Shown here one piece after another: positions 1-64,000 of a stretch of DNA of 64,000 nucleotides. The notes under the pieces were generated by a model. The model had not been told where the DNA came from, did no database searches, and was given only the letters and a program-made list of their open reading frames with translations. The stretch spans positions 583,770 through 647,769 of the forward strand of contig NZ_JAOWPT010000001.1 of assembly GCF_025753855.1 (NCBI RefSeq), read 5' to 3'. The translations under genes and the position numbers were made by a program. The DNA comes from Mesorhizobium sp. ZC-5 (GTDB lineage: Bacteria; Pseudomonadota; Alphaproteobacteria; Rhizobiales; Rhizobiaceae). The first letter of the stretch is position 1, and every line of letters begins with the position of its first letter.

Positions 1-876
1 CAGGCCGAGCACCAGGAACATGATGATCTGCGCCAGCCAGGACATGCCATCCTGGAAGCGCTTCAAGGTGTTGGTGGCACGGATTTGCGAATTGCCGGCG
101 ACGAGACCGGCGAGATAGACGGCCAGGAAACCCGAGCCGCCGATCGCCCCGGCGCCTGCGAAGACCAGCAGCGACAGCGTCAGCACGAAGATCGGCAAGA
201 GCCCGCTGTCGAGATTGAGCCGGTCGACCAGCCGCACGATGGCCATGCCGCCAAGCACGCCGGCGATGGCCCCAAGTCCCATATGCTCGATGAAGCCTAT
301 GACGATGTCGAGCAGCAGCACCTGCGCTTCGGGGTCGGCGCCGAGCGCGATCACCTCGACAAGGGTGATGGTCAGGAAGATGGCGATCGGGTCGTTGGTG
401 CCGGATTCGATTTCGAGCGTCGAGCGCACCCGGTCACGCAGCGACAGATTGCCGGCGCGCAGCAGGAAAAACACCGCCGCCGCGTCCGTGGAGGCGACCG
501 CGGCACCGAGCAGGAAGGATTCCAGCCATGTCAAAGGCGTCAGGTAGAAGGCGGCCACGCCGAAGACCAGCGTGGTCAGCGCCACCCCCATGGTTGCCAG
601 CGAGATCGCCGGCAGCGCCGCTTGCCGAAGCGCGTTGAGCGGCGTGCCGAAGCCGGAATCGAAAAGGATAGTGGCAAGCGCCAGTGAGCCGGCGAAATAG
701 GCAAGCCGGGCGTTGTCGAACTGGATGCCGAGCCCGTCGGCTCCGGTCACCAGGCCTATGCCGAGGAAGAGTAGCAGCAGCGGCGCGCCGAAGCGAAAGG
801 CGATAAGGCTCGAGAACGCCGCGGCCAGCACAAGTGCCGTCGCCACAAGCGTCACGAGATATATCGTCTGATCCAT
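1..876 (-). CDS. K+/H+ antiporter, NhaP2/CvrA type (CPA1 family), C-terminus cut by window edge
   Basis: The minus-strand frame opens with ATG at 876 and stays open to base 1, giving 292 residues of a polytopic membrane protein that starts MDQTIYLVTL. It is almost entirely hydrophobic helices and carries ESGTNDP at about residues 163-169, a CPA1 cation/proton antiporter core motif with the transport Asp. The family exchanges K+ (or Na+) for H+ across the inner membrane. NhaP2/CvrA proteins usually carry cytoplasmic TrkA_C and CorC-like domains after the transport domain, and these would lie outside the window. The family call is fairly secure; the ion is inferred. The gap terminator lies between this start and gap. 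Confidence 0.85.
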   Translation of the reverse strand, partial: MDQTIYLVTLVATALVLAAAFSSLIAFRFGAPLLLLFLGIGLVTGADGLGIQFDNARLAYFAGSLALATILFDSGFGTPLNALRQAALPAISLATMGVALTTLVFGVAAFYLTPLTWLESFLLGAAVASTDAAAVFFLLRAGNLSLRDRVRSTLEIESGTNDPIAIFLTITLVEVIALGADPEAQVLLLDIVIGFIEHMGLGAIAGVLGGMAIVRLVDRLNLDSGLLPIFVLTLSLLVFAGAGAIGGSGFLAVYLAGLVAGNSQIRATNTLKRFQDGMSWLAQIIMFLVLGL

Positions 877-1003
877 ACCGGCCTGTCCCCCGAAGCAGCT
901 TTCCTGCGTCGCCGCAGAGTGCGGCGAAGAAAAGGCCATAGGCAAGCGATTGATCCGATTGAAGCTTCCGGTACTCGATTTTTTCTTAATATGGCCTGAA
1001 ATG

Positions 1004-1035
1004 AAAACGCCCGGCCGAAGCCGGGCGTTTCAATC
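1004..1035 (-). terminator. Rho-independent terminator of gap
   Basis: An inverted repeat of about 11 bp (1005-1015 with 1020-1030) with a TTCG loop on the minus strand is followed by a T-rich run. It sits just downstream of the gap stop codon. Confidence 0.85.
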
Positions 1036-1052
1036 CGATTGTTTGCCCGCCG

Positions 1053-2063
1053 TCAGGCGATGGTCTTGCCGAAAGCCGCCGTGGTGTCGGCCATGCGGTT
1101 CGAAAAGCCCCACTCGTTGTCGTACCACGACAGCACCGAGACGAAATTACCTTCCATGACCTTGGTCTGGTCGAGCGCGACGGTCGAGGAATGCGGATCG
1201 TGATTGAAGTCGATCGAGACATTCGGGTGCGTCGTGAACGACATCACGCCCTTCAGCTTGCCCTTCGACGCGGCAATCACCGCGTCGTTGATCTCCTGCG
1301 CCGTGGTCGCCCGCTTGGCGATGAACTTGAAATCGACCAGCGAGACGTTCGGCGTCGGCACGCGGATGGAGATGCCGTCGAGCTTGCCCTTCAGTTCCGG
1401 TAGCACGAGGCCGATTGCCTTGGCCGCGCCCGTCGAGGTCGGGATCTGCGACAGCGCCGCGGCGCGGGCGCGGTAGAGATCCTTGTGCATCGTGTCCAGC
1501 GTCGGCTGGTCGCCGGTGTAGGAGTGGATGGTCGTCATCATGCCTTTTTCGATGCCGACCGTTTCGTGCATCACCGCGGCGAGCGGTGCCAGGCAGTTGG
1601 TCGTGCAGGAGGCATTGGAGACGACGACGTGATCCTTGGTGATCTTGTCGTGGTTGATGCCGTAGACGACCGTGAGGTCGGCGCCGTCGGCCGGAGCCGA
1701 CACGAGGACGCGCTTGGCGCCGGCGGTAAGATGCGCCGAGGCCTTGTCCTTCGAGGTGAATATGCCGGTGCACTCCAGCGCGATGTCGACGCCGAGTTCT
1801 TTCCATGGCAGCTGTGCGGGATCCTTGATCGCGGTGACCTTGAACTTCTCCTTGCCGATGCTGATGGAGTCGCCGTCGACGGTCACTTCGTGCGGGAACC
1901 TGCCGTGCACGCTGTCGAAACGCAGCAGATGCGCGTTGGTTTCGACCGGACCCAGATCATTGACGGCAACGACGTCGATGTCCTTGCGGCCCGATTCATA
2001 GATCGCACGCACGATGTTACGGCCGATACGGCCAAATCCGTTGATGGCAATTCTGACTGTCAT
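1053..2063 (-). CDS. gap: Glyceraldehyde-3-phosphate dehydrogenase, type I
   Basis: 336 residues, normal length for the family. It converts glyceraldehyde-3-phosphate to 1,3-bisphosphoglycerate in the cytosol. The N-terminal NAD-binding motif NGFGRIGRN is at residues 8-16, the active-site block SNASCTTNC (catalytic Cys, adjacent conserved Asn) is near residue 150, and WYDNEWG is near the C-terminus. ATG at 2063 is preceded by AAGGAG at a good distance. It lies upstream of no other gene in its own transcript because a strong terminator follows. tkt, another central carbon gene, lies upstream on the same strand with a 257-bp spacer. Confidence 0.97.
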
Positions 2064-2272
2064 GTGTCCGTTCTCCTTGAGAGCAAGAAAGGCGCGCTGG
2101 TCACGCGAGGCTTAAGACATGCGGCTCGAGGGCCCGTATAGGGACCAAGCCATCAAAACCGGAGCAGCGCTTCATAGCGGCGGCGGCACCAAGAATCCAG
2201 CCGCTCCAGCGACATTCAGGAAGGCGCCGACGGTACCAGCGGCACCTAATCGTTTAAGCCGCCACAATAGGC

Positions 2273-2305
2273 CCGCGGCTGCGTCCAAATGCCCCGCAGC
2301 CGCGG
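2273..2305 (-). terminator. Strong hairpin after tkt, possible terminator
   Basis: Perfect 11-bp inverted repeat (2273-2283 with 2295-2305) with an 11-nt loop, placed 16 bases past the tkt stop. No clear T tract follows on the minus strand, so it may be a factor-dependent terminator or an mRNA 3'-end stabiliser. Confidence 0.5.
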
Positions 2306-2320
2306 CAAGACGACAACCAC

Positions 2321-4309
2321 CTATTTGTGCAGGCGCTTCTCCCCGGCCTTTGCCGCGGCGTCGGCGGTGATGCCGAAATGCGGGTAGAGCTGCTCGATCG
2401 TGCCCGAGGCGCCAAAACCGTCCATGCCGATGAAGATGCCGTCGGTACCGATGAAATGATCCCAGCCCTGCCGGATGCCGGCTTCGATAGCGATCTTGAG
2501 CGGCGCATCGCCGATGGTCTTCTTGCGGTATTCGGCGCTCTGCTTGTCGAACAGTTCGAAACAGGGAACCGAAACGACGCGGGTCGGATGGCCATGTGCC
2601 TGCAACTTGTCGCGGGCCGCCAGCGCAATCTCCACTTCCGAGCCGGACGCGAAGATCGTCACCGCGGCCTTGCCGTCGGCCGATGCCAGTTCGTAGGCGC
2701 CCTTGCCGCAAAGGTTTTCGGTAACGTATTCGGCGCGCACCGCAGGCAGGTTCTGGCGGGTCAATGCCAGCGTCGACGGCGTCTTTTCCGACTCCAGCGC
2801 CAACTGCCAGCATTCCGCCGCCTCGGTGGCGTCAGCGGGGCGGAAGACGTTGTGGTTGGGGATGGCGCGCAGCGCGGCCAGATGCTCGACCGGCTGGTGC
2901 GTCGGGCCGTCCTCGCCGAGGCCGATGGAATCGTGCGTCATCACGAATATCGAGCGGATGCCCATCAGCGAGGCAAGCCGCATCGCCGGGCGGGCGTAGT
3001 CGGAGAAGCAGAGGAAGGTGCCGCCATAGGGCACAATGCCGCCGTGCAGGGCCAGCCCGTTCATCGCCGCCGCCATGCCGTGCTCGCGAATGCCGTAATG
3101 GACATAGCGCTGGCCGTAGTCGTCAGGCGTGATGTTCTTGGTCTGGCTGGTCTTGGTGTTGTTGGAGCCGGTCAGATCGGCCGAGCCGCCGATCGTCTCC
3201 GGCACGATGCCGTTGATGACTTCGAGTGCCATTTCGGAGGATTTGCGGGTAGCGACTTTCGGCTTGTCGGCAATGAGCTTCTGCTTGTAATCGGCGATCG
3301 TCGCATCGAGGTTCTTCGGCAATTCGCCGCGCATGCGGCGTTCAAACTCGCTGCGCTCTCCTGCATCGGCTGCAGCCAGCCGCTTCTCCCATTCGCCGCG
3401 CTTGCCGGCCGAGTGCTGCCCGGCCTTCCGCCAGCCGTCGAGGATGTCGGACGGAACCTCGAAAGGCGGGGAATCCCAGCCGAGCGCCTTGCGCGCGCCG
3501 GCGATCTCTTCGGCGCCCAGCGGCGAACCGTGCGCCTTGTTGGTGCCGGCGCGTGTCGGCGCGCCGAAACCGATCGTCGTCTTGCAGGCGATCATCGTCG
3601 GCTTGTCGGACTTTTGCGCCGCCTCGATCGCCGCGGCGATCGCCTCCGGATCATGGCCATCGATGTGGCTGGCATTCCAGCCCGACGCCTTGAAGCGGGC
3701 GACCTGATCGGTGGAATCGGCCAGCGACACCGGACCGTCGATCGAAATGTTGTTGTTGTCCCAGAAAACGATCAGCTTGTTGAGCTTCAGGTGCCCGGCC
3801 AGCGCGATGGCTTCCTGGCTGATGCCTTCCATCAGGCAGCCGTCGCCGGCCAGCACATAGGTATGGTGGTCGACGAGATCGTCGCCGAAGGCGGCATTCA
3901 TGATGCGCTCGCCGAGCGCGAAGCCGACCGAATTGGCCAGGCCCTGGCCGAGCGGGCCGGTTGTCGTCTCGATCCCCGCCGCATGGCCGTATTCCGGATG
4001 ACCGGCGGTCTTCGAGCCGAGCTGGCGGAAATTCTTGATCTCGTCGATGGTGATGTCTTCGTAGCCGGTCAGGTAGAGCAGCGAGTAGAGCAGCATCGAG
4101 CCATGGCCGGCCGACAGGATGAAACGGTCGCGATCGGCCCAGTGCGGCGCCTTCGGATCATATTTCAGGAACCGCGTGAACAGTACCGTGGCGATGTCCG
4201 CGCAGCCCATCGGCAGGCCGGGATGGCCGGAATTGGCTTTCTCGACGGCATCCATGGAAAGGAAGCGGATCGCATTGGCCATCCGGTCGTGCTGGTCGCG
4301 TGTGGTCAT
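2321..4309 (-). CDS. tkt: Transketolase
   Basis: 662 residues from ATG at 4309 (start [10 protein letters not shown]), the usual length. It transfers two-carbon units between sugar phosphates in the pentose phosphate pathway, with thiamine diphosphate. The thiamine-diphosphate motif GDGCLMEG through NNN is at about residues 153-187, the EHGM and HGG region lies in the pyrimidine domain, and [15 protein letters not shown] is the typical transketolase signature. An open frame extends 21 codons upstream, but homologues begin at MTTRDQ-like sequence, so the internal ATG is preferred. The gene lies between gap and the divergent DUF4164-zapA pair, an arrangement common in rhizobia. Confidence 0.96.
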
Positions 4310-4583
4310 GATTTCTCGCTTGTCGATCGGGTTTGCAGGGGCGGTCGACCCCTTGGAAAGGCTGGGCGACACATAGCAGTTGCGCCCGCTCTGTCAATAA
4401 ATCCGCGGCCGACCCGGCTGTCCGAATCGTCCGGAAAAACGGCCGGATCGCCAACCGGCCGTCCGATTGCAGGGGAAAGCAGAAACCCATCATTGACGGC
4501 CGCTTAACCCGCCGCATAATGTTTCCGGAATAACGCGTTAAGAACGCGAGCGATTCGGGAGCGGCGGGCTTGGAACTGGAGCC

Positions 4584-4856
4584 ATGACCGGGGAAACGAC
4601 ACTCAGGGAAGTCATCGTCCGTCTCGGCAAAGCGATCGACACGTTGGAAAACGCTGTCGCCGCGCGGCATGAGCAGGAGCAGGATTACTCCGAAGCCGAG
4701 GCCGAGGTTCAGCGCATGAACGCCGACCGTACCCGTCTCGCACAGGAACTCGACAACTCTGAAGCCCGCGCCGAGCGGCTGGAAGAAGCCAACAAGGAAG
4801 TGTCGCGCCGGCTGGTCACCGCGATGGAAACCATCCGCGCGGTTCTCGACAGATAA
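4584..4856 (+). CDS. DUF4164 family coiled-coil protein
   Basis: 90 residues, nearly all predicted alpha-helix with heptad-like charge patterning (many Glu, Arg, Ala, Leu), beginning MTGETTLREV. Small proteins of this type (DUF4164) regularly precede zapA in rhizobia. Their biochemical role is unknown; the link with cell division is inferred from position. The ATG at 4584 has GGAG a few bases upstream. It ends 10 bases before zapA, so the two are probably co-transcribed. Confidence 0.85.
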   Translation: MTGETTLREVIVRLGKAIDTLENAVAARHEQEQDYSEAEAEVQRMNADRTRLAQELDNSEARAERLEEANKEVSRRLVTAMETIRAVLDR

Positions 4857-4866
4857 GGAATTTGCG

Positions 4867-5241
4867 ATGGCGCAGGTCACTGTGACGATCGACAACAAGG
4901 CGTACCGCATGGCTTGCGACGAAGGCCAGGAGGAACACCTGATGGATCTCGGCCAGCGTTTCGACCGCTATGTCTCCCACCTCAAGGCATCTTTCGGCGA
5001 GATCGGCGATCAGCGTCTGACCGTCATGGCCGGCATCATGGTCCTGGACGAATTGTCCGAACTCCAGAAACGCATCAAGGGCATGGAAAGCGAGGTCATG
5101 ACCCTGCGCAAGACCCGCGACGAGGCGTTGAGCAAGGCCGACAAGAACGACGGGGCGCTGACCGGCGCTTTGAGCGGCCTCGCCGAGCGGATGGAAGCAT
5201 TGGCTGGCAAGCTTACCGTGAAGGCCGCTCAGAACCCCTGA
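4867..5241 (+). CDS. zapA: Cell division protein ZapA
   Basis: 124 residues. ZapA proteins bind FtsZ and stabilise the Z ring at mid-cell. The N-terminal globular part (VTVTIDNKAYRMACDEGQEE, residues 4-23) matches the ZapA fold, followed by the LxxxFDRYVxxLK-like segment and a C-terminal coiled coil. A GGAA-type Shine-Dalgarno lies just before ATG. Its last 13 bases overlap the end of the convergent ccdB gene at 5229, so transcription of the toxin pair runs against the zapA 3' end. In many rhizobia the gene after zapA is 5-formyltetrahydrofolate cyclo-ligase; here the toxin pair takes that place. Confidence 0.92.
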   Translation: MAQVTVTIDNKAYRMACDEGQEEHLMDLGQRFDRYVSHLKASFGEIGDQRLTVMAGIMVLDELSELQKRIKGMESEVMTLRKTRDEALSKADKNDGALTGALSGLAERMEALAGKLTVKAAQNP

Positions 5242-5531
5242 TGCAGAAAGTCTATCGCGGCGGTAATCTCGTCACGATGGTTTCCGAGATTTCCGATGCG
5301 TTCGCGAAGCGCGCCGACCGGCACGGCAAGCATATATTGGGTACTGAGAACGTAACGCTTTCCAGCGATCTCGAAGATGGGGTTCAGCTTCTTGATAAGT
5401 TTCCTCTTCGGCTGATCCGGAAGAAGCGGAATGGCCATCCGGGTCTCAAGCGTATCGAGAACATCGGCCTGAACACATAACAGAAGATTTTCAGTGCCAC
5501 GCGGATCGCGGTACACGTCGTGTTTCGCCAT
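5229..5531 (-). CDS. ccdB: CcdB-type toxin
   Basis: 100 residues from ATG at 5531, matching the ~101-residue length of CcdB. It starts MAKHDVYRDP and contains the family pattern LLCVQAD..DTLETRMAIPLLP in its first half. CcdB poisons DNA gyrase (GyrA) when not held by CcdA. The start overlaps the ccdA stop by one base (TGATG), indicating translational coupling. The last 13 bases overlap the zapA 3' end. The C-terminus keeps a hydrophobic helix (AAIDFLHQGF), but the tip differs from the canonical Trp-Gly-Ile end of plasmid F CcdB, so gyrase poisoning should be treated as inferred. Confidence 0.88.
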   Translation of the reverse strand: MAKHDVYRDPRGTENLLLCVQADVLDTLETRMAIPLLPDQPKRKLIKKLNPIFEIAGKRYVLSTQYMLAVPVGALRERIGNLGNHRDEITAAIDFLHQGF

Positions 5532-5767
5532 CAGAAACCACGATACTCGGCGAAGGGAAGCCCGTGCTCCTTCACCCACTCATTCCACGACTCCATCGCT
5601 TCCTTGTTCTCGATCTTCCAGCGGCGGTTCTTCTCCTCGCGGACAGCTTCCGCGATGCCTTCCTCGGCAAGCCGCGAAATGTTGAGATCAAGCGCCTTGG
5701 CTTCGGCGACCAGTTCGACATCCAAAGACAGATTGACGGACTTCCGGGGCGGTGATTTGGTGAGCAT
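5531..5767 (-). CDS. ccdA: CcdA-type antitoxin
   Basis: 78 residues. The N-terminal half (PPRKSVNLSLDVELVAEAK) is a ribbon-helix-helix DNA-binding domain. The C-terminal half contains NRRWKIENKEAMESWNEWV, the charged and aromatic CcdB-binding tail. The antitoxin neutralises CcdB and represses its own operon. ATG at 5767 is preceded by TAGGAG with 6-base spacing. Two copies of a 10-base palindrome lie directly upstream and are the probable operator. This is a complete, apparently intact pair. Confidence 0.9.
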   Translation of the reverse strand: MLTKSPPRKSVNLSLDVELVAEAKALDLNISRLAEEGIAEAVREEKNRRWKIENKEAMESWNEWVKEHGLPFAEYRGF

Positions 5768-5778
5768 GCCGATCTCCT

Positions 5779-5800
5779 ATGCGCATACTTTATGCGCATA
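5779..5800 (-). promoter_or_regulatory. Tandem palindromic operator of ccdAB (predicted)
   Basis: TATGCGCATA occurs twice, at 5779-5788 and 5791-5800, each a perfect palindrome, with centres 12 bp apart and immediately upstream of the ccdA Shine-Dalgarno. Ribbon-helix-helix antitoxins bind short palindromes spaced about one turn apart. A partial copy (atATGCGCTA) lies at about 5815-5824, at the end of the neighbouring gene. Confidence 0.65.
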
Positions 5801-5821
5801 CCTTTTGACTGGCAATATGCG

Positions 5822-7639
5822 CTATCCTTCGACCTCTTCCCGCAGCATCTCCAGTTCCAGCCACTCCTCTTCGAGAGCAACGAGCGTCTCCCGCTCCTTG
5901 TCGAGCGCGGCGATGGTCTTCTGGAAGCCTTTCGGATCGCGCTCGTAGAACGCTGGATCGGCAATGTTGTTCTCAAGCCGGGCTATCGAGGCCGACACCG
6001 CCGCCATCCGCGTCGGCAGCTGTTCGAGCGCGAATTTCTGCTTGAAGGAGAGTTTTTTCGCTGCACCCTTTGGTGCCTCAGGCTTCGCCGTCGTCGCGCC
6101 TTCGGAGACGGCAGTCCTTGCACGCGCGGCCTTGCGGTCGTCGAGCTTCGTGCCGCCGCGCTGCGCGAGCATGTCGGCATAGCCGCCAGCATATTCGATC
6201 CAGCGCCCGCCGCCGTCCGGCGCGATCGTCGAGGTCACCGTGCGGTCGAGGAAGTCGCGGTCATGGCTGACCAGGATCACTGTGCCGGCAAATCCCGCGA
6301 CCAGTTCCTGGAGCAACTCCAGCGTCTCCATGTCGAGGTCGTTGGTCGGTTCGTCCAGCACCAGCAGATTTGCCGGCCGGGCGAGCACGCGGGCGAGGAT
6401 CAGCCGCGCCCGCTCGCCGCCCGACAGTTCGCGGACTGGCGTGCGCGCCATTTCCGGCTTGAACAGGAAATCCTTCATCCAGGAAACGACGTGGCGCTCC
6501 TCGCCGTTGACGACCACCGTCTCGCCGCGCCCATCCGTCAGGTAGTGCGCCAGCGTCTCCTGCGGATCGACCGCTTCCCGCTTCTGGTCGAGCGTGGCGA
6601 TCTCCAGGTTGGTGCCGAGTCGGATGGAGCCGGTATCGGGAGCAAGTTCGCCGGTCAGCATTTTCAGAAGCGTCGTCTTGCCCGCGCCATTGGGACCGAC
6701 CAGGCCGATGCGGTCGCCGCGCTGGATGCGGGTCGAAAAATCCTTCACCACCACAAGATCGCCAAAGCTCTTCGAGATATTCCTGGCCTCGAGCACCAGC
6801 TTGCCGGATTCGGCGGCTTCGCTCGCCACCATGTTGGCCAGCCCCTCGGCGCCGCGATGGCCGCGAAACCGCTGCCGCATCGTCTGCAACTCGCCCAGCC
6901 TGCGCATGTTGCGCTTGCGCCGTGCCGTGACGCCGTAGCGCAGCCAGTGTTCCTCGCGCACGATCTGACGGCCAAGCTTGTGCTGCTCGCGCTCCTCCTC
7001 CTCGAGGATCACGTCGCGCCACTCCTCGAAATGGCCGAACCCCTTGTCGAGGCGCTTGGTCTGGCCGCGGTCGAGCCACACCGTGGCGCGCGACACCCGT
7101 TCCAGGAAGCGGCGGTCGTGCGAGATGACGATGATCGCCGAGGACGAGCGGATGAGTTCGTCCTCCAGCCATTCGATGACCTGCAGGTCGAGATGATTGG
7201 TCGGCTCGTCGAGCAGCAGGATGTCGGGCTCCGGCGCCATCACCTTGGCAAGCGCTGCGCGGCGCGCCTCGCCGCCGGAAAGGTCGTCGGGCTTCTCCTC
7301 GCCGGTCAGGCCGAGATGATCGAGCAGATAGGTGACACGATGCGGGTCGTCGGCCGGGCCGAGCCCCGCCTCGACATAGGCCCGCACGGTGGCGAAGCCT
7401 TCCATGTCGGGCGCCTGCGGCAGGTAGCGGATGGTGGCGGAGGGCTGGCGGAACACCTCGCCGTCCTGCGGCTCGATCATTCCGGCGGCGATCTTCAAAA
7501 GCGTCGACTTGCCGGAGCCGTTGCGGCCGACCAGCGCGATCTTGTCCCCGGCGGACGCCGAAAGCGCCGCGCCGTCGAGCAGCGGGGTGCCACCGAAGGT
7601 GAGCTTGATGTCGTCGAGACGAAGCAGCGGTGGCGCCAT
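5822..7639 (-). CDS. uup: ABC-F ATPase, Uup type
   Basis: 605 residues with two ABC domains and no membrane segment. The first Walker A is GRNGSGKST (about residues 38-46) with signature LSGGEARRA; the second is GPNGAGKTT (about residues 314-322) with signature LSGGERARL. A C-terminal lysine- and glutamate-rich coiled coil (about 525-600) follows. This is the Uup layout; ABC-F proteins act on ribosomes, and E. coli Uup also affects precise excision of transposons. ATG at 7639. The thiamine pyrophosphokinase gene ends 6 bases upstream, so the two are probably co-transcribed. Confidence 0.92.
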   Translation of the reverse strand: MAPPLLRLDDIKLTFGGTPLLDGAALSASAGDKIALVGRNGSGKSTLLKIAAGMIEPQDGEVFRQPSATIRYLPQAPDMEGFATVRAYVEAGLGPADDPHRVTYLLDHLGLTGEEKPDDLSGGEARRAALAKVMAPEPDILLLDEPTNHLDLQVIEWLEDELIRSSSAIIVISHDRRFLERVSRATVWLDRGQTKRLDKGFGHFEEWRDVILEEEEREQHKLGRQIVREEHWLRYGVTARRKRNMRRLGELQTMRQRFRGHRGAEGLANMVASEAAESGKLVLEARNISKSFGDLVVVKDFSTRIQRGDRIGLVGPNGAGKTTLLKMLTGELAPDTGSIRLGTNLEIATLDQKREAVDPQETLAHYLTDGRGETVVVNGEERHVVSWMKDFLFKPEMARTPVRELSGGERARLILARVLARPANLLVLDEPTNDLDMETLELLQELVAGFAGTVILVSHDRDFLDRTVTSTIAPDGGGRWIEYAGGYADMLAQRGGTKLDDRKAARARTAVSEGATTAKPEAPKGAAKKLSFKQKFALEQLPTRMAAVSASIARLENNIADPAFYERDPKGFQKTIAALDKERETLVALEEEWLELEMLREEVEG

Positions 7640-7645
7640 GATTGT

Positions 7646-8290
7646 CTAGAATTCCGAGCCGGGAAAGGGGTGGGCGATCAGCATGGCGCGGCCGCTCTTG
7701 AGTTCGGCATGAAGCCCGCCCTTAACCTCGTTGGAGATGGTAAGCGACGAGCCGAACGCCACTTCGACCGCGCGCAGCGGCCATTTCACGCCGGTAAGCG
7801 TCAATCCGGACAGCGCCGAGAAGCCGATCACCGAAAAGAGCACGCCGTCCTCGTAGTCGAAACTGGATTTGCCCGGCAACAACGGGCGGCCTTCCTGCGC
7901 ACCGCCGGTCAAAAGCATCGGCGTCCCGCTTTCGGCAAGCCGCATCGCAATCGCCAGATGCAGGAAGGCGTGGTCGGCGCGCGGGCCGCCAAAGGCACCG
8001 GCCAGGATCAGCTTCGTCGCGCCATGCCTCAACGCCGTGTCGATGGCCAGTTCACCATCGGTATTGTCCTTCTCAGCAGGAAACACCTCGCGCGGCAGAT
8101 CGGGATAAGCGTCTTCCATGCCTTCCGGCACCGAGTCGAAATCGCCAACCCACAGTTCCGGCATGACGCCGAGCGTCGCCGCGTGACGGATGCCGGCATC
8201 GGCGGCAATCACGCGCGTACCGGCGACCTGGGTATCGAGGCGCGGCGTGCGGACGAGATCCCCGCCAAGCAGGATGGTGAAACGGCTCAT
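7646..8290 (-). CDS. thiN: Thiamine pyrophosphokinase
   Basis: 214 residues from ATG at 8290 ([12 protein letters not shown]). It transfers pyrophosphate from ATP to thiamine, giving TPP. Family features are AADAGIRHA near residue 30, GDFDS near 50, KDNTDGELA near 75 and GGPRADHAF near 98, holding the metal and substrate residues. A longer GTG start at 8360-8362 exists, but homologues start at the internal ATG. It is divergent from the TPP-riboswitch-controlled thiBPQ transporter, so uptake and activation of thiamine sit back to back. Gene name usage varies (thiN or tnr3); function is well supported. Confidence 0.92.
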
Positions 8291-8387
8291 GCGCGTGGCC
8301 TTATCACGCGAGTCGTCTGAAACGGAAGGCTGCCTTGCGCAACAATCGCTTGCCTGCCGCACAGGCCCGCTCTATGTGTCGAAACGC

Positions 8388-8491
8388 TCTAACGGGGTGC
8401 CGGCTGCTGCAATGCGACCGGCTGAGAGGCAAACGGGGAAACCCGGCCAACCCGCTGAACCTGATCCGGCTTGTACCGGCGGAGGGATTAG
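8388..8491 (+). promoter_or_regulatory. TPP riboswitch (THI element)
   Basis: The conserved THI-box blocks appear in order: GGGGTGCC (about 8394), CTGAGAGG (8422-8429), AACCCG, CTGAACCTGATCCGG (from about 8455) and CCGGCGGAGGGAT at the 3' end. The flanking CTAA and TTAG close stem P1. It lies about 50 bases upstream of thiB on the same strand. TPP-bound forms normally block expression, so the transporter should be made when thiamine is scarce. Confidence 0.95.
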
Positions 8492-8543
8492 ACGCTTGAA
8501 ACGGCGCCTCAATTCCCTTGTATGCAACGAGAGGAGGCGCGCG

Positions 8544-9545
8544 ATGCGCAATGTGATTTCAAGTCTTCTGGGTGCGGCGGCATTGGTGTTTGCCTTGCCG
8601 GCCACAGCCGCCGAAAAGCTCACTGTCTATACGTATGAAAGCTTTACTGCCGAGTGGGGCCCCGGCCCGCAGGTCGAAAAGGCTTTCGAGACCGAATGCG
8701 CCTGCGATGTCGAATTCGTTTCCGTGGCCGACGGCGTCGCGCTGCTCAACCGCGTCAAGCTTGAAGGCGCCGGGACAAAGGCCGATATCGTGCTCGGCCT
8801 CGATACCAACCTGACGGCGGAAGCCAGGGCCACCGGCCTGTTCGTGCCGCACGGCGTCGACCCCGGCAACCTCACCGTGCCGAACAGCTGGACCGACGAC
8901 ACGTTCCTGCCGTTCGACTATGGCTATTTCGCCGTTATCTATGACACCGAAAAGCTGAAGACGCCGCCGGCGAGCCTGAAGGAACTGGTCGAGGGCGATC
9001 CCGAGCAGAAAATCGTCATCCAGGATCCGCGCACCTCGACGCCCGGGCTCGGCCTGCTGCTCTGGGTCAAGGCCGTCTACGGCGACAAGGCGCCGGAAGC
9101 GTGGGCGAAACTGAAGGACCGCATCCTCACTGTCGCTCCGGGCTGGAGCGAATCCTACGGGCTGTTCACCAAGGGCGAGGCACCCATGGTGCTGTCCTAC
9201 ACCACCTCTCCGGCCTACCATGTGATCGCCGAGGACACGCAGCGCTATCAGGCGGCGGCCTTCTCGGAAGGCCACTACCTGCAGGTGGAAGTCGCCGGCA
9301 TCACCACGACCGGCGCCAAGAACCCGCTCGCGGCGAAATTCATGGCCTTCATGACGACCCCGGCGTTCCAGGATGCCATCCCGGAAACCAATTGGATGTT
9401 CCCGGCCGCGAAAACCTCGAAGCCGCTCAACCCGGCCTTCGACAAATTGGTGAAGCCGGCTAAAACTCTGGCCTTTGGCGCCGACGAGATCGCCGCGAAC
9501 CGCAAGGCCTGGGTCGACGAATGGCTGTCGGCGATGAGCAAATGA
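8544..9545 (+). CDS. thiB: Thiamine ABC transporter, periplasmic thiamine-binding protein
   Basis: 333 residues with an N-terminal signal peptide ([23 protein letters not shown], cleavage about residue 22). The mature protein begins [11 protein letters not shown], typical of ThiB/TbpA. It captures thiamine or its phosphates in the periplasm. ATG at 8544 is preceded by GAGGAGG; an open frame further upstream runs through the riboswitch and is not coding. The stop overlaps the start of thiP (ATGA), so the genes are translationally coupled. Confidence 0.95.
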
Positions 9546-11164
9546 TGCACGGCCGGCGCGCGGTCGACCGGCGGCAGACCGCCGGCATCGTCGCGCTGGC
9601 CGCGATCGCCATCCTGCTCGGTGGCGCGCTTCTCGGCCTGCTTGCCGAAGCGGCGAGCAACTGGTCCGGCGCAATCGCCGCTTTCGACGGCTACATGGCG
9701 CGCATCGTGCGTTTCACGCTCTGGCAGGCGGTTCTCTCCACCATCCTGTCCGTCGTCCCTGCCATGCTGGTGGCGCGGGCCTTGTCGCGTCACCCCGATT
9801 TTCCGGGCCGTAGCCTGATCCTGCGCATGTTCGCGGTTCCGCTTGCCCTGCCGGCGATCGTCGCCGCCCTCGGCATCCTCGCGCTGTATGGCCGCGCCGG
9901 CTATTTCGCCGGGATCTTCTCCGCACTTTCAGGGGAGACGTGGCCGGGAGCCTACGGCCTGTCCGGCATCCTGGTCGCCCATGTGTTCTTCAATCTGCCG
10001 CTGGCAACACGCCTCTTTGTCGAGGCGCTGGACACCGTACCCGCCGACCAGTGGCGGCTGGCGAGCCAGTTGGGCATGCGGGCCGGACCTTCCTTCCGCT
10101 TTGTCGAATGGCCGGTCATGCGCGCCGCCATGCCGGGCATCGCCGGCCTCGTCTTCATGTTGTGCATCACCTCGTTCACTATCGTCCTGACGCTCGGCGG
10201 CGGGCCGCAGGCCACCACGCTTGAAGTGGCGATTTATCAGGCGCTGCGTTTCGACTTCGATCCCGCGCGCGCCGTTGCGCTGACCTTGCTGCAGATCCTG
10301 CTCACGGCGATCGTCGTTGCGGTATTGGCGAAGCTCGGTGCCAACGTTACCGGCGACGCCAATCTTTCGGTCGCGTCCCGCCGCACCCGCGAAGCGACAC
10401 GCGTGGAAACGATCCTCAACGGCCTTGTCATCGCCTTAGCGCTGCTCTTCGTGGCCGGGCCGATGCTGGCGACCGTGTTTGCCGGTCTCGACGCCGACCT
10501 CGGCCGCCTTGCCGGCGAAAGTACCGTGCTTCGGGCAACCGCGACGAGCCTGGTGTTGGCGATCCTGTCCGCGCTGCTCTCTGTTTGCCTTTCGCTGTCG
10601 CTGGTCATGGCGCGCCGGGCGCTTGAACTTGAACGGCGTACCGGTTCCCGCTCGCTGTTCGAGCGGCTGGCCGACACGGGTGCCGGATTCGTGCTGGTGG
10701 TACCGCCGATCGTCATCGGCGCCGGCTGGTTCATTCTTCTGCGCCACACCGGCAATGTCTTCCTCCTCGCGCCGGTCATGGTGGTCGCCGTCAACGCGGT
10801 GATGGCGATGCCTTTCGCCATTCGCGCCATCCGTCCCGCCTACGATGCCGCCAGCGAGCGCCACGAAAGGCTCTGCGCGCTGCTCGGCATCGGCGGCCGC
10901 GACCGCTTTCGCCTGGTCGACTGGCCGGTGCTGCGCCGGCCGCTTTTCACCGGCTTTGCCTTTGCAATGGCGCTGTCGCTCGGCGATCTCGGCGTCATCG
11001 CCCTGTTCGGCAGCGATGCCGTGCAGACCCTGCCCTATCTGCTTCTGGCCCGCATGGGCAGCTATCGCACCGAGGATGCGGCCGGCCTGGCCTTGCTGCT
11101 CGGGCTCCTTTGCCTTGCCTTGATAACGCTCGCCGACTGGCTGGGGAAGCGCGCCGATGACTGA
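9542..11164 (+). CDS. thiP: Thiamine ABC transporter, permease
   Basis: 540 residues, two fused permease halves with about 12 membrane helices, the usual ThiP form. Each half carries an EAA-type loop that contacts ThiQ (near [18 protein letters not shown] at about residue 160, and [19 protein letters not shown] at about 440). It forms the membrane channel for thiamine. The start ATG at 9542 overlaps the thiB stop. The 3' end overlaps thiQ by 8 bases. Other ATGs at 9521 and 9545 are possible. Confidence 0.94.
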
Positions 11165-11933
11165 CATCGCCGACAGACGGGCCGGTGCGGCGGTAGCACT
11201 CGACCAGGTGATCTTCAGCTACGGCGAAGCCTCGATGGTGTTCGATCTCGCCGTCGAAGCGGGTTCGATCACCGCAATCATGGGGCCGAGCGGCTCGGGA
11301 AAAACGACGCTTCTCAATCTCGTCGCCGGTTTCGAGACCCCGAAGTCGGGACGCATTCTCATCGATGGCAAGGATGTGACCGACGCCCCGCCGGCGGATC
11401 GCCCGCTATCCATGGTTTTCCAGGAAAACAACCTCTTTGCCCATCTCGATGTCGCGGCGAATGTCGGCCTCGGCCGATCGCCGGCATTGCGGCTGACTGC
11501 CGGCGACCGCGCGGCCATATTCGAAGCACTCGCCCGCACCGGCCTCGCCGGCAAGGAGCATCGCCTGCCCCGCGAGGTGTCGGGCGGCGAGCGCCAGCGT
11601 GTGGCGCTTGCCCGCGTGCTGGTCCGCGACCGGCCGGTGCTGCTGCTCGACGAGCCCTTTGCCTCGCTGGGGCCGGCGTTGCGGGAGGACATGCTCGGCC
11701 TCGTCGCCGACCTGCACGCGGAGCGCGGTATGACCGTCCTTTTCGTCACCCACCAGCCTGAAGACGCGCGCAGACTCGCCAGGATGATCGTGTTCCTGGA
11801 GGACGGCCGGGTCGCCGCCAGCGGCGGAACGGCAAAATTCTTCGGCAGGCATGGCCCTGAAGCATTCCGGCGCTATATCGGTAGTGTTGCCGGATCGCTG
11901 CAATCACGAGGATTCGCCCGGAAGCAGACATAA
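11157..11933 (+). CDS. thiQ: Thiamine ABC transporter, ATP-binding protein
   Basis: 258 residues. Walker [10 protein letters not shown] (about residues 42-50), Q-loop VFQENNLF, signature [13 protein letters not shown] (about 142-154) and Walker B LLLDEPF followed by the switch His (FVTHQPEDA). It energises thiamine import with ThiP and ThiB. It is the last gene of the riboswitch-led operon. The ~25 residues after the core ABC domain are longer than in E. coli ThiQ. Confidence 0.94.
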
Positions 11934-12090
11934 TTTACCGTCAAACCGCAAGATGCTGCGTGTCGACGTTCTTGTCTTGCGGTGGCGACTATGTCTAGGT
12001 CCGACGCAAATTGGCGTCGCCCAAGCCCGAGGCCTCACCCCGATCCGAAAGGAAACCGTTCTGCCAACCTGCCCGACAACATCCGTAGAC

Positions 12091-13575
12091 ATGCCGACGC
12101 CCGCATTGCGCGCGCCGTGGCGCGCTGCGATGTCGGTCGCGTTGCTTGCGTTGCTTGCCGGCTGCCAGATGCTGAGCGGGCCGATCAACGAACAGGCGTT
12201 CCGCCCGTCGGAAAACCCGGTCACTGTCGATACTGTCGCCCGCAACGACAAGTTTGCCCAGCTCGCCAAGCAGCAGCATCCGCGCATCCTGGCGACCTAT
12301 GGCGGCGAGTATTCCGACCCGAAGCTGGAGCGCATGGTCGCCAAGGTGGTCGGCACGCTGACCTTCGATGCCGACAATCCATCGCCGCAGACCTATCGCA
12401 TCACCATCCTGAATTCCCCCAACGTCAACGCGTTTGCGCTGCCTGGCGGCTATCTCTACGTGACCCGCGGCCTGCTGGCGCTTGCCAACGACTCGGCCGA
12501 GCTCGCCGCCGTCATCGCCCATGAGATGGGGCACGTCACCGCCAATCACGGCATCCAGCGCCAGCAGAAGGAAGCCGAGGAGGTTCTGGCGACCAAGGTC
12601 GTCACCGACGTCCTCGGCGAAAGCCAGGTCGCCAAGGTCGCGCTGATCCGCGGCAAGCTCCGGCTTGCCCAGTTCTCGCGGAACCAGGAACTCGAGGCCG
12701 ACGCCATCGGCATCCGGTCGATCGGCCGCGCCGGCTACGATCCCTTCGCCGCAAGCCGCTTCCTCCAGTCGATGGCAGCCTACAGCGAGTTCCGCACGGT
12801 GACCGGTGCTCAGGATGCGAGCCTCGACTTCCTTGCCAGCCATCCTAATGCGCCGCAGCGCATCGAACTGGCGCAGCGCCACGCGCGCGGCTTCGGCACG
12901 CCCGGCACCGGAACGGTGGACCGCGATTCCTTCCTCGCCGGCATCGACGGCCTTCTGTTCGGCGATACGCCGGAAGAAGGTTACGTGCGCGGCAACACGT
13001 TCCAGCATCCCGGCCTCGGCATCGCCTTTTCGGTCCCCGCTGGCTTCGTCATCGACAATTCCGCTGCCGAGGTCACCGCGACCGGGCCTGGCGACATGGC
13101 GATCCGCTTCGACGGCGTCTCGGTTGGCAGGAACATCGCCCTGGCCGACTATGTTCGCAGCGGCTGGGTCACCGGTCTGGAAGATGCAACCGTCCAGGCG
13201 ACCAACATCAACGGCAACGATGCCGCGACCGCGCGCGCCCGCGCCGATGGCTGGCAGTTCGACATCACCGTCATCCGTTCCGGTGACAAGGTCTATCGCC
13301 TGCTGACCGCCGCCCCCGTCGCCAGCACCACGCTCGACAGCGTGGCCCGTTCGGTAGGCGGCAGCTTCCGCTCGTTGTCGTCGTCCGAGAAGGCGGCGCT
13401 GAAGCCGCTCCGTATCCGCGTCGTCACCGTCAGGCCTGGCCAGACCGTCGGGTCGCTCTCTGCCTCGATGGTCGGCGTCGACCGCAAGCTCGACCTGTTC
13501 CGGGTGCTCAACGCGCTGCCGCCCGGCGGCGGCGTTTCCGCCGGCGACAAGGTGAAGATCATCACCGATCGTTGA
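12091..13575 (+). CDS. M48 family metalloprotease, lipoprotein
   Basis: 494 residues. The N-terminus has a hydrophobic stretch ending in the lipobox LLAGC (about residues 21-25), so it should be a lipid-anchored periplasmic protein. The zinc motif HEMGH lies at about residues 145-149, and ELEAD about 50 residues further supplies the third ligand. This arrangement is that of M48 peptidases of the BepA/LoiP/YfgC group, which handle outer-membrane protein quality control. The C-terminal ~200 residues form a second domain of rhizobial type, ending in a segment resembling a degenerate LysM (RPGQTVGSL..GDKVKII). Start at 12091 or 12130 is uncertain. Confidence 0.85.
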   Translation: MPTPALRAPWRAAMSVALLALLAGCQMLSGPINEQAFRPSENPVTVDTVARNDKFAQLAKQQHPRILATYGGEYSDPKLERMVAKVVGTLTFDADNPSPQTYRITILNSPNVNAFALPGGYLYVTRGLLALANDSAELAAVIAHEMGHVTANHGIQRQQKEAEEVLATKVVTDVLGESQVAKVALIRGKLRLAQFSRNQELEADAIGIRSIGRAGYDPFAASRFLQSMAAYSEFRTVTGAQDASLDFLASHPNAPQRIELAQRHARGFGTPGTGTVDRDSFLAGIDGLLFGDTPEEGYVRGNTFQHPGLGIAFSVPAGFVIDNSAAEVTATGPGDMAIRFDGVSVGRNIALADYVRSGWVTGLEDATVQATNINGNDAATARARADGWQFDITVIRSGDKVYRLLTAAPVASTTLDSVARSVGGSFRSLSSSEKAALKPLRIRVVTVRPGQTVGSLSASMVGVDRKLDLFRVLNALPPGGGVSAGDKVKIITDR

Positions 13576-13587
13576 ATTGGCTAGTTG

Positions 13588-14445
13588 TCAGGCCGCGTGT
13601 TCGAAGGCCGGATTGACCTTGACCAGTTCGGATTTCAGCTTTTCCAGCGCCCGCGTTTCGATCTGCCGTACCCGCTCCTTGGAGATGCCGAGCTTGGTGC
13701 CCAGCGATTCCAGCGTCGCGCCATCGTCCTGGAGCCGGCGCTCCTGGATGATCCTCAATTCGCGCGGATTGAGGACGCCAAGCGCATCATAGAGCCATTC
13801 CGTGCGCCGCTCGATATCGATGACGTCTTCGGCGACTTCATCGGGAAGCGGATCCTCCGAGATCAGGAAATCCATGCGGTCGGCCGACCCGGAATCGTCG
13901 GCCACCGGTGCGTTGAGCGATGTGTCGGGCCCGGAAAGCCTGGAATCCATCATCGCAACATCGGCTTCCGAGACGCCCAGCGCCGACGAGATTTCGCGAT
14001 AGATCGCGCCGTCCGGAAGCGGCTCGGCGCCTTGCGTCAATCGTGCCCGCAGACGGCGCAGGTTGAAGAACAACGCCTTTTGCGCCGAACTCGTGCCGCC
14101 CCGCACGATCGACCAGTTGCGGAGGATATAGTCCTGCATGGAGGCGCGTATCCACCATGTGGCATAGGTCGAAAACCGCACATCACGATCCGGCTCGAAG
14201 CGAGCCGCGGCTTCCAGCAGCCCGACATGGCCTTCCTGGATCAGGTCGCCGGTCGACAGGCCGAAATAACGGAATTTCGAGGCCATAGAGATGACCAGCC
14301 GCATATGCGCGGTGGTGATCTGGTGCAGTGCCTGCTGGTCGCCCTCGTCGCGCCAGCGCACCGCTAGATCGTGTTCCTCCTCGCGCGCCAGGTAGGGCGC
14401 CTTCATCGCGGCCCGGATCAGATTTCTCTTCGCCGTCTCTTCCAT
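13588..14445 (-). CDS. rpoH: RNA polymerase sigma-32 factor, RpoH (RpoH2-like)
   Basis: 285 residues from ATG at 14445 (MEETAKRNLI). Region 2 contains the core-binding and -10 recognition helices (GDLIQEGHVGLLEAAARFEP and RFSTYATWWIRASMQDYIL, about residues 78-130), and region 4 ends with LGTKLGISKERVRQIETRALEKLK. It directs transcription of heat- or stress-response genes. Rhizobia carry several RpoH paralogues. The EcfG-type promoter upstream suggests this is the RpoH2-like copy, which in Sinorhizobium meliloti is under RpoE2 control. It converges with the M48 gene, 12 bases apart. Confidence 0.93.
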   Translation of the reverse strand: MEETAKRNLIRAAMKAPYLAREEEHDLAVRWRDEGDQQALHQITTAHMRLVISMASKFRYFGLSTGDLIQEGHVGLLEAAARFEPDRDVRFSTYATWWIRASMQDYILRNWSIVRGGTSSAQKALFFNLRRLRARLTQGAEPLPDGAIYREISSALGVSEADVAMMDSRLSGPDTSLNAPVADDSGSADRMDFLISEDPLPDEVAEDVIDIERRTEWLYDALGVLNPRELRIIQERRLQDDGATLESLGTKLGISKERVRQIETRALEKLKSELVKVNPAFEHAA

Positions 14446-14575
14446 CGCCAAGCGCTCCGTTGACCTGGGGCGATTCAAATCCGGTTCAAGTTCGGACACC
14501 GTCCGGATTACTGTCTGAAAAGGCGAATTCCGATGCGCTGAAAAAGCCGCCGGGCATACGCCAGAACAGATTAAA

Positions 14576-14600
14576 AACGTCGGGCGGCGCAGAACGTTCC
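14576..14600 (-). promoter_or_regulatory. EcfG (RpoE2) type promoter of rpoH
   Basis: On the minus strand GGAAC (14600-14596), then 16 bases, then CGTT (14579-14576) matches the general stress sigma EcfG consensus exactly. It points toward rpoH, 130 bases from the chosen start. Known in S. meliloti: rpoH2 depends on RpoE2. Binding here is inferred from sequence. Confidence 0.75.
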
Positions 14601-14754
14601 ATTGCACCATGATCGAAACCGCGGGAGCCTGCGGCAACCCCTGCTCGCGACCTGATGCATGTCGCCCGAAAGTGTCCTTGGTTTCGGGACAGAGACATGC
14701 ACCAAATCAAGGAATCTGAAGCGCGGCCGCCGATTCTATTCGGCGCGTCGTGTT

Positions 14755-16305
14755 TTAGTTCACCGCGCCTTCACGCACCGCATCGCCTGCACCCGCATTG
14801 CGCAACACGCGCAGGACCACCACGGCGAGTGCAACGGTCAACAGCGCGGCGATGATGGTGACCAGTACGAAACCTTGGTGGAATGCGTCGCGGGCCACCT
14901 CGGCCAGTCCGGCGCCCAGCCGCTCCGGCAGCTCCGCGGCAACGGCCAGGGCGCCGGCGAGTGTGTCGCGCGCAGCGTCCGCCGCGTTGACCGGCACGCC
15001 GTCGGGAACCGCATCCGCCATGACGCCTCGGTAGATCGCGATGCCGATGCTGCCGAGAACGGCGATACCCAGTACGCCGCCGAATTCAGCACCCGTCTCA
15101 GACAGCGCTCCCGCCGAGCCTGCGCGCTCCGGCGGCACCGCGCTGACGATGATGTCGGTGGTCAGGATGAAGATCGGGCCGAAGCCCAGCGCCATGATGA
15201 ACGTTCCAGCCACCAGGATGGCCAGGCTGTCCGCACCGCCGACCCGCGACATGATGAAAAACCCGGCGGCGACGAACGACAGCCCGCCGGCGATCACATA
15301 GGCCGGGCGTATCCGGCGCACGATCAGCGGCGCCAGCATCGACCCTGCAACCACCGCCGCAGCCGAAGGCAGCGACCACAAGCCGGCCTGCAGCGGCGAA
15401 AGCCCGAGCATCAACTGGAAGTACTGCGCGGTGAACAGGAACGAGCCGAACGCAACGAAACAGCCGAGCATGTTGACCGCCAGAGCGGTGCTGAACGCGC
15501 GCGAGCGGAAAAGCGACAGGTCGATCAGGGGATCGGCGAGCTTGCGTTGCCTGTCGATGAATATCGCACCAACCGCCAGCCCAGCGATGATGATCGAGGC
15601 CGGCTGCCAGGAGAAACCATCTTCGGCGATCCATTTCAGCCCGAAGATCGCCGCCAGCACCGCCACCAGCGACAACAATGCGCTGGCGAAATCGAGCCGG
15701 CCGGCTTCCGGATCCTTGTATTCGGGCAAAAGGATCGGGCCTACCACGAGCAGCAGCGCCATCACCGGCACGGCGAGCAGGAACACCGATCCCCACCAGA
15801 AATATTCGAGCAGGGCGCCGCCGAGCAGCGGACCGATGGCGCCGCCGAGCGAATAGCTGGTGCCCCATACGCCGATGGCGAAGGTGCGCTCGGCCGGATC
15901 GTGGAACATGTTGCGGATCAGCGATAGCGTCGACGGCGCCAGCGTCGCCCCGGCGACGCCAAGCAACGCGCGCGCCGCGATCAGCATCTCGGCCGAGGTC
16001 GAAAACGCCGCGATGATGGAGGCCGCTCCAAATAGCACCGCCCCCCAGAGCAGCAGCTTGCGGCGGCCGATACGGTCGCCAAGCGTGCCCATGGTGATCA
16101 GCGATCCCGCGACCAGGAAGCCGTAGATGTCGACGATCCACAGCAACTGCGCCGCACTCGGCTTCAGGTCGGCCGTGAGATGCGGCACGGCGAGGTTGAG
16201 CACCGTGAGATCCATGGAATAGAGCAGGCAAGGCAGTGCGATGACCGCCAGCCCGATCCATTCCCGTCGTGTCGCCTTTTCCATGCCAGCCTGCTGTTGT
16301 TGCAT
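14755..16305 (-). CDS. MFS drug transporter, DHA2 (EmrB/QacA/SmvA-like) family
   Basis: 516 residues with about 14 hydrophobic helices. TM1 has MDLTVLNLAVPHL, the DHA2 family's first-helix pattern. The loop 2-3 motif GxLGDRIGRRKLL lies at about residues 74-86, and motif C-like GxxIGPLLGG at about 155. Members expel drugs, biocides or quaternary ammonium compounds with proton antiport; the substrate here is unknown. The start is either 16305 or the internal ATG at 16284 (MEKATRREW), neither with a strong Shine-Dalgarno. Confidence 0.88.
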   Translation of the reverse strand: MQQQQAGMEKATRREWIGLAVIALPCLLYSMDLTVLNLAVPHLTADLKPSAAQLLWIVDIYGFLVAGSLITMGTLGDRIGRRKLLLWGAVLFGAASIIAAFSTSAEMLIAARALLGVAGATLAPSTLSLIRNMFHDPAERTFAIGVWGTSYSLGGAIGPLLGGALLEYFWWGSVFLLAVPVMALLLVVGPILLPEYKDPEAGRLDFASALLSLVAVLAAIFGLKWIAEDGFSWQPASIIIAGLAVGAIFIDRQRKLADPLIDLSLFRSRAFSTALAVNMLGCFVAFGSFLFTAQYFQLMLGLSPLQAGLWSLPSAAAVVAGSMLAPLIVRRIRPAYVIAGGLSFVAAGFFIMSRVGGADSLAILVAGTFIMALGFGPIFILTTDIIVSAVPPERAGSAGALSETGAEFGGVLGIAVLGSIGIAIYRGVMADAVPDGVPVNAADAARDTLAGALAVAAELPERLGAGLAEVARDAFHQGFVLVTIIAALLTVALAVVVLRVLRNAGAGDAVREGAVN

Positions 16306-16483
16306 GATTTACGGCGCGATGGTGCCCTCGAAAGCTGGCATGCCGTAAGGTCCAGAATTGCTTTTTCGCTTGGAGCGAAAGTTCACGGCTCACGCCTTGG
16401 TGCTACGCCCATCCAGTCGGCAAACGGGGACCTGCGCGTCTCCTCTCGTGCGAACCGCGAAAATGAGCGACGCCGCGCAAGCA

Positions 16484-16517
16484 ACAAAAAACCCGGCCTC
16501 GCGGCCGGGTTTTTTGT
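16484..16517 (-). terminator. Rho-independent terminator of carD (bidirectional)
   Basis: A-run, CCCGGCC, 4-base loop, GGCCGGG, T-run. The stem is 7 GC pairs extended by A-T pairs, located 19 bases past the carD stop. The A and T runs on both sides would let it work on either strand. Confidence 0.92.
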
Positions 16518-16535
16518 CTTGCGAAAGAAAGCGGC

Positions 16536-17114
16536 TTATGCAGCCTCTTCCTGCTCGGCTTCCTCGTTGTCGGCCTTGGCGCCGCGCTTCGGTCCCTTGT
16601 TAAGGTTCACCTCGATGAGGCGGACCGCTTCGGTCTCCGACATCTTGTTGACGGCCGCAATCTCGCGCGCCATGCGGTCCAGCGCCGCCTCGTAGAGCTG
16701 GCGTTCGGAATAGGACTGCTCCGGCTGGTTCTCGGCGCGATAGAGATCGCGCACCACTTCCGAGATCGAGATCAGGTCGCCCGAATTGATCTTCGCGTCA
16801 TACTCCTGCGCGCGGCGCGACCACATGGTGCGCTTTACGCGGGCGCGGCCCTGCACGACCTTCAGCGCGCGCTCGACATAATCCTCCTCCGAAAGCTTGC
16901 GCATGCCGATCGAAGTCGCCTTGGCGACCGGCACCTTCAGGCGCATCTTGTCCTTCTGGAAATCGATCACGAACAGCTCAAGCTTGTGCCCAGCAACTTC
17001 CTGCTCGTCGATCGATACGATCTGGCCGACGCCATGCGCCGGATAGACGATGTATTCGCCGGTCTTGAAACCGTGACGCGTTGCTGCGGACTTCTTCTGC
17101 TGCTGGATTGCCAT
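16536..17114 (-). CDS. carD: CarD/CdnL family RNA polymerase-binding transcription factor
   Basis: 192 residues from ATG at 17114 (MAIQQQKKSA). The N-terminal RNA-polymerase-interacting Tudor-like domain begins at FKTGEYIVYPAHGVGQI (about 17-33), followed by the helical DNA-binding C-domain with RVKRTMWSRRAQEYDAKI. CdnL proteins stabilise open promoter complexes through the beta subunit and are important for rRNA and ribosomal protein expression. The C-terminus carries an acidic, alanine-rich tail. An open frame extends 60 codons upstream but has no coding character. About 370 bases without a gene lie between this start and fdxA. Confidence 0.94.
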   Translation of the reverse strand: MAIQQQKKSAATRHGFKTGEYIVYPAHGVGQIVSIDEQEVAGHKLELFVIDFQKDKMRLKVPVAKATSIGMRKLSEEDYVERALKVVQGRARVKRTMWSRRAQEYDAKINSGDLISISEVVRDLYRAENQPEQSYSERQLYEAALDRMAREIAAVNKMSETEAVRLIEVNLNKGPKRGAKADNEEAEQEEAA

Positions 17115-17487
17115 ACGCCCTGAACTCCTGTTGTGGCACCGGCGGCATCGCCGGAAACCTGCTGGGGCCGTGGAATGATCGGCCAATGGTGCCGCCTGAG
17201 CACATGAGGGCCATCCGGAGAGACAGGACCGGGCAGAGGGCACATAAACGTGCTTGCCTGGCCAAGTTGCCTTGGTCCGGATACTGGCCCTCACCTTTCA
17301 ATGATTAACGCTTTTGCGCCATAGATCGACGTTGTGTCACCGGCATGTTTCCGAGTGTTACCACAAAAAGCTGAAAGAATCAACAATTTGCTGCATGCGC
17401 GAAGATGCCGCGCAGCCGCGCAGGTCGGCACCTGGCGGGAAAATGCCGGGTAGACGAGGCCGGAAGCGTGTCCCGGCCGTCGGCAGA
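17115..17487. other. Intergenic region between carD and fdxA
   Basis: 373 bases with no supportable gene. It should hold the carD promoter (minus strand) and the 3' end of fdxA. No clear terminator, EcfG site or RNA gene was recognised. Confidence 0.6.
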
Positions 17488-17826
17488 TCAGTCTCCCTCG
17501 CCGGCCTCCGGCGAGAAATACTTCTCGAACTTGCCCTCGACGCCGTCGAACTCCTTGGCGTCAGCCGGCGCATCCTTCTTGGCCGTTATGTTCGGCCACT
17601 TCTCCGCGTATTCGGTGTTGACCTGCAACCATTTGTCGAGGCCGGGTTCGGTGTCCGGCTTGATCGCGTCGGCCGGGCATTCCGGCTCGCAGACGCCGCA
17701 GTCGATGCATTCGTCGGGATGGATGACGAGCATGTTCTCGCCTTCGTAGAAGCAGTCGACCGGACAGACCTCTATGCAGTCCATGTACTTGCATTTGATA
17801 CAGTTGTCGGTCACGACATAAGTCAT
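17488..17826 (-). CDS. fdxA: Seven-iron ferredoxin FdxA
   Basis: 112 residues from ATG at 17826 ([20 protein letters not shown]). Cys residues at positions 9, 12, 17 and 21, then [12 protein letters not shown] with another four, give the [3Fe-4S][4Fe-4S] pattern of 7Fe ferredoxins. The C-terminal extension after residue 60 is typical of the FdxA type. It acts as a small cytosolic electron carrier; its partner is unknown. The start is fixed by homologue N-termini; the open frame continues far upstream across the S4 gene's 3' region and is not coding. Confidence 0.95.
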
Positions 17827-17978
17827 GTAAGGCTCCTGGCCGCCTCTCGGTCTTCTCGATGCTCCCGCCGGTGAGGTAGCTCCTTTGACCGGCCGTGGCA
17901 AGGGCGCGGATCGGCGCATCCGCCCGTTGAACTGGAACAGATTTTCGCGACTTGTGGGCCAGTTCCCAGCCTCGACGC

Positions 17979-18365
17979 TCAATCCTCGTCGTGCAGCTTG
18001 TCGGTCGCCCGCCTCTCCTTCTTGGTCGGGCGGCCCGAGCCGGCGTCGCGCAGCGGTGCCATCTGCTCTGGAAGTCCTTTCGCGCGCGGCGCGGGCTTCG
18101 GCGAGATGTCCTCGTAGAGCGTGCGTGCCTCCTCCGCCGGACCGCGCCGCGTGCCGCATTCGACGATGCGGTAGACCAGCACCTGGCGATCCAGCGTGAT
18201 CGTCAGCACGTCGCCGGGCTTGACCGGATGCGATGCCTGATCGGTCTTGTCGCGGTTGACGCGGACACGGCCCGACTGCGCCAGCTTCGCCGCCAGCGAC
18301 CGCGACTTCACCACCCGCGCAAAGAACAACCATTTGTCGATGCGCTGGCGGCCTTCTGAAACCAT
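17979..18365 (-). CDS. S4-domain RNA-binding protein, Hsp15/HslR-like
   Basis: 128 residues. Residues 8-60 ([20 protein letters not shown] through GDVLTI) are an S4 RNA-binding domain. The C-terminus is basic ([17 protein letters not shown]). E. coli Hsp15 binds 50S subunits carrying stalled nascent chains; the same role here is inferred. It starts 12 bases after the helicase stop and probably shares its transcript. Confidence 0.88.
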
Positions 18366-18377
18366 ATCGGGCCGTGA

Positions 18378-21300
18378 TTATTTTTTCAGTTGATCGCGCA
18401 AGGCCGCGAGCTTGGCGAAGGGCGAATCCGGGTCGACGCGCACCGGACGCTCCTCGCGCGGCTTCTGCTGGAACTGCGGCTTGCCCTGGAAGCCGCCCTT
18501 CTGGCCGGGTTTGCCGCCATCACGGCGTTCCGGCCGGAAGCCCTGGCCATCCGGCTTGCCCGGTTTGCCCTGGAACTTGCGCTCGAAACGCTCCGAGCCG
18601 CCTTCGCGCCGGCCTTTGCCGTCATTGCGTGCCGCGGCCTCGCCGGAAGGCGCCGCCGCTTGCGCTGCATTCTGATGGCGTCCGCGCGGACCGCTGCGAT
18701 CGCGCTGGTTGCCGTGGCGCTGGCCTTGCCGGGCCTCGAACCGGGCCTGCCGCCAGAGCAGGATCGGCTTTGGTGCTTCGGCAGGCGCCGCGGCTGTTTC
18801 GGTCTCGGTCGCGTCGGAGACTGCCTCCTTCGCGACGCTCTCGCCCGCGCCTTCCGCCGCGGGCTCCGCCGACACCGGTTCGGAGGTCTCGGCATCCGGT
18901 CCGCTGGCCGATGCCTCCTGCGCAACTGTATCCTGCGCAACTGTATCGACCGAAGCTTCGGCCCCGGCGACAGGTGCCGCTTCTACGGTAGCAGCTTCCT
19001 CGATCGCGACGGGTTCGATCGTTTCCGTCGTGGACTCCGCTTCGGTTCCACCGGCATCCGGGGCGACTTCCGCGCCGGCAGTTGAAATATCAGCGGCAGC
19101 CGTTTCTGCATCAGCGGCAACTGGCGTTTCCGTATCGGCGGCAGTTGGCGTTTCCACCTCGGCGACAGCCCGCGTTTCTGCATCGGCAGCAGCCTGCCCT
19201 GTTTCGGCCCCGACCGCGCTCGCCTCGCCAGCATCGCCCTGTGCGCTCGCCGCGATCTGTTCGGCTGCCTGCTCGAGGGCTGCCGTATGCGCGGCATCTC
19301 TCGCCGCCTTTTCCGTGGCGGCCTTCTCCGCGGCTTCCCGCGCCGCGGTGTCAAGCGCTTCAAGCTTGGCCTTCACCTCGGCGACCGGCTTTGGCTCGGC
19401 GCGATAGCCGAGACCCTTCAGGATTTCCTCGATGTCGTCGGCGTTGGCGCCGAGGATCGACATCATCGCAGGCGTCACAAGGAACACGCTGCCGTCATAG
19501 GCACCGTCCGGACGCGGACCTGTTCCGGCCCGCCACGAGAGTGCAGGGCGGATCAGGTCGGCAAGCCGCTCCAGTATGTCGACGCGCACCGCGCGCCGGC
19601 CGAGATTGCGAAAGCCGGCAAGCCGGTAGAAAGCCCGATCGTAGGCCGGATCGATCACCACCGAGGTGCGGCCGGCGGCCAGTGCATGCACCACATCGCC
19701 GAAGCCGGGCTTGTCCTTGCCGTCGTTCTTCAGCGCCCAGAGCAACGTGACCAGGCCGGCCGGGCCGGGTTTCAGCAGGGCCGGCACGAAGACATGGTAG
19801 GCACCGAAGCGCACGCCGAGACGCCTCAGCGCGCCGCGCCCCTCCTGGTCCAGCGACTTCACCTCGTCGGCGATGTCGCGGCGGTTGAGCAGGCCGAAAT
19901 TCTCGACCAGCTGGAACGCGATGCCGCGCCCGATGCCGGTCAGCTGCTCCGCGTTCTTGAGGTCGACCAGCGGCTTCAGCAGCGTCTCGGCCTGGTAGTT
20001 GACGAAGCGTTCCGCGTGCGCCGCGACCTTGTCGCGCGCCGGGCCGGTCAGTTGTTCGTCGGCCAGGAGGATGACGCGCGGCTTGAGCACATCCTCGCCG
20101 GAGGTGAGCGTGGCGATCGGCGCGCCGATCCAGCGCAACACGCCGTCGGAACCGAGCGCGATGTCGTTGTTGCCCGACGCGGAAAAACGCTCCGCCCGCG
20201 CCTCGAACTCGACGGCAAGCGCCTTCTGGGCCGCGGTCTTCACCGCCTTGGCATCCTCACCCTCGGCGGTCTGGTCCGCGGTGAAGCGGAACCCCTGCAG
20301 CTCGCCCACATGGTGCCCCTCGACAAGGACGGCACCGGACGGGCTGATTTCGGCTTCAAGCATCGTATTCTCTCTCAGGCGCTTCATGAGCACGGAAGTC
20401 CTGCGGTCTACGAAGCGTTTCGTCAACCGCTCATGCAGGGCATCCGACAATCTGTCTTCGATCTCGCGCGTTTTTTCCTGCCAGTGTGCCGCATCCGCCA
20501 ACCAGCCGGGGCGGTTGGACACGAAGGTCCAGGTGCGGATCTGCGCGATGCGGTGCGACAGCGTATCGATGTCGCCGTCGGCCGAATCCGCGCGCCGCAC
20601 CTGCTCGGCCATGTAGGCCTCGTTGACATGGCCGCTTTCGGCGAGATCGAGATACATCGATGCGATGAGATCGGAATGCTGCGCCGGCGCGATGCGCCGG
20701 TAGTCCGGCAGCGCGCACGCCTCCCACAACAGTGCCACCCGTTCACGGCTGGTCGCCAGCTTGCGTATCTCCGGATCGCGCGACAGCTGATCGAGTGCCT
20801 GCGCGTCGACCGCGGGAAGCGCCCGCGTCAGCCCTTCGATCGGCGCCGGCGTCTCGATCGAACGCTTCAGCGTATCGAGGCTCGCAAAGTCGAATTCGGC
20901 CGTACGCCATTGCAGCACCTTGACCGGATCGAACTCGTGCGCCTCTATCTTGTGCACCAGTTCGTCGTCCAGCGGATCGACCTGGCCAGTCACGCCAAAG
21001 GTGCCGTCGCGCAGATGCCGCCCGGCACGTCCGGCCACCTGGGCAAGTTCGGCCGCGGTAAGGTCGCGGTACTGGAAGCCGTCGAACTTGCGGTTCTGCG
21101 CGAAGGCGACGTGGTCGACATCCAGGTTGAGGCCCATGCCGATGGCGTCGGTGGCGATCAGATAGTCCACGTCGCCGTTCTGGTAGATCTCGACCTGCGC
21201 GTTGCGGGTGCGCGGACTGAGCGCGCCCAGCACCACGGCGGCGCCGCCGCGCTGGCGGCGGATCAGTTCGGCGATGGCGTAGACCTCGTCGGCCGAGAAG

Positions 21301-21842
21301 GCGACGATCGCCGTGCGGCGCGGCAGCCGCGTCAGCTTTTTCTGGCCCGCATAGGCGAGATGCGAAAGCCTCGGGCGGGTGACGACGGAAATGCCTTTCA
21401 GCAGTCGCTCGAGAATGCCGCGCATCGTGGCGGCGCCGAGCAGCAACGTCTCCTCCCGGCCCCTGAGATGCAGCACGCGGTCGGTGAAGATGTGGCCGCG
21501 CTCCAGGTCGCCGGCCAGTTGCACTTCGTCGATCGCCACGAAAGCCGCGTTGGTCTCGCGCGGCAGTGCCTCGACCGTGCAGACGGAATAGCGCGCGCCC
21601 GCCGGCTGGATTTTCTCCTCGCCGGTGATCAGCGCCACGTTCTGGACACCGACCTTGTCGACGACGCGGCTGTAGACCTCGCGCGCCAGCAGTCTGAGCG
21701 GCAGGCCGATCAGCCCGCTGCCATGCGCCACCATCCGTTCGATGGCGAGATGTGTCTTGCCGGTGTTGGTCGGTCCCAGAACGGCGGTGACGTCGCGTCC
21801 GGAGGGCACGAGATAATCGCTCTGTTTCGGCTGCAGGTTCAT
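18378..21842 (-). CDS. SUV3-like DExH RNA helicase with long low-complexity tail
   Basis: 1154 residues from ATG at 21842 ([10 protein letters not shown]). The helicase core has motif I GPTNTGKT (about residues 22-29), motif II IDEVQL (about 103-108), GATM, and motif VI region QVAGRAGR (about 278-285). This is the SUV3 arrangement, known in mitochondria with the degradosome and widespread in alphaproteobacteria. A SUV3 C-terminal domain follows. From about residue 830 to 1030 the protein is a low-complexity Ala/Glu/Thr/Val region with repeated TETxxAADxET-like units. The last ~130 residues are rich in Arg, Gly, Lys and Gln, a likely RNA-binding tail. The substrate is unknown. Confidence 0.88.
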
Positions 21843-22592
21843 CGAGGAGGCAGATGGCTTTCCTGGTCGGGGTCCTGCACAGGCGGGACGGAAGCGGCGG
21901 CAATCGCGAGGCAGACGCCACCGCGACACATATAGGATTTGGATGGTGAAACGAAAGCGGAAATGTTGCCGGATTAACTGTTGGAACGAGTCTGGAACGA
22001 ATCAGCGACGAATCGCTGACTCTTATCGATTCAGGTTTTGTTCACGGCGACATGTAGATCGGCGAGAGCTGCCCGGCACCACATGCTGAATCGACGTTTG
22101 GCGGTTCCGAGCGAATCCGCCCATCTTCGTTAACTTTCGTTTCGCGAACGGCACCGAAGCCCAGAGCGCACGGTGAAGATTTCATTAACCTCAGGATTCC
22201 ACTTGCTATTTTGGAGCAAACCGAGGCCATCGATCGGCCTGGCGGGCCGCTTTCGTTAACACTCCGCCCAAACCCGGAACGAACAGGCGACGAATCAGCG
22301 ATGGCGCTGTTTTCCCGTTCCGTTCACCGCAACATCTTGTGTCTTCAGGCCGCGCTCGACCGAGAAAGCAGCTCGGCCTCGCGAACACGCCAGCCTCGCG
22401 CTGCTTGCCCGTTAACCTTTCCGTCTTGTTCCGGCACAGGCGCAGTGCGGTCCGATGAGGAGCGACGCGGCAAGCATTTGAAAAATCCTGTGATTTCCGG
22501 AGGCTGCAAGCCGAAACGCCCACCCGTTTCGATTGTATTCCGCCCAGTTTCATGGCCTCCTTCCCTTGCGTTGGTATGAGGAGGGAATAATC
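21843..22592. other. 750-bp gene-free region with GANTC cluster and repeats
   Basis: No supportable gene lies between the helicase start and aqpZ; the short open frames here have no family resemblance or ribosome-binding sites. The region holds a 21-base imperfect direct repeat, a hairpin (TCAGCGA, 4-base loop, TCGCTGA at 22002-22019), eight GANTC sites between 21999 and 22296, and three GTTAAC sites. GANTC is the CcrM methylation site in alphaproteobacteria. It presumably contains the promoters of both flanking genes. Confidence 0.6.
21994..22296 (+). repeat. Pair of 21-base direct repeats
   Basis: 21994-22014 and 22276-22296 match at 18 of 21 positions (GGAACGAA, three variable bases, GCGACGAATC). 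Both contain a GANTC site. The function is unknown. Confidence 0.6.
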
Positions 22593-23309
22593 ATGACCAA
22601 ACGTCTCATTGCAGAGTTCATGGGTACCTTCTGGCTTGTCTTTGGCGGGTGCGGCAGCGCGGTTCTGGCCGCCGCTTTCCCTGATGTCGGTATCGGGTTG
22701 CTCGGCGTTGCTTTCGCGTTCGGTTTGACTGTCCTGACCATGGTCTATGCGGTCGGTGGGATTTCCGGTGGTCACTTCAATCCCGCTGTGTCGGTCGGCT
22801 TGATGGTGGCCGGCAGGTTCTCGTCAAAGGATCTGCTGCCCTATATCGCGGCCCAGGTACTGGGAGCGGTGGTCGGATCGGCGGTCCTCTACCTCATTGC
22901 CAGCGGCAAGGCCGATTTCACTCTGGCCGGCGGGTTTGCCTCCAACGGTTACGGCGAGCATTCGCCTGGCGGCTATGCGATGGGTTCGGCGCTCATCGCG
23001 GAAGTGGTCCTCACCTTCATGTTCCTGATGGTGATCCTGCGCGTGACTTCAGGTGATGTACCGGCGGGTTTTGCGCCGATCGCCATCGGTCTCACGCTGA
23101 CGCTGATCCACCTTATCTCGATCCCGGTGACCAACACGTCGGTCAACCCGGCCCGTTCCACCGGTCCGGCGCTGTTCGTGGGCGGCTGGGCGATCCAACA
23201 GCTATGGCTGTTCTGGGTGGCGCCGATCGTCGGCGCCGCACTCGCCGGCATCGCCCACAACGCGCTGTTCCAGACCCGCGCACCGGGTGCTGCTGGTGCA
23301 CCGGCCTGA
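22593..23309 (+). CDS. aqpZ: Aquaporin Z
   Basis: 238 residues with six membrane helices and the two NPA half-helix motifs, HFNPAVS (about residues 61-67) and VNPARS (about 184-189). The Arg after the second NPA and the small residues around it fit the water-selective AqpZ branch rather than a glycerol facilitator. It passes water across the inner membrane. ATG at 22593 follows GAGGAGGG. A strong convergent terminator lies downstream. Confidence 0.95.
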
Positions 23310-23326
23310 ACGGCCTACTCAAAATG

Positions 23327-23358
23327 AAACGGCGCCTTCCGGCGCCGTTTTCGTTTTC
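23327..23358 (+). terminator. Rho-independent terminator between aqpZ and phbB
   Basis: AAACGGCGCC, TTCC loop, GGCGCCGTTT followed by T-rich sequence. It serves aqpZ and, given the symmetric A and T ends, could also stop minus-strand transcripts from phbB. Confidence 0.92.
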
Positions 23359-23382
23359 AGCCTCCAGACGACAAGCGACAGC

Positions 23383-24105
23383 CTAGACGAAGAACTGACC
23401 GCCATTTGCCGAGATCGTCGAGCCGGTGATGAAGCCTGCCTCTTCGGAGGCGAGGAACACGACGCAACGCGCGATCTCGTCGGCTTCTCCGAGGCGGCCG
23501 ACCGGGATTTGCGCGACGATCGATTCCCGCACCTTTTCCGGAACCGCCATCACCATGTCGGTGGCAATATAGCCCGGGCAGATCGCATTGACGGTGATGT
23601 TGGCGCGCGCGCCTTCCTGGGCGAGCGCCTTGGTGAAGCCGAGATCGCCCGCCTTCGACGCCGAATAATTGGCCTGCGCGAACTGGCCCTTCTGGCCGTT
23701 GATCGAGGAGATGGTGATGACGCGGCCGAATTTACGCTCGCGCATGCCGTTCCACAGTGGATGCGTCATGTTGAAGACGCCGGAAAGATTGGTGTCGATG
23801 ACCTCCTTCCACTGCTGCGGCGTCATCTTGTGGAAGGGCGCATCGCGGGTGATGCCGGCATTGTTGACCAGCACGTCGATCGGACCGAGATCCGCCTCGA
23901 CCTGCTTCAATCCCTCGACGCAGGCATCATAGTCGGCGACCGACCATTTGAAGACGGGGATGCCGGTCTCGGCCTTGAATTTCTGCGCCGCCTCGTCGTT
24001 GCCGGCATAATTCGCCGCGACGTTGTATCCGGCCTTCTTCAGCCCGACCGATATGGCGGCGCCGATGCCACGCGATCCCCCGGTGACGATTGCTGTCCTG
24101 GTCAT
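23383..24105 (-). CDS. phbB: Acetoacetyl-CoA reductase
   Basis: 240 residues, short-chain dehydrogenase fold. TGGSRGIG (residues 8-15) binds NADPH, NNAG is near residue 84, and the catalytic Ser and Tyr-x3-Lys (YSASK) lie at about residues 138-155. The SSINGQKGQFAQ stretch is typical of PhbB/PhaB, which reduces acetoacetyl-CoA to (R)-3-hydroxybutyryl-CoA for polyhydroxybutyrate. It follows phbA on the same strand with about 120 bases between, and phaR is close by, forming a PHB gene set. Confidence 0.95.
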   Translation of the reverse strand: MTRTAIVTGGSRGIGAAISVGLKKAGYNVAANYAGNDEAAQKFKAETGIPVFKWSVADYDACVEGLKQVEADLGPIDVLVNNAGITRDAPFHKMTPQQWKEVIDTNLSGVFNMTHPLWNGMRERKFGRVITISSINGQKGQFAQANYSASKAGDLGFTKALAQEGARANITVNAICPGYIATDMVMAVPEKVRESIVAQIPVGRLGEADEIARCVVFLASEEAGFITGSTISANGGQFFV

Positions 24106-24150
24106 GTTTCCTCCCTCGGTGTTCTTATGGGCAATAGGCGGTGGACAATA

Positions 24151-24218
24151 GGCAGTAGGGGAAATTGTGCGCCGCCCCGCGATTTGCCTTCGCCTTCCTG
24201 ATTTTTCTCCCTACTGCC
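24151..24218. repeat. Imperfect palindromic repeat in the phbA-phbB spacer
   Basis: GGCAGTAGGG (24151-24160) pairs with CCCTACTGCC (24209-24218) across a 48-base loop, next to a related ggacaataggcagtaggg-like tandem (gcaataggcg, acaataggca). It resembles short dispersed intergenic repeats of rhizobial genomes and could form an mRNA hairpin between the two genes. Confidence 0.5.
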
Positions 24219-24224
24219 GTCTCT

Positions 24225-25412
24225 TCAGTTCAACGCTTCGACGCACATAGCGACGCCCATGCCGCCACCGATGCACAGGGTCGCGAGACCCTTTTTTCCG
24301 CCGCGACGGCGCATCTCGTAGACCAGCGTGTTGAAGATGCGGGTGCCCGAGGCGCCGATCGGATGGCCGATCGCGATCGCCCCGCCATTGACGTTGACGA
24401 TATCCGGGTTCCAGCCCATGCCCTTGTTGACCGCGCAGGCCTGCGCCGCGAAGGCCTCGTTGGCCTCGACCAGGTCGAGGTCGCCAACCGACCAGCCGGC
24501 CTTCTCGAGCGCCCTCTTCGAGGCCGGGATCGGTCCGGTGCCCATGATTGCCGGATCGACGCCGGCGGTTGCCCAAGAGGCGATGCGGGCGAGCGGCTTC
24601 AGCCCGCGGCGGACGGCCTCGGCTTCGGTCATCAGCACCACGGCGCCCGCGCCGTCATTAATGCCGGAGGCGTTGGCGGCTGTCACCGTGCCTTCCTTGT
24701 CGAAGGCCGGGCGCAGCTTCTGCATCGCGTCGATCGTCGCGCCGTGGCGGATGTATTCGTCCTGGTCGACGACCGTATCGCCCTTGCGGCCCTTGATCGT
24801 CACCGGCACGATCTCGTCACTGAACCTGCCGGCCTTCTGCGCCGCTTCTGCCTTATTCTGCGAACCGACGGCGAACTCGTCCTGGGTGTCGCGCGTGATC
24901 TGGAACTGCTTGGCGACGTTCTCCGCCGTATTGCCCATGTGATAGCCGTTGAAGGCGTCCCACAGGCCGTCGCGTATCATCGTGTCGATCATCGAATAGT
25001 CGCCCATCTTCACGCCGGCGCGCAGATGCGCGCAATGCGGCGACAGCGACATCGATTCCTGGCCGCCGGCGACAATGATCTTCGCGTCGCCGGTGGCGAT
25101 CTGCTGCATGCCGATGGCAATCGTCCGCAGGCCCGAGCCGCAGACCTGGTTGAGGCCCCATGCGGTCGCCTCCTTGGGCACGCCCGCCTTGATGGCGGCC
25201 TGGCGCGCCGGATTTTGGCCCTGGCCGGCGGTCAGCACCTGGCCGAGGATCACCTCGTCCACCTCGCCCGCTTCGACGCCGGCGCGCGCCAGCGCTTCCT
25301 TGATGACGATGGCACCCAGTTCGTGCGCCGGCGTGTTGGCGAAGGCGCCGTTGAACGCGCCTACCGGCGTGCGGGTGGCACTTGCGACGACGATGGATTC
25401 GGAAGCGGGCAT
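24225..25412 (-). CDS. phbA: Acetyl-CoA acetyltransferase (beta-ketothiolase)
   Basis: 395 residues from ATG at 25412 (MPASESIVVA). It condenses two acetyl-CoA to acetoacetyl-CoA, the first step of PHB synthesis, and can run in reverse. The nucleophilic Cys lies in NQVCGSGLR (about residues 87-95); GGAIAIGHPIGASGTR (about 345-360) supplies His, and CIGGGMG near the end supplies the second Cys. Normal family length. A 25-codon upstream open extension lacks homologue support. Confidence 0.96.
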   Translation of the reverse strand: MPASESIVVASATRTPVGAFNGAFANTPAHELGAIVIKEALARAGVEAGEVDEVILGQVLTAGQGQNPARQAAIKAGVPKEATAWGLNQVCGSGLRTIAIGMQQIATGDAKIIVAGGQESMSLSPHCAHLRAGVKMGDYSMIDTMIRDGLWDAFNGYHMGNTAENVAKQFQITRDTQDEFAVGSQNKAEAAQKAGRFSDEIVPVTIKGRKGDTVVDQDEYIRHGATIDAMQKLRPAFDKEGTVTAANASGINDGAGAVVLMTEAEAVRRGLKPLARIASWATAGVDPAIMGTGPIPASKRALEKAGWSVGDLDLVEANEAFAAQACAVNKGMGWNPDIVNVNGGAIAIGHPIGASGTRIFNTLVYEMRRRGGKKGLATLCIGGGMGVAMCVEALN

Positions 25413-25695
25413 TTCTATCTCCAGATTTCTCGGGATCGGTGTTCGGCTTGTCTCGACTTTTCTTGCCCTTTCCGAATGCCGAGTCAAACCGGAAATCTGC
25501 GAAGCCGCCCGATGTACAAGCGCTTCCGGCGCCTATGCTGCGGTTATGCTGCGCAGCAATTTTTGCCCGCTAAAGAAGCAGCCTTGATCCCGCACTGCAC
25601 AAACCGCTTTCAAAAGCGATGCTTTTGCGCATATCCTTGTTCAGGCACAACCGTTGCCGGCCGCTTTCAACGCCGGTCTGATTGGGAGGGTTCTG

Positions 25696-26304
25696 ATGCC
25701 TGCAAAAGACGATCCGGTGGTCATCAAGAAATATGCCAACCGCCGCCTCTACAATACGGGCACCAGCACATATGTGACACTCGAAGATTTGGCCGAGATG
25801 GTGAAGCGTGGCGAAGACTTCACCGTCCAGGATGCCAAGACCGGCGACGACATCACCCACCCCGTGCTCACCCAGATCATCTTCGAACTCGAGAACAAGG
25901 ATGGGCAGAACATGCTGCCGATCCCGTTCCTGCGCCAGTTGATCTCTTTCTATGGTGACCAGATGCAGATGGTCGTGCCGAGTTTTCTCGAGCAGTCGAT
26001 GATTGCTTTCGCCAAGGAACAGGAACGCTTCCGCGAGCAGATGAAGTCGACGCTCGGCAAGACGCCGATGGACATGATGAAGATCACCACGCCGATCAAG
26101 GCGCTGGAGGAGCAGACGCGCCGCAACATCGAGATGTTCCAGAACGCGATGCGCATGTTCACGCCGTTCCCTCCGGGCTCCGGCGCCTCGCCTTCGCCCG
26201 CGGCCGAGCCGACCAGGAAGGAACCGGCTGAAAAATCCGACGACCTGCAGGAGTTGAAGGAGCAGATCGCCGCGATGCAGCGCAAGATCGAGTCGATGGG
26301 CTGA
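25696..26304 (+). CDS. phaR: Polyhydroxyalkanoate synthesis repressor PhaR
   Basis: 202 residues from ATG at 25696 after GGGAGGG. The N-terminal DNA- and PHB-binding domain is clear: VVIKKYANRRLYNTGTSTYV (residues 7-26), then FTVQDAKTGDDITHPVLTQI. The C-terminus is a Pro/Ala linker and a short coiled coil (ELKEQIAAMQRKIESM). PhaR represses phasin and PHA genes and is released by PHB granules. It is divergent from phbA. Confidence 0.94.
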   Translation: MPAKDDPVVIKKYANRRLYNTGTSTYVTLEDLAEMVKRGEDFTVQDAKTGDDITHPVLTQIIFELENKDGQNMLPIPFLRQLISFYGDQMQMVVPSFLEQSMIAFAKEQERFREQMKSTLGKTPMDMMKITTPIKALEEQTRRNIEMFQNAMRMFTPFPPGSGASPSPAAEPTRKEPAEKSDDLQELKEQIAAMQRKIESMG

Positions 26305-26507
26305 CCCGGAGGCCACGACCTTCGAGGCTCGCTCATCGACACTTGCACCCGACCCTTCAACCATCTTCGCGGGCTCGCACCAACGCGTCGATGCCGGCTC
26401 GGTCTATCGGCACCATCGCGCAAACATCTTCGCCGCTACCAGCGATAGTGGCGGCCCGGTTCATGGCGTAGGTTCCCTCGCCGAACCAGATCCCAGCGGA
26501 GAAACGC

Positions 26508-26939
26508 ATGACAAAACTGACGCTCGCCAGCGCAAACACCATCATCGGCGCCGCCTTCGCCAAGGCGGCCGAACTCGAACTGAAGCCGTTGAGCGTCTCG
26601 GTACACGATGCCGGCGGCCACCTCCTTGCATTCCAGAAGCAGGATGGTTCCTCGAACCTGCGTTACGAGATCGCCGCGGGAAAGGCATTCGGTGCTCTGG
26701 CCGTGGGCATGGGCTCGCGCCGGCTGGAGGTGATAGCCAGGGAACGCCCGCATTTCTTCACCGGCCTGTCGGGGGTCTCCGGAGGGCGCGTCATCCCCGT
26801 CGCCGGCGGCGTTCTGGTCCGGGACGCGGAGGGCGAGATCATCGGCGCTGTCGGGGTTTCCGGCGACACGTCCGACAATGACGAGGCGGCAGCCATCGCC
26901 GGCATCGAGGCCAGCGGCTTTCAGGCCGACGGAGGTTGA
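26508..26939 (+). CDS. GlcG/HbpS family heme-binding-like protein
   Basis: 143 residues. The GlcG/HbpS (DUF336) fold is recognised from LTLASANTIIGAAFAKAAEL, VSVHDAGGHLLAFQKQDG (about residues 31-48) and PVAGGVLVRDAEGEIIGAVGVSG (about 96-118). Members bind heme or cobalamin, or accompany glycolate and other oxidases; most are not characterised. No signal peptide is seen, so it is probably cytosolic. ATG at 26508 has GGAGAAACGC upstream. There is no operon partner. Confidence 0.85.
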   Translation: MTKLTLASANTIIGAAFAKAAELELKPLSVSVHDAGGHLLAFQKQDGSSNLRYEIAAGKAFGALAVGMGSRRLEVIARERPHFFTGLSGVSGGRVIPVAGGVLVRDAEGEIIGAVGVSGDTSDNDEAAAIAGIEASGFQADGG

Positions 26940-26943
26940 ATGG

Positions 26944-27351
26944 TCAGCTTACGTTGAGGTCCCGGCCGGCGGAACGCAACGACACCGAGAACCCGGCCAG
27001 CACGTCGACCAGCGCGATCACCATCAGCGTGAAGAACACCGGATGCGCGGCTTCGGTGTTCAACAGGAACTCCACCAGGTACGCCACGAAGACAAACGTC
27101 GACAGCAGGTGATCGACGATCGAGGCGTTCGAAGTGCGTGTCGATTTGACGATCTCGACGAACAGCAGGAGCAGCGCCACCACGATCAGCAGATTACCGA
27201 CCGTCAGCGAGAAGACGCCGCCGGACATCATCCTCATGGAAAACACTTGAGTCGCCCAAATGTCGGCGCCTTCCGCCTGCCCGAACGATCCGGCGAGGCC
27301 CAGATTGTAGAGGATGAAAGGCACGATCAGCAGCGGGATACCAGCGAGCAT
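26944..27351 (-). CDS. Conserved membrane protein, four predicted helices
   Basis: 135 residues from ATG at 27351 (MLAGIPLLIVPFILYNLGL). Four hydrophobic segments are visible at about residues 2-20, 45-65, 78-98 and 105-125. The function is not recognised. The frame continues 28 codons further upstream, but that extension is basic and would overlap the rpmF terminator. It converges with the GlcG gene, 4 bases apart. Confidence 0.65.
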   Translation of the reverse strand: MLAGIPLLIVPFILYNLGLAGSFGQAEGADIWATQVFSMRMMSGGVFSLTVGNLLIVVALLLLFVEIVKSTRTSNASIVDHLLSTFVFVAYLVEFLLNTEAAHPVFFTLMVIALVDVLAGFSVSLRSAGRDLNVS

Positions 27352-27438
27352 CAGGGGTCTCCGGTTCTTGGTTCTGCTTCTAGAAGCCGCGGCGCCGTAT
27401 GCGTCAAGGCCTTTCCGGCGGCGGCCATCCGCCAAACG

Positions 27439-27467
27439 AAAAAGACCGGCTTGAAGCCGGTCTTTTC
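27439..27467 (-). terminator. Rho-independent terminator of rpmF
   Basis: AAAAGACCGGCT, 3-base loop, AGCCGGTCTTTT. The nine-pair stem with a T-run on the minus strand lies about 30 bases past the rpmF stop. Confidence 0.92.
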
Positions 27468-27495
27468 AACTGAACGGGAACGAAGGGCTGTAAAC

Positions 27496-27675
27496 TCAGC
27501 TCTTCGGCTCCAGGACCTGACGGCCGCGATACATCCCGGTCTTCAGGTCGACATGGTGCGGACGGCGCAGTTCGCCGGAATTCTTGTCCTCGACATAGGT
27601 CGGGGCCTTCAGCGCATCGGCCGAACGGCGCATGCCGCGCTTCGACGGCGAAGTTTTTCGTTTTGGAACAGCCAT
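27496..27675 (-). CDS. rpmF: 50S ribosomal protein L32
   Basis: 59 residues, read from ATG at 27675: it begins [20 protein letters not shown] and ends GRQVLEPKS. This is the standard alphaproteobacterial L32, without the zinc-binding cysteines of some other bacteria. It is a structural protein of the large ribosomal subunit. A clear terminator follows. Confidence 0.97.
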
Positions 27676-28111
27676 GGAATTACTCGCTTATCGGTCAAAA
27701 GCCCCATATTCCCTCGCGAAAGGGCCGTATGTTCGGGCCGGAATCCTGAAAGTCGGCGTGCCTATACACAAGTGACGGCGGTTTGACCAGCGCCGGCCGC
27801 GATATTTTTTTCCGCAGGACGCTCGAAAATCAGAGCTCGGGCCCGGTCGGCAGGGATTATTCGTGCATCTATCAGCTGTTGACCCGGCTGCGAACCTTCG
27901 TTCGGACAGGCCTCCGGCAGGTTTGACCTCACTGCCTGCCCAGGTCGGATGGAAATCCATTTGCGCGAAGCGCTGAACTGCGGCTCTTGGCCAGCAGATT
28001 TTTCCGCGAAAGTAACGGTCCGACACCAAATTTTACTAAGCCGGCCAATCTTTTGCTGCGGCCCGTCACTATTCGTTGCTGGTCGGGACGACGTGGAAAA
28101 GACAAGCAACA
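27676..28111. other. Intergenic region between rpmF and a membrane protein gene
   Basis: 436 bases with no gene that can be supported on either strand. It should contain the rpmF promoter near 27676-27760. No RNA gene, repeat or terminator was recognised. Confidence 0.55.
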
Positions 28112-28849
28112 ATGAACCGAGAAAACGCGGTGTTTGCCGCTGCAACCTTTACTGGTGTAGCGCTGCTTTTTATGATCGGCCTATCCAGGCCCGACTTGTT
28201 TGTCGAAGACGGTCTCGTGGAAAATCTGAGCGCCCTGGGCTTTGCGGCCGCCGCGCTGCTCGCTCTGGGCACCGCCCTTTTAAGGCCTGTCTCCATGACC
28301 TTCGCGGAGAGGAGTGTCCTCTTTGGAGTGAGCGGCCTGTCGTTGCTGCTCTTTCTCAGCGAGATCAGCTTCGGTGCCCGCATTTTCCATATTCAGATGC
28401 CGCGGATGGACGGCGGCGGCGAGTTCGACGGCGGACATGACGTCATCATTCTCGTCGTTCGCCATCTGCGCGACGCGGGCTCCACCGGGACTCTGGCAGC
28501 GGTCATAGGAAGTGGGCTTCTTCTGGCCGCTATATTCGCTCTCCTGCACCGGTTTCGGCAACGAGCTTGGATGGTCGTGCGGCACGTCCTCTCGAAAGCA
28601 TTCGAGTTCCGCCTGGTTGTTGCCGTTGGCATGCTGGCGAGTGCCGAGACCCTTGATCTCATACACTCCTACAAGGCGTCGACCTTGGAGGAAGTCCTCG
28701 AATTCTCCGCCGGCGTTGTGTTGGTCCTGGCTGTATCCGCGCTCTTCCAGTCGAGAGGTGTGGTGCCTGTCTTCGGCGCGATGCCGGCGCGAGAGGCGCA
28801 AGTTCGCACAATGCCTTCGGCAGTTGCCGAACACCGGTCACGGCATTAG
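28112..28849 (+). CDS. Hypothetical membrane protein, about six helices
   Basis: 245 residues from ATG at 28112 (MNRENAVFAAATFTGVALLF). Hydrophobic segments lie at about residues 6-24, 42-60, 73-90, 125-145, 165-182 and 195-213. Between helices 3 and 4 is an acidic, glycine-rich loop (MPRMDGGGEFDGGHD). No family is recognised. The upstream Shine-Dalgarno is weak. It stands alone ahead of the pyruvyl transferase gene. Confidence 0.6.
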   Translation: MNRENAVFAAATFTGVALLFMIGLSRPDLFVEDGLVENLSALGFAAAALLALGTALLRPVSMTFAERSVLFGVSGLSLLLFLSEISFGARIFHIQMPRMDGGGEFDGGHDVIILVVRHLRDAGSTGTLAAVIGSGLLLAAIFALLHRFRQRAWMVVRHVLSKAFEFRLVVAVGMLASAETLDLIHSYKASTLEEVLEFSAGVVLVLAVSALFQSRGVVPVFGAMPAREAQVRTMPSAVAEHRSRH

Positions 28850-28947
28850 CGGCCATTTCTTGAACCCGCGGGAGCAGGGCTCGCGCTCAGCGGCCTTGGC
28901 AGGGCCGGCGCGTCGGTTTTGCCTGCTTGTAAAATGGAGAATGTAGC

Positions 28948-29937
28948 GTGCATTCCGAACAGAGCCTGGACCTGATCGCCGAACTGAAAGGCATGATTCA
29001 TGATTGCCTGAAGGATCATGTCTCCACCGACGAGCCGCTGGCGATTCTCGACTTTCCGGACATCCGCAACTGCGGCGATTCCGCCATCTGGCTGGGCGAG
29101 ATGGCCTACCTGCGGGAGCAATTTGGAAAGCGGCCCGCCTATGTCTCGCGAATGGATGATTTCTCGGTCGAAGACCTCGAACAAATCATGCCGACGGGTC
29201 CGATCTTCATCCATGGCGGCGGTAATTTCGGCGATCTTTGGGACGCGCATCAGGATTTCCGCGAACGCGTGCTCAAACGCTTCCCTGATCGCCCAATCGT
29301 CCAGTTTCCTCAGTCGATCCATTACAAATCGCAGGAACGGGTACGGGAGAGCGCGCGAGTCATCAGACGTCACAAGAACTTCCTGCTGCTGGTTCGCGAC
29401 GAGGAATCGAAGCTCTTCGCGGAAAAGCATTTCGATTGCCAGGTGCGCCTCTGTCCTGACATGGCCTTCTGTATCGGCCCGGTCGAGCCGGCCCAGCCCG
29501 AATTTCCCGTGCTTGCGATGCTCAGGTCGGATCTCGAGAAGTCCGTCGATTCCGATGGCGCGGCCGATCCGGGCGTCCCGCGGGAAGACTGGATCAGCGA
29601 ATCCACCACCAGCGTCCGCGTCTCCAAGGCGTTCGGCGCAACCTCGGCACTGCTGTCGCTCAAACCGGCGGAAATACGGCTGCGCAAGCTCGATGCAGCG
29701 GCTCACAACCGCTTCAGGCGCGGCATACGGCAAATATCGCGTGGGCGGGCGGTCGTGACCGATCGCCTGCACGTCCATATCTGCTCACTGCTGCTCGGGC
29801 GACCGCATGCCGTCCTCGACAACAATTACGGCAAGATACGACGATTCATGGCTGCATTCTCGGGCGGAAGCGACCTCTCCTACCAAGCGACCTCGCTCGA
29901 TGACGGCATAACTTGGGCGCGCGCCCAGGCCAGTTGA
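28948..29937 (+). CDS. Polysaccharide pyruvyl transferase family protein
   Basis: 329 residues from GTG at 28948, with GGAGA seven bases upstream. The core shows DFPDIRNCGDSAIWLGE (about residues 35-51), the glycine-rich IFIHGGGNFGDLW (about 86-98) and VTDRLHVHIC near residue 270. These match the pyruvyl transferase family (ExoV, PssK, CsaB relatives) that adds pyruvate ketals to exopolysaccharide sugars. No other exopolysaccharide gene is adjacent, so its polymer is unknown. Confidence 0.85.
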   Translation: MHSEQSLDLIAELKGMIHDCLKDHVSTDEPLAILDFPDIRNCGDSAIWLGEMAYLREQFGKRPAYVSRMDDFSVEDLEQIMPTGPIFIHGGGNFGDLWDAHQDFRERVLKRFPDRPIVQFPQSIHYKSQERVRESARVIRRHKNFLLLVRDEESKLFAEKHFDCQVRLCPDMAFCIGPVEPAQPEFPVLAMLRSDLEKSVDSDGAADPGVPREDWISESTTSVRVSKAFGATSALLSLKPAEIRLRKLDAAAHNRFRRGIRQISRGRAVVTDRLHVHICSLLLGRPHAVLDNNYGKIRRFMAAFSGGSDLSYQATSLDDGITWARAQAS

Positions 29938-30066
29938 AGGAGCCAAGGATAACGCAACGGGCTCGCGCACGGCTGCCAGGCCGAATCCCACTGCCATCTG
30001 ACCCGTCGATCGTCGATACTGCAACTCTTCGGCGCTCGGCGTCATCCGAAAGACAGGGACGATCTG

Positions 30067-30897
30067 GTGGCGTGGAAACTCGATGAAACCGTAAAGACTT
30101 TCGCGGGCACGGTCGCGGCGGGTCGGTCTGGCAGCGGGCCTGCCATCGTGCTGGCCCATGGCTGGCCATGGTCCTCGTTCTCATGGCATCGGATCATCCC
30201 AGACCTTGCACGGAAGTATCGCGTCCATTGGTACGACATGCCCGGATACGGACGATCCGGCAAAGCCGCGGCGCAGCGGACGTCACTTGACGTGCAGGGA
30301 GAGGTTTTCGCCGAAATGCTTGCACACTGGGGGCTGGAACGGCCGATGGTCGTTGCCCACGACATGGGTGGAGCCACGACGCTGCGGGCGCATCTCCTGC
30401 ATGGATGCGATTTCGAGCGGTATGTGCTGATGAATGTCGTTGCGATGCGGCCTTGGGGATCGGATTTCTTCGACCATGTCGGCCGCCATGTGGAGGCCTT
30501 TCTGGGCCTGCCCCCGCATATCCACGAAGCCGTCGTGCGGGCATACATCAGGGGAGCGCTCGCCAACGACATCGATGCCGGCGATTTCGAGAAGCTCGTC
30601 GAGCCCTGGCTTTCCGAGGCAGGCAGAGGGAGCTTCTATCGGCAATTCGCGCAGGCCGACGAGAAATACACCGCCGAGGTCGAGCCGTTGTTCGGGACGA
30701 TCCGCTGTCCGGTGACGATAATCTGGGGCGAAAACGATCCATGGATTCCGCTGGCGCGCGGCAAGGCGCTTCACGCCCTGATCCCGCGGGCATCGTTCGA
30801 GACACTGTCCGGCGTCGGTCATTTGCCGCAACTCGAAGCTCCAGGCCTCGTCCTTGGTCGGCTGAACGCTTTTCTGTCAGGCGGAAACGAAGGCTGA
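30067..30897 (+). CDS. Alpha/beta hydrolase with Asp nucleophile
   Basis: 276 residues from GTG at 30067. The alpha/beta-hydrolase fold has an oxyanion loop HGWPW (about residues 31-35), a nucleophile elbow VAHDMGG (about 96-102), an acid in GENDPW and a catalytic His in GVGHLPQ. An Asp in the nucleophile position is typical of haloalkane and haloacetate dehalogenases and epoxide hydrolases rather than esterases. The substrate cannot be assigned. ATG alternatives are absent near the N-terminus, so the GTG start is accepted with moderate certainty. Confidence 0.8.
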   Translation: MAWKLDETVKTFAGTVAAGRSGSGPAIVLAHGWPWSSFSWHRIIPDLARKYRVHWYDMPGYGRSGKAAAQRTSLDVQGEVFAEMLAHWGLERPMVVAHDMGGATTLRAHLLHGCDFERYVLMNVVAMRPWGSDFFDHVGRHVEAFLGLPPHIHEAVVRAYIRGALANDIDAGDFEKLVEPWLSEAGRGSFYRQFAQADEKYTAEVEPLFGTIRCPVTIIWGENDPWIPLARGKALHALIPRASFETLSGVGHLPQLEAPGLVLGRLNAFLSGGNEG

Positions 30898-30908
30898 ATT
30901 TGAGCCCG

Positions 30909-31634
30909 TCAATTCACGCAGCCGACATAGGCGCCGGAGCGTGACGCACGCCGCTCGATGATCGAGGCCAGCCGCCTAAGGCCCGGACCGGGCTTGCCCG
31001 GGTTGCGCGCGATCGGATTTGGCAGCGCGACGGCGAGAAGTGCTGCTTGCCTGCGCGAAAGCTCCTTCGCCGAACGGCCGAAATGATGCCGGGCCGCCGC
31101 CTCGGCGCCATAGATGCCCGGCCCCCATTCGGCGATGTTGAGATAGATTTCCATGATGCGCTTTTTCGGCATCACCATGTCGGCATAGACCGCCAGCGGC
31201 AATTCGACAAGCTTGCGCAGCGTTCCCAGCGGCCGGTGCCACAGATAGAGGTTCTTCACCGTTTGCATGGTGATGGTGGAGGCACCACGCGTCGCCTCGC
31301 CGGCCATGGCATCGTCGATTACCAGGTTCAACTCAGCCCAGTCGATACCGCGATGGGAGCAGAACTGCCCGTCCTCCGACATGATGACGGAATGCACCAG
31401 CACCGGCGACATGTCGTCGATCGACACCCATTGCCGGTCGTAACCCTGGAACGTCGCCAGATCCTTCAGCATCAGCGTCGACACGGGGTGCACGAAGGAC
31501 GGCAGGTAGAGGATGGTAAGGACGACCGGCAGCAGCCCGAGTACGACGAGGAAAAGAAATATTCGCCAGACCCATCCGCGCCCGCTGGCGCGGGATCGGA
31601 TGCCGCGCGACGATCCCTTTCGTTTCGCCGGCAT
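30909..31634 (-). CDS. mtgA: Monofunctional biosynthetic peptidoglycan transglycosylase
   Basis: 241 residues from ATG at 31634 ([10 protein letters not shown]). A single membrane anchor (about residues 23-44) is followed by a GT51 domain with the catalytic Glu in [14 protein letters not shown] (about 85-98), RGASTITMQ and MEIYLN. It polymerises lipid II glycan strands in the periplasm. Its length and the lack of a transpeptidase domain fit MtgA. It is convergent with the hydrolase gene, 11 bases apart. Confidence 0.95.
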
Positions 31635-31783
31635 GCCCAGCCTTTCCGGTTCTGGATCAACGATTGGCCCGGTCAAGCCCGATATCCCCGAGTTCATCCC
31701 TTCGCATAACGGGGTGCCGCGCCGAGCGCAATGCCCGCAAGCCTGCTTGACCGGCCCCGCTTTTGGCTTAAACGGTGCCGCCC

Positions 31784-32701
31784 ATGGACGAAACCCCCGG
31801 TTTGCCTTTCGAGATCGCCCTGGAAATGCGCGCGCATGCCGTCGAGGCGGCGCTGCGCGGCCTGCTCGACAGCCGCATCCTGCCCGGCGAGATCGCCCGC
31901 CCCGAGCGCTTGCTCGCGGCGATGCGCCATGGCGTGCTGAACGGCGGCAAGCGGCTGCGGCCTTTCCTGGTGATGGAGACCGCAGCACTTTTCGGCGTCG
32001 AAGGCGATGCCGTGCTGCGCGTCGCGTCGGCACTTGAATGCGTCCATTGTTATTCGCTGATCCATGACGATCTGCCGGCCATGGACAACGACGACCTGCG
32101 GCGCGGCCAGCCGACGGTGCACAAGGCTTTCGACGAGGCAACCGCCATTCTCGCCGGCGACAGCCTGCTGACTTACGCCTTCGATATCATCGCCGACGCG
32201 GCCACCGACCTACCCTCCGCGACGAAAGCGGATTTGGTGCTTGGCCTTGCCCGCGCCGCCGGTCCTGGCGGCATGGCCGGCGGCCAGGCGCTCGACCTCG
32301 AGGCTGAACGCAAGAAACCTGGCGAAGCCGGCATCATCACGCTGCAGGCGATGAAGACCGGCGCGCTGATCCGCTTTGCCTGCGAGGCGGGTGCGATCAT
32401 CGCCAACGCCGCCCCCGACGATCGCGACAGGCTTGCCGAATTCGGTTCGGCGGTCGGCCTCGCCTTCCAACTCGCCGACGACCTGCTCGACCTCACCTCC
32501 AGCCCCGAAGCCATGGGTAAGGCGACGGGCAAGGACGCCGCCGCTGGCAAGGCGACGCTTGCCGCGCTGCATGGCGGCAACTGGGCACGCCAGCAGCTTC
32601 ACGGGCTGGTCGAACAGGCGCAGTCGCTGCTCGAACCCTTCGGCGGGCGCGCCGACCTGCTGAAAGCCGCGGCCGTCTTCATCGCCGAGCGCCGCAACTA
32701 G
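31784..32701 (+). CDS. ispA: Farnesyl diphosphate synthase (short-chain polyprenyl synthase)
   Basis: 305 residues from ATG at 31784; a GTG nine bases earlier is possible. The first Asp-rich motif [10 protein letters not shown] (about residues 88-97) and the second DDLLDLT (about 229-235) bind Mg-diphosphate, and GGKRLRP is near residue 49. The two residues between the Asp pairs in the first motif are those of bacterial (type II) FPP synthases. It makes farnesyl diphosphate for isoprenoids. In other rhizobia it often precedes dxs; here tctA follows on the opposite strand. Confidence 0.88.
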
Positions 32702-32723
32702 CATTACAGTGGCGACCCCGCCG

Positions 32724-32757
32724 AAGTTATGAATTTGCCAGCAAAGTCATGAACTTG
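32724..32757 (+). repeat. Short direct repeat downstream of ispA
   Basis: AAGTTATGAATTTG (32724-32737) and AAGTCATGAACTTG (32744-32757) match at 12 of 14 bases with starts 20 bp apart. It lies in the 97-bp convergent gap between ispA and tctA. The function is unknown. Confidence 0.4.
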
Positions 32758-32798
32758 ACGAAGATCAGCTTAAGGCCACACTTCGGCGCACACTCACA

Positions 32799-34322
32799 TC
32801 AATCCTCCAACTCGGCAAGAGCGCTTGCCCGTCTCCGCCGAGCGGTTCGAAAGGCGAGAATGAAGGCCGTGCCGAGCACGGCCGCGGTGATCGCGTAGAT
32901 CGTTGCGGCGATGGGACTTTGGACGAGGATCCAGAAATCGCCGTTCGAGATCGACAATGCACGCCTCAGATTGTTCTCCATGTCCGCTCCAAGCAGCAGC
33001 CCGAGCACGAGTGGGATCAGCGATATATCCAGCTTGCGGAAGATGTAGCCGACCACACCGAAGCCGATCATCACCATGAGGTCGAAGGTCGAGTGGCTGA
33101 TCGAATAGACGCCGAGGAAGCTCACCATGATTATGAAGGGCATCAGGATCCACTGAGGCATGCTGAGCATGCGCGTGAAAATGCCGACCAACGGGATGTT
33201 CATCACCAGAAGGACGACGTTGGCGATGTAGAGCGAGGCGATCAGTCCCCATACCATGTCCGGCTGGCGTTCAAAGAGCAGCGGCCCTGGCTGGATGTTG
33301 AGCGAGATCAGGAGCGCGAGCATGACCGCAGTCGTGCCGCTGCCGGGGATGCCGAGCGTCAGCATGGGGATCAGCGCTCCGCCGGCCGCAGCGTTGTCTC
33401 CCGCTTCCGGCGCGGCGAGGCCGCGCGGATCGCCCTTGCCGAACGTGTCGTCCTTGTTGCTGTAGCGCCGCTCAGCGACATAGGCCATGAATGCGCCCTG
33501 CGAGGCGCCGGCGCCTGGCAGGATGCCGGACAGGAAACCGATGAAGGAGCCGCGGAAGGCCGCGCCCATGCCGGGCAGCATCTCTCTGAACTTCGGCACC
33601 GCCCGGCCCATCGGCACCAGCGTTCCAGTCGCATGATGGGCGGTTTCCAGGTAGACGAGGACCTCGCTGATGGCGAAGAGGCCGACAATCGCAACGATAG
33701 GATCGAACCCGTCATAAAGATTGAACGAGCCGAGCGTGTAGCGCGCCAGGCCAGTGCCCGGGTCGAGGCCGACGGTAGCAAGCATCAGGCCGAGGAAACC
33801 CGCAAGCAGCATCTTCCATGGACTGGCGCCGCCGACGCCGCCGATCATGGCGAAGGCCAGCACGTAAAGGGCAAAATAATCGCTCGGCCCGAAATAGATG
33901 GCGACGCTCGCAAGCATCGGGGCAAAAAGCGTCAGGCCGATCGTGGCAACCGTCGAGCCGATAAAAGAAGCGACCGCGGAAATCGCAAGGGCCTCGGAGG
34001 CCTTTCCGGCCTTGGCCATCGGATGGCCGTCGAGCGTCGCCATGATGCTGGATGCGTCGCCGGGGATGTTGAGCATGATACTGGAGATGCGGCCGCCATA
34101 GGTGCAGCCGTAATAGATGCACGACATCAGAATCAGCACGGTGGTCGGATCGAGCCGCAAGGCAAAAGCCAGCGGGATCAGGATCGCCACGCCGTTGACG
34201 GGGCCGATGCCGGGCAGGGCGCCGATGATCGTGCCGAGAAAGCAGCCGAAGACCGCGAAGGCGAGGTTCGTCGGCGTAACGGCGACCGCAAACCCTTGGG
34301 CGAGAGACGATAAAATGTCCAC
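32799..34322 (-). CDS. tctA: Tripartite tricarboxylate transporter, large membrane subunit TctA
   Basis: 507 residues from GTG at 34322, with about 11-12 membrane helices. Family motifs include GxxPGIGPVNGVAILIPL (about residues 37-54), CIYYGCTYGGRISSIMLNIPG (about 67-87) and GIPGSGTTAVML (about 325-336). TctA forms the main permease of TTT transporters, secondary carriers for di- and tricarboxylates that use a periplasmic binding protein. It is the last gene of gntR-tctC-tctB-tctA on the minus strand, with 6 bases between tctB and tctA. Confidence 0.93.
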   Translation of the reverse strand: MDILSSLAQGFAVAVTPTNLAFAVFGCFLGTIIGALPGIGPVNGVAILIPLAFALRLDPTTVLILMSCIYYGCTYGGRISSIMLNIPGDASSIMATLDGHPMAKAGKASEALAISAVASFIGSTVATIGLTLFAPMLASVAIYFGPSDYFALYVLAFAMIGGVGGASPWKMLLAGFLGLMLATVGLDPGTGLARYTLGSFNLYDGFDPIVAIVGLFAISEVLVYLETAHHATGTLVPMGRAVPKFREMLPGMGAAFRGSFIGFLSGILPGAGASQGAFMAYVAERRYSNKDDTFGKGDPRGLAAPEAGDNAAAGGALIPMLTLGIPGSGTTAVMLALLISLNIQPGPLLFERQPDMVWGLIASLYIANVVLLVMNIPLVGIFTRMLSMPQWILMPFIIMVSFLGVYSISHSTFDLMVMIGFGVVGYIFRKLDISLIPLVLGLLLGADMENNLRRALSISNGDFWILVQSPIAATIYAITAAVLGTAFILAFRTARRRRASALAELED

Positions 34323-34328
34323 GTTCGG

Positions 34329-34760
34329 TCAACTCATGAATCGGGGATAGAGCGGCAGCGGCAAGCCGAGCAGCGTGTCGAAAACGACGAACAGGCCGAC
34401 GGCCATCGCCACGCCGGAGATTACGGATTTCTGCCAGCCAGCTCCGAGCAGCCGGCCCATGGCCGAAGCGCCGAGCGCGGTGGCGACAACGAAGCCCAGA
34501 TCCTCCAGCAGGAAGGCATAGGCGATCAGCACGCCGACCGTCGCGATCTGCCGTATCGCCGGGAGACCCGTTGCCCACGCCGGGTCCGGATCGGGCCGAA
34601 GGACAAGGAACAGGCTAAGCAGTGCAGCCGGAACGGCCAGCATCTGCGGAAAGGCCGCGGGGCCGAGAGGGTCACCGAAGCTCGCCTCATAGCTCCCCGC
34701 GGTCCAGCCGTAAAAGATCGTCAGGACCAGGATCAGCAGGCCCAGGATCCGGTCGGCCAT
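34329..34760 (-). CDS. tctB: Tripartite tricarboxylate transporter, small membrane subunit TctB
   Basis: 143 residues, four predicted helices, starting MADRILGLLILVLTIFYGW. TctB is the small membrane partner of TctA. ATG at 34760 shares one base with the tctC stop; a GTG one codon earlier overlaps that stop more fully. The family has low sequence conservation, and the call rests on size, topology and position between tctC and tctA. Confidence 0.88.
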   Translation of the reverse strand: MADRILGLLILVLTIFYGWTAGSYEASFGDPLGPAAFPQMLAVPAALLSLFLVLRPDPDPAWATGLPAIRQIATVGVLIAYAFLLEDLGFVVATALGASAMGRLLGAGWQKSVISGVAMAVGLFVVFDTLLGLPLPLYPRFMS

Positions 34761-35737
34761 CACAGGACTCCGATTTCCTTCGAAATCTGCTCCATCTGCT
34801 TGGCCTGATCGATGACGTAGGCCTCGAACTCCTCACCGCCGCGCCAGATCGGAACCAGGCCGCTGCCTTCGGCGGCCTTCTTCCATCCTTCGGTGTCGAA
34901 GAGCGACTTCATCGTGTCGACCCACTTCTTGTAGTCTTCATCCGATACGTCGCCGCCGGTGTAGAAGCCGCGCCAGTTGTAGCCGGTCACGTCGAGCCCC
35001 TGCGACTTGGCGGTCGGCGCGTCAGGGAAGGCGGGGATCGGATCATCGGAAAGGACGCCGAGAATGCGGGCGTCGCCGGATTCGACAAAGCCGGCAATTT
35101 CGCCGAGATCGGTCGAGACCACCTGCACCTGGCCGCCCATCATCTGGGTCACCGCGGGGCTGCCGCCATCGAACTGGACCCAGCGGATCTGCTTGAACTC
35201 TTCCGGCGACATGCCAGCTGCCTTGGCCAGCATCAGAAGGCGTATGTGATCCCAACCGCCGGCGCCGGAGGAACCTGCCGAAACGACCGAGCCTGGATTC
35301 TCTTTGAACGCCTTCATGAGATCGTCCAGTGTCTTGTACGGCGAATCCTTGGCGACGACGATGACGCCGACATCGGTACCCAACATGCCGATCCAGCGCA
35401 TCGCGTCCGTGCCGGCGGGATATTTACCCTGGGCGATCTGCGTAACGCCGACCGTCGAGGTAGCGACGACGACGCCGGCGTCGTCGGGGCGCTTCGACAT
35501 GATGTTCGCGTAGGCCACGGCGCCGACGCCACCCGGCATATTGGTCACCTGCACCGGCTCTTCCACCAGCTTCTCATCGTAGAGGAGCTTGCCGACCGTG
35601 CGGCAGGTGAAATCCCAGCCGCCGCCAGGGTCGGCCGGGGCGATACATTCGGCCGCCGCGGCTTGGCCCAGCGTCGCCAAGGCGAACAGCGCCGCCGCAC
35701 CCATCAGCCTGGTGGCTGATTTCATCATTGTCATCAT
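34760..35737 (-). CDS. tctC: Tripartite tricarboxylate transporter, substrate-binding protein TctC
   Basis: 325 residues with a signal peptide (cleavage near residue 27, after AAAA). The mature part shows the Bug/TctC fold with TNMPGGVGAVAYANI (about residues 65-79), SAGSSGAGGWDH and a conserved Asp-rich C-terminal lobe. It binds an organic acid in the periplasm and delivers it to TctAB. The mature N-terminus has cysteines (ECIAPA..FTCRTV) unusual for the family but seen in its C4-dicarboxylate-like branch. Start ATG at 35737, preceded by AAGGAGG. Confidence 0.9.
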   Translation of the reverse strand: MMTMMKSATRLMGAAALFALATLGQAAAAECIAPADPGGGWDFTCRTVGKLLYDEKLVEEPVQVTNMPGGVGAVAYANIMSKRPDDAGVVVATSTVGVTQIAQGKYPAGTDAMRWIGMLGTDVGVIVVAKDSPYKTLDDLMKAFKENPGSVVSAGSSGAGGWDHIRLLMLAKAAGMSPEEFKQIRWVQFDGGSPAVTQMMGGQVQVVSTDLGEIAGFVESGDARILGVLSDDPIPAFPDAPTAKSQGLDVTGYNWRGFYTGGDVSDEDYKKWVDTMKSLFDTEGWKKAAEGSGLVPIWRGGEEFEAYVIDQAKQMEQISKEIGVL

Positions 35738-35760
35738 GGTTTCCTCCTTATTGTTCTCAT
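35734..35760 (-). CDS. Eight-codon leader ORF overlapping the tctC start
   Basis: ATG at 35760, AAGGAGGAG 6 bases upstream, reads MRTIRRKP and stops at TGA 35736-35734, within the tctC start ATGATG. Its own codons AGG AGG form the Shine-Dalgarno for tctC. This could couple tctC translation to the leader, or be a chance result of a duplicated Shine-Dalgarno-ATG segment. Confidence 0.4.
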   Translation of the reverse strand: MRTIRRKP

Positions 35761-35783
35761 GGTCTCCTCCTTGAGCCGAGGCT

Positions 35784-36572
35784 CTACCGGTCCGTGCGGC
35801 CGGAATCGTGATGTTCGCCCGGATCGTCGCGCCTCCCCCCGGCAAAGCTGCGGGCGCCCAGAAATCGCCGGGTGCCATCGATCGCGTCATAAACCTGCCG
35901 CCGAACTTCGCGGCCGTGATGACGCAGCGCTTCCGCAGCTGCGTCGGCATTGCGGTCGCGTACGAGGCGGACGATCTCGCTGTGATCGCGATGCGCGGCC
36001 TCTCTGCCTTCCACCGTGTTGGCAACCAGCCAGCGGACGCGCATCGTCCGCGCTATGACATCCTGGACGGCATCGCGGAGAAAGCGGTTTCTTGAAAGCT
36101 CCGCCAGGCGAACGTGCACGTCCAGGCCTATCTCGAACCAGCTTTCCGGCGTGAATTCGGTGAGGCCGCGATCGATTGTCTCCTGTATGGCATCGAGGTC
36201 GCCCGGCATCGCCCTCGCACAGGCGAGGCGGATCGCCTCACCCTCGATCAGTTCGCGATATTCGAAGCTTTCGTCCAGCTCTTCGAGGTCGAAGGGCGCT
36301 ACCGCATAGCCCCGCGTCGTCCGCAAGATCAGGCCTTCATGAATGAGCTGCATCAATGCCTGGCGAATGGGTGTCCTGGAGGCACCATAGCCGGCCTGCA
36401 AGGCGCGCTCGGAAATCACTTCTCCCGGTGCCAGCTTCAGCGAAAGGATGTCGGCCCGGATACGCGACAGCATGCGGTTGCCGAGCGGCTCCTGCCTGGC
36501 GTGGGGCAGCGCGCCGGTCTGCCTGCGGTCCGCTTCAGCGTCCGCCCTGATGGAAGTCGCACGATGGGCCAT
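35784..36572 (-). CDS. GntR family transcriptional regulator, FCD type
   Basis: 262 residues from ATG at 36572 with GGAGGG four bases upstream (an ATG at 36584 is also possible). The N-terminal winged helix is recognised from NRMLSRIRADILSLKLAPGEVISE and GASRTPIRQALMQLIHEGLI (about residues 32-84). The C-terminal FCD ligand domain holds RELIEGEAIRLA and the metal or ligand residues D, H and H (e.g. LDVHVRLAELS, HRDHSEIV). It probably controls tctCBA downstream and the divergent lyase/CoA-transferase genes in response to an organic acid. Confidence 0.9.
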   Translation of the reverse strand: MAHRATSIRADAEADRRQTGALPHARQEPLGNRMLSRIRADILSLKLAPGEVISERALQAGYGASRTPIRQALMQLIHEGLILRTTRGYAVAPFDLEELDESFEYRELIEGEAIRLACARAMPGDLDAIQETIDRGLTEFTPESWFEIGLDVHVRLAELSRNRFLRDAVQDVIARTMRVRWLVANTVEGREAAHRDHSEIVRLVRDRNADAAAEALRHHGREVRRQVYDAIDGTRRFLGARSFAGGRRDDPGEHHDSGRTDR

Positions 36573-36591
36573 TGACCCTCCCATTCATGAC

Positions 36592-36613
36592 GGTATACCA
36601 AGATGGTCGACCA
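36592..36613. promoter_or_regulatory. Paired palindromic operator for the GntR regulator (predicted)
   Basis: GGTATACC (36592-36599) and TGGTCGACCA (36604-36613) are both perfect palindromes in the 68-bp gap between the divergent gntR and lyase genes. FCD GntR regulators bind T-GGT-C/A-ACCA type sites. Position and form fit autoregulation and control of both arms. Confidence 0.6.
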
Positions 36614-36640
36614 ACTCAACCGTTTTGTGAGGAGGACGGG

Positions 36641-37606
36641 ATGGACCGGAAGAGCAGACCCGAGGAGATGGGCTTCCCACCTCATGCGAGCGTCATCGAA
36701 GTGGGGCCGCGTGACGGACTTCAGTCCGAACCGGATTTCGTGCCGACCGAAGAAAAGATCGCGCTCGTCAACGGCCTGATCGATGCCGGCATTCGTCACC
36801 TGGAAGTCACGTCGTTCGTTTCGCCACGCGCCGTACCGCAGATGCGTGACGCGAGCGACGTGCTGTCGGGCATCGACCGGACCAGGGGAGCCGTGCTGAC
36901 GGCGCTGGTGCCCAACGCGCGGGGCGCCGAGCGGGCGATCGAGGCCGGCGTCGACGCCATGGTCGTTTTCATGTCGGCGTCCGCGAGTCACAATCGCAAG
37001 AACGTCAACCGTTCCCGGGAAGAATCCCTCGCTGGCTTTGGCGAGGTCTGCCGCATCGCTGAAACCTCCGGCACGGCTGTATATGGCGCTATCGCCACTG
37101 CTTTCGGTTGCCCGTTCGAGGGAGATGTGTCGGTCGAGGATGTCGTGGACATCGCGCGGCGCTATCGGGACATGGGCATAACGACTGTGTCGCTCGGCGA
37201 CACCACCGGAATGGCCACGCCGCCTCTGGTGCGCGAGCGCTGCAGCGCGCTTCGCGCGGCGGTGCCGGATATCGACATAGCGCTCCACTTCCACAATACG
37301 CGCGGCGTTGGACTGGTCTGCGTCTATGCAGGGCTTCTGGAGGGCGTGACACGCTACGAAGCCAGCATCGGCGGGCTTGGCGGCTGTCCGTTCGCGCCCA
37401 AGGCGACCGGCAACATCTGCACGGAGGATCTCGTCTATATGCTCGACGAATGCGGCGTCGAGACCGGCGTCGATTTGGGCAAGCTTATCGCCGTCGCCCG
37501 GCGAGCCGAGGGAACGATCGGGCGCACGTTGCCCGGCCAGTTGATGAAGGCCGGCCCGCGGCTCGAACTCCATGCGATGGATGCGGTTGCCACCGCAAAC
37601 GGCTGA
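36641..37606 (+). CDS. Hydroxymethylglutaryl-CoA lyase-like (HMGL family) enzyme
   Basis: 321 residues from ATG at 36641 behind GGAGG. The HMGL-type TIM barrel is shown by EVGPRDGLQ (about residues 20-28, catalytic Arg and metal Asp), ALHFHNTRG (about 211-219, metal His pair) and GGLGGCPFAPKATGN (about 243-257, catalytic Cys loop). It cleaves a 3-hydroxyacyl-CoA such as HMG-CoA or citramalyl-CoA. With the adjacent CoA transferase and the TTT uptake genes, it probably degrades an imported branched dicarboxylic acid. The exact substrate is not fixed. Confidence 0.9.
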   Translation: MDRKSRPEEMGFPPHASVIEVGPRDGLQSEPDFVPTEEKIALVNGLIDAGIRHLEVTSFVSPRAVPQMRDASDVLSGIDRTRGAVLTALVPNARGAERAIEAGVDAMVVFMSASASHNRKNVNRSREESLAGFGEVCRIAETSGTAVYGAIATAFGCPFEGDVSVEDVVDIARRYRDMGITTVSLGDTTGMATPPLVRERCSALRAAVPDIDIALHFHNTRGVGLVCVYAGLLEGVTRYEASIGGLGGCPFAPKATGNICTEDLVYMLDECGVETGVDLGKLIAVARRAEGTIGRTLPGQLMKAGPRLELHAMDAVATANG

Positions 37607-37609
37607 CGC

Positions 37610-38821
37610 ATGGGAGATCTGCCGGCGCAAGGGAAGAGGCCTCTCGAAGGCATCAGGGTGATCGACCTGACACGCGTTCTGTCGGGGCCGTTCTGCACGA
37701 TGATGCTGGGGGACATGGGCGCCGAGGTGATCAAGGTCGAAACCGGGCGAGGCGACCCGATCCGCGAGCAGGGTACGCTGCGCGATGGCTTTTCCTTCTA
37801 CTATGCTTCGTTCAATCGCAACAAGAAGTCGATCGTCCTCGACCTGCGCTGCGAGGAGGGGAGGTCGGTCCTGGCCAAACTGATCGCGTCGGCCGACGTA
37901 CTCGTCGACAATTTCCGGCCCGACGTGCTGGCGCAGATGGGTTTCGACAGGGAACGGCTGAGCGAAATCAATCCAAGGCTGGTGACAGCCAATGTCAACG
38001 GGTTCGGCAGCGACGGCCCTTATGTCGATCGCCCGGCTTTCGACTTCATCGCGCAGGCCATGAGCGGCCTGATGAGCGTTAACGGGTACGACAAAGGCGA
38101 GCCCCTGCGGTCCGCCCAGCCCATCACCGATCTCGTCGCCGGGCTCTATCTCGCCTTCGGCATCACCGCTGCCCTGCGCGCTCGAGACATAAACGGCCAT
38201 GGCCAGCATGTCGAATCGGCGATGGTGAATGGTGCCATCAGCATGATGGCCTATCTCGCCTCGGAATTCTTCGTCACGGGCAAGCTTCCGGAGCGCACCG
38301 GCAATGACCATCCCTTGGTCGCGCCCTACGGCCTTTTCCGAGCCTCCGACGGCGAGATCGCGATCGCACCGTCCAACGATACAATCCTGCGCCGGTTTCT
38401 CTCGGCGATCGGCATCGAGCACCTAATGGACGATCCGCGCTACGACACCAACGAAAAACGTTTCGCGCGACGTGGCGAACTGCACGAACTGATCGATGCA
38501 AGGCTCGCGAGCGGTACTCAGGAGCGCTGGATTGCAATGCTCAACGCGGCAGGCGTTCCATGTGGCCGGGTGCAGGTCCTCGATGAGGTCTTTTCCGATC
38601 CGCAGGTGCTCGCACAGGAAATGACGATCGACGTCGATCATCCCGGGCATGGCGTCGTTCGCATGTTGGGATTTCCGGTCAAACTCCACGGCACCCCGTG
38701 CGATATACGTCTGCCGGCTCCGGAACTCGGCGAACATACCGATGAAGTGCTGGCGTCGGTGGGCCTGACGGCCGAGGAAATCCGCATAGTCAAGGAGCGG
38801 GGCGTGGCTCGCGCGCGCTGA
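37610..38821 (+). CDS. Class III CoA transferase (CaiB/BaiF family)
   Basis: 403 residues. The family core includes GIRVIDLTRVLSGPFCTMML near the N-terminus, GAEVIKVE (about residues 36-43), the catalytic Asp region RPAFDFIAQAMSG (about 139-151) and GNDHPLVAPYGLF (about 223-235). Such enzymes move CoA between acids through an aspartyl-CoA ester. The start is 3 bases after the lyase stop, so the two are coupled. It probably activates the acid that the lyase then splits; homology to mammalian SUGCT (which uses HMG, glutarate and itaconate) is a plausible but untested reading. Confidence 0.9.
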   Translation: MGDLPAQGKRPLEGIRVIDLTRVLSGPFCTMMLGDMGAEVIKVETGRGDPIREQGTLRDGFSFYYASFNRNKKSIVLDLRCEEGRSVLAKLIASADVLVDNFRPDVLAQMGFDRERLSEINPRLVTANVNGFGSDGPYVDRPAFDFIAQAMSGLMSVNGYDKGEPLRSAQPITDLVAGLYLAFGITAALRARDINGHGQHVESAMVNGAISMMAYLASEFFVTGKLPERTGNDHPLVAPYGLFRASDGEIAIAPSNDTILRRFLSAIGIEHLMDDPRYDTNEKRFARRGELHELIDARLASGTQERWIAMLNAAGVPCGRVQVLDEVFSDPQVLAQEMTIDVDHPGHGVVRMLGFPVKLHGTPCDIRLPAPELGEHTDEVLASVGLTAEEIRIVKERGVARAR

Positions 38822-38876
38822 CCATAACCTGTGGACCGCAGCCAACATCCGTTTCGGCGGACCATTCACCCAAATG

Positions 38877-38896
38877 AAAAACCCGCGTCGTGCGGG
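38877..38896 (-). terminator. Terminator of the GTPase-cyclase cassette
   Basis: CCCGC, 5-base loop, GCGGG (38882-38896) is followed on the minus strand by TTTTT. It lies about 95 bases past the adenylate cyclase stop. Confidence 0.75.
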
Positions 38897-38991
38897 ACCT
38901 CCATTTGCCCCGCTGCGTTATCAACTTAACTCGCCGTGAGCAATTTGCGGCATAAACGCGAAGGCTGACCGGCGATTGTAGCGGCAACCAA

Positions 38992-40062
38992 TCAGGCTAT
39001 CAGCCTCCACATCTGCACCCGACCTGCACCACGGAGTTCCATTTCCGGAATAAGGTCGCAGGCGAACTCCTGCCCAAACAACTTGTGCGTTGCATCCGAA
39101 ATCCGGATTTCATCGGGTTCGGCGGACGTCTGGATGCGTGCGGCGAGATTGACCGTGTCTCCCCAAAGATCATAGGCAAAACGCCTCTTCCCTATGACGC
39201 CCGCGACGATTGGGCCTGAATGAATCCCAATCCTCAGTTTTAGCGGTTCTCCCCCGAAGTTTTCGTCCGCACCCGCCTGGCGCAGCTCAAGTGCAAATTG
39301 GGCAAGGGCGTCTGCGTGACCGGGTCGAGACAGCGGCAGACCGGCGACCACCATGACGCAATCGCCGATTGTCTTGATTTTCTCGCACCCGTGGACCTCG
39401 GAAAGCAGGTCCGCTGCCTTGAAGAAGCTATTCAAGATGGCAAGGGTCGTTTCTGCCCCGACGCTTCGCGCCTTTTCCGTGAAGCGCACGATGTCGGCGA
39501 AAAGCACGCTCACCTCTGCGTGATTGTCCGCAATTTGTTCCTGCGTCTTCAGGCGCTCCGCGATAGACGCCGGAAGGATGTTGAGGAGCAGACTTTCGGA
39601 GCGTTGGTATTCCCGGGACAACCCCTCCTGGCTCTTCCTCAAGGCCTCGTTTGCAGACTCCAATTGCTCGTTGAGTTGATGCTCTCTCTCCCGCAGAAGC
39701 GTCGTTTCATAGGCCTTCTGCTGAATCCGCTGCTTGTTATTATGTTCGGCAGTGGCGTCGAGGAAGAGCAGCCAAATGCATGCATTGTCGGAAAAAAAAT
39801 GAAGGTCTGTTACGCGCCCGTTGGGCAGTTCGACCATCGGTATGTGGAAAGGCAGATCCGTGTAAGGCAGCAAACCTTCAATGAACGCAAGCTGCCCGGC
39901 AACTGGTTCGCCGATGCGAAGTGATGAGAGGCCATAATGTTCGACCCGGCCTCCCTTCCCGGCGACGAGAAGTCGATCGTCAATCTTCACATACGCAATA
40001 GAGCGATCGTTGTAGACGAAACTGCATAGCCAGTTTCTGACTTCATCCGGAGGTTCATCCAT
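38992..40062 (-). CDS. Class III adenylate cyclase with N-terminal sensor and coiled coil
   Basis: 356 residues without membrane helices. Residues 1-110 form an uncharacterised PAS-like sensor, about 115-165 a long coiled coil (REREHQLNEQLESANEALRK), and 175-356 the cyclase domain. The metal Asp residues are in FADIVRFT and IGDCVM; KIKTIGD supplies the adenine-selecting Lys and YDLWGDTVN the Asp, so ATP is the likely substrate, giving cAMP. It is the last gene of a four-gene minus-strand set, 3 bases after the GTPase stop, so it is the likely output of the cassette. Confidence 0.9.
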   Translation of the reverse strand: MDEPPDEVRNWLCSFVYNDRSIAYVKIDDRLLVAGKGGRVEHYGLSSLRIGEPVAGQLAFIEGLLPYTDLPFHIPMVELPNGRVTDLHFFSDNACIWLLFLDATAEHNNKQRIQQKAYETTLLREREHQLNEQLESANEALRKSQEGLSREYQRSESLLLNILPASIAERLKTQEQIADNHAEVSVLFADIVRFTEKARSVGAETTLAILNSFFKAADLLSEVHGCEKIKTIGDCVMVVAGLPLSRPGHADALAQFALELRQAGADENFGGEPLKLRIGIHSGPIVAGVIGKRRFAYDLWGDTVNLAARIQTSAEPDEIRISDATHKLFGQEFACDLIPEMELRGAGRVQMWRLIA

Positions 40063-40065
40063 AGC

Positions 40066-40560
40066 CTATTTGGAAACCAATGAAGCAAGTTGAATAAACG
40101 CGTCATCTACCGACTCGCCCGAAAGCGCGCTTGTCAGATAGATCTGATATCCGGATTGTCTCATTTCGTTGATTGCATCGTCCGAGATTGTCCACTGATC
40201 CGCCAGATCGGATTTGTTGAGCAGCAACACGAAAGGCATGGCGCCGAATTCGGCCTCGGTTCGCTCGCGCAGCGTGAGCGCCACCGTCAGAGTGGCAGCG
40301 CGGGTGCCGTCGGCGACAAGCACCAGTCCGGTCGCGCCCCGCACATAGCTGAGGCGGAAAGAGCCGATGTCGTCTTCGCCAGCCAGATCCCAAAGGATCA
40401 GATCCACCGTCTTGTCCGAGAGTACGACGCTCTTCTTGTCAATTTTTACGCCGACCGTGGTCAAGTAGGTTTCCGAAAAGATGCTTTGCACAAATCTGCG
40501 AACAAGGCTCGTCTTTCCGACTGCGAACCCGCCCAGCATGCAGATCTTCTTTTGCAACAT
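40066..40560 (-). CDS. Ras/Rab-like small GTPase
   Basis: 164 residues, a single minimal G domain. G1 is GGFAVGKTS (residues 10-18), the switch I Thr is in LTTVGVKI, G3 is WDLAGED (about 57-63), G4 is NKSD (about 113-116) and G5 SAL. The eukaryote-like WDxAGx layout is striking; the catalytic Gln of Ras (Q61) is replaced by Glu, predicting slow intrinsic hydrolysis and dependence on a GAP. There is no C-terminal Cys for lipidation. It lies between the repeat/OmpA membrane protein and the adenylate cyclase and is almost certainly co-transcribed with both. Confidence 0.9.
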   Translation of the reverse strand: MLQKKICMLGGFAVGKTSLVRRFVQSIFSETYLTTVGVKIDKKSVVLSDKTVDLILWDLAGEDDIGSFRLSYVRGATGLVLVADGTRAATLTVALTLRERTEAEFGAMPFVLLLNKSDLADQWTISDDAINEMRQSGYQIYLTSALSGESVDDAFIQLASLVSK

Positions 40561-40577
40561 CTCGGGGTCCGTTCGTG

Positions 40578-43286
40578 CTAGTCGAAGTTTACACTGACCG
40601 AAACTCTGCGATTGACGGAGCTCCCGGTCTGGGCTTTTTCAGTCTCCGCCGGCTCAAAAGTTCCTGCGCCACGTACCAGAAGCAGTTCAGGATCGACGCC
40701 GCGCTTCTTGAGAAGTGCGCGAACGGTTTCCGCGCGGGCGACGCTGATTGACAAATTGGTGGTTTCACGGCCCGTCGTGTCCGAATGGCCCGTCAACATG
40801 AAGCGCGCGGTAACACCGGCCTTGCGGGCGTCCGTGGCCAACTCCTTCAACTGATTTGCCAATCTGTCGAGAACCGGCAATTGCTCCGGTCCCGGCACAG
40901 CCTCGCCGGAATCGAAGAGAATATCGACCGCTTGGATGCCCTCCCTCAAATGAACCAGTTCCTTAGGGGTCAACTCACGCAAATCGGAGATTTCCAGAGT
41001 GAGTCCGTCCGCGGCCAACTGTTGAGAGGCGATGCGCGCCCGATTTATCCAGGCGGCAGGAGCCTCGCCCACGACAACGATGCGATCTTTGGCGATCAAA
41101 AGCCGAGCCGTTTTCGGTGGAGTGAGCGATGCTGTCAGCCGTTTCAGCACGAACTTCGGATCAAGGCTCTGATAGAATTGCCACTGCGCATGAACACGGG
41201 CAGGATCAACTCCCGTTCCCGACAGCAGAGCCTGCGGGTCGGCGGCCTGCGGATCTCTCAGGCCGGAAATGTAGAAATGTCCGCCCTTCGCCGTTTGTTG
41301 CGCGACGATGATTCCCGGCTGGGCCTCAAGTCGCGACACATAAGTCTGCCAGTGCTCCGCCGCGCGTGCTTCGGGGCTCACATCACGAACCTTGGAGATG
41401 TCGAATGCGGGGCCGCCTGCCGAAAGCTCTCGGGCCGCTGCGCGCGCCCGGTCTATCCAGGTATCGGGAGCCTCGCCCTCGGCAACGATGCGATCCCCGA
41501 CGATCGAAAGCCGGACCGTTTTCGGCGGGGTGAGCGATGCTGTCAGTCGTTTCAGCACGAACGTCGGATCAAGGCTCTGATAGGGTTGCCACTGCGCATG
41601 AACGCGGACCGGATCAACTCCCGTTCCCGACAGCAGAGCCTGCGGGTCGGCGGCAAGCGGGTCCCTCAGGCCGGAAATATAGAAATGTCCGCCCCTCGCC
41701 GTTTGTTGCGCGACGATGATGCCCGGCTGGGCCTCAAGTCGCGACACATAAGTCTGCCAGTTCTCCGCCGCGCGTGCTTCGGGGCTCACATCACGAACCC
41801 TGGAGATGTCGAATACCGGGCCGCCTGCCGGAAGCTGTCGGGCCGCTGCGCGCGCGCGGTCTATCCAGGTGTCGGGAGCTTCACCCTCGGCAACGATGCG
41901 ATCCTCGACGATCGAAAGCCGAACCGATTTCGGCGGGGCGAGCGACGCTGTCAGCCGCTTCAGCACGAACTTCGGATCGAGGCTCTGATAGAATTGCCAC
42001 TGCGAATGAACACGGGCAGGATCAACTTCCGTTCCTGACAGCAGAGTCGCCGGGTCGGCGGCAAGCGGGTCTCTCAGGCCGGAAATGTAGAAATGTCCGC
42101 CCCTCGCCGATTGCTGGGCGACGATGATGCCCGGCTGGGCTTCAAGTCGCGACACGTAGTCCTGCCAGCGTTGGCCTGATTGCCAGGAGAGGAAGAGCCA
42201 ACTGCCCGCCGCAATCAGCACGAGCGTGACTGCAGCCACCGCCAGCCACGGAAACGCCTGAGTTGAATCTTCCTGCTTCAGTTCAACGCAGGTCTCCAGC
42301 GTCGCCCTTACGCCGGCTAGTTGCGTACTGTCGCCGTCGAACTTCTCCAACGCCCCGGAGGATTCCGAGTGGATGCGGAGCAAGGCATCGCGAACTATTT
42401 CATGCAGTTCCTCGGGTGGGTTTCCGCGGATCACCGCGACCAGGGTCGCAAACGGTCCGACTTCCGACCAGAGGCGGAGTTCCCCAAAACGGATAGTGTC
42501 TAGGGCGCCCTGTTCTTTTTCATTGAACGAGTCTTTTGCAAAATCCTGAATCGCACTGAGCATCGAGGAAATGAGCTGAGGGTCTTCGCTCGTTGCATTC
42601 TCGGCAGTCGCGTGCGCGATCAACAGCCCGGAATTGCGATGAATGAGGAAGACATGCTCCACACGATAGATGAGCGAATGCTTGAGTACGACTTCTGCGA
42701 AACTCGTTCCCGTTCTCCACGCTTCGAGCCTCCACTTAAGTCCACGCCAGGTGAAGATGTACCTCAAGGACTCATTCAGAGACTGAAAGGTCTGGTCGAT
42801 TTTCTCGCCGATCGACTTTCGAATCGCTGGCAGGAACAGCGGGTACAATATGTCCGTGAGAGTGGCCGGGTCCTTCTGGATGGATCGTTGGACCGACCTC
42901 TCGACAACTGGCGAAAAGGCCTCGCTCAGCTGCGCTTGAGGCGCATGCGTGACTGCGCGAGGCAGCACATCCCCCACAGCGGCAGCATGCTGTTCTGGTA
43001 CGTCCAACAGCTGCGTGACCCGCGAAAGCTCCGAAATTTCGCGGCCAACAAGAAGCTGACGCAGCGTTTCCATGCGAGGATCGGCGGTAGGGATTCCGAC
43101 GAAACTGGCGCGGTAGACCGGATCGACATTCCGAGCAATTTCGACCAAAAGACCAGCCAGAGCCTCTCGATCAATCTCATTGTTGTTCGAAGCTCTTCGT
43201 AAAAGGCTGATTGGGTCAGCGGTCAACTCGATTTCCAGGCGCGTTCCAAGTTGTTCTTGTTGCCGACAGGATCCTGATTCAGGCAT
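40578..43286 (-). CDS. Membrane protein: longin/roadblock-like N-domain, TM helix, three 136-aa repeats, OmpA C-domain
   Basis: 902 residues. Residues 1-345 appear cytosolic. Within them, 205-305 read strand-strand-helix-strand-strand-helix (YRVEHVFLIHRNSGLLIAHA, LISSMLSAIQDFAKD, ELRLWSEVG..FATLVAVIRG), which could be a roadblock/longin-type GTPase partner; this is inferred. A single membrane helix lies at about 346-367. Then come three near-identical repeats (374-509, 510-645, 646-781), each with WxxYVSRLEAQPGIIV and a PPKxxRL..DRIV..GEAP segment resembling BON-like periplasmic modules. The end (about 785-902) is an OmpA peptidoglycan-binding domain with TGHSDTTG and NLSISVARAETV. The start is uncertain: the ATG used overlaps the upstream gene by 64 bases; a TTG at 43226 would overlap its stop. 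Confidence 0.85.
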   Translation of the reverse strand: MPESGSCRQQEQLGTRLEIELTADPISLLRRASNNNEIDREALAGLLVEIARNVDPVYRASFVGIPTADPRMETLRQLLVGREISELSRVTQLLDVPEQHAAAVGDVLPRAVTHAPQAQLSEAFSPVVERSVQRSIQKDPATLTDILYPLFLPAIRKSIGEKIDQTFQSLNESLRYIFTWRGLKWRLEAWRTGTSFAEVVLKHSLIYRVEHVFLIHRNSGLLIAHATAENATSEDPQLISSMLSAIQDFAKDSFNEKEQGALDTIRFGELRLWSEVGPFATLVAVIRGNPPEELHEIVRDALLRIHSESSGALEKFDGDSTQLAGVRATLETCVELKQEDSTQAFPWLAVAAVTLVLIAAGSWLFLSWQSGQRWQDYVSRLEAQPGIIVAQQSARGGHFYISGLRDPLAADPATLLSGTEVDPARVHSQWQFYQSLDPKFVLKRLTASLAPPKSVRLSIVEDRIVAEGEAPDTWIDRARAAARQLPAGGPVFDISRVRDVSPEARAAENWQTYVSRLEAQPGIIVAQQTARGGHFYISGLRDPLAADPQALLSGTGVDPVRVHAQWQPYQSLDPTFVLKRLTASLTPPKTVRLSIVGDRIVAEGEAPDTWIDRARAAARELSAGGPAFDISKVRDVSPEARAAEHWQTYVSRLEAQPGIIVAQQTAKGGHFYISGLRDPQAADPQALLSGTGVDPARVHAQWQFYQSLDPKFVLKRLTASLTPPKTARLLIAKDRIVVVGEAPAAWINRARIASQQLAADGLTLEISDLRELTPKELVHLREGIQAVDILFDSGEAVPGPEQLPVLDRLANQLKELATDARKAGVTARFMLTGHSDTTGRETTNLSISVARAETVRALLKKRGVDPELLLVRGAGTFEPAETEKAQTGSSVNRRVSVSVNFD
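40944..42167 (-). repeat. Three tandem 408-bp repeats within the OmpA-family gene
   Basis: Units are approximately 42167-41760, 41759-41352 and 41351-40944. The period of exactly 408 bases is seen from the recurring segment taagtctgccag (41341, 41749, and a variant at 42157). Nucleotide similarity between units is high over long stretches, so duplication was recent or is maintained by gene conversion. The end of the last unit has diverged. Confidence 0.9.
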
Positions 43287-43882
43287 TTCGCAATTTCGAC
43301 GAACAAGCCCGCCAGAAGATTTCGATCGGTTTTGACGTTGCTCAGATCGGAGAACATCTTTTCGATCATGAGCTGAACACCTTCAATCTTCTGCTTGATT
43401 TCCTCACGCAGCAGTTGATCGCTCCGGTTTATCCGGTCCGCGACGTCCCGGTCCATTTCGCTCAGCTGGTCGGACAATGCGCGTACCTGCTTCTCAAGTG
43501 TTTGATTCTGTTCGCGAAGGTTTCTGTCAATTTCCTTGTCGGACTCGGCTCTCGCCTCTTTTTCGCTCCGCAATTGCGCAGCGAGTGAGTCGACCTGCTT
43601 TTTCGAGTTTGACTCGTACATTTCAAGATTGCGCTTGGCCTCGGATTCGACATCCTTGAACCGTTGCAAGAACCGTTCTTCAAGCTTGGAAAAACGGCGG
43701 TCGTAGTCCTGCATCTGATTGCCAAAAAGCAGGTCACGGATCTTATCGACACCTACCGCGTCGCCTGAACCCCCGTTCTCGCGAACCTGGGATGCTATCA
43801 AACTCAGCCCGTTTCCATCGGCGAGACTTGTCACTTCCGCCTTATTCGCTGAAGAAGATGTATTCGCAGCTTCCTTGGCCAT
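43223..43882 (-). CDS. Coiled-coil protein, first gene of the GTPase cassette
   Basis: 219 residues. The N-terminal 35 residues look disordered, then VDKIRDLLFGNQMQDYDRRF (about 45-64) leads into a long coiled coil (about 60-170). The C-terminus carries DRNLLAGLFVEIAK (about 186-199), closely similar to DREALAGLLVEIAR at residues 39-52 of the next gene's product. No membrane segment is seen. It may be an adaptor that binds the same partner as the membrane protein; this is an inference. Upstream is an AT-rich stretch suitable for the operon promoter. Confidence 0.75.
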   Translation of the reverse strand: MAKEAANTSSSANKAEVTSLADGNGLSLIASQVRENGGSGDAVGVDKIRDLLFGNQMQDYDRRFSKLEERFLQRFKDVESEAKRNLEMYESNSKKQVDSLAAQLRSEKEARAESDKEIDRNLREQNQTLEKQVRALSDQLSEMDRDVADRINRSDQLLREEIKQKIEGVQLMIEKMFSDLSNVKTDRNLLAGLFVEIAKCLNQDPVGNKNNLERAWKSS

Positions 43883-44492
43883 TGGGAAATCCTTTCACTG
43901 AACAAGTGCCACCAAGTGCGAAACTTTAGTACAAGAAAGAAATTCAGTAAATTAGCAAATTCTTAAACAAATCATTTTGAAAACAACATTGGTGTGCCGA
44001 ACTTTACCTCAACTGAGAGTAGAATGCCGGTTGGCGCCGTTTTCCGCCTCAGATCATCGCCCGTGCGATTTGGCCGTACTTTCGGTTTCCGTTGAGCCTG
44101 CGCATGTGCCGCTGCGAAAACGGGAACGAACAATGCAAGGCTTCCGATCACCTGGATCCCTGCAGCGGTGCTGCAACAGATAGCGCATGGCCTGCCTGCT
44201 GAGCTCAATGCGGCAGCGCCCACGACGACGCCTCGTGGCGTTCATCTACTCGTCCAACTGCGAACGCGCGTGCTCGACGGAACTCTCGATGCAGATTTCA
44301 GTCGTTGGCGCGAGCAGCGACACCCACCCAAAATGCAATCAAACTTGCCGCCTGCTTTTTATGCTCCCCACTGTCCGAGCATGTTTCAACGATCCCAAGA
44401 GCGAATGCTTGAGAATCGATTCGGATAGCAATGCCGATTTGAGGCCGCTCGGCGTCCAGTCCCGCCGGGATGACCATGGAACAAGCAGGTCA
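43883..44492. other. Intergenic region between the GTPase cassette and fdsA
   Basis: 610 bases with no supportable gene. 43921-43985 is markedly AT-rich compared with the rest of the window and probably holds the promoter of the coiled-coil/OmpA/GTPase/cyclase operon. I saw no fdsD-like delta subunit after fdsA and no clear terminator. Confidence 0.55.
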
Positions 44493-47279
44493 TCATTCAG
44501 CGGCTTCTTGCCGTGCGACAGGCTCGACGCGCGCGGCGCAATATTTGAACTCCGGAATCTTGCCGTAGGGGTCGAGCATCGGGTTGGTGAGCTTATTGGC
44601 CGGGCTTTCATTGAAGCAGAACGGCATGAATACCATGCCTTCGGCTACCTCGCGGTCGGCGCGCAGGATGGCTTCGACCGTTCCGCGGCGCGTCTCGACC
44701 GCAATCATGTCGCCCTGCCGCAGGCCGCGCCGCCGGATCTCATACGGGTTCATCGCTGCGATGCCGTGCGGCTCGATAGCATCGAGCACGCCCGCGCGGC
44801 GCGTCATGGCGCCGGTATGCCAGTGCTCGAGCAGGCGGCCCGTGGTCAGCACAAGCGGGTATTCAGCATCCGGCACCTCGTCGGGCGGTAGAAGGTCGGC
44901 CGCCACGATGCGGCCGCGGCCGTCCGAGGTGGGGAAGCCCGACGAGAAGACAATCTCGTTGCCCGGCGTGTCCGGCCCGTCGGCGGGATAGATCACCGAG
45001 CCCTCACGCTCGATGCGCTCCCAGGAGATATGCTTCAGCGACGGCATGACACCTGCCATCTCGGAATAGACATCCGAGACATGACTGTAATTCCAGCCAA
45101 GGCCGAGCCGATTGGCGAGTTCGACGATCAGCGCCCAATCCTGGCGCGCCTCGCCTGGCAGGTCGAGCGCCGGACGGCCGATCTGTACCTGCCGGTTGGT
45201 GTTGGTATAGCTGCCGGTCTTTTCGGCATGGGCCGACGCCGGCAGCACGACGTCGGCGTGCCATGCCGTCTCGGTGAGGAAGATGTCTTGGACGACGAGA
45301 TGGTCGAGCATGGCGAGCGCAGCACGGGCGTGCGTCTGGTCGGGATCGGACATCGCCGGGTTCTCACCCATGATGTACATGCCCTTGATCTCGCCGTCAT
45401 GGATGGCGTCGATGATCTCGACCACGGTCAGGCCGCGCTTCGGGTCGAGCGTCTGGCCCCAGAAGTTCTCGTAACCGGCGCGGATGTCGACGTTCTCCAC
45501 CGATTTGTAATCGGGGAAGTACATCGGGATGAGGCCCGCGTCGGAGGCGCCTTGCACATTGTTCTGCCCGCGCAGCGGGTGCAAGCCGGTCCCCGGCCGG
45601 CCGATATGGCCGGTGATCAGCGCCAACGCAATCAAGCAGCGCGCATTGTCGGTGCCGTGGGTGTGCTGGGAAATGCCCATGCCCCAGAAGATGATCGAGC
45701 GCTGCGACGTCGCGTAGGTGCGCGCGACCTGGCGCAGCACGGAGGCCTCGATATCGCAGACCTCGGCCATCGCCTCAGGGGAAAAATCCTTGACCTTGGC
45801 TTTCAGCGCCTCGAAGCCCGAGACGTTGGCCTGTATGTACTGCTCGTCGTAGAGTTTCTCCTCGATGATGACGTGGATCATCGCATTCAGCATGGCGACG
45901 TCGCTGCCGGCCTTGAAGCGCAGCGAATGCGTTGCGTGGCGCATCATGTCCTGGCCGCGCGGGTCCATGATGATCAGTTTGGCGCCGCGCTTGGCGGCCT
46001 GCTTGAAGAACGTCGCCGCCACCGGGTGGTTGGTGGTCGGGCGCGCCCCGATGACGATGATGCATTCGGCCTTCAGCGCGTCGTTGAACGGTGCCGAGAC
46101 CGCGCCCGAGCCGACGCCTTCCATCAACGCCGCGACCGAGGAGGCGTGGCAAAGGCGCGTGCAATGGTCGACATTGTTGGTTCCAAAGCCCTGCCGCACC
46201 AGCTTCTGGAACAGGTAGGCCTCTTCGTTGGAGCCTTTGGCGGAGCCAAAGGCAGCCAGAGCCTGCCCGCCGCTGGTATCGAGGATGCGCTTCAGCCCGA
46301 AGGCAGCGCGTTCCAGCGCCTCTTCCCAGCTCGCTTCACGAAACACCGTGAGCGGATCGACGCCGCGCAGATCGAGATCGCCCGCTTTCGGCGCATCGTC
46401 ACGGCGGATCAGCGGCTTGGTCAATCGCTCCGGCGACATTGCGTAGTCGAAGCCGAAACGTCCCTTGACGCAGAGGCGGTTCTCGTTGGCATAACCGTTG
46501 CGGCCATCGACCTGAACGATGCGGTTGTCTTTGACGGCGACACTGGTCTGGCAGCCGACGCCGCAAAAAGGACAAAGCGTGTCGACGACCCTGTCGAACT
46601 CCTGGATGACCCGGGTTTTGCCGGCTTCGTCCATCAGCGACTTTTCGTAAAGCGCACCGGTAGGGCAGGCCTGCACGCATTCGCCGCAGGTGACGCAGGT
46701 GGAAAGCCCCATCGGATCATGCATGTCGAAGACGGGAACCGCATGGTTGCCGCGCTCGGCCATGCCGATGACGTCGTTGACCTGAACCTCACGGCAGGCC
46801 CGCACACAGGCGCCGCAGGTTATGCAGGCATCCAGATTGACGGCGATGGCCGGGTTGGAGACGTCGAACTCCGGTGCCACGCCGTCGGCGAATTTGGAAC
46901 CATAACGATCTCCCGAAATCCCCATCGAACCGGCCCACTGCCAGAACGCCGATTGGTTATCCGGACCGTCATTTGCCGGCCGCATATTGCTGGCGAGAAG
47001 CTCGAACACCATTTCGCGCGATTTTTCGGCGCGCTCGGTATCGGTCTTGACGACCATGCCGGCGGTCGGCTTGCGGATGCAGGAAGCCGCCAGCACACGC
47101 TCGCCTTCGATGTCGACCATGCAGGCGCGGCAGTTGCCGTCGGGCCGGTAGCCCGGCATGTCGACATGGCACAGATGCGGGATCTTCGTGCCTTCGCGCT
47201 TGGCCACCTCCCAGATAGTCTCGCCTTCGGCAGCGGTGACCGATTTTCCGTCCAGGGTGAATGCGATCTGTTTCGTCAT
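44493..47279 (-). CDS. fdsA: NAD-dependent formate dehydrogenase, catalytic (alpha) subunit
   Basis: 928 residues from ATG at 47279 (MTKQIAFTLD). N-terminal NuoG-like [2Fe-2S] domain (HLCHVDMPGY..NCRACMV..ASC), two ferredoxin-type [4Fe-4S] sets (CITCGACVRAC and CVTCGECVQAC), then the Mo/W-bis-MGD enzyme domain with its own cluster (CPFCGVGC, later Cys in RLCVKG). The active-site residue is Cys in RLCHASS, not selenocysteine, with the conserved His after it. It oxidises formate to CO2. fdsB stops one base upstream. No delta subunit follows, unlike the Rhodobacter fdsGBACD operon. Confidence 0.93.
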   Translation of the reverse strand: MTKQIAFTLDGKSVTAAEGETIWEVAKREGTKIPHLCHVDMPGYRPDGNCRACMVDIEGERVLAASCIRKPTAGMVVKTDTERAEKSREMVFELLASNMRPANDGPDNQSAFWQWAGSMGISGDRYGSKFADGVAPEFDVSNPAIAVNLDACITCGACVRACREVQVNDVIGMAERGNHAVPVFDMHDPMGLSTCVTCGECVQACPTGALYEKSLMDEAGKTRVIQEFDRVVDTLCPFCGVGCQTSVAVKDNRIVQVDGRNGYANENRLCVKGRFGFDYAMSPERLTKPLIRRDDAPKAGDLDLRGVDPLTVFREASWEEALERAAFGLKRILDTSGGQALAAFGSAKGSNEEAYLFQKLVRQGFGTNNVDHCTRLCHASSVAALMEGVGSGAVSAPFNDALKAECIIVIGARPTTNHPVAATFFKQAAKRGAKLIIMDPRGQDMMRHATHSLRFKAGSDVAMLNAMIHVIIEEKLYDEQYIQANVSGFEALKAKVKDFSPEAMAEVCDIEASVLRQVARTYATSQRSIIFWGMGISQHTHGTDNARCLIALALITGHIGRPGTGLHPLRGQNNVQGASDAGLIPMYFPDYKSVENVDIRAGYENFWGQTLDPKRGLTVVEIIDAIHDGEIKGMYIMGENPAMSDPDQTHARAALAMLDHLVVQDIFLTETAWHADVVLPASAHAEKTGSYTNTNRQVQIGRPALDLPGEARQDWALIVELANRLGLGWNYSHVSDVYSEMAGVMPSLKHISWERIEREGSVIYPADGPDTPGNEIVFSSGFPTSDGRGRIVAADLLPPDEVPDAEYPLVLTTGRLLEHWHTGAMTRRAGVLDAIEPHGIAAMNPYEIRRRGLRQGDMIAVETRRGTVEAILRADREVAEGMVFMPFCFNESPANKLTNPMLDPYGKIPEFKYCAARVEPVARQEAAE

Positions 47280-47280
47280 C

Positions 47281-48954
47281 TCAAAGATCATCCCGGAAAT
47301 GCGTCAGCAGGTGGTTTACTGGATTGGGCGCAGCCTGGCCAAGTCCGCAAATGGACGCGTCACGCATGACCATTTCAAGGTCGCGTATCGCGGTGTCGTC
47401 GGAAGGGCCCCGCTTCCTGAGCAAGGTCACCATTTTTTCAGTCCCTTCGCGGCAAGGTGTGCACTGGCCGCAACTCTCATGCTTGAAGAACTTCAGCAGG
47501 TTGACGGTCACGTCCTTTATGCTGTCGGCCTGCGAGAACACGACGATCGCATGGGAACCGACGAAAGCGCCTTGCCTGGCGAGCTCGCCGCCGAAATCGA
47601 GTTCGATGTCGCCCATCGAGGCCGGCAGTATGCCACCCGAGGCGCCGCCCGGCAAATAAGCCTTGAACTCGTGGCCTTCGGCCATGCCGCCGCAATAGTC
47701 GTCGATCAGTTCGCGCACCGTGACGCCGGCCGGCGCCAGCTTGACGCCCGGGTTTTTCACCCGGCCGGAAACAGACCAGGACCTGATCCCGGGATGGCCG
47801 GGCTTGCCCTGCGCCGCGAACCACTCGGCGCCCTGCTCGACGATGTCGCGGATCCACCACAGCGTCTCGACATTGTGGTTGAGCGTCGGACGGCCGAACA
47901 GGCCGACTTCGGCAATGTAGGGGGGCCGATGCCGTGGCAGGCCGCGCTTGCCTTCGATGCTCTCCAGCATCGCGCTTTCCTCGCCGCAGATATAGGCGCC
48001 GGCGCCGCGCCGCAACTCGATGAAGCCGGGTTTTACAATGCCTGCCGTCTCGAGGGCCGCGATCTCGGTGCGCAAAATGGCGAGCACAGCCGGGTACTCG
48101 TCCCGCATATAGTAATAGATGCGCTCCGCCTCGACGGCATGAGCGGCGATCAACGCGCCCTCGAAGGTCCGGTGTGGGTCCTTCTCGAGGTAAATGCGGT
48201 CCTTGAACGTGCCGGGCTCGCCTTCGTCGCCATTGATCGACATCAACCGCGGGCCTGGATAGGAGCGGACAAAGCCCCATTTCTTGCCGGCCGGGAAGCC
48301 GGCGCCGCCGAGGCCTCGCAGGCCTGCTTCCTGCATCGTTTCCATGATGGCCTCGACGCCCAGCGCGCCGTCACGCACCTTCTGCAGCGTTTGATAGCCC
48401 CCGGCAGCGCGATAGGCCGCCAAGCCGATATAATCGGGCACAACGACCTTGGTCTTGCCTTCGCGGGCCATATCCAGCAGGCCCTTGCTGCTGGCGTGAT
48501 CGACTTCGCGATCGCCGATGCGCGCGGCAGGCGCGCCAGCGCAGCGGCCCATGCAGGGCGCGCGCACGACGCGAATTGCTTGCGGATCGGCGCTGGCCGA
48601 AAGCTCAGCGAATACATCCTCGGCGCCCGCCAACGCGCAGCTTATCGAATCGCAGACCCGGATCGTCAGCGGCGCGGGTTTCGCCTCGCCTTCCTTGACC
48701 ACATCGAAATGGTCGTAGAACGTTGCAACTTCATAAACTTCGGCCTGCGCCAGCCGCATCTCCTCGGCAAGGGCGCGCAGATGGGCAGCCGACAGGCATC
48801 CGTAGCGATCTTGGATCAGATGCAGGAACTCGATCAGCAGGTCGCGATGCCGGGCGCGGGTGCCCAGAAGTTCGCGGACCTCGGCGAGCGCGCCATCGTC
48901 GAGCGCCCGTCCTTTCGGTCCGCGATCGCGTGCTTGCCGTCCCTGCATCGTCAT
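47281..48954 (-). CDS. fdsB: Formate dehydrogenase NAD-binding subunit, NuoE-NuoF fusion
   Basis: 557 residues from ATG at 48954, which has GGAGGAG upstream. Residues about 30-150 are NuoE-like (24 kDa) with the [2Fe-2S] Cys in CDSISCALAG and CMGRCAGAP. Residues about 175-557 are NuoF-like (51 kDa) with GLRGLGGAGFPAGKKW for NADH/FMN and the [4Fe-4S] motif SCGQCTPCREG. It passes electrons from the catalytic subunit to NAD+. In Fds enzymes these domains are often separate (FdsG and FdsB); here they are one chain. A TGGTAT..ATACCA inverted repeat lies 69 bases before the start. Confidence 0.93.
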   Translation of the reverse strand: MTMQGRQARDRGPKGRALDDGALAEVRELLGTRARHRDLLIEFLHLIQDRYGCLSAAHLRALAEEMRLAQAEVYEVATFYDHFDVVKEGEAKPAPLTIRVCDSISCALAGAEDVFAELSASADPQAIRVVRAPCMGRCAGAPAARIGDREVDHASSKGLLDMAREGKTKVVVPDYIGLAAYRAAGGYQTLQKVRDGALGVEAIMETMQEAGLRGLGGAGFPAGKKWGFVRSYPGPRLMSINGDEGEPGTFKDRIYLEKDPHRTFEGALIAAHAVEAERIYYYMRDEYPAVLAILRTEIAALETAGIVKPGFIELRRGAGAYICGEESAMLESIEGKRGLPRHRPPYIAEVGLFGRPTLNHNVETLWWIRDIVEQGAEWFAAQGKPGHPGIRSWSVSGRVKNPGVKLAPAGVTVRELIDDYCGGMAEGHEFKAYLPGGASGGILPASMGDIELDFGGELARQGAFVGSHAIVVFSQADSIKDVTVNLLKFFKHESCGQCTPCREGTEKMVTLLRKRGPSDDTAIRDLEMVMRDASICGLGQAAPNPVNHLLTHFRDDL

Positions 48955-49022
48955 ACGATCTCCTCCAAGGCTGAGCGCCCTCTGTTGAAGACGGTACCAG
49001 CCGCCGTGGGTATGCTGTTTCT

Positions 49023-49039
49023 TGGTATTACATATACCA
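49023..49039. promoter_or_regulatory. Inverted repeat upstream of fdsBA, possible GntR-type operator
   Basis: TGGTAT, five bases, ATACCA (49023-49028 and 49034-49039). The half-sites resemble FCD GntR operators. It sits in the tusA-fdsB gap. No regulator gene is adjacent. Confidence 0.5.
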
Positions 49040-49135
49040 GAGATTTGTAAACAGTTGAGCCATTGCGGTTGGGCCAGATTTAACAGACCAGCTCGGCGCG
49101 GCGGCACCGATAAACGCCCTGATTTGTCGCAACGC

Positions 49136-49375
49136 TTACACCGCCACCGCTTCGGCTTTTATGATCAGGAAGATGATCTGGTCGCCGTTGCGGTCGATGG
49201 TCTCGAGGCGGTCACCCGTTTCGTTGACCAGATTGGGGATGTCGATTGCCGCCAACGGGTCGGTACAACGGACCTCAAGGCGCTCACCCGGACCTATACT
49301 CCTGAGCGCCTTGCGGGTCTTCAGCGCCGGCAGCGGGCATTTCAACCCGGTCAGATCGAGCTGTCGCAACGTCAT
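49136..49375 (-). CDS. tusA: TusA family sulfurtransferase
   Basis: 79 residues from ATG at 49375 (MTLRQLDLTG). The signature GLKCPLPALKTRKAL places the active Cys at residue 13 in the Cys-Pro-x-Pro motif. TusA-like proteins carry persulfide sulfur; some deliver it for molybdenum cofactor and tRNA modification. Between moeA and fdsBA on the same strand, it may supply sulfur for formate dehydrogenase activation by FdhD; this is inferred from position. Upstream open extension (17 codons) was not used. Confidence 0.9.
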   Translation of the reverse strand: MTLRQLDLTGLKCPLPALKTRKALRSIGPGERLEVRCTDPLAAIDIPNLVNETGDRLETIDRNGDQIIFLIIKAEAVAV

Positions 49376-49503
49376 GCCCGGACGATGACGGAGCTCCCAC
49401 CTGTCGTCAATGGCGACAGGGGCCATTGAGCCCTTGGTCGGAGCGGCTCATCGTCACACCGGTTTTGGGTATGCAGACGCCACATGCGACGCTGTCTGGT
49501 TCT

Positions 49504-50760
49504 TCAATTGAGATCTGAATAGGCGAGGAACTGCACCGTCTGTCCCGGCTTCACCTGGATTACGTCCTCTCCAAGTTCGACCAGACCATCGGTCTCCACC
49601 AGCGACGACAACAGGCCCGCGCCCTCGCGCGGAAACTTGACGGCTTCATATGAACCGTCCTCCCTCCGGCGCAGGCTGACCCTCGCATATTCGCGCCGCC
49701 CTGCCTTCTTGCGGTAGGAAAAGGCGGCGCGCACAGGCCGCGAAACCGGCGGTTTCTGCCGCGCTCCAGCCAGCGCAAGGATCGCGGCGCGCGCTATATG
49801 GGCAAAGGTGACGAAGCTTGCCACCGGATTTCCAGGCAACCCAACGAAGGCCGTTCCCCTGATCACGCCCATCGCGACCGGCCGGCCGGGCTTTATGGCA
49901 ACACGCCAAAACACCAGCGTGCCGACGCTTTCGACGGCCGTCTTGACGTAGTCGGCTTCACCGGTCGAGACCCCGCCAGACGCCAAGATCAGATCATGCC
50001 TCAAGGCAGCCTGGCCCAATACCCCGGCAATCAGGTCGCTATCATCTTTAAGGATGCCTAAATCGGTGATCTCGCAACCCAGCCTCGCGACCATGGCCAT
50101 CAGCATGAATCGGTTGGAATCGAAAAGTTGTGCCGGCCCGCGAACATTTCCCGGCGCGACGATCTCGTCTCCGGTCGAGAAAATAGCGACGCGAATTCTT
50201 CGCCTTACTTCGACTTGCGTCATACCAAGAGCAGCCACCAGCGCGACATCCTGCGGGCGCATGCGCTGACCGGCCTTCAGGACCACCATGCCTGCTCCGA
50301 CATCCTCACCGGCGGGTCGCACATTGGCGCCTCTTTTCAGGCCGGTCGGAAGAACGACGAAGCCGGCTTCGTCAACACGCACGTCTTCCTGCATGTAGAC
50401 GGTGTCCACCCCCTCGGGTAGAGGAGCGCCGGTGAAGACGCGTATGGCTTGTCCGGGGGCAACGGGCACATCCGACGCCATCCCGGCCTGGATCCTGTCG
50501 ACCACGGGGAAAACCTTCTCCACGGTTTCCGGCACGTCGTCTCCGCTCAAGGCATAGCCGTCGACGGCCGAGTTGGTGAAGGGGGGCAGCGGCAGTGGCG
50601 CCACCAAATCCTTGGCCAGGATACGCCCGTCGGCAATGGCCAGCGGCACGATTTCGCTCTCCTCGACCACGCTGAGCTGCGAGGCGATGAGTGCAGCGGT
50701 GTCGTCGAGCGACCGCATCGGGCCGCCGAAAGCAAAGCAGTCGTCTGAAAGTTGCGCCAT
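49504..50760 (-). CDS. moeA: Molybdopterin molybdenumtransferase MoeA
   Basis: 418 residues, normal MoeA length. Features: NSAVDGYAL (about residues 63-71, metal-site Asp), FTGAPLP, RPAGEDV (about 148-154), FSTGDEIV (about 193-200, conserved Asp) and SGGVSTGEADYVK (about 260-272), GLPGNPVAS (about 320). MoeA inserts molybdate into adenylated molybdopterin. It is the apparently complete copy of three MoeA-like genes in this locus. It is divergent from fdhD with a 176-bp shared spacer. Confidence 0.93.
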   Translation of the reverse strand: MAQLSDDCFAFGGPMRSLDDTAALIASQLSVVEESEIVPLAIADGRILAKDLVAPLPLPPFTNSAVDGYALSGDDVPETVEKVFPVVDRIQAGMASDVPVAPGQAIRVFTGAPLPEGVDTVYMQEDVRVDEAGFVVLPTGLKRGANVRPAGEDVGAGMVVLKAGQRMRPQDVALVAALGMTQVEVRRRIRVAIFSTGDEIVAPGNVRGPAQLFDSNRFMLMAMVARLGCEITDLGILKDDSDLIAGVLGQAALRHDLILASGGVSTGEADYVKTAVESVGTLVFWRVAIKPGRPVAMGVIRGTAFVGLPGNPVASFVTFAHIARAAILALAGARQKPPVSRPVRAAFSYRKKAGRREYARVSLRRREDGSYEAVKFPREGAGLLSSLVETDGLVELGEDVIQVKPGQTVQFLAYSDLN

Positions 50761-50936
50761 TGAGCCTTAAGTCTCTATGGATGTTGCCGAAGGTTAGCAT
50801 CATCCAGCAAACCGCCCCGTTGCGGCTGGCAATTTTGTCGAACGGCCCTGGTTTGAACAGGCTATATAGCAGACGTCAAGCCGAGGGTTGCGCATCCGTC
50901 CCGGCCCCGCAAGATTGTAATTTTCAAGAGATCGCA

Positions 50937-51830
50937 ATGCACCAGATGAAAAAACGATCAGAGCCTGACATCATCATGCCGAACCCAGATGATGTCCGGC
51001 TGACACAGCAGGTCAGCGGCGTCGACCACACGGGCGCCGCTATCCGGGTCCGGGTTCCAGTTGAACGTCCACTGACGCTCTATCTGAATGCCCAGGAGAT
51101 CGTCACCATGATGACGATCGCCGACTATCCCGAATATCTGGCGCTGGGGTACCTGCTCAACCAGAACATGCTCAAATCCGACGACGTGGTCACAGGGGTT
51201 GAATATGACGACGACCTGCAGGTCGTTGTCGTTCGCACCGAGCGCAATACGAACTACGAACAGAAACTCAAGAAACGGACGCAGACGTCGGGCTGTGCCC
51301 AGGGAACCGCGTTCGGCGATCTTCTTGAGGCGCTCGAAAATGCAGCTCTGCCCGCGGCCGAATTGCACACGACCTGGCTCTACCAGATGACCCGTGCCAT
51401 CAACATGATGCCGTCGCTTTATCTTGAGGCAGGGGCAATCCATGGCTGCGTGCTTTGCAAGGAGGGCACCCCTATCTGCTATATGGAGGACGTCGGACGC
51501 CACAATGCCGTCGACAAGATCGCTGGCTGGATGTACCGCCACGGCGTCGATGCAGGCGACAAAATCCTGTACACGACCGGCAGGCTGACCTCTGAAATGA
51601 CGATAAAAACGGTCCGAATGGGCATTCCGATCCTCGTCTCCCGCTCGGGGTTCACCGCCTGGGGCGTGGATTTGGCGCGTCAGGCAGGCTTGACGCTCGT
51701 CGGACGCGCGCGCGGCAAGAGGTTCGCCGTATTGTCGGGCCAGGACCGGATCGTCTTCGACCAGGATCTCGCCTCCATCGATGAGGAAGCGCCCCATCAT
51801 AGACGAAAGGGGGCGGCCGATGTCGAATGA
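50937..51830 (+). CDS. fdhD: Formate dehydrogenase sulfurtransferase/accessory protein FdhD
   Basis: 297 residues from ATG at 50937, AAGAG upstream. FdhD transfers sulfur from a cysteine desulfurase to the formate dehydrogenase cofactor. Key pieces are the Cys loop TSGCAQGT (about residues 119-126), the HGCVLC segment (about 168-173), [13 protein letters not shown] (about 183-195) and [16 protein letters not shown]. coli FdhD has two Cys (C-x-x-C) in the loop; only the first is kept here. It overlaps mobA by 11 bases. Confidence 0.95.
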
Positions 51831-52449
51831 GACGGTGGCGACCCTAGGCGTCGTTCTGGCCGGAGGACTCGCCCGACGCATGGGCGGGGGCGACAAATCA
51901 ATGCGTCGGATCGATGGCCTCACCATCCTCGATCACATCTTTGCCCGGTTAAGCCCGCAATGCGATGGTGTTGTGCTGAACGCCAATGGCGATCCCGCCC
52001 GCTTTGCCCGTTTTCGCCCTCAAGTCGTCGCCGATACGGTCGAGGGCAATCCGGGACCGCTGGCCGGCGTGCTTGCGGGCCTCGACTGGACGGCGGCAAA
52101 CAGGCCCAATGTCGAATGGGTCGTCAGCGTCGCCTCGGATTGTCCATTCTTGCCTCGTGATCTCGTTCAACGTCTGCATCGGGCACGCCTGGCCAAAGAT
52201 GCGGATCTGGCGGTGGCAACGTCGGCGCGTCGGAGGCATCCTGTCATCGGGCTCTGGCGAGTGGCAATGCGCGATGAGCTACGCCATGCGCTCGTCGCAG
52301 AGGGCATTCACAAGATCGACCGATGGACTGCTCGCTATCGCGTTGCCACCGCGTCTTGGTCAGTCAAGCCCGTGGATCCATTCTTCAACGTCAACACGAC
52401 CGATGATCTTGCCGAAGCCGAACAGCTTGCCTGGCGTCTTGCCGATTAG
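51820..52449 (+). CDS. mobA: Molybdenum cofactor guanylyltransferase MobA
   Basis: 209 residues from ATG at 51820 ([10 protein letters not shown]). The nucleotide-binding start is [14 protein letters not shown] (about residues 14-27); NGDPARF and VASDCPFLP (about 102-110, metal Asp) follow, and the C-terminal FNVNTTDDL is typical. It adds GMP to Mo-molybdopterin to form MGD, the cofactor of formate dehydrogenase. It overlaps fdhD at its 5' end and shares 4 bases with the convergent moeA-PBP gene at its 3' end. Confidence 0.95.
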
Positions 52450-54398
52450 TCAGGCAGGTGGCTAAACCCCAAAAGTTTCAGCGCCTCGTGGATTTCGGGC
52501 GAAACGAGCGCGGCAAGGAAAGCCTGTGTTGCTGGGCGTGCCTTGCGGTCCGAGACCAGAGCGAAATCATAATGCTCTTCCGTCAGTGGAATGAAGCCTA
52601 GCGCAGCCGAGCGCGCAACCGGCGCAATGGTGATGCCCCAGTCGGCGCGACCTTGGGCCACCGCAGCCGCGACAGCATTGTGCGAGCGGGGTTGGTTCCA
52701 GTAACCCTCGGGGCGCGCCGGACCCAAAAGTTGATCGACAAGGATGCGCGTTCCTGAGCCTTGGTTGCGGTTGACCATAATGCAATCGAGATCGGCAAGC
52801 GCGGCGCGCAGCGCCTCGTCAGCACTGCTCTCCTGGAAGCGCACGTCGCCCTGGCGGTAAACGATCCCCTGCATGCGCCGCCAGCCCTCCACCAGTTCAA
52901 GGTCGTCGCTCAGGAAAGGCGCATTGTAGCTTTCGGTCTGAGTGTCGAAGAGGTGAATCGGAGCAATATCGCATTCACCTCGCTTGGCGGCGGCCAAGCC
53001 ACCCAGGCTTCCGATCACGATCGAGCGTACCGTCAGTCCGTCGCGAAACAGCTTGCTCACGACCAGATCGAGACCGGTGCAGTTGCTTCCGATCACGACG
53101 AGATCTGGAACACGGATGTGCGGCGCAAACAACGTCACCGGTGTTTCGATACCAGCCGGCAAGTGGTCGGCCAAAGCCTCGATACGGACGAAACCGTCCG
53201 CCTGGGCAAAAGACGTGATTGCCCCCGAGCCCTTGCCCGTGGGATAGGCGACCAGCCCCTGTTCACCCTGGACGAGCGACACCATGGCAAATTCCGTGCG
53301 GCCGAGTTCGGAGGGAATGCGCAACGGAATTTTTGCCGCGACCTTCGCTTCGGTGCGCGGCGGCAAGCCTGCCATGCGGCGCAGCACGGGTACGACCATA
53401 TCGTGAAACGTGAACATGGCCGATGTCGGAAATCCCGGCAGGATCACGACCGGCTTGCCGTCGCAGACGGCGAGGCAAAGCGGCTTTCCCGGTTTCAGCG
53501 CCACGCCGTGGGCGACGATGCCGGGCTCGCCGAGACGGTTGACGATGCGATGGCTGACGTCACCTGCACCTTTCGACGTCCCGCCCGACAGGATCAGCAC
53601 GTCATGCGTGGCAAGCGCTTCACGCATGGCTGCCTCCAACAGGGCTTCGTTATCGCCAACCGCACCAAGAAACGTCGCCACGCCGCCATTTTCGGTCACC
53701 GCTGCGCTAACAATGGCGCCGTTGGCATCGAAGATCGCAGCGGGCCGCAGGGGTTGTCCAGGTTGGACCAGTTCGTCGCCGGTCGACAGAACCGCCACGC
53801 GCAGCTTGCGCGCGACTGTCACCCGCGCAATTCCGCAAGCCGCAAGCATGCCGACTTCTCCGGAGCCGATCACCATTCCGGCGCGCAGCACCACCTCACC
53901 GCGGGCGATGTCGGATCCGGCATGCGAGACGAACTGGCCAGGCGTGGCGCCGCGCCTGACCGCGATGGCCCCATCTTGCGTCGGCTGCGTGTGCTCCACC
54001 ATGACGATGGCATTGGCGCCACGAGGTACAGGGCCGCCCGTCGAGATGGGCGTTGCGGTACCGGCTTGAACCTGCAACCGCGGGGCGACGCCGCAGGCTA
54101 TCGTTTCGTCATTGACCAGAAGCCGGGCAGGAAGCGCTTCCGATGCGCTGTCAAGATCGGCGGCGCGCACGGCAAAACCATCGACGTTGGAACGGTCGAA
54201 GGGCGGCACGTCGGTGGGTGCTGTGACGTCGATAGCAAGCGCCAAGCCCAGCGCATCCGCCAGCTTTCGTTCTTCGGTCGGGATCGATCGCGGAAACAGC
54301 GCCGTTTCGAAACGGGCCAGCGCCTCATCGCGCGACAAGACGGTCAGGAACTGCTCCTGGCCGGTATCCATGCGCGGGGAAATTGGAGTTCTGATCAT
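52446..54398 (-). CDS. MoeA-like protein fused to a periplasmic-binding-protein-like (COG1910-type) domain
   Basis: 650 residues from ATG at 54398, ten bases past the preceding gene. Residues about 1-430 are Moe[29 protein letters not shown] (metal Asp kept), [11 protein letters not shown] and ILPGFPTSA. Residues about 435-645 form a cytoplasmic PBP-like domain with [17 protein letters not shown], a segment echoed in the regulator at 57952. This fusion is a known architecture, thought to sense or handle pterin or metal. Part of the tupBCA operon. Confidence 0.9.
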
Positions 54399-54408
54399 TC
54401 CGACTGGC

Positions 54409-55539
54409 TCATCTGGGATCGTTGACAAGAAAGGCGCGCACAGGGGTTCCCGCAGCATAACCCTCACTGCTGGCTGAAATGGCAAGCCATGCGTCCGCCG
54501 AGCGCATCGCTTCCAAGGAGAAATCTCCAATCGCAAGCAGCCCCCAGCTGTCTTGTTCCTGCTTCAGGAGGACGATCTCGGCAACGCCGACCGTGGACGA
54601 GATTTTACGCGCCAGCGGCAGGATCACGCCTCGCCGGGCGGATCTGGCGGACAACCGATCAAGCACCGGCTGGACGAGCGCGAGAAAAGCAGCGAACGCC
54701 TGGTCCGGGGCGCCCGGCAGCGCCACGACCGGGATGGAATCGAGCCGGCCAATGGCGGCGGTTCGGCCGGGCTCGAGCGCGACGTTGTGGGCCAGCAGCG
54801 CTCCACATGCGCCAAGCGCCTCGGCCACGACATCCGCGCGCCCTGCCCCGGTGCCGCCGACCAGGATGACAAGATCGCCGCCCCGACTATCGAGCGCTCC
54901 GGCGAGGGAGGTTGCGTCCCGCACGACGGTTTCGATGTCGCCCACCACTGCGCCGCAAGCCCTGGCGCAATCGGCCATGAACCGTGCCGTCAACGTCTCG
55001 CCCGTCGGGGCAGCGATGTTAAGCATCCGTATGTGTGGCGCCCGCACCGCGATTTCGGCAACGCCCGCACTTTGCGCGACCAGCAGGTCGGCGGCACACA
55101 GACGCTCGCCCGCAATGACGAGCGGTCGGTCGGCGCCAATGTCTTCACCGGCGCGTCGCACACCCTGGCCGGGAGGTGCTTCGCCGAACACCTGGGCCAT
55201 CGGGCCAGATACGTCGACCAGACCGGCTTCGAGAATGCAGTCGCAACCCTGCGGCATCGGAGCGCCCGCGTCGACCCAGGGCGGCAGGGCCAACAATGGC
55301 AGCGGCGAATAGGTTGACGCACCGGCAAGGTCGAGCGCACGGAAAGCCCAACCATCTGTCTTCGCGGTATCGCGAGCGGGCAAGGCGTTGGCCAATGGGG
55401 GCATGGCGGCCCCGATGCATCCGAGCGCCAGCTCGAGAGGCACGAAACTTGGAGCGACCGGTGCCAGTCCCTCAAGCAGTATTGCGAGAGCCGCTTCAAG
55501 ACTGGTCAGCGCGGCGGTGGAAGGCTGCGTTCTTATCAT
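54409..55539 (-). CDS. Divergent MoeA-like protein, altered active-site motifs
   Basis: 376 residues. The MoeA fold is recognisable from AKTDGWAFRA (equivalent to the NSxxDGYA block, Asp kept), GAPMPQGCD, GQGVRRAGEDIGAD, VGGTGAGRADV and VALPGAPDQAFAAFLAL. The canonical TGDE motif is replaced by PTGETL, losing one Asp used by MoeA for metal or substrate, and the SGG loop becomes VGG. It could be a tungsten-adapted or non-catalytic partner of MoeA; this is inferred. It sits between tupA and the MoeA-PBP gene. Confidence 0.85.
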   Translation of the reverse strand: MIRTQPSTAALTSLEAALAILLEGLAPVAPSFVPLELALGCIGAAMPPLANALPARDTAKTDGWAFRALDLAGASTYSPLPLLALPPWVDAGAPMPQGCDCILEAGLVDVSGPMAQVFGEAPPGQGVRRAGEDIGADRPLVIAGERLCAADLLVAQSAGVAEIAVRAPHIRMLNIAAPTGETLTARFMADCARACGAVVGDIETVVRDATSLAGALDSRGGDLVILVGGTGAGRADVVAEALGACGALLAHNVALEPGRTAAIGRLDSIPVVALPGAPDQAFAAFLALVQPVLDRLSARSARRGVILPLARKISSTVGVAEIVLLKQEQDSWGLLAIGDFSLEAMRSADAWLAISASSEGYAAGTPVRAFLVNDPR

Positions 55540-55581
55540 GCCAGATCATGAAGCAGGCGCGAGCGGCTTTGCAAGTCGCCT

Positions 55582-56418
55582 TCAGGAGCGCTCCTGCTCC
55601 GCGTTGGGGAAGAACAACTGCTGACCGTCGATCTTGTATTCGCCGATCGCCTGCTGCCCTTCGGGTGAGATCAGCCAATCGATGAAGCTCTGGCCCAGAT
55701 CGCTCTTGACGTTTGGATGTTTCTGCGGATTGACGGCCATGACGCCGTACTGGTTGAACATCCTCTTGTCGCCCTCGACCGCAACGTCGAGCTCGCCGCG
55801 GTTCTTGAACGAAAGCCAGGTGGCGCGGTCGGAAAGCACATAGGCGTTCAAGGCCGCAGCGGTATTAAGCGCGGCTCCCATCCCCTGTCCGATCTCTTTG
55901 TACCATGGTCCCTTCTTGGCCGAGATATCGACGCCGGCTTCCTTCCAAAGCCGAAGCTCTGCCGAATGCGTGCCGGATCTGTCGCCACGCGAGACAAACG
56001 GCGCTTCCTTTGTCTGGATCGCCGCGAGAGCGGTCGCGATATCGGCGGTGCCACCGACGCCGGCTGGATCGCTTGCAGGTCCGATCAGCACGAAATCATT
56101 ATACATGACATCGAAGCGCTTCACGCCAAAGCCCTCCTCGAGGAACTTCTCTTCCTGTGCTTTGGCATGAACAAAAACGACGTCGGCATCACCCCGGCGG
56201 CCGGTATCGAGCGCCTGGCCGGTACCTTGCGCGACCACCTTCACGCCGATTTTCGTTTTTGCCTCGAACAGCGGCAGGATGTGATCGAACAGGCCGGAGT
56301 CTTGCGTGGAGGTCGTCGAGGCCACCACGATCGATTTTTCTTGTGCCAGGGCCGAAACCCCGCCCGTTGCAAGAAGGGCTAAGGCCGCAATGGCACCAAA
56401 CAGTCGGCGGTTCAGCAT
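55582..56418 (-). CDS. tupA: Tungstate ABC transporter, substrate-binding protein
   Basis: 278 residues from ATG at 56418, GGAG upstream. A signal peptide (cleavage about residue 25, after ALA) is followed by KSIVVASTTSTQDSGLFDHI, the TupA motif whose TTS residues bind the oxyanion. Later come GRRGDADVVFVHAKAQEEKF and VSRGDRSGTHSAEL, both typical of TupA. It should prefer tungstate over molybdate, as known for the family. Last of tupB-tupC-tupA, followed by the MoeA-like genes. Confidence 0.93.
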   Translation of the reverse strand: MLNRRLFGAIAALALLATGGVSALAQEKSIVVASTTSTQDSGLFDHILPLFEAKTKIGVKVVAQGTGQALDTGRRGDADVVFVHAKAQEEKFLEEGFGVKRFDVMYNDFVLIGPASDPAGVGGTADIATALAAIQTKEAPFVSRGDRSGTHSAELRLWKEAGVDISAKKGPWYKEIGQGMGAALNTAAALNAYVLSDRATWLSFKNRGELDVAVEGDKRMFNQYGVMAVNPQKHPNVKSDLGQSFIDWLISPEGQQAIGEYKIDGQQLFFPNAEQERS

Positions 56419-56437
56419 CGGGAGCTCCATTTCCAAG

Positions 56438-57160
56438 TCAAAGAACGAGGTCGCCGCGAACAAAGGCAGCCGCCTCTGGGGTGGAAGGGCAATCAAAGAA
56501 ATCCTGCACGCTGGCCTGCTCGCAAAGGCGGCCACGGACCAGGAAAATCACATCTCCCGCGAGACGGCGTACCTGTCCGAGATCGTGCGAAGCCATGATG
56601 ATCTTCGTCCCGGCCTGGGCGGCCATGCGAATGATATCTTCGACATGGCGTGTCGCGGCAGGGTCGAGGCTGGCAGTGGGCTCGTCAAGGACCAGAATTT
56701 CGGGCTCGCGAGCCAGAGCGCGGGCGAACGCCACACGCTGTTGTTCGCCGCCGGACAGGAGACGCGCGGGACGCGCAGCAAGGTCGAGCAGACCCACGCG
56801 ATCGAGCAGTTCCTCGGTACGCGCGGCGCGCCGACGGCGCGGACAACCGGCTTGGGCGAGCCCATAGGCAACATTGCCTGCGGCCGAGCGGCGCAGCATC
56901 ACCGGCTTCTGAAAGAGGATCGCGCGTCGCGTGTGGGCCGATTGTGTACGTCCGCCCCAGCTCACGCGTCCTTCGGACGGCTCTGCAAGTCCCATGCAAA
57001 GCCGCAGCAGCGATGTTTTGCCGGCACCGTTGGGCCCAAGCACGAGCGTCGGCATGCCGGAAGCGATCGTCAGGTCTAGGTGCTCGAGGATCGTCGTCGC
57101 GCCGGCCCTAAGCGAGACGTTGTCCAAAACGAGAGGAAGGTCGGAAAGCGAGGCGCGCAT
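56438..57160 (-). CDS. tupC: Tungstate ABC transporter, ATP-binding protein
   Basis: 240 residues from ATG at 57160, which overlaps the tupB stop by one base; an in-frame ATG at 57187 is possible. Walker A is GPNGAGKTS (about residues 40-48), signature LSGGEQQRVAFARAL (about 135-149), Walker B VLDEPTASLD, and the switch His is in MASHD. It powers tungstate uptake. Short for an ABC ATPase and without a molybdate-sensing TOBE domain, as expected for TupC. Confidence 0.92.
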   Translation of the reverse strand: MRASLSDLPLVLDNVSLRAGATTILEHLDLTIASGMPTLVLGPNGAGKTSLLRLCMGLAEPSEGRVSWGGRTQSAHTRRAILFQKPVMLRRSAAGNVAYGLAQAGCPRRRRAARTEELLDRVGLLDLAARPARLLSGGEQQRVAFARALAREPEILVLDEPTASLDPAATRHVEDIIRMAAQAGTKIIMASHDLGQVRRLAGDVIFLVRGRLCEQASVQDFFDCPSTPEAAAFVRGDLVL

Positions 57161-57894
57161 CAACAGCCGGCCCTTCGTTCCGACCATACCCGCAGTCCCC
57201 AGGCAGCGCCATTGATAGCCAAAATGAGACCGATCAGGAGAATGCCGAGTCCCATCGCGAGCGGCAGGTCCCCCTTCGAGGTTTCAAGAGCGATCGACGT
57301 CGTCATCGTTCGGGTAAAGCCGTCTATGTTGCCGCCCACGATCATTACGGTGCCGACTTCTGCTGCCGCCCGTCCGAAGCCGGCGAGCAGTGCGGTGATC
57401 AAACTGAAGCGGCTGTCCCATAGGAGGGTGGCGACGCGGCCCGCCGGGCCGACGCCCATCGCGGTAAGTTCGTCGCGATATTCATGCCACAAATCCTCGA
57501 TCGTCTGACGTGTCAGTGACGCAATGATGGGCAAAACAAGCAGCGCCTGAGCAATTACCATCGCGGCCGGTGTGAACAACAGACCGAACTCTCCGAGCGG
57601 CCCCGAACGCGAGAGCAGGAGATAAACGGTCAGGCCAACAACGACAGGCGGCAAGCCCATGAAACCATTGAGGATCACGACCAGCGTGGATCGTCCCGGA
57701 AAGCGCGTCAGCGCTAGAAACGCCCCCAGCGGCAGTCCGATTGCGACAGCTATGGCGACAGCGGCCAGGCTGACGGCCAAAGACAGGCTGACGATGGCGA
57801 CCAACGTCGCATCGCCGCTCGCGATCAACTGCCATGCACTGAGGCCTTCCGACATTCCAACCTGCCCGGACTTCCAATGCCAGTTGTGCTGCAT
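57160..57894 (-). CDS. tupB: Tungstate ABC transporter, permease
   Basis: 244 residues with five to six hydrophobic helices and an EAA loop near EYRDELTAMGVGPAGR (about residues 140-155). GFMGLPPVVVGLTVYLLLS is the TupB-like conserved stretch. First gene of the operon; the short spacer to the divergent regulator (57895-57951) contains repeated ATGCA words that could be an operator. The start may instead be the ATG at 57855. Confidence 0.92.
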   Translation of the reverse strand: MQHNWHWKSGQVGMSEGLSAWQLIASGDATLVAIVSLSLAVSLAAVAIAVAIGLPLGAFLALTRFPGRSTLVVILNGFMGLPPVVVGLTVYLLLSRSGPLGEFGLLFTPAAMVIAQALLVLPIIASLTRQTIEDLWHEYRDELTAMGVGPAGRVATLLWDSRFSLITALLAGFGRAAAEVGTVMIVGGNIDGFTRTMTTSIALETSKGDLPLAMGLGILLIGLILAINGAAWGLRVWSERRAGC

Positions 57895-57951
57895 TCATTT
57901 CGCTCTCGTCAAATAATTGAACACATGCAGGAATATGCATAAAGTCGCAGG

Positions 57952-58827
57952 ATGGATTTGCTCACGACATCGGAAGCTGCAGATTACCTGCGTCTTGGGG
58001 AACGCAAGCTCTACGAGCTGGTGGCTGAAAACCGTATCCCGTGCAGCAAGGTGACGGGCAAGTGGCTGTTTCCGCGCCACGAACTCGACCGCTGGGTCCT
58101 ATCCGGACTTGCACATCCCTTAGGAATGGTGCCGCCCGAACCACCGCCCATAGTCGGCGGCAGCCAGGACGAACTGCTCGAATGGAGCCTGCGCCAGGCC
58201 GGCACCGGCCTTGCCTCGCTGACAGAGGGCACCGCAAACGGCGTGGCGCGCCTGTTGCGCGGCGAAGTCGCCGCCGCTGCGATCCATTTCCACGGTGAGG
58301 CGGCCGATCCCAATGCGGATGCCGTGCGGTCGATGCCGCGGCTGCACGATGCAGTGCTGATTGGCTTTGTCCGTCGCGAGCAGGGATTGCTGCTGCCACC
58401 TGGCAACCCACGATCGCTCAACAGCCTTTCAGACGTCATTGAAAGCGGCTCCAGAATGGCGATGCGCCAGCCTGGCGCCGGGGCTCATATGCTGCTTGAT
58501 GCGCTGCTCGCCCGAGCGGGCGCCGACCAGAAGGATCTGAACCGGCCAGGCCCCCCCTGCCTGACAGGATCCGATCTCGCCGCCGCAGTGCGGATCGGCA
58601 GAGCCGATTGCGGTATCGCCACGCGCGCAGCCGCACGTGCAGCTGGGCTCGAATTCGTGCCGTTGGTATGGGAGAGTTTCGATCTGTTAATGCGGCAGCG
58701 GACCTATTTTCAGGCATCTATGCAGGTCCTGGTCCGGTTTTTGGCCGCAGACGACTTTCCCAGACGCGCCGCAGAACTCACGGGTTACGACGCTAGCTCG
58801 GCCGGACATATCCGGTTCTTCAACTAG
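57952..58827 (+). CDS. Excisionase-type HTH regulator with PBP-like ligand domain
   Basis: 291 residues. Residues 1-50 are a MerR/excisionase-like helix-turn-helix (LLTTSEAADYLRLGERKLYELV, KVTGKWLFPRHELDRW). Residues about 70-290 are a COG1910 PBP-like domain, with MRQPGAGAHMLLDALL aligning with the MoeA-PBP protein. Divergent from tupBCA, it probably regulates that operon by binding tungstate, molybdate or a pterin; the ligand is inferred. ATG at 57952 has an unusually close AGG upstream. Confidence 0.88.
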   Translation: MDLLTTSEAADYLRLGERKLYELVAENRIPCSKVTGKWLFPRHELDRWVLSGLAHPLGMVPPEPPPIVGGSQDELLEWSLRQAGTGLASLTEGTANGVARLLRGEVAAAAIHFHGEAADPNADAVRSMPRLHDAVLIGFVRREQGLLLPPGNPRSLNSLSDVIESGSRMAMRQPGAGAHMLLDALLARAGADQKDLNRPGPPCLTGSDLAAAVRIGRADCGIATRAAARAAGLEFVPLVWESFDLLMRQRTYFQASMQVLVRFLAADDFPRRAAELTGYDASSAGHIRFFN

Positions 58828-58855
58828 AGTGGCGCGACAGGCGCTGCCCTATCTT

Positions 58856-59062
58856 TCAGCCGAGGTCGATTTCGCCTTCGACGACGTGGTGAAGGCCGGC
58901 GCGTTCAGCCGTTATCACAGCTGTTACTGTCAAGCGCCCCTGGCCTTTCAGTCCTGCATCCGCCACGGCTTTTTCTATCTGCTGCTGTGACGTCACCCCG
59001 ACCTGCTTCAGGAACTTGCGCATTGATGCGTTGAAGGGATCGGTTTCCATGTTTTGAGTCAT
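58856..59062 (-). CDS. DUF6494 family small protein
   Basis: 68 residues from ATG at 59062 (MTQNMETDPF). FNASMRKFLKQVGVTSQQQIEKAV is the family's helical core and the C-terminus (LHHVVEGEIDLG) is beta-like. Soluble, no signal peptide. Function unknown. It converges with the regulator gene. Confidence 0.75.
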   Translation of the reverse strand: MTQNMETDPFNASMRKFLKQVGVTSQQQIEKAVADAGLKGQGRLTVTAVITAERAGLHHVVEGEIDLG

Positions 59063-59319
59063 AGGATCGCCTCTAATAGTTTGGATCGTGCAGCCAGCGG
59101 AACACGGAAAGGTATGGTGCGCAATGCATAAATGCTCGCAATGCCTTTGCTGGCAGCCCTTGTGCTCACCGGCGCGAAGGCGCACGACAGCGAGGTTAAC
59201 GCCGTCGCGACACTGAAGCGACCCCCAGCTTTTTTATGCTCCCGAACGCGAGGCCAGAATGGCGAGTCTGGGACTCGCCTTGCATCCGCCCTTTGAAGAG
59301 AAAACAGATATCGTCCGAA

Positions 59320-60516
59320 CTAAAAGCCCGCTGGCGCTGCTTCTACCAACTTCAGTTGCTTATCGGCCAGTTGATAGATTGGAAACAGTCGCTCGACAGA
59401 GCCATTGGATTGAAACCTGAAGAGACCGGTCGAACCTCGAAATCCAGACGTCCCCTGCAAGGTCGCAGGTTTCAGGCCCTGCGATCCCTTGGTGCGTACT
59501 ATGCCTGCAGCCAGTGCCATGGCGTCATAGGCGCAGGCGGCATCCAGAGAAATCGGCCGGCCATAGGCCTTGTTAAAGCGATCCGATATTTCCTGCATCG
59601 CGTGTTGGTCCGGGGCGGCGATGTAGACGCCGGAGAGCGCGGAATTCTGGTAGAGTCGCTTCGACCATCCAGTGGTGCCGAGGAAAATCGCCTCTGTGGA
59701 AAGTGCCCCGGTAGCCTTTGCAGCGGCAATTATGGCGGCCGGAGACGTTGGAAGAGCCATGATGAGTATAGCATCGGACTGAGCGATTTGAGGCTTGGCC
59801 TTGTCAAGAACATCACCGCCCCCACCATACTCGATAAGGTCGACGAGTTCAGCGCCAGCTCCGGCAAGGCCCCGGCTGAGCCTGTCGCCATGCGCTGCTC
59901 GATAACCCGGCGGCGCAATGGCAAGTATCCTCTTCTTTCCCCTGGCGACGGCGTAGCTAGAAACCTGGATGGCGCTGTCGGACTCATCCGACAAAAACGC
60001 GAAGACACCCTTGGGCCGTGGCCCAGAATTCGACACGAGTGCAAAGATTGGCAATCGGCCGGCTACGGCGGCGTCAACCGCAGTCACCTCCGATTGCGCG
60101 GTCGGACCGATGATCAACTTTGTCCCGGCAGCGATCGCCTCCGCTGCGTGCGTACTGGCGGCTGTCGGTTGTCCACCGGTATCGAAAACCGTCAAGGTAG
60201 CTGTGTTGGCCGCCAGATCCTTGGCGGCAAGAAGAGCTCCGTCCCGGAAATCCGCCGCTTGCGTGCCAGCCGTTCCCCCCGCCGCTATGGCAACGAGCAA
60301 AGCCACAGGAACACCTCCGGATCCTGCGGTTTGGTTCTCGTCCTGTTGCGCTGAGCTAGATGGCGCCGCTGCTACGCTATCCAGCGCGCCTGTCGGCGAC
60401 GCTGACTGGCATGCGCTTACCAGCACCAATCCGCAGAGCCCCAGGGCGGCTGACCTAAAGCGGCGCGAAAGTGTAACGATCACGTCAGTCGCCCACCCCG
60501 CGCCCGTCATAGCCAT
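59320..60516 (-). CDS. Lipoprotein with Leu/Ile/Val-binding (periplasmic-binding type I) fold
   Basis: 398 residues from ATG at 60516, GGGCGAG upstream (ATG 60510 also possible). The N-terminus ends in the lipobox LVSAC. Residues about 70-390 are a type I binding-protein fold (VPVALLVAIAAGG, IIGPTAQSEV, YDAMALAAGIV). It resembles penicillin-binding-protein activator (LpoA-like) lipoproteins of alphaproteobacteria more than amino-acid transport proteins, as no ABC genes are near. The exact role is not certain. Confidence 0.8.
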   Translation of the reverse strand: MAMTGAGWATDVIVTLSRRFRSAALGLCGLVLVSACQSASPTGALDSVAAAPSSSAQQDENQTAGSGGVPVALLVAIAAGGTAGTQAADFRDGALLAAKDLAANTATLTVFDTGGQPTAASTHAAEAIAAGTKLIIGPTAQSEVTAVDAAVAGRLPIFALVSNSGPRPKGVFAFLSDESDSAIQVSSYAVARGKKRILAIAPPGYRAAHGDRLSRGLAGAGAELVDLIEYGGGGDVLDKAKPQIAQSDAILIMALPTSPAAIIAAAKATGALSTEAIFLGTTGWSKRLYQNSALSGVYIAAPDQHAMQEISDRFNKAYGRPISLDAACAYDAMALAAGIVRTKGSQGLKPATLQGTSGFRGSTGLFRFQSNGSVERLFPIYQLADKQLKLVEAAPAGF

Positions 60517-60695
60517 CTCGCCCGAAAGTCTGCCTGGCTCTAATCGCCGGACCGAACTGAAAAGCGCGTCTCGTTGTGGCCAGTCCGGCACTTCATCGAG
60601 TTGTGCAGGGAACGCCATCATCATGGCGATGGGATCAAGCAAGATACTGCGCCCAAACCCGGCTTCATGCGGATGCAGTGTCCTCGGGGCCAATT

Positions 60696-61061
60696 TCAAT
60701 TCATGTATTGGACCATGCGCTCGTGGAAGCACTCGCATTTGTTGATATATTCGTCATCGCGATAGCTTGATTGAAGGTAGCCGTACGCCTTGCCGCATGC
60801 CACCTTGGCTTCTGAAGCCCAGACGAAGGCTGGCCGCGACGAATTAATCCACTCGGAGCTGTCCGCAACGGCCACGGACTCGTCCATCAGCCGAACGACC
60901 TCGCTTTCCAATTTGCTGTCTTCAGCGATTGAAATCAGTTCCGATGTGTTTGCGAGAGCGCACTGGGACGTGTCGACATACAGATCCGCTGCCTGCACCA
61001 TGGATACAGTCAACAAAAAGGAGAGGATCGCTCCCCCGGTGCGCGAAAAAACCGAAATCAT
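60696..61061 (-). CDS. Small secreted protein with four cysteines
   Basis: 121 residues from ATG at 61061, with GGAGGGGAACAA upstream. A signal peptide (about residues 1-25, ending MVQA/AD) precedes a soluble part with four Cys (QCALANTS, KVACGKAY, NKCECFHE). No known family is recognised; two disulfides are likely in the periplasm or outside. It lies upstream of the lipoprotein gene on the same strand, 180 bases apart. Confidence 0.6.
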   Translation of the reverse strand: MISVFSRTGGAILSFLLTVSMVQAADLYVDTSQCALANTSELISIAEDSKLESEVVRLMDESVAVADSSEWINSSRPAFVWASEAKVACGKAYGYLQSSYRDDEYINKCECFHERMVQYMN

Positions 61062-61153
61062 TTGTTCCCCTCCATTCAGCGTCATGGAACACGCTGCGGC
61101 CAGCCCCTAATATTACTGATACACTAACAGACAGAACTCAACATGGCTACGGG

Positions 61154-64000
61154 CTAGGCGACATCTGTAGGTGCCTGTGCATCGTCGAACAGGATTGCAA
61201 CGACCGTATGAGTGCCTGACAAGGTGGCTACTTCCGTCACGTTGCCTCCAGCCGCCGTTCCGTTGTCGTCCACCATGATGGATGTAGTTCCAACGCCCGC
61301 GACCAGATTGACGACTGCGTCGACCTCCGCGGCCGTGGTCGGCGCCCCGCTCAGGGATTCCAGCAATGCCGACAGGTCGACGACATCACCCTGGGCGTCG
61401 TTGTAGTCGAGTATCAGGTCGTTGATGCCTACCCCAAGACTGTCGATCCCGACGACGAATGTGTCGGCCCCTGCTCCTCCCGTCATCGTGTCGGACCCAA
61501 GCCCGCCGGCGAGGATGTCGTCTCCATCATTGCCGGAGAGCGTGTCGTTGCCGGCGAGACCAGCGATCAGATCGTCACCGGTCGTGCCGGTCAGCGCGAG
61601 ATCGGCGTTGCTCGTGCCTACAATGTTGTTTGCATCGTTCGGAACAACCGTGAAGTCGATCGTCGAGGTCACCGTGTCGCCATCAAAATCCGTTCCTTGG
61701 ACGTCGAGAGAGAGATCGATCGGCTCGCCAGCCTGGCCTTCAGTGCGGAAGGTGACATCGCCGACATCGAAGCTGTTTGCGAAAGACCCGCCGACGAAAT
61801 CACCACCACCACCCGGCCTTGGATCGTTCTCTCCATTCGTGATCGCAAATCGTGAGAAGCCGTCTGACGTGGTCAGACCCACAGTGTCCCCTGAAACCAG
61901 CCCGGTCACATAGGCGCCGATCACATTGGCGCCGTTCATAACGTAGTAAACCTGATGGCTCGCATCGAGATTGGCGCCGTTCGCAAATGACGCGACGTCG
62001 TATTCGGTACCGTTCAAAACGATGGCGGTGATCGCAACCGATGTTTCGGTGAGGAAGTTAGCCACGTCAGCAGCTTGATTGTGGTTGAACTGACCTCCGC
62101 TGAACGAAAAACTTGTAGTCAGCGCCTCTAGGAAGGCGACAGCCTGTTGGCCATTTGGGTTGGTCTGCGCAATGCCAACGGCGACGCTCTCCAGCAGATG
62201 CGTGTTGTTGACCGTAAAGCTGCCGGTGCTGGAGCCGATGTCGCTCCGGACGAACTCCTCTGCAAAATCAAGCCTAAGCGTCACGTCTTCCGTGATGCCC
62301 TGACTCCCCACTCCGGTTCCGCCCGACGATACGTTCACCGAGTCTAACGCGCCGTTGTCGTCGGTGCCTGACAACAACACGTCCAACAACACAGGCGAGC
62401 CATCAATCGCGAGGTCGTTGACCTCATTGAAGAGACGATTGCCGGGGCTTTGTCCGTCATCGAACGGATTAAACATTGTTTCGCTGAACCCATCATCCAG
62501 CGGCACATCGAGATTGATCGTATAAGTATCATTCGCATTTATGCTGACCGTCAGCACAAGCGTCTCGGTGGGTAACCCATGGTCGATGTAGCCGGTCAAC
62601 ACCGTCCCCGATGCGTCGAGTTCGAGCGTGATGTCCTTGCCGCCAGACGTAACGGGATTGCCGCTTGCGTCGGTTAGTTCAGTCACGCCTGATACGACAT
62701 TGACGAATTTCACGTTGCCCGACTCGTCCGCCCCAACGGCCTCGTCAAAGTTCAATTGGAACGTCAGCGCCGACCCGTCGACATTGACGACGTAGGCATG
62801 CTCCGGAATGAAGGCGATGGGTATGTCGTTTTCGACGCGTACCGTCACCGTATCCTGAAGCACCAGTTCGTCTCCGTCGCCATCGACGACGACGATCGCA
62901 CCGGAAATATCGATATCGATCACCTCCGCATCGCCCCCCGCCGCATTGAGCGGCAGATGGTCGACTTGGTCGATCAGCGTAAAGCTTACATCGCCGTTCC
63001 CATCGATCGTGATCCTGAACACGATCCGGCCGTCGACCGAGGAGACGCCCTCAATGACGCCGCCATTGACGTTGTAGACCACCGCTTCGCCCTTGGAGAT
63101 GACCGCCGCATTGCCGGCGGTAAGTACGGTGGTGCCGTCGATACCGGCAAGATTGAGCTTGATATCGGCGAGCCCGTCCGCACCTGCGTTCACGAGCGCG
63201 CTCAACATCGCAAAGGTAAATGTAGCGACGAGAAGCTGCGTCTGGTTCGATTCCCTGTTTCCCTTCGAACCCTCGATATCGTCGCCCACAGGATAGAGCG
63301 GGTCGAAATTGTCGAGTGCATCTTCCTGGACTTCACCTATGAGCGGTGCGCCGACTTGAATCGGGCCGTCGTCCTCGAAGGCGATCACCCCGCCCAGGTC
63401 GAAGTCGGCGCTGTCGGTATCGCCGTCATTGTCGGTCACCGCGACCGTCAGCGTCACCACGCCGACATCGAGGAAGTCGGACAGTTCGTCATGGCTGGCC
63501 CCGCCCGTCGGGTGATCGACTGCCAGGAACTGCGTCAGCGTGATGTCGCCATTGCCCGCAACCGAGATGGTGAAGGCAAGCGCGCCGCCGATCGCTCCCA
63601 CATGGCCCTCGATCACCCCACCATTGTCGACCAGCACGATCGGCTCGTCGGTCACCGAGTAGAAAAGCCCCGAAGCCGTCCCGTCCGCCGGGATCGACAG
63701 CGTGTAGGTCGTCAAGGCAAGCCCGTCCGAGCCGCCGGCCGCCGTCGTCGTGAACAGCGCCGAGGCCGCAACCGTGCGGCTGCCCAGCGTCCCCGCCGGC
63801 TCCGTCTCGTTGCCCGTCACCTCGCCCAGCGTCTCGTCGACAACCAGCGTCGCCCCCGCAACAGGCGTCAGGCTCACACTCGGGCCGTCGTCCTCGAAGC
63901 TGATCGCCAGCCCGTTGACGCTGGTCGCCGTGTCGGTGTCGCCGTCGCCGTCGGTCACCGTCTGCACCACCCGGATCGCCGCCGCCGCCGACAGCGTCAG
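61154..64000 (-). CDS. RTX-type repeat protein with DUF5801 repeats and Ca-binding C-terminus, N-terminus beyond window
   Basis: The frame is open from 64000 to the stop at 61154, giving the last 948 residues. Bases 63340-64000 encode DUF5801-like repeats-in-toxin modules (DGDGDTDTAT, ISFEDDGP, DNGGVIEGHVG). Bases about 61470-61590 encode RTX nonapeptides (GLAGNDTLSG, NDGDDILAGG, GSDTMTGGAGADTF), the Ca-binding region before a C-terminal type I secretion signal. It is probably a large surface or secreted adhesin. No T1SS genes are in the window. Acidic and low in Cys. Confidence 0.88.
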   Translation of the reverse strand: MTLSAAAAIRVVQTVTDGDGDTDTATSVNGLAISFEDDGPSVSLTPVAGATLVVDETLGEVTGNETEPAGTLGSRTVAASALFTTTAAGGSDGLALTTYTLSIPADGTASGLFYSVTDEPIVLVDNGGVIEGHVGAIGGALAFTISVAGNGDITLTQFLAVDHPTGGASHDELSDFLDVGVVTLTVAVTDNDGDTDSADFDLGGVIAFEDDGPIQVGAPLIGEVQEDALDNFDPLYPVGDDIEGSKGNRESNQTQLLVATFTFAMLSALVNAGADGLADIKLNLAGIDGTTVLTAGNAAVISKGEAVVYNVNGGVIEGVSSVDGRIVFRITIDGNGDVSFTLIDQVDHLPLNAAGGDAEVIDIDISGAIVVVDGDGDELVLQDTVTVRVENDIPIAFIPEHAYVVNVDGSALTFQLNFDEAVGADESGNVKFVNVVSGVTELTDASGNPVTSGGKDITLELDASGTVLTGYIDHGLPTETLVLTVSINANDTYTINLDVPLDDGFSETMFNPFDDGQSPGNRLFNEVNDLAIDGSPVLLDVLLSGTDDNGALDSVNVSSGGTGVGSQGITEDVTLRLDFAEEFVRSDIGSSTGSFTVNNTHLLESVAVGIAQTNPNGQQAVAFLEALTTSFSFSGGQFNHNQAADVANFLTETSVAITAIVLNGTEYDVASFANGANLDASHQVYYVMNGANVIGAYVTGLVSGDTVGLTTSDGFSRFAITNGENDPRPGGGGDFVGGSFANSFDVGDVTFRTEGQAGEPIDLSLDVQGTDFDGDTVTSTIDFTVVPNDANNIVGTSNADLALTGTTGDDLIAGLAGNDTLSGNDGDDILAGGLGSDTMTGGAGADTFVVGIDSLGVGINDLILDYNDAQGDVVDLSALLESLSGAPTTAAEVDAVVNLVAGVGTTSIMVDDNGTAAGGNVTEVATLSGTHTVVAILFDDAQAPTDVA

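What the first reader, a model, noticed from the sequence alone, without database searches (positions are those of the whole stretch)
38992..43882. Cassette linking a Ras-like GTPase to an envelope sensor and an adenylate cyclase
Four tightly packed minus-strand genes (gaps of 3 and 17 bases, one overlap) encode a coiled-coil protein, a single-pass protein with cytosolic N-domain, periplasmic repeats and OmpA anchor, a Rab/Ras-like GTPase and a class III adenylate cyclase. Seen: the motifs, topology and spacing. Inferred: peptidoglycan or envelope state is sensed by the repeats, relayed through a longin/roadblock-like N-domain (analogous to MglB-MglA) to the GTPase, and ends in cAMP. A bacterial small-GTPase pathway with a cyclase output is, to my knowledge, not characterised.
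Basis: partly seen in the sequence, partly recalled or inferred. Interest (0 to 1): 0.88.

Follow-up and report, generated by a model that had tools for sequence, protein, structure and literature searches.

The report
Bacterial Rab-like GTPase operon making cAMP
Four linked bacterial genes encode a Rab-like switch protein, a membrane protein that reaches the cell wall and carries a fold (longin) found in regulators of Rab switches in our own cells, a helper protein, and an enzyme predicted to make cAMP, which suggests an untested way for bacteria to report on their envelope.

The parts
43223..43882 (-). gene 1: 219-aa protein, long charged helix-like stretches (coiled coil judged by eye), no transmembrane stretch
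   Evidence: ORF; relatives in 106 of 120 loci; only sub-threshold Pfam hits; hydropathy
40578..43226 (-). gene 2: 882-aa single-pass protein (TTG start; the ATG at 43286 would give 902 aa)
42267..42671 (-). longin domain of gene 2 (residues 186-320)
42186..42254 (-). single transmembrane helix of gene 2 (residues 325-347)
   Evidence: hydropathy maximum 2.37 over 19 residues
40947..42170 (-). three periplasmic 136-aa repeats (starting at residues 353, 489, 625)
   Evidence: self-comparison: 73% identity at period 136; positions
40608..40916 (-). OmpA-type peptidoglycan-binding domain
   Evidence: Pfam OmpA 1.5e-10, residues 791-893 of the 902-aa reading
40066..40560 (-). gene 3: 164-aa Rab-like GTPase (Group 1 Rup); P-loop GGFAVGKT, G3 WDLAGED without Gln, NKSD, TSAL
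38992..40062 (-). gene 4: 356-aa output protein, class III adenylate cyclase
   Evidence: Pfam 5.9e-47; nearest solved structures AC9 and a bacterial cyclase
39667..40062 (-). output N-domain (residues 1-132), PAS-like order of elements, Gln 114-115 invariant
   Evidence: A5 alignment, 36 rows; DSSP of AF2 model
39001..39528 (-). cyclase catalytic domain: D190, D234, K230, D298, N305, R309

Best explanation
The cassette is a Group 1 Rup GTPase signalling operon whose output is cAMP. The OmpA protein is anchored in the inner membrane and grips the cell wall; its cytosolic longin domain most likely loads or holds the Rab-like GTPase, as longin proteins do for eukaryotic Rabs. The GTP state of the GTPase then sets the activity of the class III cyclase through the cyclase's N-terminal PAS-like domain, with the coiled-coil protein as a bridge or scaffold. 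Shown: gene order, domains, co-occurrence and exchange of output types. Predicted by structure: longin fold, Rab fold, PAS-like order. Inferred: the direction of signalling, exchange-factor activity, control of the cyclase, and the nature of the stimulus.
For: Order CC, longin-OmpA, GTPase, output kept in complete loci of Mesorhizobium, Rhizobium, Rhodopila, Hyphomicrobium, Variovorax and Desulfobacterales. Co-occurrence in 48 genomes, 6.3 expected, and 48 of 52 longin matches within 4 kb of a GTPase match. 40 of 40 matches to the output N-domain lie within 200 bases of a GTPase match. Longin fold. Distances of GTPase and longin protein correlate at 0.97 over 33 chosen rows (0 of 2000 permutations), as expected for genes inherited together. 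Outputs differ while the N-domain stays: cyclases, SpoIIE, HK-receiver. Gln after DxxG is absent in 120 of 120 loci, as in Group 1 Rup. The genome has 7 cNMP-binding matches as possible receivers. Literature: gene set; longin and roadblock domains bind GTPases in a similar way; passages seen.
Against: The GTPase/N-domain fusion model has pTM 0.59, no defined orientation. Contact between longin domain and GTPase could not be modelled. The genome has 24 class III cyclase matches, so this cyclase may add little to total cAMP. Profile comparison did not confirm PAS for the N-domain (probability 0.1%; no PAS hit in Pfam, no PDB sequence hit). No longin profile hit for the window's own domain. In the 398 genomes, two have the GTPase without a longin match (G398, G486) and two the reverse (G281, G475). 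One locus (L160) has GTPase and output without a longin gene in 4.9 kb upstream. The Mantel correlation would also follow from common descent of genomes.
Confidence: 0.66

Rival explanations
1. The output protein is the GAP. Its invariant Gln, in the helix after the N-domain, completes the active site of a GTPase that lacks its own Gln, and hydrolysis resets the cyclase; the longin protein is then a membrane scaffold rather than an exchange factor. (The Gln idea is that of the 2014 paper.)
For: Q114 and Q115 invariant in 36 of 36 rows; Q115 position held in 25 of 26 rows of a wider set that includes GGDEF-EAL, HD-GYP and HK outputs, the exception being a row I had read in the wrong frame; no Gln in G3 in 120 of 120 loci.
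Against: In the model the Gln lies on the long helix that leads to the catalytic part, where it could equally serve signal transfer; no interface was predicted (pTM 0.59).
Confidence: 0.3
2. The GTPase does not control the cyclase. The four proteins form an envelope or polarity scaffold like MglA-MglB, the GTPase decides where the complex sits, and the cyclase is constitutively active or recruited only for its place.
For: Coiled coil plus wall anchor plus GTPase resemble polarity systems (inference); no interface found between GTPase and N-domain.
Against: In 398 genomes the N-domain was found only beside a GTPase (40 of 40) while the enzyme behind it changes, as expected for an input domain.
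Confidence: 0.2
3. Chance neighbourhood: four unrelated genes.
For: None beyond the fact that I found no experiment.
Against:: order and linkage conserved across families and in two phyla, with differing flanking DNA.
Confidence: 0.01

Closest known systems
Group 1 Rup GTPase gene neighbourhood (Wuichet and Sogaard-Andersen 2014, PMC4316618; sections 12, 16-19 read, plus passages)
   Same: Same four genes: coiled coil, unknown domain plus membrane helix plus OmpA, GTPase without G3 Gln, output protein with an N-terminal region bearing an invariant Gln; a Mesorhizobium loti member is named.
   Different: Output here is a class III adenylate cyclase; the sections read give diguanylate cyclase/phosphodiesterase or histidine kinase as typical, and 'cyclase' occurs once in the main text. 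The unknown domain is here predicted to be a longin domain ('longin' occurs 0 times in the main text). Its supplementary tables could not be read.
MglA-MglB (Myxococcus)
   Same: Small GTPase paired with a protein of the roadblock/longin superfold.
   Different: GTPase is of the Rup/Rab branch and keeps the G3 Asp; partner has longin order (two helices after the last strand) and is membrane- and wall-anchored; no roadblock match in the genome.
Eukaryotic Rab exchange factors with longin domains (TRAPP, Mon1-Ccz1, Fuzzy-Inturned)
   Same: Rab-fold GTPase and longin fold; these complexes are among the best structural matches.
   Different: Longin domain in a chain with membrane helix and OmpA domain; 5-16% sequence identity in the VIA rows shown; exchange activity not tested.
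Actinobacterial conservons (Cvn; from PMC4316618)
   Same: Operon with GTPase, partner and a signalling enzyme.
   Different: Conservons have MglA/MglB-type GTPase and roadblock protein, and the authors place the histidine kinase at the input side.
Rhizobial cAMP signalling (CyaD/CyaK, CyaC, Clr in Sinorhizobium; only the listing and the starts of abstracts seen)
   Same: Adenylate cyclases and cAMP receptors in a related host.
   Different: CHASE2-domain or respiration-linked cyclases are mentioned there; no GTPase is mentioned in the text seen.

Membership tests
Group 1 Rup system | Ras-superfamily GTPase of Rup type, no MglB partner | tested here: met
   Ras 1.3e-27; Rab-like fold; no Robl_LC7 match in the genome
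Group 1 Rup system | no Gln in G3 | tested here: met
   WDLAGED in the window; 0 of 120 loci with Gln
Group 1 Rup system | neighbouring coiled-coil gene | tested here: met
   conserved gene in 106 of 120 loci; the coil itself judged from sequence only, no coil predictor run
Group 1 Rup system | neighbour with conserved domain, membrane helix and OmpA domain | tested here: met
   domain found in 110 of 120 loci
Group 1 Rup system | output module with N-terminal region and invariant Gln | tested here: met
   Q114, Q115 in 36 of 36 rows; output is a class III cyclase rather than the typical c-di-GMP enzyme or kinase
Group 1 Rup system | place in the published Group 1 tree | not tested
   a Group 1 member of M. 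loti is named in the paper but was not fetched; close relatives here are Mesorhizobium
MglA GTPase | G3 without the conserved Asp (as stated in PMC4316618) | tested here: not met
   window has WDLAG, Asp present
MglA GTPase | roadblock (MglB) partner gene | tested here: not met
   0 matches in the genome; partner has longin order
Longin domain | order strand-strand-helix-three strands-two helices | tested here: met
   E188-196 E202-207 H216-233 E244-247 E250-256 E260-267 H272-294 H300-315 in the predicted model
Longin domain | structural match to solved longin domains | tested here: met
Longin domain | sequence match to a longin profile | tested here: inconclusive
   1 of 42 members matches Fuz_longin_1 at 0.0038, 1 matches Robl_LC7 at 0.07; no PDB sequence hit
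Longin domain | binds a small GTPase | not testable with these tools
   one-chain predictions without coordinates
Class III adenylate cyclase | catalytic domain | tested here: met
   PF00211 5.9e-47, 160.1 bits against a cut-off of 21.9
Class III adenylate cyclase | two metal Asp, adenine Lys and Asp, Asn and Arg of catalysis (roles recalled) | tested here: met
   D190, D234, K230, D298, N305, R309 in register with AC9
PAS domain (output N-domain) | order of elements and profile match | tested here: inconclusive
   PAS-like order in the model; no PAS hit in Pfam, PDB or profile comparison

The most novel reading that the evidence does not exclude
Bacteria hold a Rab-like GTPase together with a dedicated membrane-bound longin regulator that acts as its exchange factor, so the Rab-longin pairing of eukaryotic membrane traffic exists in bacteria as an envelope-to-second-messenger switch with exchangeable outputs. 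Since the 2014 paper finds Rab/Ran/Ras/Rho very similar to Group 1 Rup and proposes a horizontal transfer, the pairing may be older than eukaryotes.
Probability: 0.33. Interest if true: 0.9.

Novelty: new variant of a known kind. Interest (0 to 1): 0.67.

Why it matters
No Rup protein had been characterised experimentally when the family was described, and the listings of my ten searches showed no later study. If right, this is a compact bacterial pathway in which a Rab-like switch links the cell wall to cAMP, with an N-domain that evolution has moved between enzymes. The longin fold gives the unknown domain a testable activity, exchange on the GTPase, and bears on where the Rab-longin pairing of eukaryotes came from. 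The cytosolic parts can be tested with purified proteins.

Tried and rejected
Direct GTPase/N-domain contact: fusion model pTM 0.59, orientation undefined; the VIA look with it listed GTPases (model residues 1-168), so the N-domain's fold was not searched on its own. PAS by profile comparison: null; common profile of N-domain and longin protein: null. PDB sequence search with the longin alignment: no hit. Roadblock instead of longin: not preferred, because both packing helices follow the last strand and the target-normalised TM-score is higher for Sec22b (0.56-0.67) than for MglB chains (0.39-0.51), although MglB ranks 4th by Foldseek E-value and the first-ranked Mon1-Ccz1 chain has only 0.42; MglB is not among the 50 VIA rows shown, which excludes nothing. 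Promoter and terminator scans: not above shuffles. Papers: ten searches, of which I saw the listings; none listed shows by title or abstract start an experimental study of Group 1 Rup or a longin domain in it. Against novelty of a bacterial longin: a table in PMC4917890 (passages) marks 'Longin/Roadblock' together as present in bacteria.

Limits of the counts: the 120 loci come from searches seeded with this GTPase or its alignment; at least four pairs are the same record (equal contig lengths: L022/L096, L023/L098, L024/L085, L167/L105), and most are Mesorhizobium. One search kept the best 80 of 419 matches. The 33 rows of the tree and Mantel test were chosen by me for diversity and known output. 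The profiles used were built from loci found through the GTPase, so relatives living apart from it could be missed. Loci L046, L047, L060 and L090 have interrupted OmpA frames, left as they are.

Full report
OBSERVATION. Pfam gives Ras for the GTPase (1.3e-27), Guanylate_cyc for the last gene (5.9e-47) and OmpA for the C-terminus of the long protein (1.5e-10); the coiled-coil protein and the N-terminal part of the OmpA protein have no hit over a curated cut-off. The OmpA protein probably starts at TTG 43226, overlapping the preceding stop, since relatives begin there with similar residues. It has one hydrophobic stretch (residues 325-347), then three 136-aa repeats, then OmpA.

IDENTITY. Wuichet and Sogaard-Andersen 2014 (PMC4316618; I read sections 12, 16, 17, 18 and 19 and passages) describe Group 1 Rup GTPases: no Gln in G3, and three conserved neighbours, a coiled-coil protein, a protein with an unknown domain often followed by a membrane helix and OmpA, and an output protein, typically a diguanylate cyclase/phosphodiesterase or a histidine kinase, whose N-terminal region has an invariant Gln. 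They name a member in Mesorhizobium loti. These features were tested here and are met, with a cyclase as output; the place in their tree was not tested.

CONSERVATION. In 249 genomes of the order, 21 (own genome included) have a GTPase match at 1e-10; in the other 20, 20 have the longin-OmpA homologue near the GTPase. A scan of named genomes found 419 relatives and kept the best 80. Of these 80 loci, 71 have an output gene that matches both the N-domain and the cyclase part of the window protein, 6 match the N-domain alone, 1 is cut off by the contig end, and 2 have no N-domain match by single-sequence search. Over 120 loci the longin-OmpA gene is found in 110; nine of the ten misses have under 1.2 kb of upstream DNA, and one (L160) is a real exception with an HD-domain output. 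The coiled-coil gene is found in 106 and the N-domain in 94. In 398 genomes of the phylum, 50 have the GTPase (1e-15), 50 the longin protein (1e-15), 48 both, against 6.3 expected if independent; two have the GTPase alone and two the longin protein alone. Genomes are related and the profiles stem from linked loci, so the formal probability (6e-57) is only a guide. Of 52 longin matches 48 lie within 4 kb of a GTPase match; of the other four, one has its GTPase on another contig, one is a fragment on another contig, and two are in genomes without a GTPase match at that threshold. All 40 matches to the output N-domain (39 genomes, 1e-8) lie within 200 bases of a GTPase match.

THE OUTPUT. The cyclase has D190, D234, K230, D298, N305 and R309 in register with AC9, so activity on ATP is expected (roles recalled). 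Its N-domain (residues 1-132) has Gln 114 and 115 in 36 of 36 aligned relatives; a strict motif search found it in 91 of 94, the other three being two variants that keep the Gln (L163, L152) and a contig end (L111). The same position is held in GGDEF-EAL, HD-domain and kinase outputs. The stretch between N-domain and catalytic part resembles the HNOBA region of guanylate cyclases (residues 125-171, 23.1 bits, just under the cut-off of 23.4). The catalytic part changes: the window's cyclase type is 79-83% identical in the three close relatives compared, but the cyclases of L109, L110, L112 and L150 are only 26-29% identical although their N-domains are 38-47% and GTPases 64-67% identical to the window's; a third type is found in one family (28-34%). 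Pfam finds SpoIIE phosphatases (L114, L115, L119), HK-receiver (L116, L151, L152), HD domains of HD-GYP look (L121, L159), GGDEF-EAL (L154, L156) and, in the more distant subclass with DxDG, kinases (L026, L029, L036, L039) and a LuxR-type regulator (L035). On a GTPase tree of 33 chosen rows, seven output labels need 7 changes, 21.2 in shuffles: outputs are mostly inherited and now and then replaced.

WHAT WAS NOT SHOWN. GTPase and N-domain read as one chain fold well (pLDDT 86) but with pTM 0.59, no defined orientation; with a two-residue linker and mostly unpaired rows this is no proof against contact, yet it gives none for it. The N-domain has a PAS-like order of elements in that model, which profile methods did not confirm. 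The stimulus, the direction of signalling and the activity of each protein are untested. The genome has 23 further class III cyclase matches and 7 cNMP-binding matches, so cAMP signalling is likely present but crowded.

JUDGEMENT. The finding is real and its structural guess was good. As a system it is known from sequence since 2014; the adenylate cyclase output and the longin assignment extend it. I rate it a new variant of a known kind, interest 0.67, mainly because the longin fold next to a Rab-like GTPase makes both a bacterial mechanism and an evolutionary question testable.

Noticed in passing
38992-43882: The cassette has 57.2% G+C against 62.4% for the window; the lowest 4.9-kb stretch of the window (56.6%) starts at 39501. 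Cassette G+C is lower than its flanks in 53 of 57 rhizobial loci, and flanking DNA falls into many clusters, none shared by the window, as if the cassette moves as a unit.
   Followed up: partly
40947-42170: A 136-aa periplasmic repeat is present three times here; protein lengths near 749, 885 and 1015-1021 aa in relatives would fit two, three and four copies.
   Followed up: partly
L026-L041, L166: A second subclass of the same system with mostly DxDG in the GTPase, shorter coiled-coil genes, a different output N-domain and kinase or LuxR-type outputs; in L032-L035 the longin gene is divergent from the GTPase gene.
   Followed up: partly
L159, L160: A second GTPase with an HD-domain (HD-GYP-like) output in two genomes that also have the full cassette; in L160 no longin or coiled-coil gene was found in the 4.9 kb upstream, in L159 the contig ends.
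   Followed up: no
L075, L078, L082, L083, L084, L092, L107: A further cyclase-like gene of 480-481 aa on the opposite strand lies 35-135 bases beyond the cassette's cyclase.
   Followed up: no
40063-40068: The spacer between GTPase stop and cyclase start is exactly 3 bases in 77 of 94 loci, with TAG, TAA or TGA as stop, which points to translational coupling rather than read-through.
   Followed up: partly
44493-47291 and 36572-38821: Upstream neighbour is a formate dehydrogenase alpha subunit (TIGR01591, 710 bits); beyond the cyclase lie a CoA-transferase family III gene and an HMGL-like gene.
   Followed up: no
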